Shown one piece after another: positions 1-64,000 of a stretch of 64,000 bases of DNA. Position 1 is the stretch's first letter, and every line of letters starts with the position of its first letter. Location: contig CACZJZ010000011.1 in NCBI GenBank assembly GCA_902781655.1, positions 1 through 64,000 on the forward strand. The letters run 5' to 3'. The translations under genes and the position numbers were made by a program. The notes under the pieces are model-generated. The model was not told the DNA's origin and searched no databases. It saw only the letters and a program-made list of their open reading frames with translations. The stretch comes from an uncultured Lachnospiraceae bacterium. Lineage in GTDB: Bacteria > Bacillota > Clostridia > Lachnospirales > Lachnospiraceae.

Positions 1-1
1 T

Positions 2-160
2 AATCTCAAGGAGTTGGAAGCAGATAAACTGATCGTCCGCACCGAGTATCCGCAGATCCCGCCGAAGGTGGAATATACGCTTTCGGAACGAGGAAAATCG
101 CTGATGACTGTGCTGGATCAGCTCTGTGTCTGGGGCGAAGAGAATCGACTGGCAGAGTGA
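2..160 (+). CDS. C-terminal end of a winged-helix regulator (HxlR-like), 5' truncated by window edge
   Basis: An open frame enters from the left edge and stops with TGA at 158-160, giving the last 52 residues. Visible landmarks are a 'PPKVEYTLSERGKSL' wing segment followed by 'VWGEEN' near the end. These are typical of the HxlR/MarR-like winged-helix family: a wing with V-E-Y-x-L-T/S-x-x-G, then a C-terminal helix containing W-G. The family binds DNA as dimers, often sensing redox state or toxic compounds, but the sensing N-terminus lies outside the window. The ligand and target are therefore unknown. A strong terminator follows about 240 bases downstream. Confidence 0.75.
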   Translation, partial: NLKELEADKLIVRTEYPQIPPKVEYTLSERGKSLMTVLDQLCVWGEENRLAE

Positions 161-563
161 TAACTTCTGATTTATATCTTGGAATACCTATCTTGTCTTC
201 TTTCAAGTGGCTTTGAAATCAGTAGCGATTATATCCATTTCTCATTAGCACAATTTCGTTACTTAGTGTACCAAGTTTGGAATTCGTGAAAAACAGAAAA
301 GCCGTCCCGATAATCCGAGACGGCAAAATACTGTCAATATTAAATTATGATGTCTTCATGTGCACCGCTTATTGTACTTCAAAGAGGATTAAAGCGATGG
401 AAGGCGATGCAGATGATGATTCTGCATCGCCTTTTTTCTATTCCTGCTCAAATAGCCTTTCCACTGTCACAACCTCCGAAAATAGCAAAGCCACAGTCTC
501 GCCAGTCAAAAATTCATCCAAATAGCCTTCCCACAGTCACGCCAGACCAACTTTCACATTTTT
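161..563. other. non-coding stretch between the HxlR-like gene and the rlmD terminator
   Basis: I see no convincing gene. It contains a strong + strand terminator (402-437) and a 6-bp inverted repeat GCCGTC/GACGGC at 301-324 without a T-run. There are also three degenerate copies of a motif beginning AAATAGC at about 450, 480 and 520, each followed by a CCAC-x-GTC core. Short open frames here have no recognisable product and no good ribosome-binding site. Confidence 0.5.
402..437 (+). terminator. Rho-independent terminator
   Basis: The arms 403-413 (GGCGATGCAGA) and 421-431 (TCTGCATCGCC) pair perfectly over 11 bp. The loop is 7 nt, and six T follow at 432-437. It probably ends the transcript of the HxlR-like gene or of a short RNA read from about 250-400. 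Confidence 0.9.
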
Positions 564-610
564 AAAGAAAAAGCGGCACCCGCCTCTCTTCTCAGATAGA
601 CGGATGCCGC
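564..610 (-). terminator. Rho-independent terminator of rlmD
   Basis: On the - strand, arm 610-600 (GCGGCATCCG) pairs with arm 583-573 with one or two mismatches, and a T-rich run follows (572-565, read as TTTTTCTTT). It lies 36 bases past the rlmD stop codon and ends the long - strand gene run. Confidence 0.85.
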
Positions 611-645
611 AGAAATGGCTAAACACGGGATTTTCCAGCCCTCTT

Positions 646-2214
646 TTATTTTGCTCTTGATAGCTGAACCACTGTCTCAACATGCACGCTATTGCAGAAA
701 TTGTCCACCGGCGTAACCTTCCGCAGCTCGTATTCCTTTTCACACAGCTTCCGGAGATCTCGGGCAAGGGTGGCCGGATCGCAGCTGACGTAGACGACCC
801 GCTTCGGCATGAGCTTCAGAATGATATTGATCGTGCCGTCGTCCAGTCCCTTCCGCGGCGGATCGACCACCACGACATCGACCGGATTGCGGCGTCCTTC
901 CTTTCTGCGCCGTTCCACAAAGGCCGGCAGAACATCCTCTGCGCGCCCTGTCTCAAACAGTGCGTTGGAAATGCCGTTGCGCTCCGCGTTGATCTTGGCA
1001 TCGCGCACGGCCTCCGGCACAACCTCGATGCCATAGACCTCCTTCGCACGCTTCGCCAGGAACAGGGAAATGGTCCCGATCCCGCAGTAAAGGTCGAGAA
1101 CATATTCCTTCCCGGTCAGTGCCGCGTAATCCAGAGCGAGACTGTACATCTTCTCCGTCTGCTTCGGATTGATCTGATAGAAGGAGAGCGGAGAGATCCG
1201 GAACTGCAGCTGCGTGCCCGTGGGAACAAACGTCTGCATTTTTCTATTTCCGCATGTGGCGTTCTTTGCAGAACCCGCGGGAGAAACGCCTGGATGGGAC
1301 TTCTCCCCGACCAGAACATCTATGCCGGCGGAATCCGTGCCACGGTGCTCCTTGACATCAAAGATATGGAGACTGTCCAGAATGCTGTCCTCTCCCCACA
1401 GGATTCGGAGTTTTCTGCCGAGTATTACATTGGTTTTGGCGCGGTTGACATTCAGCGAGATGCTGGTCACGTTCGGGAGAACGCGGATCATCTCCACGAG
1501 CTTGTCCTCTTCCGGCAGGCTGTCTCCGTTGACCACCAGGCAGACCATAGTCTGCTGGCTGTAGATGCCGTTCCGGATGAGGATATGTCGCAGCAGCCCT
1601 TCTCCCGTCTTCTCATCGTAGGCCGGCACATGGTACAGCTTCATATATTCCAGAATGGCTTCCAGAATTTTCTTGTTGTCCTCCGCCCCGAGCATACAGT
1701 CCGTCATCGGCACGATGCTGTGCGTGCGCCCTGCGTAGAAGCCGGTCAGCGGAACACCGTCCGTGCTCATGCCCACCGGGACCTGCTCCTTGTTGCGATA
1801 GCGGAACGGGTCGTCCATGCCGATGATCGGGTAGAGCACCTCATCGACCTTTTCCGCCGGAAAGCCGCCGATCCGGATGAGATCTCCCCGAACCTTGCGC
1901 TCCTTGAACGCGAGCTGATGCTCATAATCCAGGGATTGAATCTGGCAGCCGCCGCACTTATTGGAGATATCGCACTTCGGCTCCACGCGGAACGGCGACC
2001 GCTCCGTGATCTCCTCCAGTTTGGCGAAAGCATACTTCGGCGTAGCCTTCATCACCTTTGCCGTGACCTTATCCCCGATGACCGCGTCCTTGATGAAGAG
2101 CGTGTAGCCGTCCTCTGTATGGCCGATCCCATTGCCGTCCTGATCCATGTCCTCGATCGTCACCTCGAGCACATCGTCCTTATGCCAGGGTGTTTCCACC
2201 TTCTTTTGTGCCAT
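646..2214 (-). CDS. rlmD: 23S rRNA (uracil-5-)-methyltransferase, RlmD/RlmCD (TrmA) family
   Basis: 522 residues. It transfers methyl from S-adenosylmethionine to C5 of a uridine in 23S rRNA. An N-terminal TRAM-like OB domain (about 10-70) is followed by cysteines C81, C87 and C90 (CDISNKCGGC), consistent with the 4Fe-4S site of this family. The methyltransferase core shows the SAM loop DLYCGIGTISLF, the catalytic-loop motif VVVDPPRKG, and YVSCDPATLARD containing the nucleophilic cysteine. An insert of about 35 residues around SHPGVSPAGSAKNATCG precedes the conserved YQINPKQTE helix; it has low complexity and is unlike the core. The ATG follows GATCGGAG. It is the last gene of the - strand run and ends at a strong terminator. 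Which uridine is modified (747, 1939 or both) cannot be told from sequence alone. Confidence 0.92.
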   Translation of the reverse strand: MAQKKVETPWHKDDVLEVTIEDMDQDGNGIGHTEDGYTLFIKDAVIGDKVTAKVMKATPKYAFAKLEEITERSPFRVEPKCDISNKCGGCQIQSLDYEHQLAFKERKVRGDLIRIGGFPAEKVDEVLYPIIGMDDPFRYRNKEQVPVGMSTDGVPLTGFYAGRTHSIVPMTDCMLGAEDNKKILEAILEYMKLYHVPAYDEKTGEGLLRHILIRNGIYSQQTMVCLVVNGDSLPEEDKLVEMIRVLPNVTSISLNVNRAKTNVILGRKLRILWGEDSILDSLHIFDVKEHRGTDSAGIDVLVGEKSHPGVSPAGSAKNATCGNRKMQTFVPTGTQLQFRISPLSFYQINPKQTEKMYSLALDYAALTGKEYVLDLYCGIGTISLFLAKRAKEVYGIEVVPEAVRDAKINAERNGISNALFETGRAEDVLPAFVERRRKEGRRNPVDVVVVDPPRKGLDDGTINIILKLMPKRVVYVSCDPATLARDLRKLCEKEYELRKVTPVDNFCNSVHVETVVQLSRAK

Positions 2215-2275
2215 CTCCGATCAACCTTCTTCCTGTTTCTTCCGCTGATCATCCCGCTGCGTGAAGTCCATGTGA

Positions 2276-2320
2276 GGATGCCGCACAGAACGCATCACGG
2301 GCCTACCTTTGCGGCCATCC
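2276..2320 (+). repeat. orphan, degenerate copy of the hairpin leader element
   Basis: GGATGCCGCA at 2276-2285, then CAGAACGC, reproduces the left arm and loop of the start-codon hairpin element found elsewhere in the window (compare 30175-30209). The right arm has lost its GG. The element points to the + strand although no + strand gene follows; the flanking genes run on the - strand. TGCGGCCATCC at 2310-2320 can pair imperfectly with the left end, so it may form a 45-nt hairpin between yhaM and rlmD. Confidence 0.45.
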
Positions 2321-2359
2321 ACTTCGCTCCAGGCCACTATACACAATAGCAGCAGAGTT

Positions 2360-3301
2360 CTACACCTCTGTGCGCCGCACGTTTGATTCGACGCGTGCCT
2401 GGTAGCCAGCCCACGGATCGGTGTTGTTTCCCTGCAGAATTTCCTTGAACATCTCCATATGCGCGTCGGTGTTGTCCGCGTAATTCAGCGCTGCCGCCTC
2501 CATCAGTGCCGGTACCTTCGGGCTGCCGAACTCGAGTTTCCCGTGATGCGCGAGAATGCAGTGCCGCAGCTCCAGCGCCAGCATCGGCGGAAAGTCCGGA
2601 ATCGCTTTCAGCTTCTCATCAATCATCTCGACACCGATCACAATGTGGCCGATAAGCTGGCCCTCCTCCGTATAATCATTCCGCGGAAACGCGGACAGTT
2701 CGCGCGTCTTGCCGATGTCGTGAAGCATCGCCGCCGGGACCAGCAGATCCTTCTTCAGCGTCGGATACAGACTGCAGTACGCATAACACAGCTTTGTCAC
2801 ATTGAGACTGTGCTCCAGCAGTCCGCCGACGAATCCATGGTGCATCGTCTTGGCTGCAGAGGATCCCCGGAATGCCGCGGCAAAACCGGTGTCCTCGAGA
2901 AAGAACGCCTGCAGCAGCGCTTTCATGTGCGGCTCCTCGATTTTATCGATATACCGGATGAAATCTGTCCACATCTCGTCGATGGAACGGTCTGAAACCG
3001 GAAGATAGTCCTTCGGATCATACTCTCCCTCCGCGACGCGGCGCACCCGTTTCACATTGAGCTGCAGACTGCCCTGGAACGACGTGATATCGCCCGTCAC
3101 CTCGACATAATCCAGATTATCAAAATCTCCAATGCCCGCATTCCCGGGATCCCATATTTTGGCGTCGAGCGTCCCAGTCTTGTCCTGCAGCGTGAGGCTG
3201 TCATACGACTTGCCCGCCTTGGTTCTCAGTTCCTGCTTCTTCTTGCAAAGATAAATGTCGCGGACGGAGTCTCCCTCCCGCAGATCTGCGATAAAATGCA
3301 T
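2360..3301 (-). CDS. yhaM: 3'-5' exoribonuclease YhaM family (OB-fold plus HD domain)
   Basis: 313 residues from the ATG at 3301, which has a GGGAGCAGGAAGA leader. The N-terminal ~110 residues look like an OB-type nucleic-acid-binding fold (LTLQDKTGTLDAKIWDPG, YVEVTGDI). The C-terminal HD domain carries HHGFVGGLLEHS, MLHDIGK, the H-C-I-L-A-H-H-G-K helix and YADNTDAH, which are metal and catalytic positions of the YhaM/CBF1 group. The family trims RNA and some DNA 3' ends in Gram-positive bacteria. The frame stays open upstream to 3604 with another ATG at 3541, so a form with about 80 extra Arg/Ser/Gly-rich residues cannot be excluded; the family start and the ribosome-binding site favour 3301. 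Confidence 0.9.
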   Translation of the reverse strand: MHFIADLREGDSVRDIYLCKKKQELRTKAGKSYDSLTLQDKTGTLDAKIWDPGNAGIGDFDNLDYVEVTGDITSFQGSLQLNVKRVRRVAEGEYDPKDYLPVSDRSIDEMWTDFIRYIDKIEEPHMKALLQAFFLEDTGFAAAFRGSSAAKTMHHGFVGGLLEHSLNVTKLCYAYCSLYPTLKKDLLVPAAMLHDIGKTRELSAFPRNDYTEEGQLIGHIVIGVEMIDEKLKAIPDFPPMLALELRHCILAHHGKLEFGSPKVPALMEAAALNYADNTDAHMEMFKEILQGNNTDPWAGYQARVESNVRRTEV

Positions 3302-3607
3302 TCTTCCTGCTCCCTTTCCTGCTGCGATCTTCCGATACGGCGAGTCAGCAGCCATGCTGCGGCTGACATCGCGCTCTGCTCCGCTCCCGCCGCGGCCTGA
3401 CGCTGCGCTTCTGAATTCCTTATGCCACGTGTTCTCTCTGCTATTCTTCTGCGCTCTGTCCCGTCCGGATCTTTCCCTGACATCGTGCCGTTCGATTCCG
3501 CTTGCCGCAAGCTCTTCAAATACCTCATTCGGAATTTTCATGCTCCCAGTCAAATTCCTTTCCAAATTCGAGCCATTCCTGTGCCGCCCTACATGATACC
3601 ACATCTG
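3302..3607 (-). other. 306-base stretch in frame with yhaM, coding status unclear
   Basis: This segment between the HtrA-like gene and the yhaM start stays open in the yhaM frame. From the ATG at 3541 it would encode an opening MKIPNEVFEELAASG followed by an Arg/Ser/Gly-rich, unstructured-looking sequence. The Shine-Dalgarno before 3541 (GGGAGC) is only one base from the ATG, which is poor. I judge it more likely an untranslated spacer than a true N-terminal extension. Confidence 0.4.
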
Positions 3608-5053
3608 TCACTTCGCGGGCTGTTCCTGAAGTATCGCCTGCAGGCTTTCCTCCTGATATCCGTCATTTCCCGTCCGCTGCACCTTGAGCTTCACATCGTC
3701 CCCGGGCTGATGAGAGCGCAGCTTCGTCAGAAGCTCACTCCAGGTGGTGATGCTGGTCCCGTCAAATTCCGTTATGACATCGCCGCTGATCACGCCGGCG
3801 GCCATAGCCGGCGAACCCTCCTCAACCTTGCGGACATAGGCGCCCTGCGGCACCCCCTGCTCCTTAGTGACATTCTCCGGCACATCCGCGCCGTGGATGC
3901 CGAGATACGCCGGCTTCTCCCCATTGGAGAGCTGCCCGATCAGCGCTTTCATGTCCGTGATGCCGACCGCGCTGATCATATTCTTCATATCCGCGCCGTT
4001 ATAATCCATGTCAATGATGCCGAGAACCTGCCCGCTGAGATTGATCAGGACACCCGACGCCGCGCTGCTGCCATAGATATCCGTGGTCAGCAGTTTATAG
4101 GAAGCGTCGATGACGTCCAGCGAGGTGGATGTGCTCGTCACAATTCCGTATGACACAGAACCGACCGTCCCCGCCGGCGCGCCGAGCGCGATCACCGGCG
4201 TTCCGGTGAGATTGGACTGCTTGGAACTGCCAAGCTCCGCAATGGCAAAATTCTGCCTTGCGGAATCCGAGATTTTGGTCCCATCCACGCCGACAACGGC
4301 ATATCCACTGACGGTGTCTATCCCGACCGTCTTCCCCTTCATCAGAGTTCCATCCGGAAATGTGACCGTGATCTCATCCGCGCCCTGTACCGCCTGGTCC
4401 TCGCAGAGAATCAGAATCTGCTTATCATGCTCCGCGACAATGAGACCCGGCGCCTTTCCGCTATTCTCATATTCTTCCCCGTACCACGTCGAGTCCGCCG
4501 TGATTCTGGTCACAACCGCCACGGATTTTGAAGCCTTTGCGGCTGTATCGTTCAGCATACCGTAAATCTTCTGATAATCCGCGGCTGTATACGCGCGGCT
4601 GTCGATGACCTGTCCGATCTCCTGATCGAGATTCTCGCCGGAGGCATCGACCGCTTCCGCAGCTGCCTTCCGGGCGGCCTCCGCTGCAGCCTTTTCCGCG
4701 GCCGCAGATGCTGCGCTGGAGGCCAGATCCGAGTCATTTTGGATCATATCCGCCGGATTGATCTCCTCTGTCTCGAAACTGCTGCCCGCTGCGCTGTCCA
4801 TGGTCTGTCCGTCCTCTGAAAAGGTAACCTCCTGAACCTTGTTTTCATCCGGGTAGAGCAGACGGCTAATCACCGGCTCCATCACCAGAAACACAAGACA
4901 GGCTACGCCGCCGAAGAGCACGGCAAGGCCCGCCGTTCCCAGCGTCCGCCTGAGAATCTTCCTGTGATTCACCGGGCGGGCCTTGATCTTCTCCTGCATG
5001 AAGCCGGTATCCACCATCGGCTCCTGTTCCTGTTTACTCCTGTTCTCTTCCAT
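3608..5053 (-). CDS. membrane-anchored HtrA/DegP-like protein with PDZ domain, apparent pseudoprotease
   Basis: 481 residues. A cytoplasmic N-terminus is followed by one membrane segment (about 38-62), an Ala-rich helical linker (about 108-136), a trypsin-like fold (about 165-365) and a PDZ domain (about 380-470; YLGIHGADVPE, GAYVRKVEEGSPAMAAGV). In active HtrA proteins the fold carries TNxHVV, a TDLAVI-like Asp site and GNSGGPL. Here the equivalents read LCEDQAVQGA, TVSGYAVVGV and YGSSAASGVLIN, so the His and Asp appear lost and the Ser loop is altered. The fold-defining GQVLGI strand is kept. It is probably a substrate-binding or scaffolding envelope protein rather than a protease. It sits between the AIR-synthase-like gene and yhaM in the long - strand run. 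The ATG is preceded by a GC-rich hairpin and AAGG. Confidence 0.85.
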   Translation of the reverse strand: MEENRSKQEQEPMVDTGFMQEKIKARPVNHRKILRRTLGTAGLAVLFGGVACLVFLVMEPVISRLLYPDENKVQEVTFSEDGQTMDSAAGSSFETEEINPADMIQNDSDLASSAASAAAEKAAAEAARKAAAEAVDASGENLDQEIGQVIDSRAYTAADYQKIYGMLNDTAAKASKSVAVVTRITADSTWYGEEYENSGKAPGLIVAEHDKQILILCEDQAVQGADEITVTFPDGTLMKGKTVGIDTVSGYAVVGVDGTKISDSARQNFAIAELGSSKQSNLTGTPVIALGAPAGTVGSVSYGIVTSTSTSLDVIDASYKLLTTDIYGSSAASGVLINLSGQVLGIIDMDYNGADMKNMISAVGITDMKALIGQLSNGEKPAYLGIHGADVPENVTKEQGVPQGAYVRKVEEGSPAMAAGVISGDVITEFDGTSITTWSELLTKLRSHQPGDDVKLKVQRTGNDGYQEESLQAILQEQPAK

Positions 5054-5112
5054 TCTGCCTTCACACCATGCGGGCCGGCTGCCGAATGACCCGCAAGATC
5101 AGCCCTCTCCAC

Positions 5113-6129
5113 TCACAGTTCCTCAAACCGAAGCAGCGCGTCCGGCTGCGGCCTGTCGAGGAATCGTTCCTCCCCGCCATGTCGGATCACCCGGTTCCTG
5201 CCGCGGGTGAGCATGCCGATATCGCTGGCGGGAATGTCCTGCCGCCGGAGCGCCGCGAGGACCTCTGCCACACCGTCCTCCGGTACCGCCGCCAGGAGAC
5301 TCCCAGTCGACCACATACAGCACGGATCGAGATCGTAGAAGTTACAGATCTCCACCGTCTCCTGCCGGATCGGCACCTGTTCCCAGTCCACCGTCAGACC
5401 ACACTGCCAAAGATTCGCCATATACCACAGCGCGGCGTAGAGGCCTCCCTCCCCCAGCGCGACCATCGCGCAGCGGTCGCTGAACGCGTTGATCAGCCTC
5501 GCATCCTTCCGGATGGAGAGGTGATGAATTGCCTCTGCCGCCGTTTCCACAAAGGGAGCAGGAAACCGTTCCAGCAATTCCTCCCTCCTCCGGACGCCGA
5601 GAACGGCAGTCCCCTCCAGTCCGATCCATCTGGTCAGCACCAGATGAAAGCCGGGGATATCCTCCGCCCTGATCTTCTCATGCTTCTCGTCCGTGGGATC
5701 GCCGAGACACACGGACTCCACAAGCGGGACGTTCACCGCCCTGGTGATCTCCGTCCGCACCTGCGCGATCTGCACTCCCTCTTCCTCCGCCGTCTCGCAG
5801 ATCTGATCGATGAGTCCCCGAAGCTCCGATTCCAATGTGCCCAGCGGCAGCATGATGGACACGCCGGCCAGACGCGGATACGCGCCCTTGGCGGCCAGCG
5901 TGTCCACCGCATGCAGCAGCGCGAGCCTGCCCGCCAGTCCCCGCGCCGCACTGAATGAAATCCTGCTCACGCTGCGGAGCACATAGTTCACGTCATCTCC
6001 CTCGAGCGGCAGAGAGCGGGATATTTCCTCCGCCTCCGCGTGCGCCCAGACTGCAGCCAGGCGCTTCCGGATGGCGCGATCATAGACAGTATCGTCCAGC
6101 TTCCCGATTTTCAGTTCCTTGTCCTTCAT
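5113..6129 (-). CDS. AIR synthase-related (PurM/HypE-like) protein
   Basis: 338 residues from the ATG at 6129 (a GTG directly before it is possible). GGAGG lies 7 bases upstream. The fold markers are those of AIR-synthase-like ATP-binding proteins: an N-terminal part with GDDVNYVLRSVSRISFSAARG and DTLAAKGAYPRLAGVSIMLP, and a C-terminal part with MWSTGSLLAAVP and GRNRVIRHGGEERFLDRP. PurM, HypE, SelD and ThiL belong to this superfamily, but no pur, hyp or thi genes are nearby, so the substrate is unknown. Only 21 bases separate it from the upstream histidine kinase, and the HtrA-like gene follows. Its context suggests a regulatory or envelope-stress role rather than purine synthesis; this is inference. 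Confidence 0.75.
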   Translation of the reverse strand: MKDKELKIGKLDDTVYDRAIRKRLAAVWAHAEAEEISRSLPLEGDDVNYVLRSVSRISFSAARGLAGRLALLHAVDTLAAKGAYPRLAGVSIMLPLGTLESELRGLIDQICETAEEEGVQIAQVRTEITRAVNVPLVESVCLGDPTDEKHEKIRAEDIPGFHLVLTRWIGLEGTAVLGVRRREELLERFPAPFVETAAEAIHHLSIRKDARLINAFSDRCAMVALGEGGLYAALWYMANLWQCGLTVDWEQVPIRQETVEICNFYDLDPCCMWSTGSLLAAVPEDGVAEVLAALRRQDIPASDIGMLTRGRNRVIRHGGEERFLDRPQPDALLRFEEL

Positions 6130-6133
6130 CACT

Positions 6134-6148
6134 ATACCTCCATGCCGC
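6134..6148 (-). repeat. half copy (3' part) of the hairpin leader element, carrying the ribosome-binding site
   Basis: On the - strand this reads GCGGCATGGAGGTAT. The same 15 bases occur on the + strand at 63864-63878 before mnmE, and one base differs from the 3' half of the element before the histidine kinase start at 30210. It fills most of the gap between the kinase stop and the ATG at 6129. Confidence 0.7.
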
Positions 6149-6153
6149 TGATT

Positions 6154-7581
6154 TCAGGATTCCTCCTGCTGCTCCGCAAGCGGCAGCGTGAAGATAAATT
6201 CACTGCCGACACCCTCTGTGGAGACCACATTGATGTTCTCCCCATGTGCCCGGATGATCTCCCGAACGATCGAAAGTCCCAGTCCCGTCCCGGTCTTGTC
6301 CTTCCCGCGGGACAGGTCCGTCTTGTAAAACCGCTCCCAGATATTCTTCTGATCCTCCTTCGGGATGCCGATGCCCGAGTCCCTGACAGACACGAACACC
6401 TTGCTGCGCTTTACGGTCGTCTCGACCCGGACCACTGAGTCCGCATGACTGAATTTGATCGCGTTGTCAACCAGATTATAGAGCACCTGCTCGATCCGGT
6501 CCCGGTCGGCATTCACATGCAGCGTCTGCCCTGTCAGCACAAGCTCGATCGCAATCTTCCGACTCCTGCAGGTCTGCTCGAACGATGCGCCCACACTCCG
6601 GATCACCTCATTGATGTCAAAATCCGTCCTGCACAGCAGCATGCCTCCGGTGCTCAGATTATTCAGCATCAGCAGCCCGTTTGTGAGCTTCGTCAACCGG
6701 CTTGTCTCATTCAGCACCACCTGCAGATATTTTGCATGCAGTTCCGGCGGAATCGTGCCGTCGAGCATCGCCTCCAGAAACCCCTTCATGGAGGTCAGCG
6801 GAGAGCGGAAGTCATGGGATACGTTTGCGATGAACTTTTTCTGATCCTCCTCGGCTGTGTCGATCTCGCTCGCCATGTAGTTGAGTGAAGCGGCGAGGTA
6901 TCCCATCTCATCCTCGGAATCCACGCTCACCCTATACTTCATGTTTCCGGCGGCGTACTGCTCCGTCGCCCGCGTGATGCGCCGGAGCGGCACATAGACC
7001 AGCTGCGTGAAGAAAATGAGAATGATCATGGAGAGAAGAAACAGCACAACCAGCTCGAGATAAGAGATGTTGAGAAGCCGATAGGCCTCCTCATTCACAT
7101 CGTCATAATCCTTTGTGATACAGACATAGCCGCGGACGCGGTAATCGCTGGAAATAGGCGCGAGCACCGACAGGCGGTCCCCGTCGTACTCCCCGAAGAA
7201 ATGGTCGACAAAATAATTCCTGCCTCCCGCCGTGACGGAGGGGTCGAAATCATGAATATAGACGTTCCCTGCCGGATCCGGCTCGGTGAACGAATTGACG
7301 ACCATGCGGCCGGAGGGATTGATGATATAGATATCGGCATCCATGAAGGTGCCCAGCGCCCGGATCTGTTTCTGCACAGAGTCGAGCGATATCTCCGTGT
7401 TGTAGAGATCCGTCGCGTAGGTATCGGCGATCAGCGTGGCTTCCCCATAGAGCTTGTCCGCGGTGTCGCGCCGACAGTGCTCCTGCGTCATGCCGGCAAT
7501 GAACGTCGCCACCACAATGAAGCCGAAAACCGCAAATACCAGATACCCGAGAAGAATCTTCAGATAAAGTGTCTTGTGCAT
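6154..7581 (-). CDS. sensor histidine kinase (OmpR/PhoR-type partner)
   Basis: 475 residues. The order is TM1 (about 8-30), an extracytoplasmic sensor region (31-172), TM2 (about 174-198), HAMP (about 195-245; VPLRRITRATEQYAAGN), a dimerisation/phosphoacceptor helix with IANVSHDFRSP (H256), and an ATPase domain with N-box YNLVDNAIKFS, VRDSGIGIP, a phenylalanine-containing F box and GTGLGLSIV. All catalytic boxes are intact. It starts 23 bases after the stop of the response-regulator gene, so the two form one unit. The signal sensed is unknown. The following AIR-synthase-like and PDZ proteins may belong to the same transcript. Confidence 0.93.
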   Translation of the reverse strand: MHKTLYLKILLGYLVFAVFGFIVVATFIAGMTQEHCRRDTADKLYGEATLIADTYATDLYNTEISLDSVQKQIRALGTFMDADIYIINPSGRMVVNSFTEPDPAGNVYIHDFDPSVTAGGRNYFVDHFFGEYDGDRLSVLAPISSDYRVRGYVCITKDYDDVNEEAYRLLNISYLELVVLFLLSMIILIFFTQLVYVPLRRITRATEQYAAGNMKYRVSVDSEDEMGYLAASLNYMASEIDTAEEDQKKFIANVSHDFRSPLTSMKGFLEAMLDGTIPPELHAKYLQVVLNETSRLTKLTNGLLMLNNLSTGGMLLCRTDFDINEVIRSVGASFEQTCRSRKIAIELVLTGQTLHVNADRDRIEQVLYNLVDNAIKFSHADSVVRVETTVKRSKVFVSVRDSGIGIPKEDQKNIWERFYKTDLSRGKDKTGTGLGLSIVREIIRAHGENINVVSTEGVGSEFIFTLPLAEQQEES

Positions 7582-7604
7582 AAGCGTATTCGCCGGCTCC
7601 CCGA

Positions 7605-8309
7605 CTACTCCATCACTTCAAATTTGTATCCCACGGACCAGATTGTCGCAATCCGCCAGTGGGTGTGATCCGAGATTTTCTCCCGAATCCGCTTGATGTG
7701 GACGTCCACTGTCCGGGTATCGCCGTAATATTCATAGCCCCATATCTGATCCAGGAGCTGCTCCCGCGTGAAGACACGGTTGGGATTGGACGCAAGGAAA
7801 TACAGAAGCTCCAGCTCCTTCGGCGGCATCTCCAGCGGCTTTCCCTGATACAGCACTGAATAATTGGTGAGATTGATGGAGAGATCCGGGTAGTCCACCC
7901 GCTTCTCCTTCTCCTGCGCCGCGGGCGATTTCTCCGCCCGGCTGCGCCGCAGAACCGCTTCGACCCGCGCCACCAGCTCCTTCGCGTCGAAGGGCTTCTC
8001 CATATAGTCGTCCGCGCCCATCTTGAGACCGAGCACCTTGTCAAATACCTCGCCCTTGGCGCTCAGCATAATGATCGGCAGCTGACTGGTTTTGCGCACC
8101 GTCTGACAGACCTGATATCCGTCCATCCCGGGCAGCATCAGGTCAAGAATCATCAGATCCGGCTTGTATGTCCCGATCGCCTCCAGCGCCGCCTCTCCGT
8201 CCCCGACCGTCATGGTGTCGTAGCACTCCTTGGTCAGATACAGGGCAATGAGTTCCGCGATGTTGGCGTCGTCGTCGACAATGAGAATTTTCTGTTTTGC
8301 TGCAGGCAT
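7605..8309 (-). CDS. OmpR/PhoB-family response regulator
   Basis: 234 residues. The receiver domain has the acidic pocket (VDDDAN), phosphoacceptor D56 (LMILDLMLPGMDG) and K in MEKPF. A linker rich in K/E/A leads to a winged-helix domain with PPKELELLYFLASNPNRVFTR and the recognition part TRTVDVHIKRIREKI. It is the cognate partner of the downstream kinase. The start MPAAKQKILIVDDD fits the family, and AAAGGG lies 7 bases upstream. Confidence 0.94.
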   Translation of the reverse strand: MPAAKQKILIVDDDANIAELIALYLTKECYDTMTVGDGEAALEAIGTYKPDLMILDLMLPGMDGYQVCQTVRKTSQLPIIMLSAKGEVFDKVLGLKMGADDYMEKPFDAKELVARVEAVLRRSRAEKSPAAQEKEKRVDYPDLSINLTNYSVLYQGKPLEMPPKELELLYFLASNPNRVFTREQLLDQIWGYEYYGDTRTVDVHIKRIREKISDHTHWRIATIWSVGYKFEVME

Positions 8310-8345
8310 ATAACCCTTTCCGCGGTGATATTCCGCCGCACATTT
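8310..8345 (-). repeat. divergent hairpin leader before the response-regulator start
   Basis: Read on the - strand, GCGG, a ~9-base loop with GAATATC, and CCGC form a short hairpin followed by AAAGGGTTAT and the ATG. The loop resembles the AGAATATA of the greA copy. The arms are inverted in order (GCGG first), so this is a weak family member. Confidence 0.4.
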
Positions 8346-8355
8346 TCCGGCGCCG

Positions 8356-10860
8356 CTAATCCAGCGTCACGACCGTGACGCCGGCGTCGCCCTCGCCAAA
8401 ATCTCCGGCGCGGTACGATTTGATCCACTTCTGTTTCCGCAGGTACTCCTGCACAGCCCTCCGCAGCGCGCCGGTTCCCTTGCCATGCACGATGCGGACC
8501 TGATGGAGATGGGAAATCCGCGCATCGTCCAGATATTTATCCAGGGTATTGATCGCCTCGTCCGTCGTCATGCCGAGCAGATTGCATTCCGCGGAGATGG
8601 ACGATACGCGGGAGAAGTCCATCTCAATATTCCGGTTCCGCGCCGCCGTCTCCAGCATCCGCATACGCCCGGCCCGGTCCGCTCCCTGCATATCAGAGCC
8701 ATACGCGCCAGGCTGAAAAGATCGTCCGGACGGCTTCCCCTGCTGCCGCGCAGCGCCAGTCACGGCTGGCGTCTCGTCCCAGACCAGGTCGGACACCTTT
8801 GCCTCGGTGTGGATGATGCCGCAGAGCACACCGGCGATACCTTTCCTGTCCGGCAGCTTCTCCACCGTGCCGGACAGGCCCATGGACAGAATTCTGACGG
8901 CGTCGCCGATCTTCAGCTGATCCGCCTTCACTCTGCCTCTTGCCGCCGTCTCCGCGGACGGGCGGTAGGAGAGCTTCTGCTCCCGCCGCGAAACCTTGTC
9001 CCGCAGACCGGACCGGATCCGCTCCATGTCCGAGGTGTCCGCCACGTTGCCACCGCCCGGGTGGTTCTGGCTGGACGCGGCGCGGCGCAGGTCGGCGATT
9101 GCCTCGTCGGCCTCCCGCTTCGCGCTCGCCAGAATATCTCTCGCGCCCTCGTTGGCGCGGCGCAGGATCTCCTGCCGCCGCTCCTGGAGCTGTTTCTCCC
9201 GCTGCGCGATCTCCTTCTCCCGCCGGTCAAGCTCCGCACGGAGAGCCTCCGCCTCGCGCTTCTCTTTCTCCGCCTTCGCCCGCTCCGTATCGAGCTCGGT
9301 CAGAAGGTCCTCGAAGCTCCTGGTCTCGGTGCTGATCTGTTCCTTCGCCGTCTCGATGATATAGTTCGGCAAGCCCAGCTTTGCGGAGATTGCGAAGGCG
9401 TTCGACTTGCCCGCGATGCCCATGATCAGGTGGTATGTGGGCTGCAGCGTCTCCACGTCAAACTCGCAGCTCGCATTGATAACGCCCTTTGTCCGCATGG
9501 CATAGACCTTGAGCTCGCTGTAATGGGTCGTCGCCAACGTCCGGATGTGGCGCGTGTGCATAAAATTCAGGATCGAGATGGCGAGCGCCGCGCCCTCCGT
9601 CGGATCCGTGCCCGCGCCGAGCTCATCGATGAGACACAGACAGTCCTTGTCCGCGCGCCGGAGGATATCGACAATGTTGGTCATATGCGCGGAAAAGGTG
9701 GACAGATTCTGCTCGATGCTCTGCTCATCCCCGATATCGGCAAAGACCTCCCGGAACACGGAGATCTCGCTCCGGTCTCCCGCCGGGATGTGCAGGCCCG
9801 CCATGCCCATGAGTTCCAGCAGACCGACCGTCTTGAGCGTCACTGTTTTGCCGCCGGTATTCGGCCCGGTGATGACGACCATGTCCGTGTCCTCCCCGCC
9901 GAAGGAAATATCGATGGGGACGACCTTCTTCTTATCGATCAGCGGGTGGCGCGCCTTGCGGAGTGCGATATAGTGCTTCTCATTCATCACCGGCCGAACC
10001 GCGTCCATGTCGAGCGCGAGACTCGCCCGGGCAAAGATGAAGTCGAGCGCCGTCATATTTTTCTGATTGTCTTTGAGTTCAGTCAGATGCTCGTGGGCCT
10101 GGGCGGAGAGATCCGCGAGAATACGCTCGATCTCCTTCTTCTCCTCCACCTCCAGTTCCCGGAGGGAATTGTTGAGTTCAACGACCGCCGCGGGTTCGAT
10201 GAACAGCGTTGAACCGGTGGCCGACTGGTCGTGCACAATGCCGGGAATCATACTCTTGTACTCAGCCCGCACCGGCAGACAGTAGCGGTCATCCCGTGTC
10301 GTGATGAGAGTGTCCTGCAGGTATTGGGAGTAGGATCCGTTCACCATCTTCTGAAGCTGCGAGTGGATCCGCTCATTGGCCCTGAGCTGCTCACGGCGGA
10401 TGCGCCGCAGATCCGGACTCGCGTCGTCCGCGATGTCCTCCTCCGACAAAATACAACGCCTGATCTCAGAGGAGAGATGGGTCAGCGGCACCAGACAATC
10501 AAAGAGATCCCGTATTGTGCCATCCGCGCCGCCCTCCGATTTACCATACGTCCGTACCCTGGCCACATTTTCCAGAAACGCCGCCAGGTGCAGCAACTCC
10601 GGCGCACTGAGCGGCGCGCTGATCATCAGCGCGCGAAATTCGTCCGTGAAATCGCGGTTGTCTCCGAAGTTGATCGAACCCTTCCGGAAAATGCAGGACA
10701 CGGCATCCTCTGTCTCCTCCTGTGCCCGGTCAATTTCCCGGATATCCCGCATCGGCAGAAGCGAGCGGCAGAGCTGTTTTCCGGGTTCACTGTCTGCCCG
10801 CTCCGCGAGCCGGGCAATGATTTTGTCATATTCACAAATGCGCAGTACTTTTTCGTTCAT
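8356..10860 (-). CDS. mutS2: endonuclease MutS2 with Smr domain
   Basis: 834 residues from the ATG at 10860 (GAGA 9 bases upstream; an in-frame TTG exists 15 bases earlier). The N-terminal core/clamp region leads to an ATPase with Walker A GPNTGGKTVTLK and Walker B CLIDELGAGTDPTEGAAL. A long Glu/Arg/Lys coiled coil (about 500-600) follows, then a KOW-like segment and a C-terminal Smr domain with VRIVHGKGTGALR. The usual LDLR of Smr is CNLL here. MutS2 lacks the mismatch-recognition domain of MutS; in Gram-positives it acts in recombination control and in rescue of collided ribosomes. The stop lies 47 bases before the response-regulator ATG, so co-transcription is likely. Confidence 0.95.
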   Translation of the reverse strand: MNEKVLRICEYDKIIARLAERADSEPGKQLCRSLLPMRDIREIDRAQEETEDAVSCIFRKGSINFGDNRDFTDEFRALMISAPLSAPELLHLAAFLENVARVRTYGKSEGGADGTIRDLFDCLVPLTHLSSEIRRCILSEEDIADDASPDLRRIRREQLRANERIHSQLQKMVNGSYSQYLQDTLITTRDDRYCLPVRAEYKSMIPGIVHDQSATGSTLFIEPAAVVELNNSLRELEVEEKKEIERILADLSAQAHEHLTELKDNQKNMTALDFIFARASLALDMDAVRPVMNEKHYIALRKARHPLIDKKKVVPIDISFGGEDTDMVVITGPNTGGKTVTLKTVGLLELMGMAGLHIPAGDRSEISVFREVFADIGDEQSIEQNLSTFSAHMTNIVDILRRADKDCLCLIDELGAGTDPTEGAALAISILNFMHTRHIRTLATTHYSELKVYAMRTKGVINASCEFDVETLQPTYHLIMGIAGKSNAFAISAKLGLPNYIIETAKEQISTETRSFEDLLTELDTERAKAEKEKREAEALRAELDRREKEIAQREKQLQERRQEILRRANEGARDILASAKREADEAIADLRRAASSQNHPGGGNVADTSDMERIRSGLRDKVSRREQKLSYRPSAETAARGRVKADQLKIGDAVRILSMGLSGTVEKLPDRKGIAGVLCGIIHTEAKVSDLVWDETPAVTGAARQQGKPSGRSFQPGAYGSDMQGADRAGRMRMLETAARNRNIEMDFSRVSSISAECNLLGMTTDEAINTLDKYLDDARISHLHQVRIVHGKGTGALRRAVQEYLRKQKWIKSYRAGDFGEGDAGVTVVTLD

Positions 10861-10893
10861 GTCGATATTTCTCAATGCTTCGTGACAATTCGT

Positions 10894-12204
10894 TCAATCC
10901 AGTGTGCGAAGCACAATCGGGCGGCGCTCCGCCGGCGTTCCCGTCGGCGCGTAATCGATAGCCCCATGGAAGCGCTGCTCCGCCTCCGCCAGCTTCCGGT
11001 CATCATTGGCATACAGAACAGCCACGGTTTCCCCCTTCTTCACCGTATCTCCGATCTTTTTCGAGAGAACGAGGCCGACGGTGAGATCAATCGTGTCCTC
11101 TCTGGCTGCGCGTCCGCCTCCAAGAATCATCGAGGTGTTGCCGATTTCGTCGCATTCCATGCGCACGATCACGCCGTCCTGCGGCGCCGCGATTTCCTTC
11201 CGGAGGTTCGCCCCGGGCATGTTCTCCGGGTGCCAGACCAGATCCGGATCTCCGCCCTGCGCCTGCACCATATCAGCAAGCCGCGCCAGCGCGCTTCCGT
11301 CCTCCAGCTTCTTTTTCATCAGGGAACGGGCCGATTCCACATCCGGACAGATATCCGACAGCACAAGCATCCTGCTGCCCAGGGCATAGCAGATCTCCGT
11401 GACGTCCGCCGGCCCCTCTCCGCGCAGAACGCCGATGGCTTCCTGGACCTCCAGAATATTGCCGACCGCATAGCCGAGCGGCTCGTCCATGTTCGAGATA
11501 ACCGCACAAATCCGCCGTCCGGCCCGCCTGCCGATATCGATCATGGTTCTGGCGAGATCCTCCGCGGCGTCCAGATCCCGCATGAAGGCGCCGCTGCCGC
11601 AGGTGACGTCCAGCACGATAGCATCCGCCCCGCTCGCGAGCTTCTTGCTCATGATGGAACTCGCGATGAGCGGCTTGCTGTCCACTGTGGCTGTCACGTC
11701 CCGCAGCGCATAGAGCTTCCGGTCCGCCGGGACAAGATCTCCCGTCTGCGCGGCGATCGCGCAGCCAAGCCGGTTGACCTGCTCCGCAAACTCCTCCGTG
11801 GTGAGCGCCGCCCGGAATCCCGTGAAGCTCTCCAGCTTGTCGAGGGTCCCTCCGGTAAAGCCGAGTCCGCGCCCGCTCATCTTGGCGACCTTCGCGCCGC
11901 AGGCCGCGACCCATGGTACGAGCGCGATGCTGGTCTTGTCCCCCACACCGCCGGAGCTGTGCTTGTCCACCTTTATCCCGTGGATCGCCGACAGATCGCA
12001 GACGTCGCCGCTGTGCTCCATCGCGAGTGTAAGCTCCGCCGTCTCGCGCGGCGTCATTCCCTGAAACCAGATTGCCATCGTCATGGCAGACATCTGATAA
12101 TCCGGAATTCTGCCGTCCACATATTCCCGGATCATGAAACGAATCTCCTCGTCTGTCAGTTCCCCACCATGCTTTTTTGTTTCAATCAGATCGATCATTC
12201 TCAT
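10894..12204 (-). CDS. pdp: pyrimidine-nucleoside (thymidine) phosphorylase
   Basis: 436 residues. It splits pyrimidine (deoxy)nucleosides with phosphate to base and (deoxy)ribose-1-phosphate. The start at 12204 gives MRMIDLIETKKHGGELTDEEI, the standard N-terminus. Glycosyltransferase family 3 features follow: KHSSGGVGDKTSIALVPWV (phosphate site), KMSGRGLGFTGGTLDKLES, and the Lys/Ser-rich SSIMSKKLASGADAIVLDV. The frame is open further upstream through an intergenic hairpin element, which decides against the longer start. It sits between the aminotransferase (40 bases upstream) and mutS2 (33 bases downstream). Whether it prefers thymidine only or also uridine cannot be read from the sequence. 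Confidence 0.94.
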   Translation of the reverse strand: MRMIDLIETKKHGGELTDEEIRFMIREYVDGRIPDYQMSAMTMAIWFQGMTPRETAELTLAMEHSGDVCDLSAIHGIKVDKHSSGGVGDKTSIALVPWVAACGAKVAKMSGRGLGFTGGTLDKLESFTGFRAALTTEEFAEQVNRLGCAIAAQTGDLVPADRKLYALRDVTATVDSKPLIASSIMSKKLASGADAIVLDVTCGSGAFMRDLDAAEDLARTMIDIGRRAGRRICAVISNMDEPLGYAVGNILEVQEAIGVLRGEGPADVTEICYALGSRMLVLSDICPDVESARSLMKKKLEDGSALARLADMVQAQGGDPDLVWHPENMPGANLRKEIAAPQDGVIVRMECDEIGNTSMILGGGRAAREDTIDLTVGLVLSKKIGDTVKKGETVAVLYANDDRKLAEAEQRFHGAIDYAPTGTPAERRPIVLRTLD

Positions 12205-12242
12205 TGCGATACCCCGTGCCGCGTTTTCTGCGGCACCCGCCA
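12205..12242 (-). repeat. hairpin leader element before pdp
   Basis: On the - strand, GTGCCGC (12236-12230) and GCGGCAC (12222-12216) form a perfect 7-bp stem around a 7-base loop. GGGGTAT follows, and the ATG is at 12204. It occupies essentially the whole gap between the aminotransferase stop and pdp, and it aligns without gaps to the copies at 30175-30209 and 23371-23400. Confidence 0.85.
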
Positions 12243-12244
12243 CT

Positions 12245-13468
12245 TCATTGTCCTGCTGCCCGCAGTTCTGCCACAAACTCAGCCAGCCTGCCGAGCGCCT
12301 TCTTCAGACTCTCGATGGAATACGCGTAGGAAATGCGCAGATATCCCTCCCCGCAGTCGCCGAACGCGGTTCCCGGCACTATGGCGACCTTCTTCTCCTG
12401 CAGAAGCCTCGTCGCGAATTCGTCGCTCGTCATACCGAACTCCTGTACGGATGGAAATACATAAAAGGCGCCCTCCGGTTCAAAGCAGGGAAGCCCCATC
12501 TCCGCGAGCAGGTGAAGGACAAGTCTGCGCCGCTCATTGTACGAAGTGCGCATTCTCTCCACATCCGCGTCGCCGTTCCGAATTGCCTCGACTGCCGCGT
12601 ACTGACTCGTGGTCGGCGCGCACATAATCGCGTACTGATGAATTTTGGTCATCTCGCGCAGGATCGGGCGCGGTCCGCAGGCATATCCGAGCCTCCATCC
12701 GGTCATTGCGTACGCTTTGGAAAATCCGTCAACCAGAACCGTCCGCTCCTGCATGCCGGGCAGCGACGCGATGGAGACATGCTTCTCCGCATAGGTCAGC
12801 GCACCGTAAATCTCATCGGACAAAATATACAGATCGTGCTTCTCGATGACCGGAACGAGCTTCATCAGATCCTCCCGGGTCATGATGGCTCCGGTCGGAT
12901 TGTTCGGGTACGGCAGCACCAGAATCTTGGAGCGCGGCGTGCAGGCCGCCTCCAGCGCCTCCGGCGTCAGCTTGAACCGGTCCTCATTCCGAAGCCGGAT
13001 GATCGCCGGCTTCGCGTCCGCGAGCACAGCGCAGGGCTCGTAGGAGACATAGCTCGGCTGCGGAATCAACACCTCGTCTCCCGGATTGATCATGGCGCGC
13101 AGCATCAGATCAATCGCCTCGGACCCGCCGACCGTGATCAGAATCTCCGAGAGAGGGTCATACGAAATACCCTGCTCACGCCGTATTTTGTCCGCGATCG
13201 CCTCGCGGAGTTCCTTCAGACCCGCATTGCTCGTGTAGAAGGTGCGCCCCCGCTCGAGAGAATAAATGCCCTCGTCGCGGATGTGCCACGGCGTGTCAAA
13301 ATCCGGCTCTCCTACACCCAGGGATATGGCGTCCTTCATCTCGCTCACGATGTCGAAGAAGCGGCGGATGCCGGACGGTTTCAGCTCAGTCACTTTTCTG
13401 GAAAGCTGCTCCTCCACCGGACGGCGGCTGTCCGCCGCCTTCTCCTGTTTCTGTGTCCGCTCAGTCAT
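12245..13468 (-). CDS. class I/II pyridoxal-phosphate aminotransferase
   Basis: 407 residues. It belongs to fold-type I aminotransferases of the aspartate/aromatic group: a short charged N-terminus, then LGVGEPDFDTP, LPYPNNPTGAIM, ILSDEIYGALTY, and the PLP-lysine motif VDGFSKAYAMTGWRLGY. The C-terminal arginine motif appears as YLRISYAYS. The substrate pair is not determinable. AAGGGGG lies 7 bases before the ATG. It begins 12 bases after the Lrp-type regulator, which probably controls it; such Lrp-aminotransferase pairs are common in Clostridia. Confidence 0.93.
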   Translation of the reverse strand: MTERTQKQEKAADSRRPVEEQLSRKVTELKPSGIRRFFDIVSEMKDAISLGVGEPDFDTPWHIRDEGIYSLERGRTFYTSNAGLKELREAIADKIRREQGISYDPLSEILITVGGSEAIDLMLRAMINPGDEVLIPQPSYVSYEPCAVLADAKPAIIRLRNEDRFKLTPEALEAACTPRSKILVLPYPNNPTGAIMTREDLMKLVPVIEKHDLYILSDEIYGALTYAEKHVSIASLPGMQERTVLVDGFSKAYAMTGWRLGYACGPRPILREMTKIHQYAIMCAPTTSQYAAVEAIRNGDADVERMRTSYNERRRLVLHLLAEMGLPCFEPEGAFYVFPSVQEFGMTSDEFATRLLQEKKVAIVPGTAFGDCGEGYLRISYAYSIESLKKALGRLAEFVAELRAAGQ

Positions 13469-13480
13469 GTCCAGGCCCCC

Positions 13481-13972
13481 TTACGGCGTGATGATCTCGC
13501 GCTGATCCTCTTCCTTCTTCTCCATAATCGTGCCGTGATCCTTGTATTTCTTTAAAATAAAATGTGTCGCGGTGCTGATCACGGTGTCGAGCGTCGAGAG
13601 CTTGTCTGACACGAAGGACGATACCTCCCGCAGCGTCCTTCCCTCCACGATGCACATCAGATCATAGGCGCCGGACATCAGATAGACGCTCGTCACCTCC
13701 GGATACTTGTAGATCCGCTCGGCGATATTGTCGAAACCCTGTCCCCGCTGCGGCGTCACGCGCACCTCGATGAGGGCCATGACCTTCTCCACGTCGGTCT
13801 TGTCCCAGTCGATCATGGTGTGATAGCCGCAGATCACGCCGTCATCCTCCAGCTTCTGAAGGCGCTCTCTGACATCGGCCTCCTCCATTCCCAGAAGCAC
13901 TGCCAGTTCTTTTCTGTCGATCCGGCTGTTTTTCTCGATGATCGACAGGATTCTTTCATCCATAGAATCCAT
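13481..13972 (-). CDS. Lrp/AsnC-family transcriptional regulator
   Basis: 163 residues from the ATG at 13972, with AAAGGGG upstream; an in-frame earlier start adds nine residues with no better ribosome site. The N-terminal helix-turn-helix (about 1-55: ILSIIEKNSRIDRKELAVLLGMEEADVRERLQKLEDDGVI) is followed by an effector-binding RAM domain (about 70-140: ALIEVRVTP, YPEVTSVYLMSGAYDLMCIVEG). It is the first gene of the run with the aminotransferase and pdp and likely senses an amino acid. Confidence 0.92.
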   Translation of the reverse strand: MDSMDERILSIIEKNSRIDRKELAVLLGMEEADVRERLQKLEDDGVICGYHTMIDWDKTDVEKVMALIEVRVTPQRGQGFDNIAERIYKYPEVTSVYLMSGAYDLMCIVEGRTLREVSSFVSDKLSTLDTVISTATHFILKKYKDHGTIMEKKEEDQREIITP

Positions 13973-14048
13973 GGAAACCCCTTTCCTGCAGCCAGACATC
14001 TGCCGCAGCCCCTTTGTTTTCTCTTGTGTTCTCGCGCTGTTCGTACAC

Positions 14049-14076
14049 AGTGTATCAAAAATAAAGTTTCTTTCAA
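14049..14076 (-). promoter_or_regulatory. candidate sigma-A promoter for the Lrp-regulator operon
   Basis: On the - strand, TTGAAA (14076-14071), a 16-base spacer and TACACT (14054-14049) lie about 75 bases before the regulator ATG, in an AT-rich pocket of otherwise GC-rich DNA. Confidence 0.55.
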
Positions 14077-14086
14077 ACCGCCCGCC

Positions 14087-16048
14087 TCACTGCGCTGGCG
14101 CTTCTGCGCCGGCATCTGCCGGCGCAACGGCACCGGCTGCATCGCCCTGCTGAGGCGCTGTCTGCGCATCCGGTGCACCGCCCGCCGGACCTGTCTGCCT
14201 GGCTCCGTTATCCGCTGCCTGCGCAGCATTCCCGCTTGGCTGATCTGCGCCGCCCGCGGCCTGCCCGGCTGCCGTCTGATCTGCCGGTGTCTGGGCAGCC
14301 TCCGGCTGGCCCGCCGCTGCGGCAGCCACGGCCTGCGAAGCCTGCTGCGCCGCGGCCTGCGCGGCGGCCTCATCCGCACCGTTGGCAATGGCCTGCGCAT
14401 ACGCGTTCTTGGCCGCCGTCTCCGCCTGCGCCTGCAGCGCGGCGAGCGCCGCTTCTCCGGCCTTGTCCGTCTCGATATTGGCGAGCGCCGTCTCCACCGC
14501 GCTGATGCTCTGACTGCTGACCGCAGCCTGCAGCGCCTGCGTCATCGTGCCGAGCGTGCCGACCGTGCAGGATTTTGGCGCCATGTTATAGGTGCTGCGG
14601 TTGAACACCTCCCGGCTCACCTCTTTGCCGTTCTCCGTCACCACCTTCCAGAGCTGCGCGCGGTATCCGGTGTGCGCCGCGGTATAGGTGATCGTGCCGA
14701 CCGGCTGCGTACTGTCCGTGTAGACGGCCTCGCCCTCCGGCTCGACGGTCTCCAGCGTCTCACTCTCAAAGCTTACCTTTCTGCCCGGGTCCCTGGTCTC
14801 TTTGCCATAAATATTGAACGTGATACTCTTGCCCGAAATCGTCCCCTCCAGATACACCGGACAGTCCAGCGTATTGGTGAATTTGAAATCCATGCCCGAG
14901 GACTCCGCGATGGCGGCGTCGTCCGAGAGATCGACGTACCCCACGACAAGCGAGTGATTGTGCCGCTCATCTACCTGAAGCTCCGCCCGGATCACCGCAT
15001 TGTACAGCGTCGTGGACACCTGACAGATGCCGCCTCCGAAGCTGTCCACCACCTGAGACCCGAGATACGAGCCGGCCAGCTCGTAGCCGTTCTCCGCCGT
15101 GAAGGGTGTGATCGTCTTCAGCACCGAAAATTCCTGTCCGGGATAAACCACCGTTCCGTTGATGAAGCCGCAGGCGTTGGCGATATTGGTGCACCTCGCC
15201 TCTCCTGAATTCGGATAGCTGGTGGTAAAGGTGCCGAGCAGGTCCTTCACCTCTGCAAGCTCCTGTGCGGACCCGCGCGGCTGCTCTGTCTTCATGTCGA
15301 GCGCAATCGTCAGATTCTGTCCCTTCCAGTCGTCCGACAGGACAGACAGAATTTTGTCCGCGCTCGCCGCCTCATCGATCACAGTTCCCTGCGTCCCATC
15401 GTGCACCACGAACTGTCCGTTCTCCCTGGTCAGCCCGGCGTCCACTGCCTCCTGATTGAAGGAGGCGCACTGATTCTCCAGGACGGACATAATGTCCTCG
15501 CGCCGGAACCCGAGGTCCGCGGCGACCTCCGCGCCGTTCTGCTCCAGATCCTTTTTCTCCTTATACCGGGCAATCAGATTCGGTCCATGTCCATAGCTTC
15601 CTGCCTTCTCCACCGCGCTGTGGTCCGTCCAGGAAAGGCCCAGCTGATCCGCCGTCACCTCCACCGGGTCCTGTCCGCTGCCCTCGTCCCCGGTCAGTGT
15701 GATCACCGCCCTGCCGTATCCCGCGAAGGTGTCGCGCAGCTTCTGCTCCGCCGCAGCTTCTGTCATGCCGCCGACGTCCACGCCGCCGATCGTGATGCCG
15801 CTCTGAATCACACGGTCAGGATGCTTTATGCCGCTCTGCTTCGCTGCTGTTTCTCCGGACGCAGCCGTCTCATCCTGGATACTTGTCTGCACAGTGGCAT
15901 TCTCCGTCTCCGCCGCGGATGCGTCCTGTCCTTCCGCGGACGCATACAGCACCGACATGCACAGTGGAATCACCATCGCCGCAATGAGAATGGCAATCAG
16001 AATACCTGCGATCACCCGCTTTTTCCGGTTGTTTCTGAAATTAATCAT
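14087..16048 (-). CDS. VanW-family membrane-anchored cell-wall protein
   Basis: 653 residues from the ATG at 16048 (GGAGGAAGCACAGGATAT leader). A single N-terminal membrane anchor (about 11-35) leads to two putative peptidoglycan-binding repeats (about 80-265; VDVGGMTEAAAEQKLRDTF and similar). The VanW domain follows (about 270-400), with NIANACGFINGTVVYPGQEFS and SFGGGICQVSTTLYNA. After a segment ending around 500 comes a tail of some 150 residues dominated by Ala, Gln, Pro and Gly, probably disordered or wall-spanning. VanW proteins are surface proteins of uncertain function; the name comes from vancomycin-resistance clusters, but nothing here indicates resistance. Confidence 0.9.
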   Translation of the reverse strand: MINFRNNRKKRVIAGILIAILIAAMVIPLCMSVLYASAEGQDASAAETENATVQTSIQDETAASGETAAKQSGIKHPDRVIQSGITIGGVDVGGMTEAAAEQKLRDTFAGYGRAVITLTGDEGSGQDPVEVTADQLGLSWTDHSAVEKAGSYGHGPNLIARYKEKKDLEQNGAEVAADLGFRREDIMSVLENQCASFNQEAVDAGLTRENGQFVVHDGTQGTVIDEAASADKILSVLSDDWKGQNLTIALDMKTEQPRGSAQELAEVKDLLGTFTTSYPNSGEARCTNIANACGFINGTVVYPGQEFSVLKTITPFTAENGYELAGSYLGSQVVDSFGGGICQVSTTLYNAVIRAELQVDERHNHSLVVGYVDLSDDAAIAESSGMDFKFTNTLDCPVYLEGTISGKSITFNIYGKETRDPGRKVSFESETLETVEPEGEAVYTDSTQPVGTITYTAAHTGYRAQLWKVVTENGKEVSREVFNRSTYNMAPKSCTVGTLGTMTQALQAAVSSQSISAVETALANIETDKAGEAALAALQAQAETAAKNAYAQAIANGADEAAAQAAAQQASQAVAAAAAGQPEAAQTPADQTAAGQAAGGADQPSGNAAQAADNGARQTGPAGGAPDAQTAPQQGDAAGAVAPADAGAEAPAQ

Positions 16049-16114
16049 ATATCCTGTGCTTCCTCCAGCCCTGCCGTGACGGACTTTTCCCCGTTCCATG
16101 TGCGCTGCCGTCTG

Positions 16115-19100
16115 TCACGAGGAATGCATCCGTGTTCCGGCAGCGCGGTGATATTCCGACTTTCGATTGTACATCCGGGACTCCGCGGCCAAAATCAGCG
16201 TATCACTCTCCAGCTCGTTTCTTTTCTGCACACCGTACCCAAGCGACATGGATACGCCCTTCCGCGCATCTTCCTGCTGAATCTGCCTGATCAGCTTCTC
16301 CGCTCCGGCATTCCCGCAGTTCTCGGCAATCAGGACAAACTCGTCCCCGCCCATCCGGAACACATGATCCCGGTCCGAGAATCGGACGAGCGTGTCCGCC
16401 GCGCGCCGGATGAGATTGTCTCCCGCGCGGTGTCCTCCCGTGTCATTGGTCTCCTTCAGGCCGTTAATATCTCCGAAAATCAGCGCGACCGACTGGTCCT
16501 CAGTTCCTGGTTCCATCGTGCCGGTCAGTCGGATCACATACTGCTCATATCCCAAGCGGTTCATCACACCTGTGAGCTGATCCCGCAGGCACAGATCCCT
16601 GAGATGCTGAATCCGGTCGCGGTTCTGCAGCAGGCCGGAAAGGAACCCGCTCATCTCCCGGACGATCCTGACGTTCTCCTCTCGCGCTGCATCTTTGCCG
16701 TTAATCGCCGCGAGCCATCCCGCGGAAAGCCCCTCCGCCTCCATCGCACAGGCAGTCAGGCTATGGATATCTTCATCGGTCATCTCCGGATGCTGCTTTC
16801 GATACTGGTCAAAATCCGGGATGACGACGCAGCCGTCCTCCCGCTGCTGTTCTTTCAGGAAGGAAAATACCTCGCGATCTATCTTCTGCAGTGCAGGCAT
16901 CCGCGCCGGAATACCAGTCTTCGTTCTCTCATAGGTGCAATGCATCACATCCCCGTCCTGTTCCTCCAGAACCAGGACGCAGTCTGCCTGCAGCAGATTC
17001 CGGACGCCGTCCAGAGCCAGACAAATCCCCGACTCTGGTTCCGGTTCCTTCATCGCGGCCGCCATCAGGCCGCTGACCGTCTCCTCCCGCCTGAGCGCGT
17101 CGGATTTTTCTTCAGGAACCTGCGGGGAAATGTCCGAATGACGTCCCGCCGTGACGCCGGAGCGGTCCTCCGTGACCTGATACAGGTGCACGACCGCCAG
17201 CCAGTCGTCCTGCTCTCCGGAGAGTCTGCGCGCCTCCATCCGGAAATACTGTCCGTTGTCCACATAGGTGATATGCTCGTCGCGGCTGCTGGAGAAGACT
17301 CTGGCAAAGAAGGAGAGCCACTTTCTGTGCATCGGATGCCAGTCCGCCTGTATATCCCCGCGTGCCTTCTGAAGGCCGCTTGTCCCGGACAGCCTGAGCG
17401 CTCCCAGAAAAGAGTCATTGGCAAACAGCAGGTCCATGGTCTGGCCGCAAATATGAACCAGACCCACCGGCATCGCGCCAGCTACCCGGATCAGATCCGT
17501 GGCGTCATACATCTGATTCTCGCGCTCATTCTCCGGCACGAGACGGTCCTTGTCCGACTTTTTCTCCACCTCCCCGCAGCTCACCGGTCTTCCGTAATAA
17601 TAGCCCTGTATCTTCCCGCATCCGATCTCATGCAGAAATGCGACCTGCTCCGGCGTCTCCACGCCCTCCGCGACGGTATGAATTCCCAGTGCTTTGGCCA
17701 TGTCCGAAATGCCGGTCAGAATTTTGCGGCTCTGCTCGTTGAAATTCCGGAAGAAGTTCATGTCGAGCTTAATCTCGTCAAATTTAAAATCGTGCAGGGA
17801 GTTGAGCGACGAGTACTGGCTGCCGAAATCGTCCAGCCAGACCTGGTATCCGGCGTTGTGGAAGCGCTTCACGCCCTCCCGGACCGCGCTGCTGTTGCCC
17901 GCCAGCGTCGACTCCGTGATCTCGAACCGCAGACATTCCCGCGGCAAACCGTTCGCCGCGGTCTCCCGCTCAGCCAGACCGCAGATATCTGTCTGAACAA
18001 AATCATCCAGAGCCAGATTGACGGAGACCGGAATCGGCTTCTGTCCCTTCTCCAGCCGGGCGCGCTGCATCGCGCAGACCTGACGCAGCACATAGGTATC
18101 CAGTCTGCTGATGAGCCTCGATCTCTCCAGAACCGGAATGAAGATTCCCGGCATAATCATCCCTTTTTCCGGATCCTCCCAGCGGGCAAGCGCCTCACAG
18201 CCGCAGAGTCTCCCGGTCAGGGTGCGCACGATCGGCTGAAAATAGACCTTGATGTACTGCTTCTCCAATGCCTCCTCAAAGTGCTGCAGGATATAAGTGT
18301 TCCATTCGATCCTCTCTCCCATATCTGGCGTGTAGACCGCCCAGCACCGGTTCGCGTCGTCGCGGATGGAATCGCAGGCGATTTTGGCGTGATCGGCCGC
18401 CTGCCGCACCTCCTCATCTCCGGCCCCAGCGCCCGGATCGCAGATCCCGGCTTTCAGGGAGATACCATGATTGCGGATGTATCTGTTCCCCCGGCTGCAG
18501 GCTGCCTCAATTTTCTGACAGACCTCATCCTTTTCCACATACGCGCAGAAGCGGTCCGCACTGATGTGCGCGAGCGGCTGCCCGGGAAAGACCCGGCGCA
18601 GCGTGTCGGCGACAATCCAGATACATTCATCTCCCGCCTGCACACCGAACATCCGGTTGTATTCCTTGAAATTGACAATATTGAAGCTGACCTGCACCCT
18701 GCTTCCAAAACGCCCTTCCCTGCGGTCCTGTCGGGCCAGATCCAGCACCTTTTCATAGAAATCGTGCATTCCCATGAGCCCGGTGAAGCGGTCCTGCATC
18801 CATCCCCGCTGTATCAGCACCGACGGAATCAGATTCATGGCCCAGACCTCTCCCGCGGAAGGCAAATCACTCCGCCATAAAAACGCCTGCGCTCTTTTCT
18901 CCTGTCCGTCCAGCGTCCGGAAACGATACGTGAGATAGCGATATCCTTCCGCTTTCCAGCGCAGCCGGTTCTCTCCCTCCGCCGTCCTGTTGTCGCATCC
19001 GTCTGCTGTCTCTTCCTTTCTCTCTGTTCCGGTTCTTCCAGCCTCAAAAAAATCCTGCAGCGGACGGTAGTCCTCCGCCTCCACCATCCCGCGGAAACAG

Positions 19101-19273
19101 CCTCCCGTCATTCTGAGAAAAGTCTCCTGATCCGGACAGGCATAGGAAAAGAGAACGGACCCGTTCACGTAAAGAATCCGTTCCTCCTCACCAGAAAAGA
19201 TGCAGCACCCTCCCGCAGCACTGTCCAGCACAGCTGCCCTGTCTGCCTGTGATTTATTTTCCGATTGAATCAT
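16115..19273 (-). CDS. dual-domain c-di-GMP enzyme (PAS-like, degenerate GGDEF, EAL, sensor region, GGDEF)
   Basis: 1052 residues, no clear membrane segment. From the N-terminus: a PAS-like part (about 15-140); a GGDEF fold whose signature reads SADRF (238-242) and so is probably inactive; and an EAL phosphodiesterase domain (about 335-590) with E360-A-L, SVNLA, FEITES, LDDFGS, EIKLD and AEGVET, all catalytic positions present. A second PAS/GAF-like sensor stretch follows (about 610-880). The C-terminal domain has an intact GGDEF at 975-979, but the RxxD inhibitory site lacks its Arg (SDRD). It could therefore both make and degrade cyclic di-GMP, with a switch between activities set by the sensor parts. 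GAAGGGAAC precedes the ATG at 19273. Confidence 0.92.
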   Translation of the reverse strand: MIQSENKSQADRAAVLDSAAGGCCIFSGEEERILYVNGSVLFSYACPDQETFLRMTGGCFRGMVEAEDYRPLQDFFEAGRTGTERKEETADGCDNRTAEGENRLRWKAEGYRYLTYRFRTLDGQEKRAQAFLWRSDLPSAGEVWAMNLIPSVLIQRGWMQDRFTGLMGMHDFYEKVLDLARQDRREGRFGSRVQVSFNIVNFKEYNRMFGVQAGDECIWIVADTLRRVFPGQPLAHISADRFCAYVEKDEVCQKIEAACSRGNRYIRNHGISLKAGICDPGAGAGDEEVRQAADHAKIACDSIRDDANRCWAVYTPDMGERIEWNTYILQHFEEALEKQYIKVYFQPIVRTLTGRLCGCEALARWEDPEKGMIMPGIFIPVLERSRLISRLDTYVLRQVCAMQRARLEKGQKPIPVSVNLALDDFVQTDICGLAERETAANGLPRECLRFEITESTLAGNSSAVREGVKRFHNAGYQVWLDDFGSQYSSLNSLHDFKFDEIKLDMNFFRNFNEQSRKILTGISDMAKALGIHTVAEGVETPEQVAFLHEIGCGKIQGYYYGRPVSCGEVEKKSDKDRLVPENERENQMYDATDLIRVAGAMPVGLVHICGQTMDLLFANDSFLGALRLSGTSGLQKARGDIQADWHPMHRKWLSFFARVFSSSRDEHITYVDNGQYFRMEARRLSGEQDDWLAVVHLYQVTEDRSGVTAGRHSDISPQVPEEKSDALRREETVSGLMAAAMKEPEPESGICLALDGVRNLLQADCVLVLEEQDGDVMHCTYERTKTGIPARMPALQKIDREVFSFLKEQQREDGCVVIPDFDQYRKQHPEMTDEDIHSLTACAMEAEGLSAGWLAAINGKDAAREENVRIVREMSGFLSGLLQNRDRIQHLRDLCLRDQLTGVMNRLGYEQYVIRLTGTMEPGTEDQSVALIFGDINGLKETNDTGGHRAGDNLIRRAADTLVRFSDRDHVFRMGGDEFVLIAENCGNAGAEKLIRQIQQEDARKGVSMSLGYGVQKRNELESDTLILAAESRMYNRKSEYHRAAGTRMHSS

Positions 19274-19455
19274 GTTCCCTTCTCTTTTCTCTTTCTTCTG
19301 CCACTGTCCCGGCCGCAGTTGTATGGGAATAGTTTACCGCAGATATGGGAGAATGGGGAAATTGAATTATGCCCGACGGATCGTCTCTGGAGCATACCAA
19401 TCCATCCGCCTGATTATTCCGGCCTGGTCATTCCGGCTTTCGGCGCGGCGGAAAC

Positions 19456-19490
19456 ACAGCAGCGCCGTGCTGTCCGAAACCTGCTATAAT
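19456..19490 (+). promoter_or_regulatory. extended -10 promoter of greA with overlapping palindrome
   Basis: TGCTATAAT at 19482-19490 is an extended -10 element. No good -35 is visible. At 19456-19473 ACAGCA and TGCTGT flank GCGCCG, an inverted repeat sitting where the -35 would be, so a bound protein could control greA. Confidence 0.55.
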
Positions 19491-19502
19491 GACAAAACCG
19501 GA

Positions 19503-19556
19503 CACCCGCGCGGATGTCGCAGAATATACCGCAGAATATACGACACGGAGTATAGT
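19503..19556 (+). repeat. hairpin leader element before greA, with internal 12-base duplication
   Basis: TGTCG (19515-19519) pairs with CGACA (19541-19545). The pair T-A replaces the C-G found in other copies, a compensatory change. The 12 bases CGCAGAATATAC occur twice in tandem (19518-19529, 19530-19541); without one copy the element aligns base for base, 36 nt including the ATG, to the one before the kinase at 30210. GGAGTAT then precedes the ATG at 19557. Confidence 0.8.
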
Positions 19557-20057
19557 ATGAGAAACGAACTGACAAAGAAGGATATTGACGAAATGCAGGC
19601 GGAGATCGACCACCGCAAGCTGGAGCTCCGGCCGAAGCTCCTCGAGGAGGTCAAGGAGACCCGGGCGCAGGGCGATCTCTCGGAAAACTATGAATACCAC
19701 GCGGCCAAGCAGGCCAAGAATCATAACGACGCGCGCATCCGGTATCTGGAGCGCATGATCAAGACGGCGCGGGTGATTCCGGAGCAGAAGGTTCCGGCGG
19801 GCGTCGCCGCACTTGGCCGGAAGGTCACCATCTACATCCCCGGGGACGATGCCGAGGAGTGTTACACCATCACCTCCACGGTCCGCGAGGATTCCCTGAA
19901 GGGCCTGATCAGCGTGGAATCCCCGCTCGGGCGGGCGCTGCTGAACCACCATGTCGGCGATACCGTGACCGTCCATGTCAGCAGCTCCTACAGCTATGAT
20001 CTCATCATCCGCAAGATCGAGAATGCCGACGACGAGGGCGAAATACGGGCGTTCTGA
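19557..20057 (+). CDS. greA: transcription elongation factor GreA
   Basis: 166 residues. It rescues backtracked RNA polymerase by stimulating cleavage of the nascent transcript. The N-terminal coiled coil (about 4-75) contains LLEEVKETRAQGDLSENYEYHAAKQ with the acidic tip D-x-S-E-N-x-E-Y. The C-terminal FKBP-like domain carries KVTIYIPGDDAEECYTITS and SPLGRALLNHHVGDTVTV. An open frame extends upstream to 19272, but the family start and the GGAGTAT site fix the ATG at 19557. The gene is monocistronic and converges with the YitT-family gene, leaving only 13 bases between the stops. Confidence 0.95.
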   Translation: MRNELTKKDIDEMQAEIDHRKLELRPKLLEEVKETRAQGDLSENYEYHAAKQAKNHNDARIRYLERMIKTARVIPEQKVPAGVAALGRKVTIYIPGDDAEECYTITSTVREDSLKGLISVESPLGRALLNHHVGDTVTVHVSSSYSYDLIIRKIENADDEGEIRAF

Positions 20058-20070
20058 CAAGATGCCCTCA

Positions 20071-21129
20071 TCACGTCAGCCGCTTGTTGAAATTGCCGTC
20101 GATATTGACCCCTTCATTCTCGACGATGAACGCCTTCGGATCATACAGATGGATGATGCTGCGCAGGCGGTTGACCTCGTATTTGCTCACGAAAATGACA
20201 AAAATCTTCACATCCTCGCCGGTGAACACGCCGCTCGCGTCGATCTCCGTCATGCCGCGGTGCAGACGCCCCATCACATTGACCTCCATCGGCTTCGTAT
20301 CCTTGAGCTTTGTCACCACGAGAATCTGCGAGCTGATGTTCTGCGTGTGAATTTTGTCACAGGCGACAGAATTGAATACAGAGTAAATCAGCGAATAAAT
20401 CACCGTCGGAATATCGAAGATAAAAAGACAAAATCCATACAGGACGATATTGCTGAGCAGCGCCACCTTTCCGATAGACAGGCCCTGCTTCTCGCTGGCG
20501 ATAACCATGCCGAAGAGATTCATGCCGCCATCGCAGGCTCCCATGCGCAGGATGACGCCGATGCCCGCGCCGCAGATGATGCCGGCAATCATGCATTCCG
20601 CCAGCCGGTCCTCCAGAACCGGTTCGGCCGGAATCGGAATCAGCTGCATGAAAATGGTGATGCAGGTGACGGCGAACACGGTCTTGAAGACAAAGCGGTG
20701 GCGCAGCCTGCGATAGCACAGAATCATCGCCGGGACATTCATGATATAGTACAGGATACCGTAGATTTTGACTCCGCCGAAGGTGATGCCCGCCATATTC
20801 AGCAGGGTATTGATGAGCTGGGCATAGCCCATCATGCCGCCGGCGTACAGATGCAAGGGCTGTAGAAAATAGTTCATGCCGAAGGCATAGACAGCCGCCC
20901 CCATAAAGATCAGCGGCAGCTTCATGCCCTCCTGCCGGGCCGCCTGTATGCCCTCGTCCGCCTGCTCCGCCTTCGCTTCCTGTGCGCGGACCTCTTTTTC
21001 CAGATTCTGGGACCCGGATTTCTGGCTTCCGTGCCATCCTCCTCCGCTGCGCTCCGTGCTGTCCTTCTCCATGGACAGTGTTCTGTCTTCCGCATGCCTT
21101 ACCCGGTGGGTCGGTCTGTTGTCTGTCAT
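20071..21129 (-). CDS. YitT/DUF2179-family membrane protein
   Basis: 352 residues. A charged soluble N-terminus of about 70 residues (rich in Glu/Gln/Arg) is followed by six or so membrane segments (about 72-260). Conserved motifs include FLQPLHLYAGGMMGYAQLI and GVILRMGACDGGMNLFG, characteristic of YitT-like proteins. The cytosolic DUF2179 domain (about 265-345) shows LHRGMTEIDASGVFTGEDVKIF. The family is widespread in Firmicutes and its transport role, if any, is unknown. Most relatives start near residue 65, so the charged extension is unusual, but the GAGGAGAG ribosome site supports the ATG at 21129. Confidence 0.88.
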   Translation of the reverse strand: MTDNRPTHRVRHAEDRTLSMEKDSTERSGGGWHGSQKSGSQNLEKEVRAQEAKAEQADEGIQAARQEGMKLPLIFMGAAVYAFGMNYFLQPLHLYAGGMMGYAQLINTLLNMAGITFGGVKIYGILYYIMNVPAMILCYRRLRHRFVFKTVFAVTCITIFMQLIPIPAEPVLEDRLAECMIAGIICGAGIGVILRMGACDGGMNLFGMVIASEKQGLSIGKVALLSNIVLYGFCLFIFDIPTVIYSLIYSVFNSVACDKIHTQNISSQILVVTKLKDTKPMEVNVMGRLHRGMTEIDASGVFTGEDVKIFVIFVSKYEVNRLRSIIHLYDPKAFIVENEGVNIDGNFNKRLT

Positions 21130-21165
21130 AACTCTCCTCTGTGCCGTTCCCTGCGGCGCATCTCC
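21130..21165 (-). repeat. hairpin leader element before the YitT-family gene
   Basis: Read on the - strand: GATGC, then GCCG and CGGC closing a 7-base loop, then CACAGAGGAGAG and the ATG at 21129. One base of the right arm is missing compared with the best copies. Confidence 0.6.
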
Positions 21166-21198
21166 ATTGCTCCGCGTCGCTGCAATTCTGTTTCAGTC

Positions 21199-22263
21199 TC
21201 AATAACTTTCCACCGGCTCATGGTCCTGCGCCGTGCAGGAAATCGTGATGGTTTCCCTGTCCGGATCGTAGAGAATGGTCCAGGTGCCGTCCCCGCTCCG
21301 GCAGATCCCGGAAACCGGCTCGCCGAAGGCGGACATGGACGCTCCGAAATGCTCCCGCAGACTATTCTGCACCGCCAGGAGCGCCATCTGCTCCGTTTCC
21401 GCTTTGCCCTGCGCCCCGCTCCGCCCCTTCGCCGCCTGATAATCGAGGACCACCGCAAACCGGGCCTTCCAGCAGGTCTCCCTGTCCTCGCGCCGCATGT
21501 AGCTCTGATACCAGGGCGCGAGGCCCCACAGGAACAGCAGCATGGACACCGCCGTCGCGATGGCCACCGTAAAGCGGCCGAATTTCTGATTGAGCAGGCC
21601 TGCGACATGGATTCTTGGCTCCGTGCCGACAGCAGCGCCGCGAAGGCCCGGGAAATGCCTGATCAGCATGATGATGCTGAGAATCCCGGAGACCGCCGCA
21701 ATCTCACAGCCCACCGAACCGCCAAACGGCGCGTAGCTGCCCGCGAGCGGAGCGCCGGATGTATCCACCGCAGTCACGCCGCGGAAATACAAATATCCAA
21801 AGAGTGTAAAGGCCGACGGAATCAGCACCGCACCGACCGGCAGATACTGCGTCAGGAATACAGCGAACATTCCGACAATCATGGCAAGCAGCCCCCAGAG
21901 CGGCTGTACGCAAAATATTGCCGCACAGGTGCATGCCACGCCTTTTCCGCCGCGAAACCCATGCCAGCAGGGGAAATTGTGCCCCAGCACGGCGCCGAGT
22001 CCCGCCCAGGCCGCCGCCATGGCGCCGGCCTCCGGGAACAGAACAAACCGGGCGAGAACACAGGCCAGCACCGTCTTGCCGAGATCGCCGGCAAGCACCA
22101 GCATCCCCGGCCCGAACCCGCACTGCGCCATAACATTTGCCATCCCCGGGTTGCCTGTCCCGATGTCAAATACGCTTTTCCCCTTCTCCCTGCGGACAAC
22201 CCATTCCGCCGTCAGAAAGTTTCCCAGCACATACCCGATCAGAATCGAAAAAAGCCGGAACAT
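21199..22263 (-). CDS. plsY: acyl-phosphate glycerol-3-phosphate acyltransferase PlsY with C-terminal extension
   Basis: 354 residues from the ATG at 22263 (GGAGAGGTGGAAGA). PlsY transfers acyl from acyl-phosphate to glycerol-3-phosphate, the first step of membrane phospholipid synthesis. The N-terminal ~210 residues are a multi-pass membrane domain with the three family motifs: GTGNPGMANV, LGHNFPCWHGFRGGKGVA, and a region around GSYAPFGG. A normal PlsY has about 200-220 residues. Here a further membrane segment (about 240-260) and a soluble domain of about 90 residues follow (WKARFAVVLDYQAAKG..., ending TILYDPDRETITIS). The extension is not recognised. An earlier GTG at 22335 is possible but poorer. 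It lies between a lipoprotein and a YitT-like gene on the same strand. Confidence 0.88.
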   Translation of the reverse strand: MFRLFSILIGYVLGNFLTAEWVVRREKGKSVFDIGTGNPGMANVMAQCGFGPGMLVLAGDLGKTVLACVLARFVLFPEAGAMAAAWAGLGAVLGHNFPCWHGFRGGKGVACTCAAIFCVQPLWGLLAMIVGMFAVFLTQYLPVGAVLIPSAFTLFGYLYFRGVTAVDTSGAPLAGSYAPFGGSVGCEIAAVSGILSIIMLIRHFPGLRGAAVGTEPRIHVAGLLNQKFGRFTVAIATAVSMLLFLWGLAPWYQSYMRREDRETCWKARFAVVLDYQAAKGRSGAQGKAETEQMALLAVQNSLREHFGASMSAFGEPVSGICRSGDGTWTILYDPDRETITISCTAQDHEPVESY

Positions 22264-22331
22264 TCTTCCTCTTCCACCTCTCCTCTTTCTGTTCCTCTCA
22301 TGGATATCCTGCGACATCCTGCAGAAGCTCT

Positions 22332-23192
22332 TCACTGCGTCATCTCTGAACCGCCGACTTCCCTGCTGCCGTCTCCCTCGTCCTCATCAGAGAACGCCAT
22401 CATAAAAATCTTCCCGGTCGTGGGAACATAACGATAAAAGGCCTCGAACGAAGAGTCCGACTCCTCTGCGCGGACGCCCAGCTTCATATAAATGGCTGTC
22501 ACCTTTCCGGTGTCATCCAGTTCGAATCCCTCCATCTCCGTGGATTCGATCTGCCCGCTCAGTCCGGCCTTAACAAAGGCCTTATGGACACTGAGTGAGA
22601 GCTGATCCCCGGTATATCCGCTCATTTTCAGCGCCTCACGGGCTGTAATCGCCGTGTCCGTCTCTGTATCGTACGCGAGTGTCATCAGATCGCCCCAGGT
22701 GCCGTACGTAGGATATTCGCAATACGTGGTGGTCACCTGCAGAAATCGGGTGGTGGGCATGATGTAGCTTCGGATCTCGACAAAGCTGACACCGTCGTCC
22801 TCCTCCTTCACCTTCTCATAAAGCTCCTGCAGCGGTTCCGTCTCCGCGTTGAGATCCTCCATCGCCCGGGTGCTCTCTCCCGACTCCGTGACAAACTGCG
22901 GAATTTCCACGATATTCCTGCCCGTATTGCCAAAACTCATCAGTTCGATCTGTGCATCGACGGCCCTGGTCTGTCCGGCGCGCTGCTCTTTATTGTCCTG
23001 CAGCGCCGTCCCGGCGCCCGCCTCTTCCTGCCCTGCCGCGGACTCGCTCTCTGCCTCGAGGGAATCCTCAGTGAGAAAAGCATCCGCGCCGGCGCCTTTG
23101 CCCTGCCGCCGGCCAGTTCCACAGCCCCCGGCCGCCACCGCAGCAGCAAGCGCGAAGCAGAGAAAAATTGCCCTGCCTGTATATTTTTTCAT
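22332..23192 (-). CDS. lipoprotein, possible DUF3298/RsiV-like
   Basis: 286 residues from the ATG at 23192. A lipoprotein signal peptide is clear: KK..., a hydrophobic stretch FLCFALAAAVAA, and a lipobox-like AAGGC with Cys at about 24. A low-complexity acidic linker (about 30-75) follows. The soluble domain has ITAREALKMSGYTGDQLSLSVHKAF and FEAFYRYVPTTGKIFMMAF, a layout like extracytoplasmic DUF3298/RsiV-type domains, where a TDTAITAREAL-like turn precedes a conserved helix; this assignment is tentative. First gene of the lipoprotein-plsY-yitT set. Confidence 0.75.
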   Translation of the reverse strand: MKKYTGRAIFLCFALAAAVAAGGCGTGRRQGKGAGADAFLTEDSLEAESESAAGQEEAGAGTALQDNKEQRAGQTRAVDAQIELMSFGNTGRNIVEIPQFVTESGESTRAMEDLNAETEPLQELYEKVKEEDDGVSFVEIRSYIMPTTRFLQVTTTYCEYPTYGTWGDLMTLAYDTETDTAITAREALKMSGYTGDQLSLSVHKAFVKAGLSGQIESTEMEGFELDDTGKVTAIYMKLGVRAEESDSSFEAFYRYVPTTGKIFMMAFSDEDEGDGSREVGGSEMTQ

Positions 23193-23276
23193 AAATATAA
23201 ATCCTGTGCCCCGCAAATCATTTATAACGAAAAGAGCAGATCCTGATATACCATGCCCCGCTCTCAGTCTGTCCCG

Positions 23277-23305
23277 ATTCTAACATAAGTTGCACATGCG
23301 TTGAA
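23277..23305 (-). promoter_or_regulatory. candidate promoter of the lipoprotein-plsY-yitT set
   Basis: On the - strand, TTCAAC (23305-23300), 17 bases and TAGAAT (23282-23277), about 85 bases before the ATG. Its -35 overlaps the -35 of the divergent trmB promoter, so the two may interfere. Confidence 0.5.
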
Positions 23306-23329
23306 GCCGCCCTGGTTTTCTTGTAAAAT
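23301..23329 (+). promoter_or_regulatory. candidate promoter of trmB
   Basis: TTGAAG (23301-23306), 17 bases and TAAAAT (23324-23329), about 105 bases before the trmB ATG. The hairpin element lies in the predicted leader. Confidence 0.6.
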
Positions 23330-23359
23330 AGGGTCCCGGCGCGGTAGAAGGCAATTCCG

Positions 23360-23400
23360 GCATTCTCCCGCGAATGCCGCGCAGAATGCGGCGCGGGATA
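23360..23400 (+). repeat. hairpin leader element upstream of trmB
   Basis: GCCGC (23376-23380) and GCGGC (23388-23392) close a 7-base loop, followed by GCGGGATAAGG. The left flank CCGGCATTCTCCCGCG also matches the flank of the copy at 30160-30180. Here the element ends 35 bases before the ATG and a second ribosome site (GAGGAGACGAT) is used. Confidence 0.8.
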
Positions 23401-23434
23401 AGGAATCAGAATAGTGAGGTTATGAGGAGACGAT

Positions 23435-24082
23435 ATGCGACTACGCAATATCCCGGGTTCCAGGGAATATCTGGCAGCCAGCCCGTACACAATCCATGAT
23501 CCAGGTGCCCAGCGCGGTGCCTGGAGGGAGTATTTTGGCAGCAGCCACCCGCTCCACATCGAAATCGGCACCGGAAAGGGCGGGTTTATCATTGCCATGG
23601 CCGCTCTCCATCCGGAGATCAATTACGTCGGCATCGAAAAGTATTCCAGCGCGCTCTACAAGGCCGTAAAGAAGGAGGAGGCACAGAAGCTGCCGAACGT
23701 GCGCTATCTCCGCTGGGAGGCGGAGCTGCTTGCGGACGTATTCGCGCCGGGCGAGGTGGACCGGATTTATCTGAATTTCTCCGACCCCTGGCCCAAGAAA
23801 TCCCAAGCTCAGCGGCGGCTTCCCAGCCGCCAGTTTCTCCGGCTCTACAATCAGCTCCTCGCGCCGGACGGAACGATCGAATTCAAGACCGACAACCGGG
23901 CTCTGTTTGATTTTGCCGTCGACGAGGTGCCGGAGGGCGGATTCCAGATTGACGCGCTGACCTATGATCTGCACAACGACCCTGCGATGAACGAGGGCAA
24001 TGTGATGACCGAATATGAGCGCAAATTTTCAGCCATGGGAAACCCGATCTGCAAGTACATTCTCTCCAGGAAGACACAGTAG
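23435..24082 (+). CDS. trmB: tRNA (guanine-N7-)-methyltransferase
   Basis: 215 residues. It methylates G46 in the variable loop of tRNAs with S-adenosylmethionine. Visible motifs are the SAM site LHIEIGTGKGGFI, YVGIEKYSSALYKAVKK, the catalytic/tRNA segment RIYLNFSDPWPKKSQAQRRLPSRQF written here in parts (NFSDPWPKK and RRLPS), and the C-terminal T-x-Y-E-x-K-F (MTEYERKFSAMG). GAGGAGACGAT precedes the ATG. It stands alone before trxA. Confidence 0.95.
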   Translation: MRLRNIPGSREYLAASPYTIHDPGAQRGAWREYFGSSHPLHIEIGTGKGGFIIAMAALHPEINYVGIEKYSSALYKAVKKEEAQKLPNVRYLRWEAELLADVFAPGEVDRIYLNFSDPWPKKSQAQRRLPSRQFLRLYNQLLAPDGTIEFKTDNRALFDFAVDEVPEGGFQIDALTYDLHNDPAMNEGNVMTEYERKFSAMGNPICKYILSRKTQ

Positions 24083-24187
24083 GGCGCGCTATCACCGGCA
24101 TTTTCACTCCTGCCTTTTCTGCCGCTTCGGGCGCGGCGGATTGTGGGTGTGCTTTCACCAAAATTTTACATTCCTGCCAGCCCGCTA

Positions 24188-24196
24188 TGGTACAAT
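24188..24196 (+). promoter_or_regulatory. extended -10 promoter before trxA
   Basis: TGGTACAAT forms an extended -10 about 50 bases upstream of the trxA ATG. A TTTACA at 24165 is too far for a standard -35. Confidence 0.45.
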
Positions 24197-24246
24197 AAGG
24201 CTGTTCTGAAACCGATGGCAGGTCCTGATTTGGAAACGGAGTGTCT

Positions 24247-24561
24247 ATGAAATTTACAACATCAGATTTTGAACAGGAAGTTCTGCACAGCGCGACCCCC
24301 GTCATGGTTGATTTCTATGCCGACTGGTGCGGTCCCTGCAGGATGATGGCGCCTGTGGTGGAGGCGCTCGGGCAGGAGTACGCAGGTCGGGTGAAAATCG
24401 GCAAGGTCAACGTGGACGACGACCCGGATATTGCGGAGAAGTACAGCGTCATGTCCATCCCGACGTTTCTCATCTTCAAGGATGGAAAGCCGGTGGAAAC
24501 CGCAATCGGAAGCGTTCCGAAGTCGACGCTTCAGGAAAAGCTGGAAAGGGCACTGCATTGA
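24247..24561 (+). CDS. trxA: thioredoxin
   Basis: 104 residues, the usual size. The active-site WCGPC is at 27-31 in VDFYADWCGPCRMM, and the cis-proline loop is seen in MSIPTFLIFKDG. It is a general protein-disulfide reductant that works with thioredoxin reductase, which is not in the window. The ATG at 24247 is chosen because GGAG lies 5 bases upstream; the GTG six bases earlier is too close to it. Its stop overlaps the TTG start of the next gene. Confidence 0.96.
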   Translation: MKFTTSDFEQEVLHSATPVMVDFYADWCGPCRMMAPVVEALGQEYAGRVKIGKVNVDDDPDIAEKYSVMSIPTFLIFKDGKPVETAIGSVPKSTLQEKLERALH

Positions 24562-26474
24562 AAGCTCTTGTGTCTTTCATCCAAGTCAAAACTCGTCACT
24601 CACTTCCGCCGCGCATCCTGCGGACGGCAGTGAGTGTTTTTATCTGCGCAGGACTGTTTCTCTTCCTGCCGGCACAGCTTCACGCTGAGACGTCTGTGTC
24701 TGCCGATGCGGACACAGAAGCAGCAGAACAGACATCCACTTCTGACATCTCTGCGGATGCCACCGGCAGCGCGGATTCTGCTGCGCCGCGTGCCTGGCCA
24801 GAACCGCCGGAAATCAGTGCCGAAGGCGCGATTCTCATCGATGCCGACACAGGTGCCATTTTGTATCAGAAAAACATGAATGAGCATCTGTATCCCGCCA
24901 GCATCACGAAAATGATGACCGTTCTTCTCGCGGCGGAGAGGCTCGATCCCTCGGACACCGTCACGATGTCCGAGGAGGCGGTGCATTCCGTGCCGGCGGA
25001 CGGCTCGAACATCGGCCTCGACGTCGGAGAGTCGATCACCGTGGAGCAGGCCCTCTACGGCATCATGGTGGGTTCCGCCAACGAGGCGGCCGCCGCGATC
25101 GCGGAGAAAACCGCCGGCAGTGTGGCTGCCTTCGCAAATTTGATGAACGAAAAGGCGAAGGAACTCGGCTGCACTGGCACGCACTTCGTCAACGCCAATG
25201 GCCTTCATGATAAGAACCACTACACAACGCCGCACGATATGGCGCTGATCGCGCGGGCCTTCTTCGACAATCCGCTCTGCCTGCGAATCGGCAACACACC
25301 GTCCTATCACTTCAGCGCGACGGCCACACAGCCGGACGACTTCACGATCCGCAACAAGCACGCTCTCATCACGGGGGAGACGCCGTGCGATGGCGTCATC
25401 GGTGGCAAAACCGGCTACCACCAGTACGCCGGCGAAACTCTGGTGACCGGATGCGAGCGCGGCGGAATCCGCCTGATCTGCGTCGTCATGAAAGAGGAAT
25501 CCCCCAATCAGTTCACGGATTCCGCCGCCCTTCTGAACTGGGGCTACGCCAATTTCACGGAATGGAATATCGCAGAGAACGAAACTCGCTTCTCTGTGAA
25601 CCGGGCATTGTTCTTTGACGGCGGTCGCAGTCTGCTCGGCGATTCTGGTCCTGTGTTCGCGCTGTCTCCGGATGCCCGGATCACCCTGCCTGTCGGCACA
25701 TCCTTCTCCGATCTCACTGGCAGGCTTGTCTATTCTGCGGACACAGAGACAGACGACACCTGCGTCTCCCCCGACGATCTCGCCGTCGGTGAAGACACAG
25801 CGGCCGCTTCCGCCTCCACAAATCAGAATCCTCCCTTTGCGTCTCTGATCTACTCCTGGCAGGGCCGCACAGTCGGCAGCGCCAACCTTTATCTTCTCAC
25901 TTCCGCGGCAGACGAATCCGGGACGGCTTCGGAAAACGAGGACACAACAGGCGAATCCGGAAGCGCCACAGAAAAATCAGACACGGCAGGCCCATTATCC
26001 GCGCCGCTTTCCCGCTTCAAAACCTATTTTACATCCATGGTGAAGATCAACGACGCCGGTACGATATACATCAATATCCGCCGCATCCTGCTTTTCATCG
26101 CCGCACTATCAGCGGTCGTGATCATGCTGCTTCTGCTTTTCTCCTATCTCGCTTCCTTCAACCGCCCGGAGAGGGTGCATCAGGAGCGGAGGCAGCGGCA
26201 GCGTCGGCACAAAAGCCGCGATTACCTTCCTCATAACGACTATCTGAGATATGACACACTTGAGGGAGAGGATAATCTCTACTATGAAAATGACCGCTGG
26301 AGTGAATCCGGACCCGGCAGCTATGCCGATAACGGATCCGGAGCCGGTTCATACCCTAGCGGCTCCTATAGCAGTGGTTCCGCCCGCAGCGGATCCGGAG
26401 AAAGGCTGGATATGGGTCCTCTGGATTCCAGCGGGCACACCGGCGTGGACAACACCGGAGAGCACAACTCCTAA
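24558..26474 (+). CDS. D-alanyl-D-alanine carboxypeptidase (DacF/PBP5 family) with long C-terminal tail
   Basis: 638 residues from a TTG at 24558, whose last two bases are part of the trxA stop; AAAGGG lies 7 bases upstream, pointing to translational coupling. A signal peptide (about 20-43, LPAQLHAET) precedes a Ser/Ala/Asp-rich linker. The S11 peptidase domain follows (about 85-345) with S115-x-x-K118 (PASITK), S173-x-N175 (VGSANE) and K284-T-G. A C-terminal beta-rich part precedes a membrane helix (about 511-535). The final ~100 residues are cytoplasmic and basic, then rich in Tyr, Ser and Gly. The enzyme trims peptidoglycan stem peptides. Relatives normally end in an amphipathic helix, so the large inner tail is unusual. 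Confidence 0.92.
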   Translation: MKALVSFIQVKTRHSLPPRILRTAVSVFICAGLFLFLPAQLHAETSVSADADTEAAEQTSTSDISADATGSADSAAPRAWPEPPEISAEGAILIDADTGAILYQKNMNEHLYPASITKMMTVLLAAERLDPSDTVTMSEEAVHSVPADGSNIGLDVGESITVEQALYGIMVGSANEAAAAIAEKTAGSVAAFANLMNEKAKELGCTGTHFVNANGLHDKNHYTTPHDMALIARAFFDNPLCLRIGNTPSYHFSATATQPDDFTIRNKHALITGETPCDGVIGGKTGYHQYAGETLVTGCERGGIRLICVVMKEESPNQFTDSAALLNWGYANFTEWNIAENETRFSVNRALFFDGGRSLLGDSGPVFALSPDARITLPVGTSFSDLTGRLVYSADTETDDTCVSPDDLAVGEDTAAASASTNQNPPFASLIYSWQGRTVGSANLYLLTSAADESGTASENEDTTGESGSATEKSDTAGPLSAPLSRFKTYFTSMVKINDAGTIYINIRRILLFIAALSAVVIMLLLLFSYLASFNRPERVHQERRQRQRRHKSRDYLPHNDYLRYDTLEGEDNLYYENDRWSESGPGSYADNGSGAGSYPSGSYSSGSARSGSGERLDMGPLDSSGHTGVDNTGEHNS

Positions 26475-26477
26475 TCA

Positions 26478-26496
26478 GGATGCGGCACGGGATATA
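26478..26496 (+). repeat. orphan right half of the hairpin leader element
   Basis: GGATGCGGCACGGGATATA directly follows the carboxypeptidase stop and matches the right arm and tail of the element, but no + strand gene follows. It may be a decayed copy. Confidence 0.4.
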
Positions 26497-26512
26497 AAAC
26501 GGAATATAAAAA

Positions 26513-26576
26513 GAGAACCGGGAAGGGCAGTCTGCACACGCGCGGATCACGTTCTGCCCTTCCCGGCTCTCTTTTT
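26513..26576. terminator. bidirectional Rho-independent terminator
   Basis: CCGGGAAGGGCAG (26518-26530) pairs perfectly with 26554-26566, 13 bp. T6 follows on the + strand, and TCTCTTTTTAT follows on the - strand. It serves the convergent carboxypeptidase and exonuclease genes; the exonuclease stop at 26547 lies inside the loop. Confidence 0.92.
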
Positions 26577-27536
26577 TCTTTGTCCCGCGCGAAGGCGGTA
26601 TTCCTTCTTCCCCGCTGTCTTCTCCGCCTTCCTCGCGCGCTCGCCGAGTTCCCTGACATCCTTTTCTCCGATAAAACGCTCCGTTTTCACCACGTAGACT
26701 TCTCCGTCCTCCGCCTTGCGGAGCCGTACCTTGGCTTTCATCAGGCCATGCTCCGGACAGCAGGACACACTGTAGTACTGGCGTCCGTTCGGTGTGAACC
26801 AGGAGATCTTCCGGGTGGCACGCCTTCCGCACACGTAGCAGCGTGTGCTCATTACCTCCGCGTCCTCCAGTGCCGCCGACTTATCCTGAAATCCGCGCGA
26901 GATGTATTTTGCATAGGAATCGAACCGGACATGCACCTCGTGCTCCCGGTTCTCCGGAATGGTGAAATAATCAAAGGAATAGTAGGAGAAGAGATGTCTC
27001 GGAATCCGCTGCAGAATGAGCGCGGTATACCAGGCATCGTCATGGGCGCGATGGAACGGAATCTCCTTGCGGATTCCGCACTGATCCACGGCGTGCTCGA
27101 GGGAAATTCTCTCGTGGCTGTCCTGAAAGGCGATGCTGAACAGCTTCTGCGCATCCAGAAACGGCAGCGGCCCGTCCGCAAGCGGCGCAAGCCCATGCCA
27201 GCGCATGTTGCGCTGCAGCTCCGTGAGATCTAACGGTCCCCAGGTACAGAACAGCGGATCCTTTCCGCACCACGCAAGAAAATCGCGGATCACAACCGGA
27301 AAGGGTTCCTCGCCCCGGAGATCTTCCATACTGATGTGCAGCAGCTTGCCCGTAATAAAATGCATGGTGGTGTAGCACGTCGGACGGATCAGCCTGGAAT
27401 AATCCGCCTCGTGTTCCAGCTGGTCGTTCAGCCGGACCGCGCCGATCTCGATGACCTCGAATGGCATGCCGGGATCCTGTCGTTCCTTTGTCTGATTGCC
27501 CTGATTCCATTCCAGGTCAAGAACTACGATACTCAT
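26547..27536 (-). CDS. DnaQ-like 3'-5' exonuclease (KapD-type)
   Basis: 329 residues. The N-terminal ~190 residues form a DEDDh exonuclease: VVLDLEWNQ (D-x-E), a central W/L-rich part with FLAWCGKDPLFCTWGP, and HRAHDDAWYTALIL with the final H and D. The C-terminal part has a C-x2-C...C type arrangement (TRCYVCGRRATRKI, VSCCPEHGLMKAKVR) that may bind zinc, then a Lys/Arg-rich tail. Such proteins are annotated as exonucleases related to KapD; the true substrate is unknown. GACAGGAT sits just before the ATG. Confidence 0.85.
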   Translation of the reverse strand: MSIVVLDLEWNQGNQTKERQDPGMPFEVIEIGAVRLNDQLEHEADYSRLIRPTCYTTMHFITGKLLHISMEDLRGEEPFPVVIRDFLAWCGKDPLFCTWGPLDLTELQRNMRWHGLAPLADGPLPFLDAQKLFSIAFQDSHERISLEHAVDQCGIRKEIPFHRAHDDAWYTALILQRIPRHLFSYYSFDYFTIPENREHEVHVRFDSYAKYISRGFQDKSAALEDAEVMSTRCYVCGRRATRKISWFTPNGRQYYSVSCCPEHGLMKAKVRLRKAEDGEVYVVKTERFIGEKDVRELGERARKAEKTAGKKEYRLRAGQRKKRAGKGRT

Positions 27537-27590
27537 ATCCTGTCACTTTCTGCCGCATTTTCAAACTGCCTGCAGAAAGAGTATACCAGA

Positions 27591-27634
27591 TGTCCGCCAT
27601 CCGCGGGAGACTTGTCCGCCATCCGCGGGAGACT
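27591..27634. repeat. 22-bp perfect tandem duplication
   Basis: The 22 bases starting TGTCCGCCATCCGCGGGAG at 27591-27612 are repeated exactly at 27613-27634, between the divergent-flank genes for the exonuclease and the patatin-like protein. Each unit contains the palindrome CCGCGG. Confidence 0.95.
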
Positions 27635-27681
27635 TCAGGCGGTCTTAGGCCTTCTTCCGCGCCAGTCCGGCAGGGATCGCG

Positions 27682-28524
27682 TCACGCGAGAAACGCCTCG
27701 ATAGCGGCCGCGTCCCGATACCCGTCATGATACAGCCGGTCCAGCTTGTCCGCGTCCTGCGTCAGCGTGCTGAGACCATAGACAGACTTGGGAGCAACAA
27801 TCAGCGCCCTTCCCTCCGCCTCGCAAAATTCTGCCAGTCTTACCTGAGAATTGTATCGCTGCGAGCGGTGTTTCAGCTGCGCCGCTGCCTTCGGCCAGCG
27901 CCGCGCGAGCACGCGCGACCAGAAAAGATCCTTTCTCGGGTCAAGAAGCGTGTCGCGCGGCAGCGTGAGAATAACGACCACCTTCGTACAGCCGTCGCGA
28001 AATGCTTTCCGGATCGGCAGCGGATCCACGCAGCCGCCGTCGTAGCAGGGCATGCTTCCAACCATAAACGGCTTATTGAGAATCGGAATATTACTGGATG
28101 CCATGAACGGGAAGAAGTGATTCCGCTGAAAAGCATCTTTTGTGAAATAGACGGGTCTCCCGGTTCTGGCATCCATTGCGACCGCGACGCACTCCGCGTC
28201 AGATCGCTCCGCCGTGTCGTAATCCCATGGGTCCTCCCCGCCCTCGTTGGCCAGCGTGCCGTACATGTAGGTGACATTGCAGCCCTCGCCCGTTTTTCTC
28301 CGGTTCCGGAGACTGACAAATTCCGGGCGCATGGCATACTCATGATAAAACCGGTAGTTTCTTCCGCGCTGCCCGCTGACATAGGAACCGACATTGGCGC
28401 TCCCCGCACTGACGCCAATGCAATAATCAAACTTCACTCCATGGTCGAGGCACCAGTCAAACACACCCGCGCCGTAAATACTGCGCAGACCTCCGCCAAC
28501 ATCAATCACTCCGATTTTGTCCAT
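27682..28524 (-). CDS. patatin-like phospholipase family protein
   Basis: 280 residues, the usual size of the bacterial YjjU/RssA-like group. The oxyanion-hole glycines (DVGGGLRSIYGAGV), nucleophile elbow G37-V-S39-A-G and catalytic Asp in YDGGCVDPLP are all present, so it should be an active acyl hydrolase. No signal peptide or membrane segment is evident. A hairpin leader precedes the start at 28524. It diverges from the alarmone synthetase gene, with about 300 bases between the two starts. Confidence 0.92.
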   Translation of the reverse strand: MDKIGVIDVGGGLRSIYGAGVFDWCLDHGVKFDYCIGVSAGSANVGSYVSGQRGRNYRFYHEYAMRPEFVSLRNRRKTGEGCNVTYMYGTLANEGGEDPWDYDTAERSDAECVAVAMDARTGRPVYFTKDAFQRNHFFPFMASSNIPILNKPFMVGSMPCYDGGCVDPLPIRKAFRDGCTKVVVILTLPRDTLLDPRKDLFWSRVLARRWPKAAAQLKHRSQRYNSQVRLAEFCEAEGRALIVAPKSVYGLSTLTQDADKLDRLYHDGYRDAAAIEAFLA

Positions 28525-28556
28525 ACTGATACTCCATACCGCGTCCTCTGCGGCCT
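28525..28556 (-). repeat. hairpin leader element before the patatin-like gene
   Basis: On the - strand, GCCGC (28554-28550) and GCGGT (28542-28538), with a terminal G-U pair, close a 7-base loop. ATGGAGTATCAGT then leads into the ATG. It aligns without gaps to the pdp and 30175 copies. Confidence 0.8.
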
Positions 28557-28827
28557 TTTTTACATTCAGAGAGCAGTGTAACAGCGTTTTCCGGAGAATG
28601 GTAGCGGACAGAATCCGCCTTCTGGGTGAACGGTTCCGCCCATGATTTCCGAAGCGGATTCAGAAAGGGTTTCCGAATCGTTACACAATTTTCATAATTC
28701 TTCACGCCCGGCGCTTTATAATGAAGAAGATGGCAGAGGCGCGGACTATCCGCCCTGCGGGTATTTCATCCGACCGTCAAACCATGCCCGTCAGAAAAAA
28801 CAGATTTTGTCAGGATCAGGAATCATC
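28557..28827. other. intergenic region between the patatin-like and alarmone synthetase genes
   Basis: TATAAT at 28717-28722 is a likely -10 for the alarmone synthetase, with no convincing -35 at the right distance. Several GC-rich partial inverted repeats (GCGGA/TCCGC) lie at 28605-28665. No gene is visible. Confidence 0.45.
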
Positions 28828-29430
28828 ATGGAGAACATTTACGGAGACAACCTGCCGCGCATGCAGGCAGTTATGGACGAGGTGCTGGGCTATATCCGCG
28901 AGGTGCGGGACCAGCTGAAGGCAAAATACGGATCTGACCCGGTGGAGCACTGTCTCTCCCGGATCAAGACAGAGGACAGCATGCGCGAGAAATGCAGACG
29001 GCAGGGACTGCCCGAGACGGAGGAATCCGCGCTCTCTGTCATCCATGACGCCATCGGCATCCGCGTGGTCTGCGCGTTTCTGAGCGACGTCTACGCGGTG
29101 CGGGATTACCTCATCTCCATCCCGGTGCTCACGGCGGTGGAGGAAAAAGATTATATCCGCCATGCCAAGCCCAACGGATATCGCAGCCTCCACATGATCT
29201 TCCGCCACACCTGCGGGCTGTATGTGGAAATCCAGCTCCGCACGATTTCCGAGGACACCTGGGCCGCTCTCGAGCACAATATCAAGTACAAAAAGGAGAT
29301 CGGCGGCAACACCGCGCTTCTCGTAAAGGAGCTGAAGCGCTGCGCCGACGAACTCGCTTCCACCGATCTCTCGATGCAGACCCTGCGCGACATGATCTAC
29401 GAGGAAAACAACACGGATTTGAAAGGGTAA
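28828..29430 (+). CDS. small alarmone synthetase (GTP pyrophosphokinase, RelP/RelQ-like)
   Basis: 200 residues from the ATG at 28828 (AGGAATC upstream). It is a lone RelA/SpoT synthetase domain: SRIKTEDSMREKCRRQG (G-loop-equivalent lysine/arginine part), DAIGIRVVCAFLSDVYAV, HAKPNGYRSLHMI and VEIQLRTISEDTWAALEHN. No hydrolase, TGS or ACT domain is present, so it should make (p)ppGpp or related alarmones but not degrade them. Only 5 bases separate it from the following response regulator, so alarmone synthesis and a two-component system are co-transcribed. Confidence 0.92.
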   Translation: MENIYGDNLPRMQAVMDEVLGYIREVRDQLKAKYGSDPVEHCLSRIKTEDSMREKCRRQGLPETEESALSVIHDAIGIRVVCAFLSDVYAVRDYLISIPVLTAVEEKDYIRHAKPNGYRSLHMIFRHTCGLYVEIQLRTISEDTWAALEHNIKYKKEIGGNTALLVKELKRCADELASTDLSMQTLRDMIYEENNTDLKG

Positions 29431-29435
29431 TATTT

Positions 29436-30113
29436 ATGAAATTACTGCTTGCAGAGGACACCCGGGACCTCAACCACGCGCTGGTGACAGTCCTGACCAT
29501 GCAGAATTATGACGTGGATGCCGCCTATGACGGCGAAGAAGCGCTCTCGCTCATCCGGCGGAACGGGTACGACGGCATCATTCTCGATATCATGATGCCC
29601 AAAAAAGCCGGCCTCGAGGTATTGCGTGAAATGCGGGCGCAGAACATCACGACGCCCGTGCTACTCCTGACAGCCAAATCCGAGGTGGACGACCGCGTAC
29701 AGGGACTCGATGACGGCGCGGATGACTACCTTACCAAACCGTTTGCCATGAAGGAACTGCTCGCGCGGGTCCGCTCCCTCGTGCGCCGCGGCAGAGAATA
29801 TCACGCAAAGGAGCTGCACTGCGGCGATCTCACGCTGAATGCCGAAAGTCTGGAGCTCACCGCGGAGAACACCGTGCGCCTCTCCATGAAGGAATTCGAG
29901 CTCATGCAGCTGCTCGTACAGAACGAGGGAAAGGAACTGTCCACCTCCTATCTGCTCGAGCACGTCTGGTCCGACGAGCCTGATGCCGGGAATGATACCG
30001 TGTGGCTCTATATCAACTTTCTGAAGGGAAAGCTCGGCTCCATTGCCTCCTCCGCCATCATCACCGGAGAGGCCGGAGGAGCCTTCTGTCTCCGGCAGAA
30101 GGAGCAAAAATAA
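29436..30113 (+). CDS. OmpR-family response regulator
   Basis: 225 residues. The receiver has AEDTRDLN, phosphoacceptor D51 (GIILDIMMPKKAG), T in LLLTAKSE and K in LTKPF. The C-terminal winged helix shows RLSMKEFELMQLLVQNEGKEL and VWLYINFLKGKL. Partner of the kinase that follows. The ATG is preceded by AAAGGGTAATATTT. Confidence 0.93.
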   Translation: MKLLLAEDTRDLNHALVTVLTMQNYDVDAAYDGEEALSLIRRNGYDGIILDIMMPKKAGLEVLREMRAQNITTPVLLLTAKSEVDDRVQGLDDGADDYLTKPFAMKELLARVRSLVRRGREYHAKELHCGDLTLNAESLELTAENTVRLSMKEFELMQLLVQNEGKELSTSYLLEHVWSDEPDAGNDTVWLYINFLKGKLGSIASSAIITGEAGGAFCLRQKEQK

Positions 30114-30159
30114 ACGCATAAAGCGCGGCACCATTGTCCCGTTCCGCGGGAAAGCCCAT

Positions 30160-30209
30160 CCGGGCATTTCCCGCGCGGATGCCGCAAAGAACGCGGCATG
30201 GGGTATGTT
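30160..30209 (+). repeat. hairpin leader element before a histidine kinase (reference copy)
   Basis: GCCGC (30181-30185) and GCGGC (30193-30197) close the 7-base loop AAAGAAC, with flanking AT/AT pairs. GGGGTATGTT leads to the ATG at 30210. The left flank CCGGGCATTTCCCGCGCGG (about 30160-30178) is shared in part with the trmB and greA copies, so the full unit may be about 50 bases. Confidence 0.85.
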
Positions 30210-31580
30210 ATGAACGATCAGACCATCCGGAAACTGAAGAACAAATTCATCCTGTTTTCCACGCTGTCCTTTACCCTCGTCATGGTCTTCATCGCAGGCT
30301 GCATGTATGCAGCCAATGCGTGGGTCACGCACTCCGAGGCACGGCGCGTTCTGGATTTCATCGCGGATAACAACGGCGAGATCCCGGATTATGAGAAGTC
30401 GGAGCTCGATGTCCAGCCGGAAAATATCGAGGAAAAGAGCGGACTCAGCATCAGCAGCGGCAATGGCAGCAGCGAGGTGTCCCGCGCTGCCTCACGCCGC
30501 AGCTTCTATGAACAGTTTTCCAAATCCCTGGAGCAGTTCTTTGCCATCGGTTCCCATTACGCCTCCCCGGAATTCGCCTATTCCACCAGATATTTTGCCG
30601 TCATTTTTAACGCGGACGGCGGCGCGGAGGAGGTCAAGACCGGCCATATCGCGGCCGTAGACCGCAGTCAGGCTGTGGAGCTTGCACGCATCGCCAGAAA
30701 CCGCAGAAAATCTATCGGCCGCTTTGGCGACTATTACTATGAGAACCGTCAGCGGGACGACGGTTCCTCCATCGTCGTGATCCTGGACTGCACGGACAAT
30801 GTCGCCACATCCCGCCGACTGCTCAATCTCTCCCTCATACTGATCGGCACCGGCGTTCTGCTCAGCGGCATCGTGATGCGTCTGATTGCCGGCAGAGTTG
30901 TCCAGAGCGAGGTCCGCAATACAGAAAATCAGAAGGCCTTTATCACCAACGCCAGCCACGAGCTCAAGACCCCGCTCGCCGTTATCAAGGCCAACACGGA
31001 GATCCTGGAAATGATGGGCGGCGAGAGCGAATGGACGCAGTCCACCATGCGCCAGGTTGACCGCATGACCGGTCTTATCCAGAATCTGGTCATGATCACC
31101 CGCGCGCAGGAGCAGGACAACAGACAGGACCGTGTGGAAACTGACATCAGCAAAGCCGTGCGGGAGACCGTCCACACCTTCGCGCCGGTCGCCACACAGG
31201 ACGGCAAAAAGCTGGAGACCGACATTCCGGACGGCCTCTCAATGCTGGCGGAGGAAGGGCAGATCAGGCAGCTGGTCTCCCTTCTCGTCGACAACGCCAT
31301 CAAATACTGCGATGCCGGCGGCACCATCCGGGTCGTACTTTCCCGGAAGGGCCGCAGCGGTTTGCGCCTCGTCGTTTCCAACAACTATGCCGCGGGAAAG
31401 GGTGTCGACTTCTCCAAATTCTTCGAGCGTTTCTATCGGGAGGACAAATCGCACAATCAGGACAAGGGAGGATACGGCATCGGCCTGTCCATCGCCGAGA
31501 ACCTGGTGGACCAGTATCACGGCTCCATCCGCGCGGAGTTCCACGATGGCATCATCTCCTTTATCTGCATACTGTATTAA
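30210..31580 (+). CDS. sensor histidine kinase
   Basis: 456 residues from the ATG at 30210; an in-frame ATG at 30198 lies inside the hairpin and would lack a ribosome site. TM1 (about 14-36), an extracytoplasmic domain with a Ser/Gly-rich patch (about 75-100), and TM2 (about 205-227) precede ITNASHELKTPLAVIK (H250) and the ATPase domain (LLVDNAIKYC, the FFERFYREDKS box, GYGIGLSIAE). The short distance between TM2 and the His helix leaves no room for a full HAMP domain. It pairs with the response regulator upstream and shares its transcript with the alarmone synthetase. Confidence 0.92.
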   Translation: MNDQTIRKLKNKFILFSTLSFTLVMVFIAGCMYAANAWVTHSEARRVLDFIADNNGEIPDYEKSELDVQPENIEEKSGLSISSGNGSSEVSRAASRRSFYEQFSKSLEQFFAIGSHYASPEFAYSTRYFAVIFNADGGAEEVKTGHIAAVDRSQAVELARIARNRRKSIGRFGDYYYENRQRDDGSSIVVILDCTDNVATSRRLLNLSLILIGTGVLLSGIVMRLIAGRVVQSEVRNTENQKAFITNASHELKTPLAVIKANTEILEMMGGESEWTQSTMRQVDRMTGLIQNLVMITRAQEQDNRQDRVETDISKAVRETVHTFAPVATQDGKKLETDIPDGLSMLAEEGQIRQLVSLLVDNAIKYCDAGGTIRVVLSRKGRSGLRLVVSNNYAAGKGVDFSKFFERFYREDKSHNQDKGGYGIGLSIAENLVDQYHGSIRAEFHDGIISFICILY

Positions 31581-31761
31581 GCGGCTCCCTCTGCGAGGCG
31601 CTTCCCACACCTGGTGTCAGGAACCCCCGTCTGAAAATGCCGCACCTGCGCCCCAGGCTGCAGTCCATGTCGAAACGCCGCTGGTCCCCGCAGACATTAT
31701 CCTGCCGCAGCTCTATCCGCGCAAAATATAGCCTACCCGATGGCGTAATGCCATTTCGAGA

Positions 31762-33990
31762 TTACTTTCCGCCCTTTTTCTTCTTTCCGACCGGGTGCCG
31801 CACATAGGCTGCCGCCCGGTTGGCGCCGCGCGCCGCGACGCCGGTCAGATCGCTGTCACGCCAGCCCGGCACCTGCATCCGGAGATAGTTGTTGAGCGCC
31901 GTCTCCAGAATTTCCTGTTCCTCCTTTGTCAGCGCTCCCGGTATGGAAACCCGCTGCGCCAGTGCCGCAGTCTGCCTTACCGGACACTGTACGCCGCCTG
32001 CCGGATCCGTCTGCCCGCCTGCGGGTGACTTCTGCTGCGCTGCCGTGACTTCCTTCATCGCCGCCCTCGACTCCGCCAGCGACGCGTCCTGAATTTTGCG
32101 GATCAGCGATCTCGCCGCTGTCTCCCTGCGCCTGCGCTCCGCATCCGCCAGATTCTTCCGAATCTCCTGCAGATAAGGCGACGGATCGGTCGCCTTCCCG
32201 CCCGCCGTCTTGTAATACTGAATCGTGAGATTGTCCTTCGCCCGGGTCATGGCGACATAAAAGAGCCGGCGCTCCTCCTCCAGCTCGTCGTCCGATTCGG
32301 CCTCCTTATACGGATGGATCCCCTCATCCGCGTCGATGATGTAGACAGACTCCCACTCCAGCCCCTTCGCGCGGTGCATGGTCGAGAGCGTGATGCCGGT
32401 CCGCTCCCGCGTGGATTCCCGCAGCCGCGCCATGTACTCCTCCCCGAACTGTTCCCACGCGTCAAAATCCGCCATTCCGGCGGCGTCCTCTCTGAGCTGG
32501 TTCCAGATCGCCGTGAGTTCCTCCTCGTCCTCGTTGCGGTATTCCGCGTACTGAGAAAGATACTGCAGGTAATCTCCGGCGTATTCCAGCGCCTCCATCG
32601 TCCGCTTCGGGCCGGATCCCTTCAACAGCCGCAGGAGATCGTAGAAGGATGCGATCGTCTTGCGCGCATTCGCCACCTGCCAGTATGGCCTGTCTTCGGA
32701 GTAGACCGCCTTGTCCATCGCCCGCTGATCGAGTCCGCAGGACGCGACATCCCGGCTCAGATATCGGTTCGGGTGATTCAAAATCTGCACCAGATCCCGC
32801 TGCGTGCCCGCGCCGGCCGCCAGTCTGTGATAGGCCAGAATATCCCGGTAAATCCAATGCTCATATCGTCCGCGGATGATGTCGCTGCAGGAAAAGGGCA
32901 GATTTTGATCCATGCAGGCATCCGCCACCGCCTCCGCCTGACTGTTGTTGCGATACAGCACTGCGATCTCCTCCGGGCGCCTCCCGTCCGCGATCTCGGC
33001 GCGGATCCGCTGCACGAGGAGTCCGATTTCCGTCCGCCGGTCCTCCGAGGGAATGACAGTCACCCTGCCGGAGCAGCTTCTCGCCCCCACGAACTCCTTT
33101 TCGAAGCGTTTCCTGTTATCCGCGATCAGAGCACCCGCCTGCCGGATGATCTCGCTGCCGGACCGGTAATTAATGCTCATCCGGATCACCGCCGCGTTCG
33201 GATAGTCCTTCCGGAATTCCAGCATGATCTCCGGCCGCGCGCCCCGGAATCCGTAGATGGACTGATCATCGTCCCCCACGACCGCCAGATTCCCGTCCGG
33301 ACCTGCGATCGCGTAGAGAATATCCCGCTGCACGGAATTGGTGTCCTGATACTCGTCCACCTGGATGTAATGATATCGGTTCCGCAGAAATGACCGGACC
33401 CGCCCGTCGCGCTGCAGCAGATCCGCGCACAGGAGCAGCATGTCATCGTAATCGATCCGGTGCGTCTCCTCCCGGAACTGATCATAAGCGGCTGCAAGCG
33501 CGCTGTACAGCCGGAGGTCATCCGTGCATTTCGGCAGGAACTGCTCTGCCGGAATCCGATTGTTCCGCATAACCGTGAGATCCGTGAGAAAATCGGTGAC
33601 AAACTCCTCCTTGTCGTTGATCGTCCGGTTCCGCCGCACCTGATCCCGCAGGAACTCTCTGATCTCCGATTCCGACAAAATCTGATCCGACGTGATGCCC
33701 TGGAATTTCCGCAGCGTCGCATTGCACAGCGCATGAATCGTGGAGAACGTCACCCCGCCGGACGCGCCGTAGTCTGCGCTGTACTGCTCCCGCATGTGAA
33801 CCGCGGCGGCCCGCGTGAACGTCACCATCAGAATCTGACTGCCATCGATCCCGAGATCCACAGTCATATGATGAATCCGACGGAGAAGCGTCGTGGTCTT
33901 GCCGCTCCCTGGGCAGGCGATCAGAATCATCTGTCCCTCGATTTGATTGACCGCCTCATCCTGCGCGGCGTTCCGAAGCTGCTCTGTCAT
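31762..33990 (-). CDS. UvrD/PcrA-like superfamily 1 DNA helicase
   Basis: 742 residues from the ATG at 33990, chosen because GGAGG stands 6 bases upstream; the frame is open to 34041. Motif I is IACPGSGKTTTLL, motif II VDEYQDTNSVQ, motif III GDDDQSIYGFRGA; later come MSINYRSG (IV), TLSTMHRAKGLEWESV (V) and YVAMTRAKDNL (VI). The C-terminal ~130 residues are Gln/Ala-rich and end in KKKKGGK. It is shorter and more divergent than housekeeping PcrA and may be one of several paralogues. A terminator separates it from the small FakA-like gene upstream. Confidence 0.93.
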   Translation of the reverse strand: MTEQLRNAAQDEAVNQIEGQMILIACPGSGKTTTLLRRIHHMTVDLGIDGSQILMVTFTRAAAVHMREQYSADYGASGGVTFSTIHALCNATLRKFQGITSDQILSESEIREFLRDQVRRNRTINDKEEFVTDFLTDLTVMRNNRIPAEQFLPKCTDDLRLYSALAAAYDQFREETHRIDYDDMLLLCADLLQRDGRVRSFLRNRYHYIQVDEYQDTNSVQRDILYAIAGPDGNLAVVGDDDQSIYGFRGARPEIMLEFRKDYPNAAVIRMSINYRSGSEIIRQAGALIADNRKRFEKEFVGARSCSGRVTVIPSEDRRTEIGLLVQRIRAEIADGRRPEEIAVLYRNNSQAEAVADACMDQNLPFSCSDIIRGRYEHWIYRDILAYHRLAAGAGTQRDLVQILNHPNRYLSRDVASCGLDQRAMDKAVYSEDRPYWQVANARKTIASFYDLLRLLKGSGPKRTMEALEYAGDYLQYLSQYAEYRNEDEEELTAIWNQLREDAAGMADFDAWEQFGEEYMARLRESTRERTGITLSTMHRAKGLEWESVYIIDADEGIHPYKEAESDDELEEERRLFYVAMTRAKDNLTIQYYKTAGGKATDPSPYLQEIRKNLADAERRRRETAARSLIRKIQDASLAESRAAMKEVTAAQQKSPAGGQTDPAGGVQCPVRQTAALAQRVSIPGALTKEEQEILETALNNYLRMQVPGWRDSDLTGVAARGANRAAAYVRHPVGKKKKGGK

Positions 33991-34035
33991 GGAAACCTCC
34001 GGAGATATCTGAATCAACGATTGAAATTCCATATC

Positions 34036-34069
34036 ACACAAAAGCCGCCACTATTTTCCAGTGACGGCT
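34036..34069 (-). terminator. Rho-independent terminator after the FakA-C-like gene
   Basis: On the - strand, AGCCGTCACT (34069-34060) pairs with AGTGGCGGCT (34052-34043) with one wobble around a 7-base loop, followed by TTTTGTGTG. It lies between the small upstream gene and the helicase. Confidence 0.7.
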
Positions 34070-34137
34070 GCCATCTATCTTTCTGTGTGCGTTTTGTGCT
34101 GACGCCCGTCGGCGCGGACATGAAAACGGCCGTGCTC

Positions 34138-34434
34138 TCAGCCGTGCAGTCCTCTCGTCTGACGGTCCATATCTTCCACGACAATGTCGTAGATCTCTCC
34201 GAGAGAGCGGCAGTACTCGAGCACGAGCCATGGCTCATTCGTATGAAAATGCAGCTTGAGCGTCGCCTTTTCCCCGAACGGATCGGATCCGGTGTCTCCC
34301 GCCACAATCAGACTGTCTCCCTGAAACGTCGCAATAATATGATCTCTCACCTCATCCACCAGATCGTCGCAGGCATCGTCGTCCAGCCCGTACTTATCCA
34401 GAAGAAGCTGCGTGTCATATCGGAATTCAAGCAT
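34138..34434 (-). CDS. stand-alone domain resembling the C-terminal part of FakA/DAK2-type kinases
   Basis: 98 residues from the ATG at 34434 (GGGGAGGT 4 bases upstream). The order 'LEFRYDTQLLL', 'LVDEVRDHIIATFQGDSLIVAGDTGSD' (in two parts), 'ATLKLHFHTNEPWLVLEYC' and 'LGEIYDIVVEDMDRQ' mirrors the last ~100 residues of FakA-type fatty-acid kinases (Y-x-T-E-F-L; GDS-x-V-V; VKVHVHT-x-x-P-G; LGE-x-x-I-x-I-x-N-M-x-x-Q). The ATP-binding DAK2 domain is absent, so it cannot be a kinase by itself. It may bind the DegV-like lipid-carrier partner or act as a regulator; this is inference. A terminator follows. Confidence 0.65.
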   Translation of the reverse strand: MLEFRYDTQLLLDKYGLDDDACDDLVDEVRDHIIATFQGDSLIVAGDTGSDPFGEKATLKLHFHTNEPWLVLEYCRSLGEIYDIVVEDMDRQTRGLHG

Positions 34435-34662
34435 AGTAACCTCCCCGCCGTATGGAACCGCCAATCCCGGCATCCTCTGTGCTATCGCTCCCCGTGTGCC
34501 CGGGGCCGAATCATACTGCAAGGATTATACCCGCTGCAGATAGAGGCGTCAAACCCTGCAATCCTGCGCGGCACGCAGAAATGGACATATGCTCCACTTT
34601 TTCATGGCATGCATCCCATGATTTTATCTGTCCATTGATCGAATATCCATCATCCCCATACC

Positions 34663-36834
34663 TCACTGAAGCGCTGAATATTCTCTCATAATTTTCACTT
34701 TACCGAGACTGATATGACTTCCATGACGCACCGAAATTCCGATCTGTCCGCTCAGATAAGGATAGTCTTCATCGACGTAGTGAAGTTTGACAGAATCGAT
34801 CTCTGCGTCAATCTCATCTCCACGCACCGATACCCTGACCGTAATCGGGACGCCCTTTTTCCATGCATACTCCGAATCTGTCAGTACATGGTATCCATTT
34901 TCATTTTTCAGGATGCCAACCCTGCCTCCCGGAAGGAGTCCAACGGCATAAGAACGGATCGCCCCCTGCACGCGCACATTAACCATATGGAATTCCCCGG
35001 TATGCGGTGTGATCTCGAATTCGGCACAATAATCTTTCCAGTCATACCGGCCTGTATAGCATTCGGCAAAATCACAGCACGAAAGATGAAGCTCCTGCTC
35101 CGATAGATACATGAGGCCCTTCAGTCTGGTAAACTGACTTATCTCCCGGTGAAGACCCGTCCAGAATTCCTCCTTTGCCACAGACATTGAATATTCATAA
35201 GACGGTCTTCCATCCGCATACAGATCGTCAATAAAGCCAGTATAGAAAGGTTCAGCGGACACAGATCCGCTCCTTCGGAACACGACACCCATCTCATCGA
35301 TCAGAGCATTCTTCATCTCCGGGATATCAAATCGGAGGGTCTTCCATTCCCCACGTTTTACTTCCACCGGTTCACTCTCATAAATACAGGTCCCGTATCC
35401 ATCGTGCACATATAAACTCACGCGCGAATCCTCGCTATACGGAGGAACATATGCACTCGCATGGATCGTCTGCCCGGGGTAGACCGTCGGCGAAAAGCTG
35501 GGATCGTACCGGCTGTCGCTGAAGTCCCCCGGATAGTAGTAGGTTTTCTTATAAACATAAACTCGTTCTGCCGGCTGAACGGGTGAGACTGTGAATTTGA
35601 GAGAATGCGTTCCTGTTGCCGAAGTTTCAGTAGAATTTTCAATATGAATATTCCTGTCACCCGGTCCGTCTGTCTTCATTCCTTCCACGCGGACCCGGAT
35701 CGCGTGTGTTGAACCCGGCAGTTCAAAATGACAACTGTCGATGTGATGTTCAGACAGAATGGTTTTCCAGGGTTCCGGGATGCGCTCACCCGACAGCTCG
35801 TACGCCAGCTTTGTAATATACATGGCACCATATGGGATATCCATTATGTTCAATGAGCCGATCACGCTGGAGCAGGCCAGAAAATCATTGACCGGTTCAC
35901 GGAATTTCTTGTAATCTATGCTTTCCAGGCCTCCCCGCACGCCCATAATCGTTGCGATATTTCCTACATTGCAGTCTGTATCCCATCCACACATGCATCC
36001 GATACAGAGAGTCCTTGCAAAATCACCTCTGCCATAGAGCAGGGCGAGTATCATCACACAGATATTCGGAATAATGTGGCAGTTGCCCGGATACCGGTCA
36101 TACCCAAAATTGTCATGAACAAAATGAAAGCATTCTTCCCATGTGCTTCCCGCATGCGTGTCATAGAACTCCATGACAGCACGAACCGCACGGGTATATT
36201 CACTGTTCCTCGGAATATAGGAAAGTCCTTTCTCGATGATATTTCGAATATTGCTGTCCACAAACGCATAGCTGATGCAGACCGCGACAAAAATTCCGCC
36301 ATAGATTCCGTTCCGGTCATGTGTCACGCTTGCCGCTTCTCTGGCCAGTCTGGCGGCGAGATTCGGATTTCCGGGCGATACCAGTCCCCATGTATCAATA
36401 AAAATCTGGCCGCCGATCTGCTCGGCCACCGCGGCACCGTTCTGCCCGATACTGCCGCTGCGTGGTGCGGGAATTCCATTTCTGAGATTCAGATAAGCCG
36501 TATGCTCCGTTGAAACTCCATAGCCGCCCCACCAGAAAAATCCGTGCTCGAACGGAGCATAGTTCATCAATGCATTCCCGACATCCTGCGCCGCAAAGCC
36601 CGCTCCATAGTTCGCACAATGTCCCGAGTCTTCAATTCCTCTTAAGAAGAATAAAGGACCATTGCTGTCGTCATCCGCCGCAAATGTCTTATAGTCCGCG
36701 GGGAATCCGGTGATTTCACCAATGCTGTCCTTTATCTGCTCGTAGGTCCATCCCTCCACCGGAGCTCCCAGACGGATCCCAATGATCTTTGACAGCCATC
36801 CCGCGTATATCTTCTCGATGTATTCTTCTTTCAT
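34663..36834 (-). CDS. ADP-ribosylglycohydrolase-family protein with C-terminal beta-sandwich region
   Basis: 723 residues from the ATG at 36834 (GAGGTTATGGA leader). The N-terminal ~370 residues match the ADP-ribosyl-(dinitrogen reductase) hydrolase (ARH) fold: GWLSKIIGIRLGAPVEG, the metal-site D54-D-D-S, and the second metal site G-W-D285-T-D287 (GCMCGWDTDCNVG). The remaining ~350 residues are rich in aromatic and beta-strand-like sequence (YPGQTIHASAYVPPY, RVSLYVHDGYG, SGQIGISVRHG), reminiscent of carbohydrate-binding jelly-roll modules. No signal peptide is seen, so it acts in the cytoplasm. The ribokinase gene lies 114 bases upstream on the same strand. An N- or O-riboside is a plausible substrate, but no experiment or exact homologue is known to me. 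Confidence 0.8.
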   Translation of the reverse strand: MKEEYIEKIYAGWLSKIIGIRLGAPVEGWTYEQIKDSIGEITGFPADYKTFAADDDSNGPLFFLRGIEDSGHCANYGAGFAAQDVGNALMNYAPFEHGFFWWGGYGVSTEHTAYLNLRNGIPAPRSGSIGQNGAAVAEQIGGQIFIDTWGLVSPGNPNLAARLAREAASVTHDRNGIYGGIFVAVCISYAFVDSNIRNIIEKGLSYIPRNSEYTRAVRAVMEFYDTHAGSTWEECFHFVHDNFGYDRYPGNCHIIPNICVMILALLYGRGDFARTLCIGCMCGWDTDCNVGNIATIMGVRGGLESIDYKKFREPVNDFLACSSVIGSLNIMDIPYGAMYITKLAYELSGERIPEPWKTILSEHHIDSCHFELPGSTHAIRVRVEGMKTDGPGDRNIHIENSTETSATGTHSLKFTVSPVQPAERVYVYKKTYYYPGDFSDSRYDPSFSPTVYPGQTIHASAYVPPYSEDSRVSLYVHDGYGTCIYESEPVEVKRGEWKTLRFDIPEMKNALIDEMGVVFRRSGSVSAEPFYTGFIDDLYADGRPSYEYSMSVAKEEFWTGLHREISQFTRLKGLMYLSEQELHLSCCDFAECYTGRYDWKDYCAEFEITPHTGEFHMVNVRVQGAIRSYAVGLLPGGRVGILKNENGYHVLTDSEYAWKKGVPITVRVSVRGDEIDAEIDSVKLHYVDEDYPYLSGQIGISVRHGSHISLGKVKIMREYSALQ

Positions 36835-36948
36835 TCCATAACCTCGTTCCGTCGAAAACCGCAAATGCGGTTTTGGTAAATCTACAAACATCAGGATTGC
36901 AATTGTAAGGAACATTGGTTTGACAATCTCGTCTGATTTGCGATTGCC

Positions 36949-37881
36949 TTAAGCCCCGTCCGGGCAATAGAAAACCTTATTCACTTCATTCAGATCCGGA
37001 ATTGCTTCCTGCGCTCCCTTTCGCGTCACCGTGATCGATGATGCCGTATTGGCAAATCGAAGAGCATTACGAATGTTCATCCCCTTTGCCATCCCGGCTG
37101 CAAATGCACCGTTAAAGCAGTCTCCGGCCGCTGTCGTGTCGACCGCATTTGTTTTGACAGCTTCAATATAGACATCTTCATCCGCGCTGACCCATCTGCA
37201 TCCTCTGTCGCCGAGCGTAACAATTACATTCTTCACTCCCTGCCCCAAAAGGATCCCAGCTCCGTCCCGGATATTTTCATCCGATAAGTCCATCTTTCCG
37301 GTAAGCTTCATCAGTTCCGTTTCGTTGGGCGTGATGAAATCTAGCTTGCTGTAAATCGACTCCGGGATTCTGTCCGGGGCCGGAGCTGGATTGAGGATCA
37401 CGGTTTTCCCAAGCTGCCTCCCCCGAAAGGCCGCATATTCAACTGATTCTATCGGAATTTCCATTTGCAGGACGATATAGTCACACTTCCGGAACAGCTC
37501 ATCATTCTCCTTCAGATATTCGACATTGCATTCGTTGTTTGCACCCGTACAGACGACGATCGAATTGTTTCCTTCTCCGTTCACAAGAATCACAGCGGTT
37601 CCTGTTGCTTCTGTATCACTGATTTTTAAAAAGTCGGTAACTACGCCACTGTGTTCAAGGCTTTTTTTCAGGGCAAGCCCTGAACCGTCGTTTCCTATGC
37701 AGCCGAGCATGACCGCATGCTCTCCGATCCGTCCGGCAGCACAGGCCTGATTTGCTCCCTTTCCGCCAGGTGTATAGACCAGTCCGTTCCCGAGAACTGT
37801 TTCGCCAACCACCGGGATTGTATTCACCTCGATCCGCATGTCCATATTCAGACTGCCGATGATAAGAATTCGTCCGCTCAT
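36949..37881 (-). CDS. rbsK: ribokinase (PfkB family)
   Basis: 310 residues from the ATG at 37881 (GGGCGGGTGTGAAAGC). It phosphorylates ribose or a related sugar. PfkB signatures are present: GGKGANQACAAGRIG near the N-terminus and VDTTAAGDCFNGAFAAG with the catalytic Asp near the C-terminus. NMDMRIEVNTIPVVGET is close to true ribokinases. It is first in a two-gene unit with the ARH-family enzyme, which suggests that ribose released by that enzyme is captured as ribose-5-phosphate (inference). Confidence 0.88.
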   Translation of the reverse strand: MSGRILIIGSLNMDMRIEVNTIPVVGETVLGNGLVYTPGGKGANQACAAGRIGEHAVMLGCIGNDGSGLALKKSLEHSGVVTDFLKISDTEATGTAVILVNGEGNNSIVVCTGANNECNVEYLKENDELFRKCDYIVLQMEIPIESVEYAAFRGRQLGKTVILNPAPAPDRIPESIYSKLDFITPNETELMKLTGKMDLSDENIRDGAGILLGQGVKNVIVTLGDRGCRWVSADEDVYIEAVKTNAVDTTAAGDCFNGAFAAGMAKGMNIRNALRFANTASSITVTRKGAQEAIPDLNEVNKVFYCPDGA

Positions 37882-37975
37882 GCTTTCACACCCGCCCTGC
37901 ATTTCGTCGTTTTATTCCGTTTATGTTCAATTATGCTTGATAAAGTTGTTTCCTAAATATCTTTACTATGTCATA

Positions 37976-38004
37976 ACTGTATTGGTTCTGTTACTTTGCG
38001 TCAA
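37976..38004 (-). promoter_or_regulatory. promoter of the ribokinase-ARH unit
   Basis: On the - strand, TTGACG (38004-37999), a 17-base spacer and TACAGT (37981-37976), about 95 bases before the ribokinase ATG. A pair of inverted ten-base sequences, TTATGTTCAA (37921-37930) and TTGAACATAA (38011-38020), brackets it and could be operator half-sites. Confidence 0.6.
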
Positions 38005-38020
38005 TTGTTCTTGAACATAA

Positions 38021-38417
38021 CCGTCATATAATACAATTTAGTAAATTGTTTTCCTGTGCATTATGTATATATTCAGCTTGCGTTTCGCGGCATGGCAACT
38101 GTTTTACTATTACAGAGAGCAGAAAATTATTTGACGATGGCTTGAAATATTTTACGGAAAATAAATTTAACCCAATGAGTCCACTTTTTTAAAAATAGAA
38201 TCATCGGGTTAAATTAAAACAGATAATAGATAAATGAGAATGCTATAACCTGAGTGCCCAGCAATATTGACCTATAATTTATTGCTTGCTGCTCCAAGAT
38301 ATCTTAAACCACTAATATCCCGAAGAGATGGATTCTGAAATAAGTCTGACCTGCCAAAGGTGTCTGCCAGACAGACACCCTCTTATATCTTGACAGGCAC
38401 CATAATATTCACCATCT
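38021..38417. other. AT-rich intergenic region with two inverted repeats
   Basis: No gene is visible. A 10-bp perfect inverted repeat AATTTAACCC/GGGTTAAATT at 38164-38173 and 38206-38215 extends inward by four more pairs past one mismatch around a 22-base loop. A second hairpin, GGTGTCTG/CAGACACC with a 5-base loop, lies at 38359-38379, just past the aldo/keto reductase stop. The latter may act as the operon terminator, although its - strand T-run is weak. Confidence 0.55.
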
Positions 38418-39338
38418 TCACGGAAGTTTGTTTCCTGCACTTCTGTAGAGCTCATACCATTCGCTGTGAAATAGCGTGATGTTCCCCGCTTCAGCGAGTT
38501 CCTGGATTCTCGAAGGTTTTGTCGAGCCGACGATTGCCTGCCCCACGCCCGGTACTCTCAGATTGAAGGCAGCCGCCACAGCACCGACGGTTACATTATG
38601 CTCTTTCGCGATTCTCTTCAGAGTCGCGTTCAGTTCCGGGAACTTGTCATTGTTCAGGAAGGTTCCTTCAAAGAATCCATACTGAAGCGTCGACCAGGTC
38701 TGAATAAAGATTCGATTGAGTCGGCAGTATTCAAGGACGCTTCCCGTGTACATCGTTCCCTTGTCTGAGGCAATGTTTACGTTAAACCCCTCGTCTATCG
38801 GCAGTGTATTGGCACAGGAAAGCTGCATCTGATTCACAGCGATGTGATGCTCACCCAGAGCACTCTCAAGGAGCCGGATCTGCATCGGGTTCATGTTGCT
38901 CACGCCGAAAGCACGGACTTTCCCGGCGGCCTCGAGTTTATCAAAAGCCTCTGCGACCTCTTCCGGCTCCATGAGTACATCCGGCCGGTGCAGAATCAGC
39001 AGATCGAGGTAATCCGTCCCAAGTCTCTTAAGAATTCCATCAACGGAAGAAAGAATATAATCCTTCTCAAAACAATACTCCCCCTGCCTTATACCGCATT
39101 TTGACTGAATGAACATGTTTTCGCGGATGGAAGGATTCAATTTCAGTGCCTCGCCGAATCGCTTCTCGGATTCCCCGCCGCCATAGATATCGGCATGGTC
39201 AAAAGCATTGATACCGCATGAAAGCGCGGTCTTAATGAGGCTGTCGATGGCGCTAACCTCCATGCCTCCTATTCTCATGCAGCCCAGAACGACTCGGGAA
39301 GCCTCGGGGGATTTTTTACTGATAGAAACATATTGCAT
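38418..39338 (-). CDS. aldo/keto reductase (YdhF-like)
   Basis: 306 residues from the ATG at 39338 (AGAGG 8 bases upstream; the GTG three codons earlier is in the same frame). The catalytic tetrad of NAD(P)H-dependent aldo/keto reductases is visible: Asp and Tyr in NAFDHADIYGGGESE, Lys in FIQSKCG, His in LILHRPD. The C-terminal cofactor-binding part (AIVGSTKPSRIQELAEAG) has the S-x-x-K/R pattern. It is the last gene of the ABC-importer operon and presumably reduces or oxidises the imported sugar or its aldolase product. Confidence 0.9.
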   Translation of the reverse strand: MQYVSISKKSPEASRVVLGCMRIGGMEVSAIDSLIKTALSCGINAFDHADIYGGGESEKRFGEALKLNPSIRENMFIQSKCGIRQGEYCFEKDYILSSVDGILKRLGTDYLDLLILHRPDVLMEPEEVAEAFDKLEAAGKVRAFGVSNMNPMQIRLLESALGEHHIAVNQMQLSCANTLPIDEGFNVNIASDKGTMYTGSVLEYCRLNRIFIQTWSTLQYGFFEGTFLNNDKFPELNATLKRIAKEHNVTVGAVAAAFNLRVPGVGQAIVGSTKPSRIQELAEAGNITLFHSEWYELYRSAGNKLP

Positions 39339-39365
39339 AAATTGCACCTCTGTACACAGATGAAA

Positions 39366-40283
39366 TTACTTCTGAATCAGAATATTATCACGAAATACCT
39401 TCTCAAGATTATCCAGTTCATCATCTGGAACGATAATATTTGCATAAGGTCCAGTCGGTGAGCAGTATCCCACATCAATTCCATAGATTCTCTTCATCAG
39501 TCCTTTAATGCAGGGCAGCTTACCATATTTACTTTCGCCAAGGACTTCTGAAAGATCATTTGCTCTTACCTGAAGCTCATGGGCTTCTTTGACCTTCCCT
39601 TCCTTAACTAATTCAAAGATCTGGCGATGATGATAGCAGGTAATCGCCTGAAGAGCTCCAATATTTCCATCCGCCCCGCTAAGCTGTGACTGAAATGCCA
39701 TTTCATCAGCCCCTGTAACAATATTGATTTGAGGAGCGTGCTTTTTCATTCTTTCCAGAGTAAAGAAATCAGTATCTGTGAATTTGATTCCGCTGAATGT
39801 CGGAACTTCTTTCATGTCACTAAGAAGTTCAGACGGGCTCATCTCTCTCCCGTTGGTGAGTGTACGTCCATGGTCAACCCAATAAATATAGAAAGGAATA
39901 TTTGGAGCAGCTTCTGAGATTTTCTTAAAATAATCAATGTTTTCCTGAAGTGAGGCTTCTCGCGAAATTCCTACACTGGAAACTGCATATGCCCCAAGCT
40001 CCGCAGCATGTCGTGCAAGTTCAACTGAATCATCCAGATTCTTATTGTATCCAACATGAACAATGACTTTTATCTTATTTTCTGCAGCCTTTAAAACAGC
40101 CTCAGCCCACGTTTTCCTTTTTTCTACGTCTAGTGCCCATCCTTCGCCTGTCCATCCGAGCATATAAACAGCTTCCGCGCCTTGCTTTGTGTAAAGATCT
40201 ATCAGCGATTCTGCCAGCTCCGTTCTGATTCCTCCATCTATGTCCTGAGGAGTTACTAATGCAGGCATTGCACCGTTAATCAT
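39366..40283 (-). CDS. DapA/NanA-family aldolase (second copy)
   Basis: 305 residues. A class I aldolase of the dihydrodipicolinate synthase/N-acetylneuraminate lyase family: substrate loop GWTGEGWALDVEKRK (GxTGE present, the preceding position Trp), Tyr in FYIYWVDHG, and the Schiff-base Lys in FSGIKFTDTDFF. The sequence differs clearly from the 44.5-kb paralogue. Family members act on 2-keto-3-deoxy sugar acids, sialic acid or pyruvate plus aldehyde. It lies between the ABC permease and the aldo/keto reductase in one operon (gaps of 48 and 27 bases). The substrate cannot be fixed. Confidence 0.88.
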   Translation of the reverse strand: MINGAMPALVTPQDIDGGIRTELAESLIDLYTKQGAEAVYMLGWTGEGWALDVEKRKTWAEAVLKAAENKIKVIVHVGYNKNLDDSVELARHAAELGAYAVSSVGISREASLQENIDYFKKISEAAPNIPFYIYWVDHGRTLTNGREMSPSELLSDMKEVPTFSGIKFTDTDFFTLERMKKHAPQINIVTGADEMAFQSQLSGADGNIGALQAITCYHHRQIFELVKEGKVKEAHELQVRANDLSEVLGESKYGKLPCIKGLMKRIYGIDVGYCSPTGPYANIIVPDDELDNLEKVFRDNILIQK

Positions 40284-40331
40284 TTAAAGTACCTTCTTTC
40301 TCTGTTTGAATATTTGATAAAGCCAAAAGTA

Positions 40332-41159
40332 TTACTGCTTCATACCGGATACCGCAATACTTGCGACAATATTCTTCTGAAGGAACAGAAAAACAATTGT
40401 AAGCGGTATTGCACTCAGAACAGCCACAGCCATTCTCGGTCCATAATAAACACTGTTCTGCTGAGCGTTGAAGAAAGCCACACCTACCGAAATAACCTGC
40501 TTTTTCAGATCCCGTATTACAACAAGCGGCCATAGATATGAATTCCACTGTGCTATAAACTGTAGAATGCAAAGAGTGGCAATAATGGGTTTTGATAAGG
40601 GCAGAATGATCGAGAAAAATCCTCTCCACACCCCACCACCGTCAAGATAAACTGACTCCAGCAACGAATCGGGTATGCTGGCAATATTTTGCCTGGCAAA
40701 AAAAGCGCCATATGCATATGCAAATTGCCCAAGAATCAGTGGCCAATACGTATTTAATAAGCCCCAGTCACGGTACTCAATGTAAAGAGGGACCATTCGT
40801 GACTCAAAAGGAACCATCATAACGGCCAGCATCAAGATATAGATGATCTTCTTTCCATGGAATTTTCCTTTTGCAAATGCGAAACCACACATCATAGCAA
40901 AGAAAACAGATATCAGTGTATTCACCGCTGCCAAGAACAAGGTATTAAAATAATACCTTCCAATATCAATTATTTTGGCTGCCGCAGTGTAATTAAAAGT
41001 TGAAAATTCATGCGGCCACCAGGAAAATTCCGGTAGCTGTGTCGTCGCTGTTCTGTCAAACGACAATACGATTGTCCACCAAATCGGTACAAGAACGATA
41101 GCAAGAATAACTCCAAGAATTACTATCGTTGCCACTTTTCCTATTTTCTGTGATTTCAT
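40332..41159 (-). CDS. ABC sugar transporter permease, MalG/CUT1 type
   Basis: 275 residues from the ATG at 41159, two bases after the stop of the partner permease; a TTG two codons earlier is the alternative. Six membrane segments are evident. The EAA loop LLESVYLDGGGVWRGFFSIILPLSKP binds the ATPase. It ends in FLQKNIVASIAVSGMK, the usual MalG C-terminus (x-Q-K-x-I-V-x-G-I-x-x-G-A/K). It forms a heterodimer with the upstream gene product. Confidence 0.92.
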   Translation of the reverse strand: MKSQKIGKVATIVILGVILAIVLVPIWWTIVLSFDRTATTQLPEFSWWPHEFSTFNYTAAAKIIDIGRYYFNTLFLAAVNTLISVFFAMMCGFAFAKGKFHGKKIIYILMLAVMMVPFESRMVPLYIEYRDWGLLNTYWPLILGQFAYAYGAFFARQNIASIPDSLLESVYLDGGGVWRGFFSIILPLSKPIIATLCILQFIAQWNSYLWPLVVIRDLKKQVISVGVAFFNAQQNSVYYGPRMAVAVLSAIPLTIVFLFLQKNIVASIAVSGMKQ

Positions 41160-41161
41160 AA

Positions 41162-42076
41162 TCAATTATTCTCAACATCCATGAAACCGGTAAGTTTTAC
41201 ATTTGCCAATGTAAAAACAAATACCAAAGCAAAGAGGATCATAGAACCGGCTGACGAAAGGCCAAAATTCGGAGTTTCAAAACTGTATTGATAAATATAC
41301 ATGAGAATTGTCTGGAGGCTGCCGCTTGGGATTCCCGCCGAACTGTTTCCTCCTAAGATATAAAGGTCTGTAAATCTGGAAAGTCCATTGATTACGCCGG
41401 TGACAAAAAGAAATGTAAAGCAATCCTTCATGAGCGGCATCGTGATTCTTGTTATTTTATGAAATGAGTTTGCGCCATCAACAGATGCAGCCTCGTAAAG
41501 CTCAGTCGGAATCGCCTGCAAACTCGCAAGATTGATCAGCATTGCGTAACCTGAACTCTGCCAGATCCAAAGAATCGTTGCTCCGAGCTTGGCATACTTA
41601 ACATCTGATATCCATCCAATGGTTATTTCTCGATGCAGAATTGCAGAAAGAAATGTATTTAACAGACCTCCATGCCCTTGCAGTACAGCCTGAAACATAA
41701 GAATGACGCTTACGCCTGTGATAATGTTCGGAAGATAATAACCGATCCGAAAGAAACTCTGTATCTTTGTTCTGCCGAAACTATTGATTGCAACAGCCAG
41801 AAGAAAGCCTATTGGAATCGTAATGAGGCTTAAAAGAGTCAGAATGACCGTATTCAAAATTGACTTCAAAAACTGGCTCTGTCCAAACAGAGTCCGGTAA
41901 TTTTTAAGACCGCAGAACTTTTCGCCATATCCCACAATTGAAACGTCATACAGACTATATTGAACCGTTCTGAACATTGGAATGTATACGAAGAGAATCA
42001 GAGCGATCACACTCACTATGACGAACGGATACCATCTCAGTTCTTTTTTTAACTTCACAAATTTGGATGCGTTCAT
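41162..42076 (-). CDS. ABC sugar transporter permease, MalF/CUT1 type
   Basis: 304 residues with six predicted membrane helices. Its EAA loop reads ELYEAASVDGANSFHKITRITMPLMKD. GGAGAAACATGAGAGAACAAT precedes the ATG, so spacing is slightly long. It sits between the binding protein (65 bases upstream) and the second permease. No ATPase gene is found in the locus, so a shared MsmK-type ATPase encoded elsewhere is expected. Confidence 0.92.
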   Translation of the reverse strand: MNASKFVKLKKELRWYPFVIVSVIALILFVYIPMFRTVQYSLYDVSIVGYGEKFCGLKNYRTLFGQSQFLKSILNTVILTLLSLITIPIGFLLAVAINSFGRTKIQSFFRIGYYLPNIITGVSVILMFQAVLQGHGGLLNTFLSAILHREITIGWISDVKYAKLGATILWIWQSSGYAMLINLASLQAIPTELYEAASVDGANSFHKITRITMPLMKDCFTFLFVTGVINGLSRFTDLYILGGNSSAGIPSGSLQTILMYIYQYSFETPNFGLSSAGSMILFALVFVFTLANVKLTGFMDVENN

Positions 42077-42141
42077 ATTGTTCTCTCATGTTTCTCCTCG
42101 CAGAAACTATGGCTTCCGCGAGGAGAAATTCTCAATGTCAT

Positions 42142-43605
42142 TTACTGTGTATTCAGATACTCTTCGATCGTTGACTGCATCGTCTGTGCTGCTTCTTCGG
42201 CAGTTGTTGTATCATTGACCAGATCATGCGTAACTACTCCGAGTGTTGCCGGAACAGGTCCAAAACTTACGTTGTTGTAATATTCTGTTGTTGAGTTGGA
42301 GAAGTCATCTGGAAGTGCCTTCAGTGCGGTAATAACCGGCTCTGCCTTGTCTCCCATCGCTTCTGTAACATTATCCAGCCCGCTTGTTGCATTGGGGAAC
42401 TGTGTGCAATCAATGAACCACTGTACGCAAGTGGGATCGGTAACCAGGAATTTAATAAACTCCCATGCCCAGTCCTTGTGCTTACTGGTATTGCAAATCG
42501 CTATATTGTTGCATCCTTTGAATATAGACGGATCTCCTTTGTGTTCCCCTTCTTCAATGACCGGCATCGGAAGGAAAAGATAGCGGTCTGATACACCGGC
42601 GGTTTCTGTTTCCTCGTAATGCGTATATGAATTTTGGCAATACCGAATTGCGGTATCATTATCAGCTGTAAGCGCATAGGAAATATTCACGCCTTCCTTT
42701 ACTTCCGGGCTGCAATACTGACCAAGGTCCTGAATCATCTGAAACACCTTTACAGATTTATCAGATGTATAATCTACCGTGCTGTCTTCTACAGTCTTCC
42801 CATAAGTAAATACTTTTGCATCATATGCCGTGGCAATTAACTGAAAATTGGTGTAAAGATTATTTGCATTATCCATGCTGTCAATCTGTACGCCATAGGT
42901 TTGCTTACCAGTTACCGGATCTGTCCCCGTTGTTTTCTTGGCTATTTCGAGCAGATCTTCCCAAGTCCAGTTTTTATCTGGAAGATCAACTCCATAATCC
43001 TTCAGAATCTGAGTATCTATATAAGCGATTTCAGGATTCAGTGTATAAGGAATACCTGTTGTCGTCGGAATCGAAAGATCGTTATAATCGGTGGTTCGCC
43101 TTGTCTCTGTTGTATAGATTTGAGAAGCAAAGTCGGGTTCAGAAGCAAGATAATCATCGAGCGGCTCAACAAGAGAAGTAAGGGTCGCGCCATGCAGAAT
43201 AATATCAAGGTCTCCGCTGAGTGCTGCTGTCTGTACCGCCGACTGCCAGCTGTCCCAAGGAGCTCCTTCGATATCCAGAGTTACATTCGGATGAAGCTCA
43301 TTCCAACGATCCACAATCACGTTGTAACCAGGAGTTTCAAGCCCCGTTACCATATCGACCGCGCCTGTCTCTCCTTGAGATGAAAGAAGGCCTGGACCGT
43401 AAATTTTCAACGTGAATTTTTCATTTTCATCAAGAGCAGCTGCCGTCGTCCCCTCATTGCTCTCTGTACTTTCACTGACAGCAGAGGAAACACCTGCTGC
43501 ATCGCTCTGCGATGAAGAAGTTTCTGAAGAGCTGCTTCCGCATCCCGACAGAGCCATCGCCGACATTGTTCCCGCAAGGATAAAAGCAACGATTTTCTTA
43601 TTCAT
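42142..43605 (-). CDS. ABC transporter sugar-binding lipoprotein (CUT1 family)
   Basis: 487 residues. A lipoprotein signal with lipobox LSGC (Cys about 22) is followed by a Ser/Glu-rich linker (about 23-60), then a type-1 extracellular solute-binding domain (NVIVDRWNELHPNVTLDIEGAPWDSWQ in parts; WTWEDLLEIAKKTTG; WAWEFIKFLVTDPT). GGGAGG lies 6 bases before the ATG. It captures the substrate for the two permeases. The ligand is unknown; the neighbouring aldolases suggest an acidic sugar or an oligosaccharide containing one. Confidence 0.92.
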   Translation of the reverse strand: MNKKIVAFILAGTMSAMALSGCGSSSSETSSSQSDAAGVSSAVSESTESNEGTTAAALDENEKFTLKIYGPGLLSSQGETGAVDMVTGLETPGYNVIVDRWNELHPNVTLDIEGAPWDSWQSAVQTAALSGDLDIILHGATLTSLVEPLDDYLASEPDFASQIYTTETRRTTDYNDLSIPTTTGIPYTLNPEIAYIDTQILKDYGVDLPDKNWTWEDLLEIAKKTTGTDPVTGKQTYGVQIDSMDNANNLYTNFQLIATAYDAKVFTYGKTVEDSTVDYTSDKSVKVFQMIQDLGQYCSPEVKEGVNISYALTADNDTAIRYCQNSYTHYEETETAGVSDRYLFLPMPVIEEGEHKGDPSIFKGCNNIAICNTSKHKDWAWEFIKFLVTDPTCVQWFIDCTQFPNATSGLDNVTEAMGDKAEPVITALKALPDDFSNSTTEYYNNVSFGPVPATLGVVTHDLVNDTTTAEEAAQTMQSTIEEYLNTQ

Positions 43606-43646
43606 TTTTTTCCTCCCATTTTATGAATGATAAATATATACCTGAG

Positions 43647-44537
43647 TCAGCAATTATTTAATTGCTTAAAGAGTTCTGTTTTTTCCGCTTCTGTAAGCCT
43701 TATTCGCGGAGATCTGACATTGTCTGACCGGATTACTTTTCTCTTTACAAGAACTGATTTGCAGCACTGAACTTCCTTCACAGCTATCAATGTAGCCAGC
43801 TCTCCAACTTTCTTCTGAAGATTCTGGCATTTCTTGATATCTCCAGATTCAAATGTTTTCATGAGATCTTTGATTTCAGATGCAAAAATATTACAAGTAC
43901 CTGAAACGATTCCATTTACGCCTGCGGCAAGAGCCGGCAGTAACATTTGAGCTGGTGCAACAAGAACATGGAAACTTCCATTTCGGATTTTCATAAATTG
44001 CATCAGCGTGAGAACATCCCCGACGCTATACTTGATGCCCCTGACATTCGGAAACGACTCAGCTATTCCGGAAACGGTCTCAAAGCTAAGCTGATTTGCA
44101 GCGCAGAACGGGATACCGTAAAGGTATACCGGTACATTCTCAGGAACTACAGCGAGAATATCGCTGTAATACCGAAACATCTCATCCTCGCTCATGTGAT
44201 AATAAATCGGGGTAAGGATTCCCAGCCCGTCTGCTCCATCTGAAATTGCTTCTTCAGCCAGTTGCCTGGAAATTCTTGTATTGCATCCCCCGACCTGAGC
44301 AAAAACCGGCACCTTATGGTTTGCAGCTTTAATTGTTGTGCGGACTACCTTTATTCTTTCTTCCGGTGTCAGATAAATCGTCTCTCCTGTTGTCCCGCAG
44401 GGATATAACGTATCTGCCCCTTCTTTGATGAGGTATTCGGTCAGATTTTCCAGTGAATTATAGTCAACATCCTCTTCCTCCGTCATGGGTGTAACCATAG
44501 GTACGCATACACCTTTCATTTCACATTTAAATTCCAT
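43647..44537 (-). CDS. DapA/NanA-family aldolase (first copy)
   Basis: 296 residues. GTTGETIYLTPEERI carries the conserved T-T of the substrate loop, Tyr is in VYLYGIPF, and the Schiff-base Lys is in RGIKYSVGD. It is closer to the DHDPS-like than the sialate-lyase side of the family, but in this catabolic setting a keto-deoxy sugar-acid aldolase is more likely than a lysine-biosynthetic role (inference). First gene of the importer operon, divergent from the LacI regulator. The ribosome site is weak (AAGATGG). A perfect 8-bp palindrome at 43649-43666 covers its last codons and may be an RNA processing site before the binding-protein gene. Confidence 0.88.
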   Translation of the reverse strand: MEFKCEMKGVCVPMVTPMTEEEDVDYNSLENLTEYLIKEGADTLYPCGTTGETIYLTPEERIKVVRTTIKAANHKVPVFAQVGGCNTRISRQLAEEAISDGADGLGILTPIYYHMSEDEMFRYYSDILAVVPENVPVYLYGIPFCAANQLSFETVSGIAESFPNVRGIKYSVGDVLTLMQFMKIRNGSFHVLVAPAQMLLPALAAGVNGIVSGTCNIFASEIKDLMKTFESGDIKKCQNLQKKVGELATLIAVKEVQCCKSVLVKRKVIRSDNVRSPRIRLTEAEKTELFKQLNNC

Positions 44538-44575
44538 GTTTCGCCATCTTTCATGTATATCATCTGTTTGTTGTA

Positions 44576-44584
44576 GTGTAATAT
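44576..44584 (-). promoter_or_regulatory. candidate LacI-regulator operator (leader side of the aldolase operon)
   Basis: GTGTAATAT within TTGTAGTGTAATATTTCATA. A near-identical sequence, TTGTTGGTGTAATATAACAT, occurs at 44763-44782 in front of the regulator. The shared 9-mer and flanks make these the best operator candidates for the divergent promoters. Confidence 0.4.
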
Positions 44585-44637
44585 TTCATATTATTTTTCG
44601 CTATAGCGCAGGCCCTAGGTGTGTTTCTGTATGCTTT

Positions 44638-44666
44638 ATATTATATTCTGCGCTTCACATAGTCAA
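44638..44666 (-). promoter_or_regulatory. promoter of the aldolase-ABC importer operon
   Basis: On the - strand, TTGACT (44666-44661), a 17-base spacer and TAATAT (44643-44638), close to consensus. The predicted leader to the first ATG is about 95 bases and contains the operator-like sequence at 44576. Confidence 0.7.
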
Positions 44667-44768
44667 TTCGCAAAAATTCATCAATTTATCCTACAAAATA
44701 GTACACTTTATACATGTATTAAAATTCATATTTGTTACACATTCGTCTTGTAATAAGTGAATTTGTTG

Positions 44769-44777
44769 GTGTAATAT
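44769..44777 (+). promoter_or_regulatory. candidate LacI-regulator operator (regulator side)
   Basis: Second copy of GTGTAATAT, about 85 bases before the regulator ATG; an inverted TTACAC lies at 44735-44740. Such a position would allow autoregulation. Confidence 0.4.
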
Positions 44778-44862
44778 AACATACAGAGATACTCCTGATG
44801 TTGATCGACAGGATATGATTTCCTTTCAACCCTTAAGCTCTAAATCGCAAGATGGAAGAAGA

Positions 44863-45888
44863 ATGACTATGGCCAAAAACAGAATAACAATAAGAGATCT
44901 CGCTGGATTGTCTGATGTTTCAACAGCTACTGTCTCCCGTTATATTCACAGGAATGGTTATGTTTCAAAAGAAAACGCTGCAAAAATAGAGAGGGCAATT
45001 GCACAGACAGGGTACAACTCATCTCAGACATCATCAGCATCTGCATCCGTTAATGTGATTAAGAATTCAAATGTTATAGCCGTTGTGGCTACGCCATCAA
45101 AAAGGCATACTTTCCTTCCGAGGCTCACATATGCTCTGGCAATCTCCGCCGAGGCTCATGGCTTTCATACCATGAATATTGCCATGCAGCCTTCAAACAA
45201 TTCAATCCAGCAGATAATCAATATCTGTATGTCTGAAAACGTTTGTGGCATTATTATTGCTGATTTTCAGGGAAGGGAATTATCTTCTGACAACAAAGAG
45301 CTCCTGCTTCATTGTGGAGCTCCTGTTGTCATGGTTGAGAGAGGATTATGTTCTGAGCTCAACAGTGTAAAAATAGATACAAAGCATGGCATCTACATGT
45401 CTACAAAGCATTTGATCGAGACTGGTAGGAAAAATATTCATTATTTCACCGCTCCTTTGTCCAGCAAAGTTGAAGAAGACAGGCTTGCCGGGTTCAAAGA
45501 AGCTCTTGCTGAAGAAGGAAATTATTCCGAATCTGCTGTGCATATCTGTGATTCTATGGATGCCGATTCCTGTTATTCCTGCCTCGAACAGGTTTTCAGT
45601 AAAAAAGATATTCCAGATGGAATTGTGACGTGGTCTGACGTCTACGCCGTTACCGCTTTACGATTTATGTATGATCATAAAATAAGTGTGCCTTCCGAGG
45701 CTGCGATCATCGGTTATGATGATTTTCTGGCGCCCTATGCCGTTCCACCTCTCAGCAGTATTCATACTCCTATTGAGGAAATGGCTGATTCGACAATAAA
45801 CCTGATAAGACATGATCTTGAAAGTTCAGAGTTCTATGCTCAGACAGTCTCTTTCTCTCCCAAGCTGATATTGCGTCAGACAACATAG
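44863..45888 (+). CDS. LacI-family transcriptional regulator
   Basis: 341 residues from the ATG at 44863 (GGAAGAAGA directly upstream; the frame is open earlier). The N-terminal helix-turn-helix and hinge (about 3-58) read ITIRDLAGLSDVSTATVSRYIH; the last part shows NAAKIERAIAQTGY. The periplasmic-binding-protein-like effector domain includes ASRT-like IIGYDDFLAPYAVPPLSSIHTP, the usual LacI C-terminal signature. It probably represses the divergent aldolase/ABC operon until the imported sugar or a metabolite binds. Codon use is AT-rich like the operon, fitting joint transfer. Confidence 0.93.
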   Translation: MTMAKNRITIRDLAGLSDVSTATVSRYIHRNGYVSKENAAKIERAIAQTGYNSSQTSSASASVNVIKNSNVIAVVATPSKRHTFLPRLTYALAISAEAHGFHTMNIAMQPSNNSIQQIINICMSENVCGIIIADFQGRELSSDNKELLLHCGAPVVMVERGLCSELNSVKIDTKHGIYMSTKHLIETGRKNIHYFTAPLSSKVEEDRLAGFKEALAEEGNYSESAVHICDSMDADSCYSCLEQVFSKKDIPDGIVTWSDVYAVTALRFMYDHKISVPSEAAIIGYDDFLAPYAVPPLSSIHTPIEEMADSTINLIRHDLESSEFYAQTVSFSPKLILRQTT

Positions 45889-45912
45889 TATCGAAAATTA
45901 TTTCACAAGAGA

Positions 45913-46720
45913 TCACTCGCACCAGCTCTCCAGAATTTTCTTCACGGAGCGCTGCATCTCACGGTGAAAATCGGACCGGAATTTACGATTCGCTGTATCG
46001 AGAATTCGCGCATCAACCGCGCTGTCGGTGATTTCAACCGTTCCTCTATTCAATATCCGTCTGCCTTCCGGTGCGTCCTCCACTTCCTTCTCCATCAGGC
46101 ACCTCAGTCCATCCCCTGCGCTGTCTGCATCCGGCTTCGGGTACGTGTCCACGGAGACAATGTCCCCGATGGAAAGGCGTGCCGGTTTACGCCGTGCCTT
46201 CTGCTGCTCCGTCAGATGTCCCATCACCAGCATAACGCATGGGACTGAATATTTCGGAAGATGCAGCAGTTCCCAGTTCGCCTCATAGTTTTCCAGAATG
46301 TCGCCGATATAGCAGGATCCTATTCCGAGCGACTGTGCAGCGACAACCGCATTTTGCGCTGCAATGATACAGTCCTGCATCGCAAGAAACAAATTCGCCT
46401 CGAAAACCGGATCCGTCTTAATACCTTCCGCGTCAAACAACGTTCTCCATATCTGAAAATCCGCTGTAAAAAAAAGTACCAGAGGAGCCTTTGCGATAAA
46501 TGGCTGATGATCACATCTCTCTGCCAGGATTTTCTGCCTGCGACTGCACCTCAATAATGTGATACAGTTGCAGCTCCCCCGCCGTCGGAGCCTGAATGGC
46601 AGACTCCAGAATCAGCCGCCGATCCTCTTCACAGACCGGTTCGTCCGTAAAAAACCGTACGGACTTTCTTTCAAATATTTTACGAAATATTTTCAGTTTT
46701 GTCGGAGGAGCGATTCGCAT
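45913..46720 (-). pseudogene. nitroreductase-family gene interrupted by a frameshift
   Basis: Two frames encode one nitroreductase. From 46720 the first gives ...FERKSVRFFTDEPV...APTAGELQLYHIIEVQ and ends at 46511. The second continues with ILAERCDHQPFIAKAPLVLFF... to the stop at 45913. The join falls at about 46530-46545: one surplus base, or two missing ones, near CAGTCGCAGGCAG. Both halves keep FMN-binding features (E-R-K-S-V-R-F-F-T at the N-terminus, LGIGSCYIGDILEN in the C-terminal part). It is either a recent pseudogene or a sequencing error. If intact it would make a protein of about 268 residues. Confidence 0.8.
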
Positions 46721-46764
46721 TGCTTCCTATGCCGCCGGCTTCTGCATCTCGCGGCAGGGAGTGT
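46721..46764 (-). repeat. hairpin leader variant before the nitroreductase start
   Basis: On the - strand, TGCCGC (46756-46751) pairs with GCGGCA (46735-46730) around a 15-base loop, then TAGGAAGCA and the ATG at 46720. The arms and tail fit the hairpin family, but the loop is twice the normal length. Confidence 0.55.
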
Positions 46765-46878
46765 GCGAGGCACTGATTGACAGAGCATCGCTTGAAACAT
46801 ACATACAGAGAAACGAACCTGACCTGCTGGGTCTGTAGATGCATCTTGAATACGTCTATGATTTTCCTGTCAACAGGA

Positions 46879-47919
46879 TCACCGCCGGCATTCTCCGGCG
46901 ATAGACGTTTTCTGGCAACAAAGCTGAGGCGGAATCCTCCGGCACAGGGCAAAGAAATTATCCACCGCAATCTGGTATCCGGTGAGCGAGTTTGTCTTGA
47001 GGATATCGCGGAGCGCGCGCTCCGCGGTCTGTCTGCTGCCATCCTTTCCGACAAAGCCGGTGCCAAGATAGGTCCACATCTCCTTCATTTTATGGAGGAT
47101 GTTGAGATCCCCGCCGTCGATTGCGGCGCGATAATTCTGATACAGCGCGTCAGTGAAGGAACGGCACTCTGCCTCCGTCAGCGCGGATCCGCCCTGCAGC
47201 TCTCGGAAAAGGGCCGGGTCGGCAAGAAGACCTCGTCCGATCATGATTCCCTTCAGCTTTGGGTATCGGTCTGCGGGAAATTCCCGCATCAGGGCGCGGC
47301 AGTCCTCCGCACTGTGAAGATCGCCGTTGTAGCAGACCGGGTTCACGCTTTCCTCAAGCATCTTCCGGAAGACATCCCGGTGCGGCGTGCCTTTGTAATA
47401 TTCCTTCCGCGTGCGGGGATGAATGATCACCTCAGAGAGAGGATAACGGTTATAGATCCGGAGCAGTCCTTCTGCCTCGGAAGGATTGTGATACCCAATT
47501 CTTGTTTTAACAGAAATGCGGACGCGGGAGTTCTGCTTCTGAAGCAGGGCGAAGGTCTCGTTGAAAAAGCGGTCCAGCGCATCAGGGTTTTCCAGAAAAC
47601 CCGAACCCTTCTTCCTGTTCACCACCTGTGAAGCCGGACATCCCAGATTCAGATCAACCTCCTGATATCCGCGCTCTTCGAGATAGAGGATTGCCCAGAC
47701 AAACTCATCCGCCCTGTTCGTCATGATCTGCGGCACAAGCATAATTCCCTGATTATGCTCCAGCGCGATCTCTGCCTTCTCCCGGCTCTGAAAGGACAGG
47801 TTCTGATTCGCGGAGAGAAATGGCGTATAGTATCGCGCAGCGCCGCCGAAAAAGGTATGATGGAGTTGTCTGAAGTACCAGGTAGTCAGCCCCTCCATCG
47901 GGGCAAATTCATACAGCAT
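46879..47919 (-). CDS. dus: tRNA-dihydrouridine synthase
   Basis: 346 residues. An FMN-dependent enzyme that reduces uridines in the D-loop of tRNA. The TIM-barrel motifs are APMEGLT at the start, MTNRADEFV, DLNLGCPASQV with catalytic C94, RISVKTRIG (phosphate/FMN lysine), IIHPRTRKEYYKG, VCYNGDLHS and GIMIGRGLLADP. The C-terminal helical domain is complete. AGGAAGGATCCTATC precedes the ATG. Which Dus subtype it is cannot be decided. Confidence 0.94.
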   Translation of the reverse strand: MLYEFAPMEGLTTWYFRQLHHTFFGGAARYYTPFLSANQNLSFQSREKAEIALEHNQGIMLVPQIMTNRADEFVWAILYLEERGYQEVDLNLGCPASQVVNRKKGSGFLENPDALDRFFNETFALLQKQNSRVRISVKTRIGYHNPSEAEGLLRIYNRYPLSEVIIHPRTRKEYYKGTPHRDVFRKMLEESVNPVCYNGDLHSAEDCRALMREFPADRYPKLKGIMIGRGLLADPALFRELQGGSALTEAECRSFTDALYQNYRAAIDGGDLNILHKMKEMWTYLGTGFVGKDGSRQTAERALRDILKTNSLTGYQIAVDNFFALCRRIPPQLCCQKTSIAGECRR

Positions 47920-47987
47920 GATAGGATCCTTCCTGAAGCTGACGCCAATGTCCCGATATGAAAACGGGCATCCGGACGTTTCTTTCT

Positions 47988-48014
47988 CCTATATCGCATG
48001 AAACACGATATAGG
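47988..48014. promoter_or_regulatory. palindrome upstream of the nucleoside hydrolase gene
   Basis: CCTATATCG (47988-47996) and CGATATAGG (48006-48014) form a perfect 9-bp inverted repeat with a 9-base spacer, in the region between the divergent dus and nucleoside hydrolase genes. It could be an operator or an RNA hairpin. Confidence 0.5.
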
Positions 48015-48088
48015 TGTGAAAATGATGGAAAGCAATACCGGCGCAGCACACCGGAAGGATTGTACCATGGAACAGGAGAGAACACAGG

Positions 48089-49048
48089 ATGTTTACAGGA
48101 AGTTTTACCGGAACGGAAAAACTTGCAGCGGCTAAATGGGATGATGCAGCGATGATCTCCTCGCTCACCTGGCCGGAAGGACCGATCGATGTGGTCATGG
48201 ATACGGACACCTTCAATGAGATTGATGACCAATTTGCGCTCTCCTATCTTGTCAGATCGGAGGATAAATGCACAATCCGCGGGATATATGCCGCGCCGTT
48301 CTTCAATGAAAACTCCGTCTCGCCGAAGGATGGTATGGAAAAGAGCTATGAAGAGATTCTGAAAATCCTGACCCTGTTGGGAAGAGAGGATCTGAAACAG
48401 ATCGTCCGGAAGGGCGCACCGGAATATCTTCCGGCCGATGATGTTCCGGTGGAATCGGAGGCAGTGCGTCATCTCATCGCGCTCTCGGCAAGCTACACCA
48501 GGGAACAACCGCTCTACGTGATCGGAACCGCTGTGATCACGGACATCGCGTCGGCCATTCTTCTGGATCCGACCATCACACAGCGGATTGTCGTGGTGTG
48601 GCTCGGCGGACATGCCCGCCACTGGCCGGACGCTGCGGAATTCAACATGTTCCAGGATATTGCCGGAGCCAGGGTGGTATTCGGAAGCGGCGTTCCGCTC
48701 GTCCAATTACCCTGTATGGGCGTCGTCTCCTCGCTCACTGTGTCCGAGCCGGAACTCGAGGCACAGCTTCGGGGAAAAAATGCGCTCTGCGACTATCTCT
48801 GCGACGTGACAGAGGCGGCTGCGCGGAAAAGCGGCGCCGACAGCGCCTGGACCAGAATCATCTGGGACGTCTCCGCGGTGGCATGGCTGATCGACACCTC
48901 CTTTGAGGAAAGCCAGATCGTGCGCGCGCCGCTCATGGAAGACGACGGACACTACGCATTGGACGACCGGATGCCGTTCATGCGATATGTCTACTATGTG
49001 TACCGCGACCGCATTTTCGCGGATATGTTTCGGAAGCTGGAGCGGTGA
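48089..49048 (+). CDS. nucleoside hydrolase (inosine-uridine preferring family-like)
   Basis: 319 residues. It hydrolyses the N-glycosidic bond of nucleosides to base and ribose. The calcium/ribose site D-T-D-x-x-x-E-I-D-D appears as MDTDTFNEIDDQFALSYL. Further parts are IRGIYAAPF, VIGTAVITDIASAI, VVVWLGGHARHWPD and AEFNMFQDIAGARVVF with the conserved Asn. The C-terminal MEDDGHYALDDR takes the place of the usual D-H motif, so specificity may be unusual. GGAGAGAACACAGG precedes the ATG. It is monocistronic. Together with the ribokinase 10 kb away it could feed ribose into metabolism. Confidence 0.88.
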   Translation: MFTGSFTGTEKLAAAKWDDAAMISSLTWPEGPIDVVMDTDTFNEIDDQFALSYLVRSEDKCTIRGIYAAPFFNENSVSPKDGMEKSYEEILKILTLLGREDLKQIVRKGAPEYLPADDVPVESEAVRHLIALSASYTREQPLYVIGTAVITDIASAILLDPTITQRIVVVWLGGHARHWPDAAEFNMFQDIAGARVVFGSGVPLVQLPCMGVVSSLTVSEPELEAQLRGKNALCDYLCDVTEAAARKSGADSAWTRIIWDVSAVAWLIDTSFEESQIVRAPLMEDDGHYALDDRMPFMRYVYYVYRDRIFADMFRKLER

Positions 49049-49054
49049 GAGGCA

Positions 49055-50272
49055 TCAGCCTCTCGCCGGCCTGACCGGATGTTTCATGTCTGTGTAGTCC
49101 GCCTCGCCGTGTTTCTCATAGAGGAGCTTCAGGAGAATCGGCGTGACGATCGAGCTGATGATGATCAGCAAAATGACAGAGGTGAAATATTTTGACGCGA
49201 GCATGCCGTCAGACAGCCCCTTCTGAGCGACAATCAGCGCCACCTCGCCGCGGGTCATCATGCCGACGCCGACCTTGAGGCTGTCCTCACCGGTAAAGCC
49301 GAGGCATTTTGCCGTGACACCGCAGCCGATCACCTTGCCAATCAGCGCCACCGCGACAAAGGCAAGCGAGAACCAGAGAATATTCAGATTCATATCCCGG
49401 ACATCCGTCTGCAGACCGATGGATGCGAAGAAAATCGGCCCGAACAGCATATAACTGTTGATGTCCATCTTGCGGGCAATGTACTCATGATCATCCGTGG
49501 AGCAAAGAATGACACCGGCGATATAGGCTCCGGTGATATCCGCCACGCCAAAATATTTCTCTGCGATGTAGGACATCGAGAAGCAGATGGCAAGTCCGAT
49601 GATCGGAATCCGCCTGGTGTGCGGCCATCTCTGATCCATCTTCTCGAACACCTTGTAGATGACAAACCCGACGCCGATGGCAAAGACAAAGAAGAGCGCT
49701 GTCTTGAGCGCGACAGAACCCAGATTTTCCGAGGGATCCTTCAGACCGAGTACCATGGTCAGCACCAGGATACCGATGACATCATCGATGATGGCGGCAC
49801 TGACAATGGTCGTCCCGACAAAGCCGTTCAGCTTGCCGAGCTCCCGGAGGGCCTGCACGGTGATACTGACCGAGGTCGCCGTCATGATACAGCCGATCAT
49901 AATGGCGTTGTCAAATTCATTGGTGCCGAAGGGAGCGAACCCGTAGAATCCCATATAGAGCAACGTACCGAGAACAAGGGGAACGAGGACACCGTTGGTT
50001 GCAACCAGTGTCGCCTTCACTCCGGTTTTCTTCAGATCCCCGAGGCTTGTCTCAAGCCCTGCGCCGAACATCAGCAGAATCACGCCGATTTCCGCCATTC
50101 CTTTGATGAAGTCCGTGTCCTGCACCAGATTGAGAACCGAGGGTCCTATCAGCAGACCCGCGATAATCTCACCGGCAACCTGCGGTGCATGCAGCTTTCG
50201 CGCAATCAGGCCCATAAACTTTGCCGAAATGATGATAATCGCCAATGATCGAAGTAAATCCAATGAATCCAT
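49055..50272 (-). CDS. CPA2-family cation/proton antiporter
   Basis: 405 residues with 12-13 membrane segments and no C-terminal TrkA domain. Signature pieces are LHAPQVAGEIIAGLLIGPSVL, MFGAGLETSL, TATSVSITVQ and SAAIIDDVIGILVL, in which the D-D pair is the ion-binding site of this family, and MMTRGEVALIVA. It exchanges Na+ or K+ for protons at the cell membrane. The stop lies 6 bases from the nucleoside hydrolase stop (convergent), and it is followed on the same strand by nothing. The gyrA terminator lies upstream, so it needs its own promoter. Confidence 0.93.
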   Translation of the reverse strand: MDSLDLLRSLAIIIISAKFMGLIARKLHAPQVAGEIIAGLLIGPSVLNLVQDTDFIKGMAEIGVILLMFGAGLETSLGDLKKTGVKATLVATNGVLVPLVLGTLLYMGFYGFAPFGTNEFDNAIMIGCIMTATSVSITVQALRELGKLNGFVGTTIVSAAIIDDVIGILVLTMVLGLKDPSENLGSVALKTALFFVFAIGVGFVIYKVFEKMDQRWPHTRRIPIIGLAICFSMSYIAEKYFGVADITGAYIAGVILCSTDDHEYIARKMDINSYMLFGPIFFASIGLQTDVRDMNLNILWFSLAFVAVALIGKVIGCGVTAKCLGFTGEDSLKVGVGMMTRGEVALIVAQKGLSDGMLASKYFTSVILLIIISSIVTPILLKLLYEKHGEADYTDMKHPVRPARG

Positions 50273-50427
50273 TTCTTTCCTTTCTCCGTGACTGCGAGTT
50301 CACGATAATCCCGAAAAATGAACAGCCATTTTTTACTGTAGTTCAATTTTTTATCCGTTTCAAGGCAGAAGTGCGGAACTGCAAGCCATATTTCCAGCCG
50401 CTATCTTATAGATTTCTCTCATACAGA

Positions 50428-50466
50428 GAAAGTCCGGGAATCTGACCAACGGATTCCCGGACTTAT
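50428..50466 (-). terminator. terminator of the gyrBA end
   Basis: AGTCCGGGAATC (50431-50442) and GATTCCCGGACT (50452-50463) pair perfectly over 12 bp with a 9-base loop, 27 bases past the gyrA stop. On the - strand TTTCTCT follows, a modest T-run. Confidence 0.8.
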
Positions 50467-50489
50467 TACGATTCACACCCCCAGCGGAT

Positions 50490-53021
50490 TCAGCGGTCCT
50501 CATCCTGTTCCGGTTGGTTCTCACCGGAATCTTCTTCATCGCTTACACTCGGATCCTCCGCCTCTCCCGGGATCTCTCCCATTCGTACCTTCGCGATCTG
50601 CGCGACCTTCGCACCCTCGTCGAGACGAATCAGGCGGACACCGGAGGTGATTCTGCCGAGATCTCTGAGTTCATCCATCCGAATCTGAATGATGACACCC
50701 TCGGTTGTGATCATCATAATCTCGTCATCGTCGCTCACAGCCTTGACGCCCATGAGCGGCCCGGTCTTGTCCGTGACCCGGTAGCATTTCGTGCCGTATC
50801 CGCCGCGATTCTGATGGCGGAATTCCTGCATGGACGTCCGCTTGCCCATGCCATTCTCAGATACCACAAGCAGAGAATCTCCCTGCGTATCGAGCTGCAT
50901 GCCGACAACCTCGTCGCCATCCCGCAGCGCGATACCACGGACACCCATGGAGCTTCTTCCGGTCTCGCGCAGATCCGTCTCGTCAAAACAAATGCTCATG
51001 CCCTGTTTTGTGACAATATAGATCTTGTTCGTGTTATCCGTGAGCTTGACTTCCACCAGCTCATCGCCTTCGCGCATATTGATCGCGATGATGCCGTTCT
51101 TGTTGATATTGCGGAAATCATTGAGCGGCGTCTTCTTGACCGTCCCCTGCTTTGTGACGAAGAAGAGGTTCTTTCCCTCCTCCTCCGCGTCGAGCAGCGG
51201 GATGATAGCCTGAACTCGCTCACCCGGTGCAAGGCGCAGAAGATTGATCGCCGCTGTGCCGCGTGCGGTTCTGCCCGCCTCCGGAATCTCGTAGGTCTTC
51301 AGACGGAATGCCCTGCCCTGATTCGTGAAGAACATGATATAGGCGTGGGACGAACACATCAGAAGGTCCGTGATCACATCGTTGTCGATCGTGCTCATGC
51401 CCTTGATGCCGCGTCCGCCGCGGTGCTGCACCTGGAAATTGTCCACCGCCATCCGCTTGATGTAACCGAGTGCGGTGCGGGTGATGATCACCTTTTCCCG
51501 CGGGATGAGGTCCTCGTCCAGAATCTCGGAATCCACGTTCCGTTCGATGCGTGTGCGGCGGTCATCGCCGTATTTTGCCGCGATCGCGTCCATTTCTGTC
51601 CGGATGACACCGAGCAGAAGCTTCGGGTCGTTCAGAATCGCCGTGAGGTGCGCAATGGTCTTCAGCAGCTCGGCGTGCTCCGCCTCGATCTTGTCCCGTT
51701 CCAGACCAGTCAGTGCTCTCAGACGCATATCCACGATATTCTGGGCCTGCACGTCGTCGAGACCGAACCTTGCCATGAGAGAGGTCTTTGCCGCCTGTAC
51801 ATTTGCGCTGCTGCGGATGATCGAGACGACCTCGTCGATATTGTCAAGCGCAATGAGCAGTCCCTGCAGGATGTGATCCCGCTCCTGCGCCTTGTTCAAA
51901 TCGTAGCGAGTTCTCCGGGTGATGACCTCCTCCTGGAACTTCAGGTAACAGGTCAGCATCTCGAGAAGATTCAGGACCTTCGGCTCCCCGTTGACCAGCG
52001 ACAGCATGATGACGCCGAACGTGTCCTGCAGCTGCGTGTGCTTGAACAGCTGATTCAGAATGACATTGGCATTCGCGTCGTGCCGCAGCTCAATGACGAT
52101 GCGCATACCCTCGCGGTCCGACTCGTCCCGCAGATCCGTGATTCCCTCGATGCGCTTCGTCTTCACCAGCTCCGCGATCTTCTGAATGAGCGTCGCTTTG
52201 TTGACGAGATACGGCAGCTCGGTGACAATGATCCGGCTCTTGCCGTTCGGCATCGTCTCGATGTCCGTCACCGCGCGGACCAGAATTTTGCCGCGTCCTG
52301 TGCGGTACGCCTCCGCCACGCCGCGCGTTCCCATGATGATACCGCCCGTAGGGAAATCGGGTGCCTTGACGATCGGGAGAATCTCCTCAATGGTGGTGTC
52401 CCGGTCCTCCTGCACGCGGTTGTCAATCATCTTGTCACAGGCCGCCACCACCTCGCGCAGGTTGTGCGGCGGAATATTCGTCGCCATGCCGACGGCAATG
52501 CCGGTCGTGCCGTTCACCAGCAGATTCGGAAAACGGGACGGCATGACCGACGGTTCCTTCTCCGTCTCGTCAAAATTCGGGACAAAATCCACCGTGTCCT
52601 TGTTGATGTCGGCGACCATCTCCATGGAGATTTTCGTCAGCCGTGCCTCGGTGTATCGCATGGCGGCAGCACCGTCTCCGTCGACAGAGCCGAAGTTGCC
52701 GTGGCCATCTACCAGGCAGTAGCGCATGGACCAGGGCTGCGCCATGTAGACCAGGGCCCCGTAGATCGAGCTGTCGCCATGCGGATGATATTTACCCATG
52801 GTGTCGCCGACGATACGGGCGCACTTGCGGTGCGGCTTGTCGGGACCGTTGTTCAGTTCCACCATGGAGTAGAGAATCCGGCGCTGCACCGGCTTCAGTC
52901 CGTCCCGGACATCAGGAAGTGCACGCGAGGCGATGACGCTCATCGCGTAGTCGATGTACGACGTCTTCATGGTTTTCTGCAGGTCTACATCCTTTATTCT
53001 GTCGAATTCTTTGTCGTCCAT
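50490..53021 (-). CDS. gyrA: DNA gyrase subunit A
   Basis: 843 residues from the ATG at 53021 (GGGAG 6 bases upstream; a GTG two codons earlier is unlikely). It is the DNA-cleaving subunit that introduces negative supercoils. The catalytic Tyr is Y123 ([10 protein letters not shown]). The breakage-reunion domain is followed by a coiled coil and the six-bladed C-terminal domain; the GyrA-box reads [10 protein letters not shown] (Q-x-x-G-G-x-G). In the quinolone-binding loop [13 protein letters not shown] the serine (S84) is kept, but the position equivalent to E. coli Asp87 is Gly88. A short acidic tail ends the protein. It follows gyrB by 36 bases. Confidence 0.97.
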
Positions 53022-53057
53022 TCCCACTCCCTGAATCCTGTTTCAGAATCTGCTGCG

Positions 53058-56325
<3,268 letters not shown>

Positions 56326-56346
56326 ATTTCCTCGGATTTCTGTTCT

Positions 56347-56577
56347 TTATTCCGCAGACCTTTTGACCGGAGAAGCGACAGTGAATTCCTGTCCGTCAAA
56401 GCTTACCCTGTCGCCGTCATACAGCTTTCTGCCGCGGCGAAGCTCCTTCTCTCCATTGACGAGGACCCTGCCGTCTTCGATCTGAGCTTTTGCTTCCGCG
56501 CCGGTCCCGACAAGGCCGGCGAGCTTGATCGCCTGCCCCAACTTGATAAATGCGTCACGAATTGTGACAGTCTGCAT
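56347..56577 (-). CDS. yaaA: S4-domain RNA-binding protein YaaA
   Basis: 76 residues from the ATG at 56577; a longer frame runs through the hairpin leader and has no ribosome site. The S4 fold (FIKLGQAIKLAGLVGTGAEA, IEDGRVLVNGEKELRRGRKL) fills the protein. Always found between dnaN and recF in Gram-positive origins. It binds RNA, probably rRNA, but its exact role is not established. Confidence 0.95.
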   Translation of the reverse strand: MQTVTIRDAFIKLGQAIKLAGLVGTGAEAKAQIEDGRVLVNGEKELRRGRKLYDGDRVSFDGQEFTVASPVKRSAE

Positions 56578-56611
56578 ACAGATCCCCCCGTGCCGCACAG
56601 GACGCGGCTCT
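56578..56611 (-). repeat. hairpin leader element before yaaA
   Basis: On the - strand, GCCGC (56608-56604) and GCGGC (56596-56592) close a 7-base loop, followed by ACGGGGGGATCTGT and the ATG. Spacing is identical to the copies before pdp and the patatin-like gene, while the loop sequence differs (GTCCTGT). Confidence 0.8.
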
Positions 56612-56633
56612 GGTTCCCTTCATTCATTTCCGC

Positions 56634-57740
56634 TCAATCAACGGTAGTGAAATTGACCGGCAGTACCACGTAATTATAGTTTTCTCCGGCATCGCGGATA
56701 AAGCAGGGTGCCTTCGGATTGACAAAATAGATGTCTACTTCCTCGTCGTCGATTGCGCGCAGTGCGTCAACCAGGAACTTCGGATTGAACCCGATCATCA
56801 TATCGCGGCCCGTTCTGGTACACTCCACCACCTCGTCCATGCTGCCGAGCGTCGTGCGGATTTTAATCTCGACATTTCCCTCAGAGAGAGAAAGAATGAT
56901 CGGCTTCTTGTCCCCTTCCTTCACCAGCAGCGTGGCACGGTCGATACAGTCCAGAATCTCCTTGCGGTTAACCGTGATTTTGGTCTCATAATCGCTGGAC
57001 AGCATCTGCTCGATCCGGAAATATTCCCCGTCAATCAGGCGGGACACCACCGTCGTCGAATCGAACTCAAAGAGCACGTGCTTCGGCGTGAAGAAAATGC
57101 TGACCTGCTTCTCCATGTCTCCGCCGAGAATTTTGGAGATGTCGCTCATGGTCTTCCCCGGAATGACGACACGGCGGTTATTGTAGGAGCCGTTCAGCTC
57201 CACCCGGCGGATCGAGATGCGGTGTCCATCCAGAGAAACCAGTTTCAGGAAGCCGTCCTGTATCTCCAGAAGCTCACCGGTCATCATCTTGTTGCTGTCA
57301 TTGTCAGAGATGGAAAAGATTGTCTTGTTGATGAGATCGCGCAGGGTGTATTCAGAGACATTGATGCCATCCACCTTGTCAATCTCGGGAAGTCTGGTGA
57401 AGTCTCTGCCGTCGCGTCCCGGTATCGTAAATCTGGCCTTGCCGCAGCGAATGCCGATGGTCTCGCCCACCACATTGAGATGAACCTCCTCTTCCGGAAG
57501 CTTCCTCACGATGGCAGAAAATATTGCGGCGTCCACAGCAATCATTCCCTTCTCCTCCATCGTGCCGGGAATGACGGTTTCAATGCCAAGTTCCATATCG
57601 TTGCCGAGAAGTCGGATGTCCTGCCCTCTGGCATCGATCAGGATGCATTCGAGAATTGTCATGGTCGATTTGGTCGAAACAGCCTTGCTGACAATACTGA
57701 TGGCATTTGTAAGATCTGATTTTGTAACTGTGATTTTCAT
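56634..57740 (-). CDS. dnaN: DNA polymerase III beta subunit (sliding clamp)
   Basis: 368 residues from the ATG at 57740 (GGAGAAATCTCTC). Three clamp repeats are visible; the start MKITVTKSDLTNAISIVSKAV, MTGELLEIQDGFLKLVSLDGHRISIRR (in parts) and the C-terminal YNYVVLPV are typical. It tethers the polymerase to DNA and recruits many repair proteins. The frame is open upstream to 57920, but the family start and the promoter at about 57950 argue for 57740. Confidence 0.96.
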   Translation of the reverse strand: MKITVTKSDLTNAISIVSKAVSTKSTMTILECILIDARGQDIRLLGNDMELGIETVIPGTMEEKGMIAVDAAIFSAIVRKLPEEEVHLNVVGETIGIRCGKARFTIPGRDGRDFTRLPEIDKVDGINVSEYTLRDLINKTIFSISDNDSNKMMTGELLEIQDGFLKLVSLDGHRISIRRVELNGSYNNRRVVIPGKTMSDISKILGGDMEKQVSIFFTPKHVLFEFDSTTVVSRLIDGEYFRIEQMLSSDYETKITVNRKEILDCIDRATLLVKEGDKKPIILSLSEGNVEIKIRTTLGSMDEVVECTRTGRDMMIGFNPKFLVDALRAIDDEEVDIYFVNPKAPCFIRDAGENYNYVVLPVNFTTVD

Positions 57741-57945
57741 GAGAGATTTCTCCAAATCGCGGGAAGAGTTCTGACTCTGACCTGACATGGTCCCGCGGAT
57801 GATATACGGTGGGATGTAGGCACTGTCCACAGCGGAGAAAAGCAGGGTGTCCGTCCGCGCTCCCTTCTTTTCCAGGAGAAGAGAGGAAATGAATAAGATA
57901 GCAGTACTCGTATCAGGCACTGTGGATTTGTGCTTAACCTTGTTT

Positions 57946-57974
57946 ATTATAGCTTTTTACGCGCTTTTTTACAA
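57946..57974 (-). promoter_or_regulatory. dnaN promoter
   Basis: On the - strand, TTGTAA (57974-57969), exactly 17 bases, then a perfect TATAAT (57951-57946). About 200 bases of leader precede the dnaN ATG. DnaA-box-like TGTGGATTT lies just downstream at 57921-57929, so DnaA could control dnaN. Confidence 0.8.
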
Positions 57975-58011
57975 CCGGAGCGGTGTGGACATAGGATATC
58001 CGGCGAGGGAT

Positions 58012-58042
58012 GGCCTGTGCAAAATAAGAGGCATTACAGGCC
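58012..58042. other. inverted repeat between dnaA and dnaN
   Basis: GGCCTGT (58012-58018) and ACAGGCC (58036-58042) form a 7-bp stem with a 17-base loop, 45 bases past the dnaA stop. There is no T-run on the - strand, so it is a poor terminator; it may be an RNA 3' end stabiliser. Confidence 0.45.
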
Positions 58043-58086
58043 AAATTTGACCCACTCCCGCGGCGCCCTCCCTGCCCGCTGTGGAT

Positions 58087-59472
58087 TTAGTTGATAAGAT
58101 TGAGCTTTTTCAGAATGCTGTCCACATTGGATTTCAGCTCATCGTTCGTGCGGAGGTCCTCCTTGATCTTGTCCGCGCCGTGCATGACGGTGGTGTGATC
58201 CTTTCCGCCGAGCTCCTTTCCGATCCGGTCAAGGGTCAGTCCGGTATATTCGCGCAGAATATACATACAGACCTGGCGCGGCACAACAAATTCGCTGCTT
58301 CGTTTCCGGCCTGTGATATCGCCCGGGCGGACGCCGAAGTGATCGCAGACGGTTCCGAGGATCATCTCCGGCGTCGCGGTGGCGTTGGTGTCCGGGTAAA
58401 TGATGTCCTTTAGCGCTTCTCTGGCGTTCTCCAGATTGATATCGACATTGTTCAGACGGGAATAGGCGATGATTTTGTTGTAAGCCCCCTCCAGTTCCCG
58501 GATATTGGATTTGATGTTGGCCGCGATATATTCCAGGATGCTGCCGTCCACCTTCCGCATGGAATTCTCCGCGTAGCTCCTGAGGATCGCCATGCGGGTC
58601 TCGTAGTCCGGCGGCTGAATATCCGCAATCAGTCCCCATTCGAACCGGGAGCGGAAGCGCTCGTCGAGCGTCTCCATTTCCCGCGGCGGGCGGTCTGACG
58701 ACAGCACGATCTGTTTGCCGGCGGAATGGAGCTCATTAAAAGTATGGAAAAATTCCTCCTGCGTCGCATCCTTTCCTATTATAAATTGGATATCATCGAT
58801 CAGCAGAACGTCTACCTTCCTATATTTATCCCGCAGTCTGGACATGGAAGAGGCCGTCTTGGAACGGATGCATTCAATCACCTCGTTGGTGAACTGCTCG
58901 CTGGTGACATAGAGCACCTTCTTCCCGGGATCGTGCGCAAGCACATAGTGGCCGATCGAATGCATGAGGTGCGTCTTGCCGAGGCCGGCTCCGCCGTAGA
59001 TGAACAGCGGATTGTAGGCCTCTCCCGGAGATTCCGCCACGGCGACACAGGCGGAATGCGCGAATTGATTGGTTTTGCCCACGACAAAGGTATCGAAGGT
59101 ATAGCGGGGATTCAGATTCGACGCTTCCGCAGCGCTTCTGGTTTCCTGCGCCGCGACTTCTCCGTCCGCATCCTCCGGCTTATCGTGCTTCTCTTCCTTT
59201 TCCAGAATAAAGGTCACAGCATAATCCTGTCCCATGGTTTCCGATATAATCACTTCGAAGAACTTTGTGTACCGCTCGGAAATATAGCGCAGCATCTGGC
59301 TCTGATCGGAGTGGATCTGAATCGTAACGATCTGATCCTTTACGGAATACACCGTCAGCGGTTCAATCCAGGTGCGGTAGGAAATCCCGGAAATCGCAAA
59401 TTCCTGCTGCAGATTCTGCCGGATTTCGTCCCATTTCGATATGATGATCTGTTCGTCGTTATTTTCCGTCAT
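58087..59472 (-). CDS. dnaA: chromosomal replication initiator protein DnaA
   Basis: 461 residues. Domain I (about 1-90) interacts with helicase loaders. Domain II (about 91-122) is a short Glu/Ala-rich linker. Domain III is the AAA+ ATPase with Walker A GGAGLGKT (160-167), Walker B VLLIDDIQFI and the sensor II R region (NIRELEGAYNKI). Domain IV carries the DnaA-box-binding helix-turn-helix with DHTTVMHGADKI. AGAGG lies 8 bases before the ATG. It is divergent from rpmH across oriC and is the first gene of dnaA-dnaN-yaaA-recF-gyrB-gyrA. Confidence 0.98.
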   Translation of the reverse strand: MTENNDEQIIISKWDEIRQNLQQEFAISGISYRTWIEPLTVYSVKDQIVTIQIHSDQSQMLRYISERYTKFFEVIISETMGQDYAVTFILEKEEKHDKPEDADGEVAAQETRSAAEASNLNPRYTFDTFVVGKTNQFAHSACVAVAESPGEAYNPLFIYGGAGLGKTHLMHSIGHYVLAHDPGKKVLYVTSEQFTNEVIECIRSKTASSMSRLRDKYRKVDVLLIDDIQFIIGKDATQEEFFHTFNELHSAGKQIVLSSDRPPREMETLDERFRSRFEWGLIADIQPPDYETRMAILRSYAENSMRKVDGSILEYIAANIKSNIRELEGAYNKIIAYSRLNNVDINLENAREALKDIIYPDTNATATPEMILGTVCDHFGVRPGDITGRKRSSEFVVPRQVCMYILREYTGLTLDRIGKELGGKDHTTVMHGADKIKEDLRTNDELKSNVDSILKKLNLIN

Positions 59473-59589
59473 TGTAAAAACCTCTTTCAGTTTGATTTGC
59501 GGTACAGAAGAAATAACTGTTCAGGACCCACGTCTCGCGAAGCTTTGCTTTGCCCGATGCCGGATTCAGAGCGCCTGCGTCGTTTTGCC

Positions 59590-59651
59590 ACATGCCGGAA
59601 ATATCCGCAAAACAGCTCGCAAGCAGCCTTTTGCAAACATTTCCGGCATGT
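59590..59651 (-). promoter_or_regulatory. large hairpin in the dnaA leader
   Basis: ACATGCCGGAAAT (59590-59602) and ATTTCCGGCATGT (59639-59651) pair perfectly over 13 bp. A second 6-bp stem, GCAAAA (59607-59612)/TTTTGC (59629-59634), lies inside. No T-run follows on the - strand, so it is not a simple terminator. It lies about 120-180 bases before the dnaA ATG. Confidence 0.8.
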
Positions 59652-59663
59652 GCTGAATAGCTA

Positions 59664-59702
59664 TAAAAACGCGGCATGCTGGTCAAACACGCATCATGCC
59701 GC
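59664..59702 (-). terminator. terminator-like hairpin inside the dnaA leader
   Basis: On the - strand, GCGGCATG (59702-59695) and CATGCCGC (59678-59671) form an 8-bp perfect stem with a 16-base loop, and GTTTTTATAG follows. It has the form of an intrinsic terminator but stands about 190 bases upstream of dnaA and downstream of the best dnaA promoter, with no gene for it to end. An attenuator role is possible. Confidence 0.7.
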
Positions 59703-59710
59703 AATTAAAA

Positions 59711-59724
59711 GTCCCTTCCGGGAC
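59711..59724 (-). promoter_or_regulatory. short GNRA-loop hairpin in the dnaA leader
   Basis: On the - strand, GTCCC-GGAA-GGGAC is followed by TTTTAATT. The tetraloop is of the stable GNRA class. It directly precedes the larger terminator-like hairpin. Confidence 0.6.
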
Positions 59725-59762
59725 GCAGATAGATTTTTTACGGTCTGTTCGATTGCTTTCCT

Positions 59763-59791
59763 ACTATAAAACAAATCTATTCTTTATTCAA
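59763..59791 (-). promoter_or_regulatory. candidate dnaA promoter
   Basis: On the - strand, TTGAAT (59791-59786), 17 bases and TATAGT (59768-59763). Transcription would start near 59756, giving a leader of about 280 bases. No better promoter was found nearer the gene. Confidence 0.6.
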
Positions 59792-59851
59792 ACCGGACGA
59801 CTGTCTCCCCTCCAATTGTCAAAATGTATCCTGAAATGAGATTGGGTATTT

Positions 59852-60035
59852 TGTGGATAAGTTTACGGACATTATCTACCCTGTTTTGGGAGGCAAAAAA
59901 TAGACAGATGCGGACTTTGATTAAAGCAGAACATAGATTCGGACATGGTTATCCACTTTTTATCCACAAATTGTGGATAGTAGAAATTTCAAATTTCCAG
60001 CTTATACACCTTATCCACCACTAAATGTTGGATAA
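59852..60035. other. replication origin oriC: DnaA-box cluster
   Basis: Boxes related to TTATCCACA: perfect at 59852-59860 (reverse) and 59960-59968 (forward); one mismatch at 59949-59957, 59972-59980 (reverse) and 60011-60019; two mismatches at 59872-59880, 60002-60010 and about 60027-60035. An AT-rich stretch at about 60030-60062 is the likely unwinding site. It lies between dnaA and rpmH, the standard Firmicutes position. A further hairpin, AAATGGCG/CGCCATTT, is at 60071-60092. Confidence 0.93.
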
Positions 60036-60106
60036 AAATATTTCAAAATTCAATATCTTGAAACCATGGGAAATGGCGTATCTGCGCCATTTTCAGGACT
60101 TTTTTC

Positions 60107-60135
60107 TTGACGCCTCCCGGCGCTTTGGTTATAAT
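60107..60135 (+). promoter_or_regulatory. rpmH promoter
   Basis: TTGACG (60107-60112), 17 bases, TATAAT (60130-60135): nearly a consensus sigma-A promoter, about 108 bases before the rpmH ATG. Confidence 0.85.
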
Positions 60136-60242
60136 GAGAACGCTGTTTCCCACACAGAGCAGCTGAACATGACGAATGACCGCGGTATATTCCATCTGAG
60201 GGTAAGAACGGAATAGCCGGGTTTTGATAAGGAGGTGTACCC

Positions 60243-60386
60243 ATGTCCCAGTCCAGAATGACGTATCAGCCGAAGAAGAGACAGCGCTCCAAGGTCCACG
60301 GATTCAGAGCAAGAATGTCGACTCCCGGCGGAAGAAAGGTTTTGGCAGCGAGAAGACTCAAAGGCAGAAAAAAGATCGCTGTCTGA
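60243..60386 (+). CDS. rpmH: 50S ribosomal protein L34
   Basis: 47 residues, starting [20 protein letters not shown]; an excellent AAGGAGGT lies 6 bases before the ATG. The rest ([19 protein letters not shown], then LKGRKKIAV) is classic L34, very basic, binding 23S rRNA. The four residues before MTYQ are one to three more than usual. First gene of the rpmH-rnpA-yidD-yidC-jag-mnmE block. Confidence 0.98.
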
Positions 60387-60401
60387 CAGAGATTAGCACG
60401 A

Positions 60402-60427
60402 GGGCCGCTGAAAAGCGGCCTTTCTTC
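60402..60427 (+). terminator. hairpin terminator or attenuator after rpmH
   Basis: GGCCGCT (60403-60409) and AGCGGCC (60414-60420) around a GAAA tetraloop, then TTTCTTCTT. Partial read-through into rnpA would explain a high L34 to RNase P protein ratio. Confidence 0.8.
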
Positions 60428-60561
60428 TTATTTATAGTAATGATTTTATTGTAACGATTCGGAGTCTCATCTCAAACCTGCTATGCAGATTTCTGGTGAG
60501 GCGGTTCCGGGCGCTTCGCGCCGCTACCCTCCCGAATTATTACAATTTATCAACCATCTGT

Positions 60562-60909
60562 ATGGAATCACTGAAAAAAAACGACGACTTCAGAAATTGT
60601 TACAGAAACGGCCGCTCCTTCGCAAACCGGTATCTGGTCCTGTATGTGTGGAAAAACGGACTCTCCAATAACCGTCTCGGCATTTCTGTCAGTAAAAAGG
60701 TCGGAAACAGTGTGGTAAGACATCATTTCTGCAGACTGGTCAGGGAAAGCTATCGCCATCAGGAAGCGGGTCTTGATCAGGGCTATGACCTGGTTGTCGT
60801 CGCCAGGACGGCGGCAAATGATGTCGGATACCGGGAGATATCGCAGGCGCTGTTATCTCTTGCCGGCAAGGCAGGTATTTTGCATGAAAGCGCGCCTGAG
60901 GCTGATTGA
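60562..60909 (+). CDS. rnpA: ribonuclease P protein component
   Basis: 115 residues from the ATG at 60562. It assists the RNase P RNA in 5' tRNA maturation. [29 protein letters not shown] (in parts: the F-x-x-x-Y/F-x-x-G-x-S-F helix) and the RNR-like [26 protein letters not shown] are the family hallmarks; the usual R-N-R of that helix is R-H-H here. No Shine-Dalgarno is visible before the ATG; a GTG at 60496 is in frame but also weak. Its stop is 14 bases before yidD. Confidence 0.94.
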
Positions 60910-60923
60910 CAGCCGGGAAAAGA

Positions 60924-61136
60924 ATGGCCAGAAAGATTCTGATTCAGATGATAAGGTTCTACCAGAAATATCTGTCTCCGCTTAAAACAACCAAATGTCC
61001 CTATATTCCCACCTGCTCCAATTATGGCCTGCAGGCGATAGAGAAGTATGGCGCGTTTAAGGGGGGACTTCTTACTATATGGAGAATTCTCCGATGCAAT
61101 CCGTTTTCCCACGGCGGCTATGACCCGGTTCCGTGA
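60924..61136 (+). CDS. yidD: membrane protein insertion efficiency factor YidD
   Basis: 70 residues. Amphipathic N-terminus [19 protein letters not shown] and the conserved C-x-Y-x-P-T-C-S-x-Y ([11 protein letters not shown]), then [13 protein letters not shown] and [15 protein letters not shown] small membrane-associated helper of YidC. The ATG at 60924 follows GGGAAAAGA. Confidence 0.96.
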
Positions 61137-61152
61137 TTAAGGAGGAACTATT

Positions 61153-62472
61153 TTGAATCCTATGCTTCTCACCAAGAGCACGACATTCTTTATCGGCCAG
61201 ATCGCAGCACTGCTCGGCCTGCTGATGAACGGTATTTTCTGGGTGCTCGACAAAATCGGAATCCCGAATATCGGTCTTTCCATTATTCTGTTTACCATTG
61301 TTATTTACATGGCGCTGATGCCGCTGACGATCAAGCAGCAGCGATTCTCCAAGCTCTCCCAGAAAATGCAGCCGGAGCTGAAGAAAATTCAGGATAAGTA
61401 TAAGGGAAAGAAAGACCAGGACTCCATGATGAAGCAGAACGAGGAGATCCAGAAGGTCTATCGTAAGTATGGAGTGTCTGCCAGCGGCTCCTGCGTACAG
61501 CTTCTGATTCAGATGCCGATTCTGTTCGCTCTCTATCAGGTCATTTACCGCATACCCGCCTATGTGACGCAGGTTAAGGACGCTTTCTTCCCGCTGGTTG
61601 ATAATCTGATCGCCACAAAGGGATCCGCGGAGTTCCTCCAGAAATTTTCCGTCGCATCGCAGTTTGCTGGTAATTTCAAAAACGAAAAATTCACAAGCGG
61701 TGTCACCTCTTATGTGCAGAACACCTATATCGATGTGCTGAATCGCATTTCCACCTCGGACTGGCACACATTAGCAACGCAGTATCCCTCTCTGAAGGCG
61801 GATATCTCCAGTACGACCTCCCTACTCAATAAGTACAATAACTTTCTCGGGCTGAACATGGGTGATACGCCCTGGTACACGATCAAGGCAGCCTACGCCA
61901 GTGGAAAATATCTTCTCATCGTGGGAGCCATCCTGGTTCCGGTACTCGCCGCGCTGACCCAGTGGATCGGTGTCAAGCTGACCCCGGTGAGTAATACCTC
62001 CACCGGAGATCCGCAGCAGGATTCCATGGCGAGACAGATGCAGACCATGAACGTCATCATGCCGCTCATGTCCGCCTGGTTCTGCTTCACGCTCCCTGCC
62101 GGTATGGGCCTCTACTGGATTGCCGGTGCGGTCATCCGCGCGATTCAGCAGGTTGCCATAAACAAAAAGATTGACAAGGAAGACATTGATGCCCTGATTG
62201 AGCGGAATATCAAGAAAAACGAAGAAAAGCTTGCAAAGAATTCCGGTCGTCAGACTGTCTCTCAGAGGGTGATGGCGCAGTATGCGACCATGAATACCAG
62301 AAATATTGAAGCTCCTGAGAAGAAGAAAGAGTCCTCCCTGACGGAGCAGGAGAAAGCAGAAGCGCTGAAGAAGGCGCAGGAAAAGACAGCAGGCAGGAAA
62401 TATCGCGCCGGTTCTCTTGCTGAAAAGGCTAATATGGTAAGTGATTACAATAATCACCATCAGAGCAGATAA
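61153..62472 (+). CDS. yidC: membrane protein insertase YidC/SpoIIIJ/Oxa1 family
   Basis: 439 residues from a TTG at 61153, chosen because GGAGG stands 7 bases upstream; the ATG three codons later is 16 bases away. Five or so membrane helices (about 10-32, 40-62, 115-140, 245-268, 300-330). GISIILFTIVIYMALMPLTIKQQ (here LSIILFTIV...) contains the hydrophilic-groove helix, and the charged loop KMQPELKKIQDKYKGK follows. An enlarged extracellular region of about 90 residues lies between helices 3 and 4. The C-terminus is a long Lys/Glu/Ala-rich ribosome-facing tail. Confidence 0.95.
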   Translation: MNPMLLTKSTTFFIGQIAALLGLLMNGIFWVLDKIGIPNIGLSIILFTIVIYMALMPLTIKQQRFSKLSQKMQPELKKIQDKYKGKKDQDSMMKQNEEIQKVYRKYGVSASGSCVQLLIQMPILFALYQVIYRIPAYVTQVKDAFFPLVDNLIATKGSAEFLQKFSVASQFAGNFKNEKFTSGVTSYVQNTYIDVLNRISTSDWHTLATQYPSLKADISSTTSLLNKYNNFLGLNMGDTPWYTIKAAYASGKYLLIVGAILVPVLAALTQWIGVKLTPVSNTSTGDPQQDSMARQMQTMNVIMPLMSAWFCFTLPAGMGLYWIAGAVIRAIQQVAINKKIDKEDIDALIERNIKKNEEKLAKNSGRQTVSQRVMAQYATMNTRNIEAPEKKKESSLTEQEKAEALKKAQEKTAGRKYRAGSLAEKANMVSDYNNHHQSR

Positions 62473-62507
62473 CCAGTAGGAAACAGGCAGCGGCACAGGA
62501 GAGAAAG

Positions 62508-63713
62508 ATGGATATGGACTATATCGAAGTAACCGGAAAGACGGTAGCGGACTGCATCACAGAGGCATGTCAGAAACTTTCTGTCGTCAGCAGCCGCCTG
62601 GACTATGAGGTAATCAGCGAGGGAAGCACCGGCTTCCTAGGATTCAATGTCAAGCCCGCCAGAATCCGGGCCAGAATCCGTGAAGAGAGTATGGAGCAGA
62701 AACCGAAGGCACAGACCGCGGCTGAACCGTCCGAACAGCAGATCTCTGACCAGGTTGCTGAGCCCACCGCAGATGGACATCGTTCCGATTCTGCGGAGGC
62801 GAATCTGAATAGCAGGGAGGAGAGTCCGGAATATGTCTCTCCGATCCGCTGGGATACCAGCGCTCCTGTCCAGAAGAATGACGAGGAAGAAGAGGAGGGA
62901 GACGCAGGCCATTCAGACAACAGAGACACCCGCTATGAACAGCGTGGAAACCGACGCAATGGTCGCGGCTATGATCGGCGAAATTCCTATGATGCGCGCC
63001 GGGGCACCGGAAATGGAACCCGCCGTTCGGAGGATCGCCGGTATCGCAGCAGAGACGACCGCGACGAAGAAAGCAGGGAGCTCTCAGAAAATTACGCACA
63101 GAGTGAAGCAGGCAGCCCGGAATTGCAGGAACAGCAGCCGGAGGTGAATCGAACTCCGATTCCCGAGGAAAAGCGTCTCACGGAGGAGCAAATTGCGGAG
63201 ATCAAGGGAAAGGCAGAAGAATTCCTTCAGAATGTCTTTCATGACATGAAGATGGAGGTCACGATTTCTATGTCTTTCGATCCGAAATGGAATACGCTCT
63301 CCATCGATCTTTCCGGCGATGACATGGGTATTCTTATTGGAAAACGGGGACAAACACTGGATTCGATTCAGTATCTGGTTTCACTTGTCGTCAACCGGGT
63401 AGTAGAGCCATATATTCATGTCAAGGCGGATACGGAAAACTATCGCGTAAGACGCAAGGAAACACTGGAAATCCTGGCGAGAAATATCGCCGGCAAGGTA
63501 AGACGGACGAGACGACCGGTAGAGCTTGAACCAATGAATCCGTACGAACGGCGCATCATTCATTCTGCGCTTCAGAATGACCGCTATGTCACAACACATT
63601 CTGAAGGGGAAGAACCATTCCGCAAGGTTGTGATCAGCCCTAAGAAACCGGCGTACGGAAATGGTTATGGCTATGCCCGCCGCAGAAATGCGGAGCGGAT
63701 GGATGAGGAATGA
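62508..63713 (+). CDS. khpB: RNA-binding protein KhpB (Jag/EloR): Jag-N, KH and R3H domains
   Basis: 401 residues. A Jag-N domain (about 1-60: YIEVTGKTVADCI, GSTGFLGF) is joined by a linker of some 165 residues to a KH domain (about 235-310: DDMGILIGKRGQTLDSIQYLVSLVVN, with the GKRG loop) and an R3H domain (about 315-385: LEPMNPYERRIIHSALQ, with R-x-x-x-H). The linker is first acidic, then very rich in Arg, Asp, Gly, Asn and Tyr (RNGRGYDRRNSYDARRG-like), much longer than usual. KhpB with KhpA regulates cell elongation and division genes post-transcriptionally. Confidence 0.94.
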   Translation: MDMDYIEVTGKTVADCITEACQKLSVVSSRLDYEVISEGSTGFLGFNVKPARIRARIREESMEQKPKAQTAAEPSEQQISDQVAEPTADGHRSDSAEANLNSREESPEYVSPIRWDTSAPVQKNDEEEEEGDAGHSDNRDTRYEQRGNRRNGRGYDRRNSYDARRGTGNGTRRSEDRRYRSRDDRDEESRELSENYAQSEAGSPELQEQQPEVNRTPIPEEKRLTEEQIAEIKGKAEEFLQNVFHDMKMEVTISMSFDPKWNTLSIDLSGDDMGILIGKRGQTLDSIQYLVSLVVNRVVEPYIHVKADTENYRVRRKETLEILARNIAGKVRRTRRPVELEPMNPYERRIIHSALQNDRYVTTHSEGEEPFRKVVISPKKPAYGNGYGYARRRNAERMDEE

Positions 63714-63762
63714 TATCTGCTGCCATGGAATGGTGGACAGATGGAAGGTGACTGCAGCCGTG

Positions 63763-63796
63763 TCCGATACAATGGAATTCAACCCATTGTGTCGGA
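63763..63796 (+). terminator. hairpin after khpB
   Basis: TCCGATACAATGG (63763-63775) pairs with CCATTGTGTCGGA (63784-63796) with one wobble, loop about 8 bases, followed by GCGGCTTTCCTT. The T-run is weak, so termination may be partial. Confidence 0.55.
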
Positions 63797-63813
63797 GCGG
63801 CTTTCCTTATAAT
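63787..63813 (+). promoter_or_regulatory. possible mnmE promoter
   Basis: TATAAT at 63808-63813 with TTGTGT at 63787-63792 (15-base spacer, shorter than ideal). The -35 lies inside the hairpin's right arm. Confidence 0.4.
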
Positions 63814-63863
63814 GGCAGGAAATCAGATTCCTATTGCCGGGGAGAACAGGCACTGAGAATCAT

Positions 63864-63878
63864 GCGGCATGGAGGTAT
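63864..63878 (+). repeat. half hairpin leader element before mnmE
   Basis: GCGGCATGGAGGTAT, identical over 15 bases to the - strand sequence at 6134-6148. TGCCG upstream (63836-63840) could pair with CGGCA (63866-63870) over a longer loop. Confidence 0.65.
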
Positions 63879-63880
63879 TT

Positions 63881-64000
63881 ATGGCGCTGCCAGTCGATAA
63901 TCATCAGGAGGATACGATCGCTGCTGTTGCGACCGCTATGACGGAGGCCGGAATCGGCATCATCCGAATCAGCGGTCCGGATGCGATCGCAATCGGGGAT
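63881..64000 (+). CDS. mnmE: tRNA modification GTPase MnmE, 5' part only
   Basis: The first 40 codons are present; the gene runs off the right edge. DTIAAVATAMTEAGIGIIRISGPDA matches, in parts, the start of MnmE (DTI-A-A-x-AT...G-x-G-I-x-I-x-R-x-SG), the folate-binding N-terminal domain. MnmE works with MnmG to modify wobble uridines of tRNA. GGAGGTATTT precedes the ATG. Confidence 0.93.
   Translation, partial: MALPVDNHQEDTIAAVATAMTEAGIGIIRISGPDAIAIGD

Follow-up and report, generated by a model that had tools for sequence, protein, structure and literature searches.

A start-codon hairpin of a Lachnospiraceae bacterium as the probable 3' module of a mobile repeat targeting Shine-Dalgarno-like tracts

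Hairpins before genes of the window

The stretch of DNA analysed here, the window, comprises 64,000 nucleotides of one contig of an uncultured Lachnospiraceae bacterium (genome G000). A preliminary description had pointed out a recurring hairpin with GCCGC- and GCGGC-type arms and a G-rich, Shine-Dalgarno (SD) tail in front of several genes. All six of the elements it had singled out are present and the observation holds, but what had been described is just the 3' module, called D here, of a larger unit, A-B-C-D, that the description had missed. The copies and remnants in the window are listed with their scores in R1, a covariance model built from 35 D copies, and with the state of the same place in a sister species (G006, a fragmented MAG whose best protein matches are about 83-99% identical to G000).

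30125..30137, + strand: remnant of module B (3' arm) before the histidine kinase gene, from sequence comparison with other units
30144..30176, + strand: hairpin C, upstream neighbour of the reference D, from the fold of locus L008 and with the architecture of C in the unit alignment
30177..30206, + strand: module D, reference copy, with stem, 7-nt loop and SD tract GGGGTAT (R1 48.7 bits, E 2.9e-10)
12209..12238, - strand: D copy 4 nt before pdp (ATG 12204), with A-B-C gone (R1 46.7 bits)
28529..28558, - strand: D copy before a gene labelled patatin in the preliminary description (R1 34.0 bits); D conserved in the sister species
23372..23401, + strand: D with a preceding C remnant, upstream of trmB (R1 32.8 bits); near-identical in the sister species
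19503..19553, + strand: degenerate D with a long loop before greA (R1 16.2 bits, E about 0.8)
56584..56608, - strand: decayed D before yaaA (S4 domain), a pattern match with 3 mismatches (R1 17.0 bits, E about 0.5)
63862..63878, + strand: 3'-half remnant of D carrying the SD before mnmE (ATG 63881); the sister species has C-D there
26478..26495, + strand: D remnant downstream of a gene and away from any start; the sister species has a full unit there (L333/L373 alignment)

The reference D is the best R1 match of the genome and ends 3 nt before the ATG at 30210 of an ORF (30210-31577) that matches kinase families below their curated cut-offs. The products of pdp and trmB match the pyrimidine-nucleoside phosphorylase and TrmB families over the cut-off, the greA product lies just under the cut-offs of GreA families, and that of yaaA lies below the curated cut-off of the YaaA family. 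The name mnmE is taken from the preliminary description, the 40 aa inside the window giving no NCBIfam match, and the patatin label is unconfirmed, with no NCBIfam match for the gene behind that D. With most gene names assigned by eye, the downstream genes look unrelated, in agreement with the earlier view that they share no pathway. The copies before greA and yaaA are weak on their own by R1; at the greA start, one contig of the sister species has the same degenerate form and another has C-D, and at yaaA the sister species has a better D with a longer leader. A half copy reported at 63864 and an orphan at 26478 are borne out as remnants by the longer forms in the sister species; weak or half copies proposed at 8310 and 21130 gained no support.

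When up to 3 mismatches are allowed, the D pattern, GCCGC-N3-R-N3-GCGGC-RYGGNRTA, has 10 matches in the window, against 0.88 expected, and 0 of 100 shuffles reach 10; with up to 2 mismatches it is matched 73 times genome-wide, against 7 for a reversed-pattern control. R1 gives 128 matches in the genome at E of at most 10. Among the best 72 of these 128 (22.3 bits or more), a start codon opening an ORF of 50 codons, or 40 where the stretch ended, lies 3-5 nt past the model end in 40, and no such start codon occurs within 45 nt in 10. At random window positions, a 50-codon ORF starts 3-5 nt downstream in 4.7% of cases and with ATG alone in 2.2%. Finer points of the preliminary description hold in part. 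The arms, given as 5 bp (7 bp at pdp), form a stem of up to 7 bp in the R1 alignment; the loop of exactly 7 nt is that of the reference copy but not of the degenerate greA copy; and a start codon soon after the stem is found in the 40 copies just counted but not at trmB, whose ATG lies 33 nt downstream of D with another SD (GAGGAG).

Within the genome, the D stem has 10 cells in which both sides of a pair are changed, a value reached by 1 of 500 shuffles. These changes sit in only 2 of 7 pairs, which 344 of 500 shuffles reach and which is thus not above shuffles; both are outer pairs, each broken in 8 of 35 copies. D is often found alone inside operons, directly after a stop codon, a position that would also suit a strong ribosome site evolved by convergence instead of copied as sequence. 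However, R1 holds ~37 bits (1.234 bits x 30), against about 16 bits that by our own estimate would be needed for ~70 sites in a 2.76-Mb genome, and several D-only or remnant copies have full or longer units at the orthologous places of the sister species, which makes convergence very improbable.

The longer unit and its distribution

The unit consists of near-perfect hairpins A, B and C, often followed by D, and then an SD tract a few bases before a start codon. A-B-C spans ~100 nt and the tail to the start codon roughly 10-55 nt; the unit is without a transposase gene and present in many copies per genome. In intact copies, hairpin A is a 15-bp stem closed by a YGAT loop, and its arms often read GTTTGAAAG...CTTTCAAAC. 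Hairpin B reads CATTGGTGCC GCT GGCACCAATG in G000 and is followed by a short linker, and hairpin C, with one bulged base, is followed by D with its SD tract. A type-2 unit is without D and ends in TTTTGCCTCAGC-GGGGTAT. The folds of good units are near-perfect hairpins, one of them reaching -65 kcal/mol over 100 nt. The G+C fractions of the repeat are 0.44-0.65, mostly 0.5 or more. Tandem stacks of units and internal deletions are common. No terminal inverted repeats are seen by eye when the 5' end (GTTTGAAAG or GTGTGAAAAATC) is compared with the 3' end (GGGGTATA or GGAATGGAGGTTA).

Single loci add their own variants. At L293 (G028:C64:32073-32472), the C hairpin of the unit runs into a PabA/TrpG-like ORF with an in-frame ATG apparently in the C loop, and the gene start may by eye lie inside the element. 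The dapF-like start of both G000 and G006 (L253/L248) has a large extra stem within hairpin A, common to both species, and a type-2 unit stacked behind D. At a prkC-like start (L221 versus L025), both A arms differ together between the sister species at the same locus, which exceeds expectation for single substitutions; template-switch repair may have caused this, or another unit may have taken the place of the first. In front of a gene resembling glycerate kinase (G000:C3:184760; L191 in G006), the unit closely follows a tRNA gene, and the stretch between tRNA and D differs between the two genomes.

We followed the repeat through the genus and family with R1, with R2, a covariance model of A-B-C, and with R3, a third model built from sequences of the other genera, whose copy counts are all likely lower bounds because just a limited number of candidates is scored in each genome. 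R1 finds 68 copies in G000 and 77 (G006), 47 (G031), 39, 31, 15, 13 (G039) and 5 in seven of 60 other same-genus genomes, with 0 or 1 in the remaining 53; the 5 matches, in G002, probably arise by chance, as R2 has no match in that genome. The R2 counts are 65 in G006, 24 in G000, 52, 45, 33, 24 and 10 in others and 4 in G052, and 0 in four other genomes. Of 120 genomes that each stand for a different genus of the window's family, R2 matches 8, G000 included. R3 finds 43, 28, 17 and 17 copies in four other genera and 3, 2 and 1 in three more, and none in three genomes without R2 matches. In the other genera, the stem sequences are largely different and the A-B-C layout is unchanged.

A scan of named genomes for the exact pattern returned 12 contigs, ten of them from the Lachnospiraceae MAGs RUG554, RUG285 and UBA2734, one from Lachnospiraceae bacterium NK3A20 and a single one, apparently a chance match, from an Oscillospiraceae MAG. 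The exact D pattern has no match in viral contigs, and one G006 unit compared with 50,697 phage and 72,556 plasmid records found no match that would point to such carriers. In contigs C82, C83, C88, C104, C110 and C118 of G028, A hairpins are no more than about 100 nt away from the end of the contig, so the repeat seems to break short-read assemblies and copy numbers are probably underestimated. The repeat is an element of rumen-type bacteria with a patchy distribution.

Filled and empty sites and the flanking SD tracts

Flanks of 19 G006 units served as queries against G000, and 17 loci were aligned. Six of the 17 are empty in G000 and filled in G006 (L326, L327, L329, L330, L335 and L343, where G000 carries a 17-nt duplication in place of the unit); together with rfbA they make seven filled/empty pairs. 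At nine others, G000 keeps a remnant, D or C-D (by eye), one locus has one unit versus two in G006, and one (L332) is ambiguous. Presence and absence at orthologous genes differ between the two species. At rfbA, G000 reads GGCACGAGGGGAAAGATATG, and G006 has a full unit between GAGGGGAAAG and GTATG. Precise loss at single sites may stand in place of insertion, the comparison genome G006 being a fragmented MAG; at rfbA, G028 is without the unit as well, which makes an insertion on the G006 branch the simpler account of that locus.

Comparison with the empty sites places the unit directly 3' of an SD-like tract, with another SD-like tract behind it. In one such pair, G000 reads GACGAGAGGA-AACTATGG and G006 reads GACGAGAGGAAG-[unit]-CAGGAGTGT-AACTATGG. 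The unit at L327 follows GGAGAGGT, which is not the SD of the gene, so the target seems to be the motif and not initiation. Further differences concern parts of units or their number. B-C or A-B-C is lost in one of the two species at der, oppF, etfB and L058, a kinase gene shows a similar unit difference between genomes, and one insertion lies at the end of a response regulator gene. At L338 and L341, G000 has D alone and G006 a further unit behind the SD of D, a state that by eye recurs at a glycosyltransferase-like gene in G028. Two G006 contigs differ at one start region by the unit and more. Within the G006 MAG, contigs C193/C137 (L186, L187; greA) and C205/C38 (L249, L250; Dabb-like) give two versions per start region with different element states, which may reflect a strain mixture or duplication.

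The same arrangement appears in the flanks at large. Flanks were taken from 87 R2 units, mainly the best-scoring per genome, and 68 remained once 19 stacked units were left out. An SD core, defined as GGAG, AGGA or GAGG within 16 nt left of A, is present in 41 of the 68 units of the window genus, against 16, 15 and 9 in the next upstream windows, and its distance peaks at 1-10 nt from A; the other 27 are without such a core, some of them with weaker G-rich tracts. Four other genera have the left core in 23 of their 26 units (controls 4, 4 and 4), and three further genera have it in 5 of 7 (controls 1, 0 and 1). On the right, an SD and a start codon follow within 60 nt in all 26 units of the four other genera; the corresponding counts are 6 of 7 in the three further genera and 54 of 80 in the window genus, where 26 of 80 are without them. 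In the typical case, the unit is thus flanked by an old SD-like tract on its left and by a new SD on its right. The new one is usually the unit's own GGGGTATA-like end in the window genus, and the right-end consensus in the other genera is GGAATGGAGGTTA.

A target-site duplication in the window genus was considered and rejected. Its signal over 81 units (0 of 2000 shuffles) vanishes once stacked units are removed, leaving no repeat between left and right beyond chance (53 units, 3.89 versus 3.91 nt, 1176 of 2000 shuffles as high), with L355 as the one clear case among the 53. Exact sharing between left and right in the other genera is above shuffled pairings over 26 units (0 of 2000) and weaker over the 22 units without possible stacks (5.95 versus 5.23, 30 of 2000 shuffles as high), five of which have exact repeats of 8-11 nt, such as AACGGAGAATA and GAGGCATA. 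The SD borne by the unit is the main route to the new ribosome site, and duplication of the target SD may occur as well.

Movement, RNA function and known repeats

Dispersed copies, filled and empty sites, SD-like tracts on the left and right, stacking, truncation and covarying stems are all observed. We consider it probable (about 0.8) that D forms the 3' end of a non-autonomous mobile repeat, which uses SD-like tracts as its targets and brings an SD with it. In the course of events that we infer, the unit would move actively, served by an enzyme acting in trans, and would insert directly 3' of GGAG/GAGG SD-like tracts. Its 3' end, GGGGTATA-like in the window genus and GGAATGGAGGTTA-like elsewhere, would then become the SD before the start codon, from which the gene would be translated; in a few cases the right-hand SD exactly repeats the left one. 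Because the unit brings an SD, the gene would stay translatable and insertions in the leaders of needed genes would survive, and because the new SD is itself a target, units would stack. Later deletions would trim A-B-C and leave D with the SD that the gene now needs, presumably the reason why D remains, and such deletions would account for the copies first noticed in the window. A mobile MITE- or REP-like unit with its own ribosome site had been one of the options offered for the hairpin, and it is well supported by the filled and empty sites, the two-sided SD, the stacking and the patchy distribution; that the element lands on SD-like tracts had escaped the preliminary description.

REP/BIME elements with RAYT and the IS200/IS605 (Y1) elements are hairpin units that insert in one orientation beside a short fixed motif and form mosaics. 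The unit resembles them in its hairpins and in its oriented insertion next to a short motif, but differs in that the link to a Y1 enzyme fails. In the sole transposase family searched (PF01797), no member occurs in three of seven carriers (G006, G031 and G039), G000 has a 56-aa fragment and several non-carriers have one, so mobilisation by Y1/RAYT was rejected, as presence does not follow copy number. Four equally scoring Y1 transposase copies (166 aa), of which three are close to the end of a contig, lie on contigs C25, C31, C52 and C63 of G043. The orphan D at L003 was also considered as a possible autonomous copy and set aside; its neighbours are by eye arabinofuranosidase-like and phosphoesterase-like, and no transposase was noticed among the ORFs.

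Copies could instead spread by host recombination, gene conversion or template switching, with the SDs as microhomology and no dedicated transposition machinery. This would fit the lack of a transposase, in PF01797, that tracks the copies, the frequency of tandem stacks and deletions, and the insertion at the kinase gene, which falls at a match to the unit-unit junction TATAAGTTTGAA. On the other hand, new sites such as L330 and L329 share just a short purine tract with the unit, and the near-perfect stems kept across genera despite differing sequences suggest that a folded form is used in movement; we therefore regard spread by host processes as unlikely, though with some weight. The mobile reading may be extended, tentatively and at somewhat less than even odds, to a new mobile class, present in as many as eight genera of a single family (Lachnospiraceae, to judge from the named members), that targets SDs, passes through a folded ssRNA or ssDNA intermediate and brings a ribosome site with each insertion. 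The folded form would comprise the three hairpins and a B-loop pairing next to the SD, and leaders would be filled and restacked at little cost.

The unit might alternatively be a cis-regulatory leader RNA, in which the B loop pairs just 5' of the SD and D or a pseudoknot gates the SD for an unlinked regulon, with a protein, a ligand or temperature as trigger. In its favour is the strong covariation of the A-B-C stems: across 19 units of G000 and relatives, both sides are changed in 22 of 40 pairs and 83 cells, values that 0 of 500 shuffles reach, and slid structures give 20 cells or fewer. In 12 units of four other genera, moreover, the B loop keeps a 9-bp pairing with the bases immediately 5' of the SD in 95.4% of cells. 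Both sides are changed in 3 of its 9 pairs, a value that 8 of 500 shuffles attain, and in 4 cells, which 3 of 500 attain; this pairing may serve movement, or have an RNA role there. The constant position at start codons would also suit a leader.

Against a leader RNA stands the wear of the stems. In the resident stems of 96 units, 89.8% of 3692 cells are Watson-Crick, and 99 G-U stand against 134 A-C cells (binomial p 0.026, toward A-C, over rows that are related and not independent); the D hairpin alone has 5 G-U and 14 A-C. The excess of G-U over A-C that would mark a sense RNA is thus absent from the resident copies. This speaks for a mobile element in decay more than for a conserved RNA switch, and it fits structures that would be well paired at insertion and then decay. 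Many units have lost large internal parts, with losses that differ from one sister species to the other, and presence and absence differ at orthologous genes. Among 28 type-2 units of the window genus, 19 keep at least 4 complementary bases between the B loop and the pre-SD TCAGC, but none of the 28 has a both-side change, and the pairing is only suggestive. Rfam has 0 matches in the window at gathering score, and on sets of 14 and 7 element-bearing loci it gives only tRNA, SRP RNA and matches below gathering scores. On this balance a leader RNA is improbable. An RNA-binding protein or a thermosensor, both raised in the preliminary description, likewise find little support in unrelated genes, in G-U not above A-C and in deletions that leave the SD side only, with the covarying pre-SD pairing of other genera as the point in their favour. 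The regulon reading was set aside because the downstream genes look unrelated and the stem decay is not RNA-like, and so was a switch by alternative B-D pairing, the arms being complementary in G000 but not in those inspected in G043.

The mobile unit also invites comparison with repeats known from other bacteria. Neisseria REP2 repeats have a ribosome site at the 3' end, near the start codon. By this definition, the unit appears to work most like REP2 in ending with a ribosome site, which lies a few bases before a start in 40 of 72 D copies, 54 of 80 units and all 26 units of four other genera. CREN is an element of about 150 bp directly before nhba in Neisseria, and REP2 stands in the reference list of the same paper, by title, as a repeat tied to many genes (PMC9031163). 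Like both, the unit lies right before a gene, a likeness drawn from descriptions; unlike the unit, both are linked there to contact-induced expression, and the unit's stacking, SD-flanked insertion, covariation over several hairpins and filled/empty pairs are not known to us from them. The pneumococcal BOX repeats, compared here by description, are likewise modular small interspersed repeats, intergenic, with a variable number of modules (boxA-boxB-boxC) and stem-loops if transcribed; unlike the unit, they are over-represented between convergent genes (PMC3049150). In the available portion of that paper, Shine-Dalgarno is named once, for BOX ORFs without one, and no SD insertion is described. 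TAACTGA repeats of Beggiatoaceae are abundant, oriented to and placed at start codons and overlap the ribosome site, but in the accessible parts of the source they are heptamer tandem repeats with little SD character, whereas the unit consists of SD-carrying hairpins (PMC4679880).

Bacterial MITEs (Correia, ERIC, YPAL and others) are short, non-coding, base-paired and non-autonomous, and empty and filled sites are known for YPAL (PMC2229807). The unit is like them a short, non-coding repeat without a transposase gene and with filled and empty sites; MITEs usually have terminal inverted repeats, TA ends and an A+T-rich sequence, whereas the unit has no terminal inverted repeat seen and a G+C mostly of 0.5 or more. 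A MITE in the wide sense, with no terminal inverted repeat by eye, is the simplest account. In the main text of a MITE review, 'Ribosome', 'Shine' and 'start codon' do not occur (PMC10969869), and a full-text literature search, with subscription papers mostly outside its coverage, found no paper describing the unit by title or abstract.

One would expect small repeats that insert at the start of a gene to impair translation. Here, the SD is apparently the landing site and another SD is left behind, so that the leaders of core genes can be occupied and units can stack in them, among them those of pdp and trmB in the window and greA, rfbA, der, miaA and dapF (named by eye). Such a repeat would give a selfish element a route to supply new translation starts and long structured leaders, and the mobile reading explains a set of ribosome-site hairpins that otherwise resembles a regulon. 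A mobilising enzyme, if found, could provide a tool that inserts cargo at ribosome sites, and the sister species offer a natural experiment in swapped ribosome sites.
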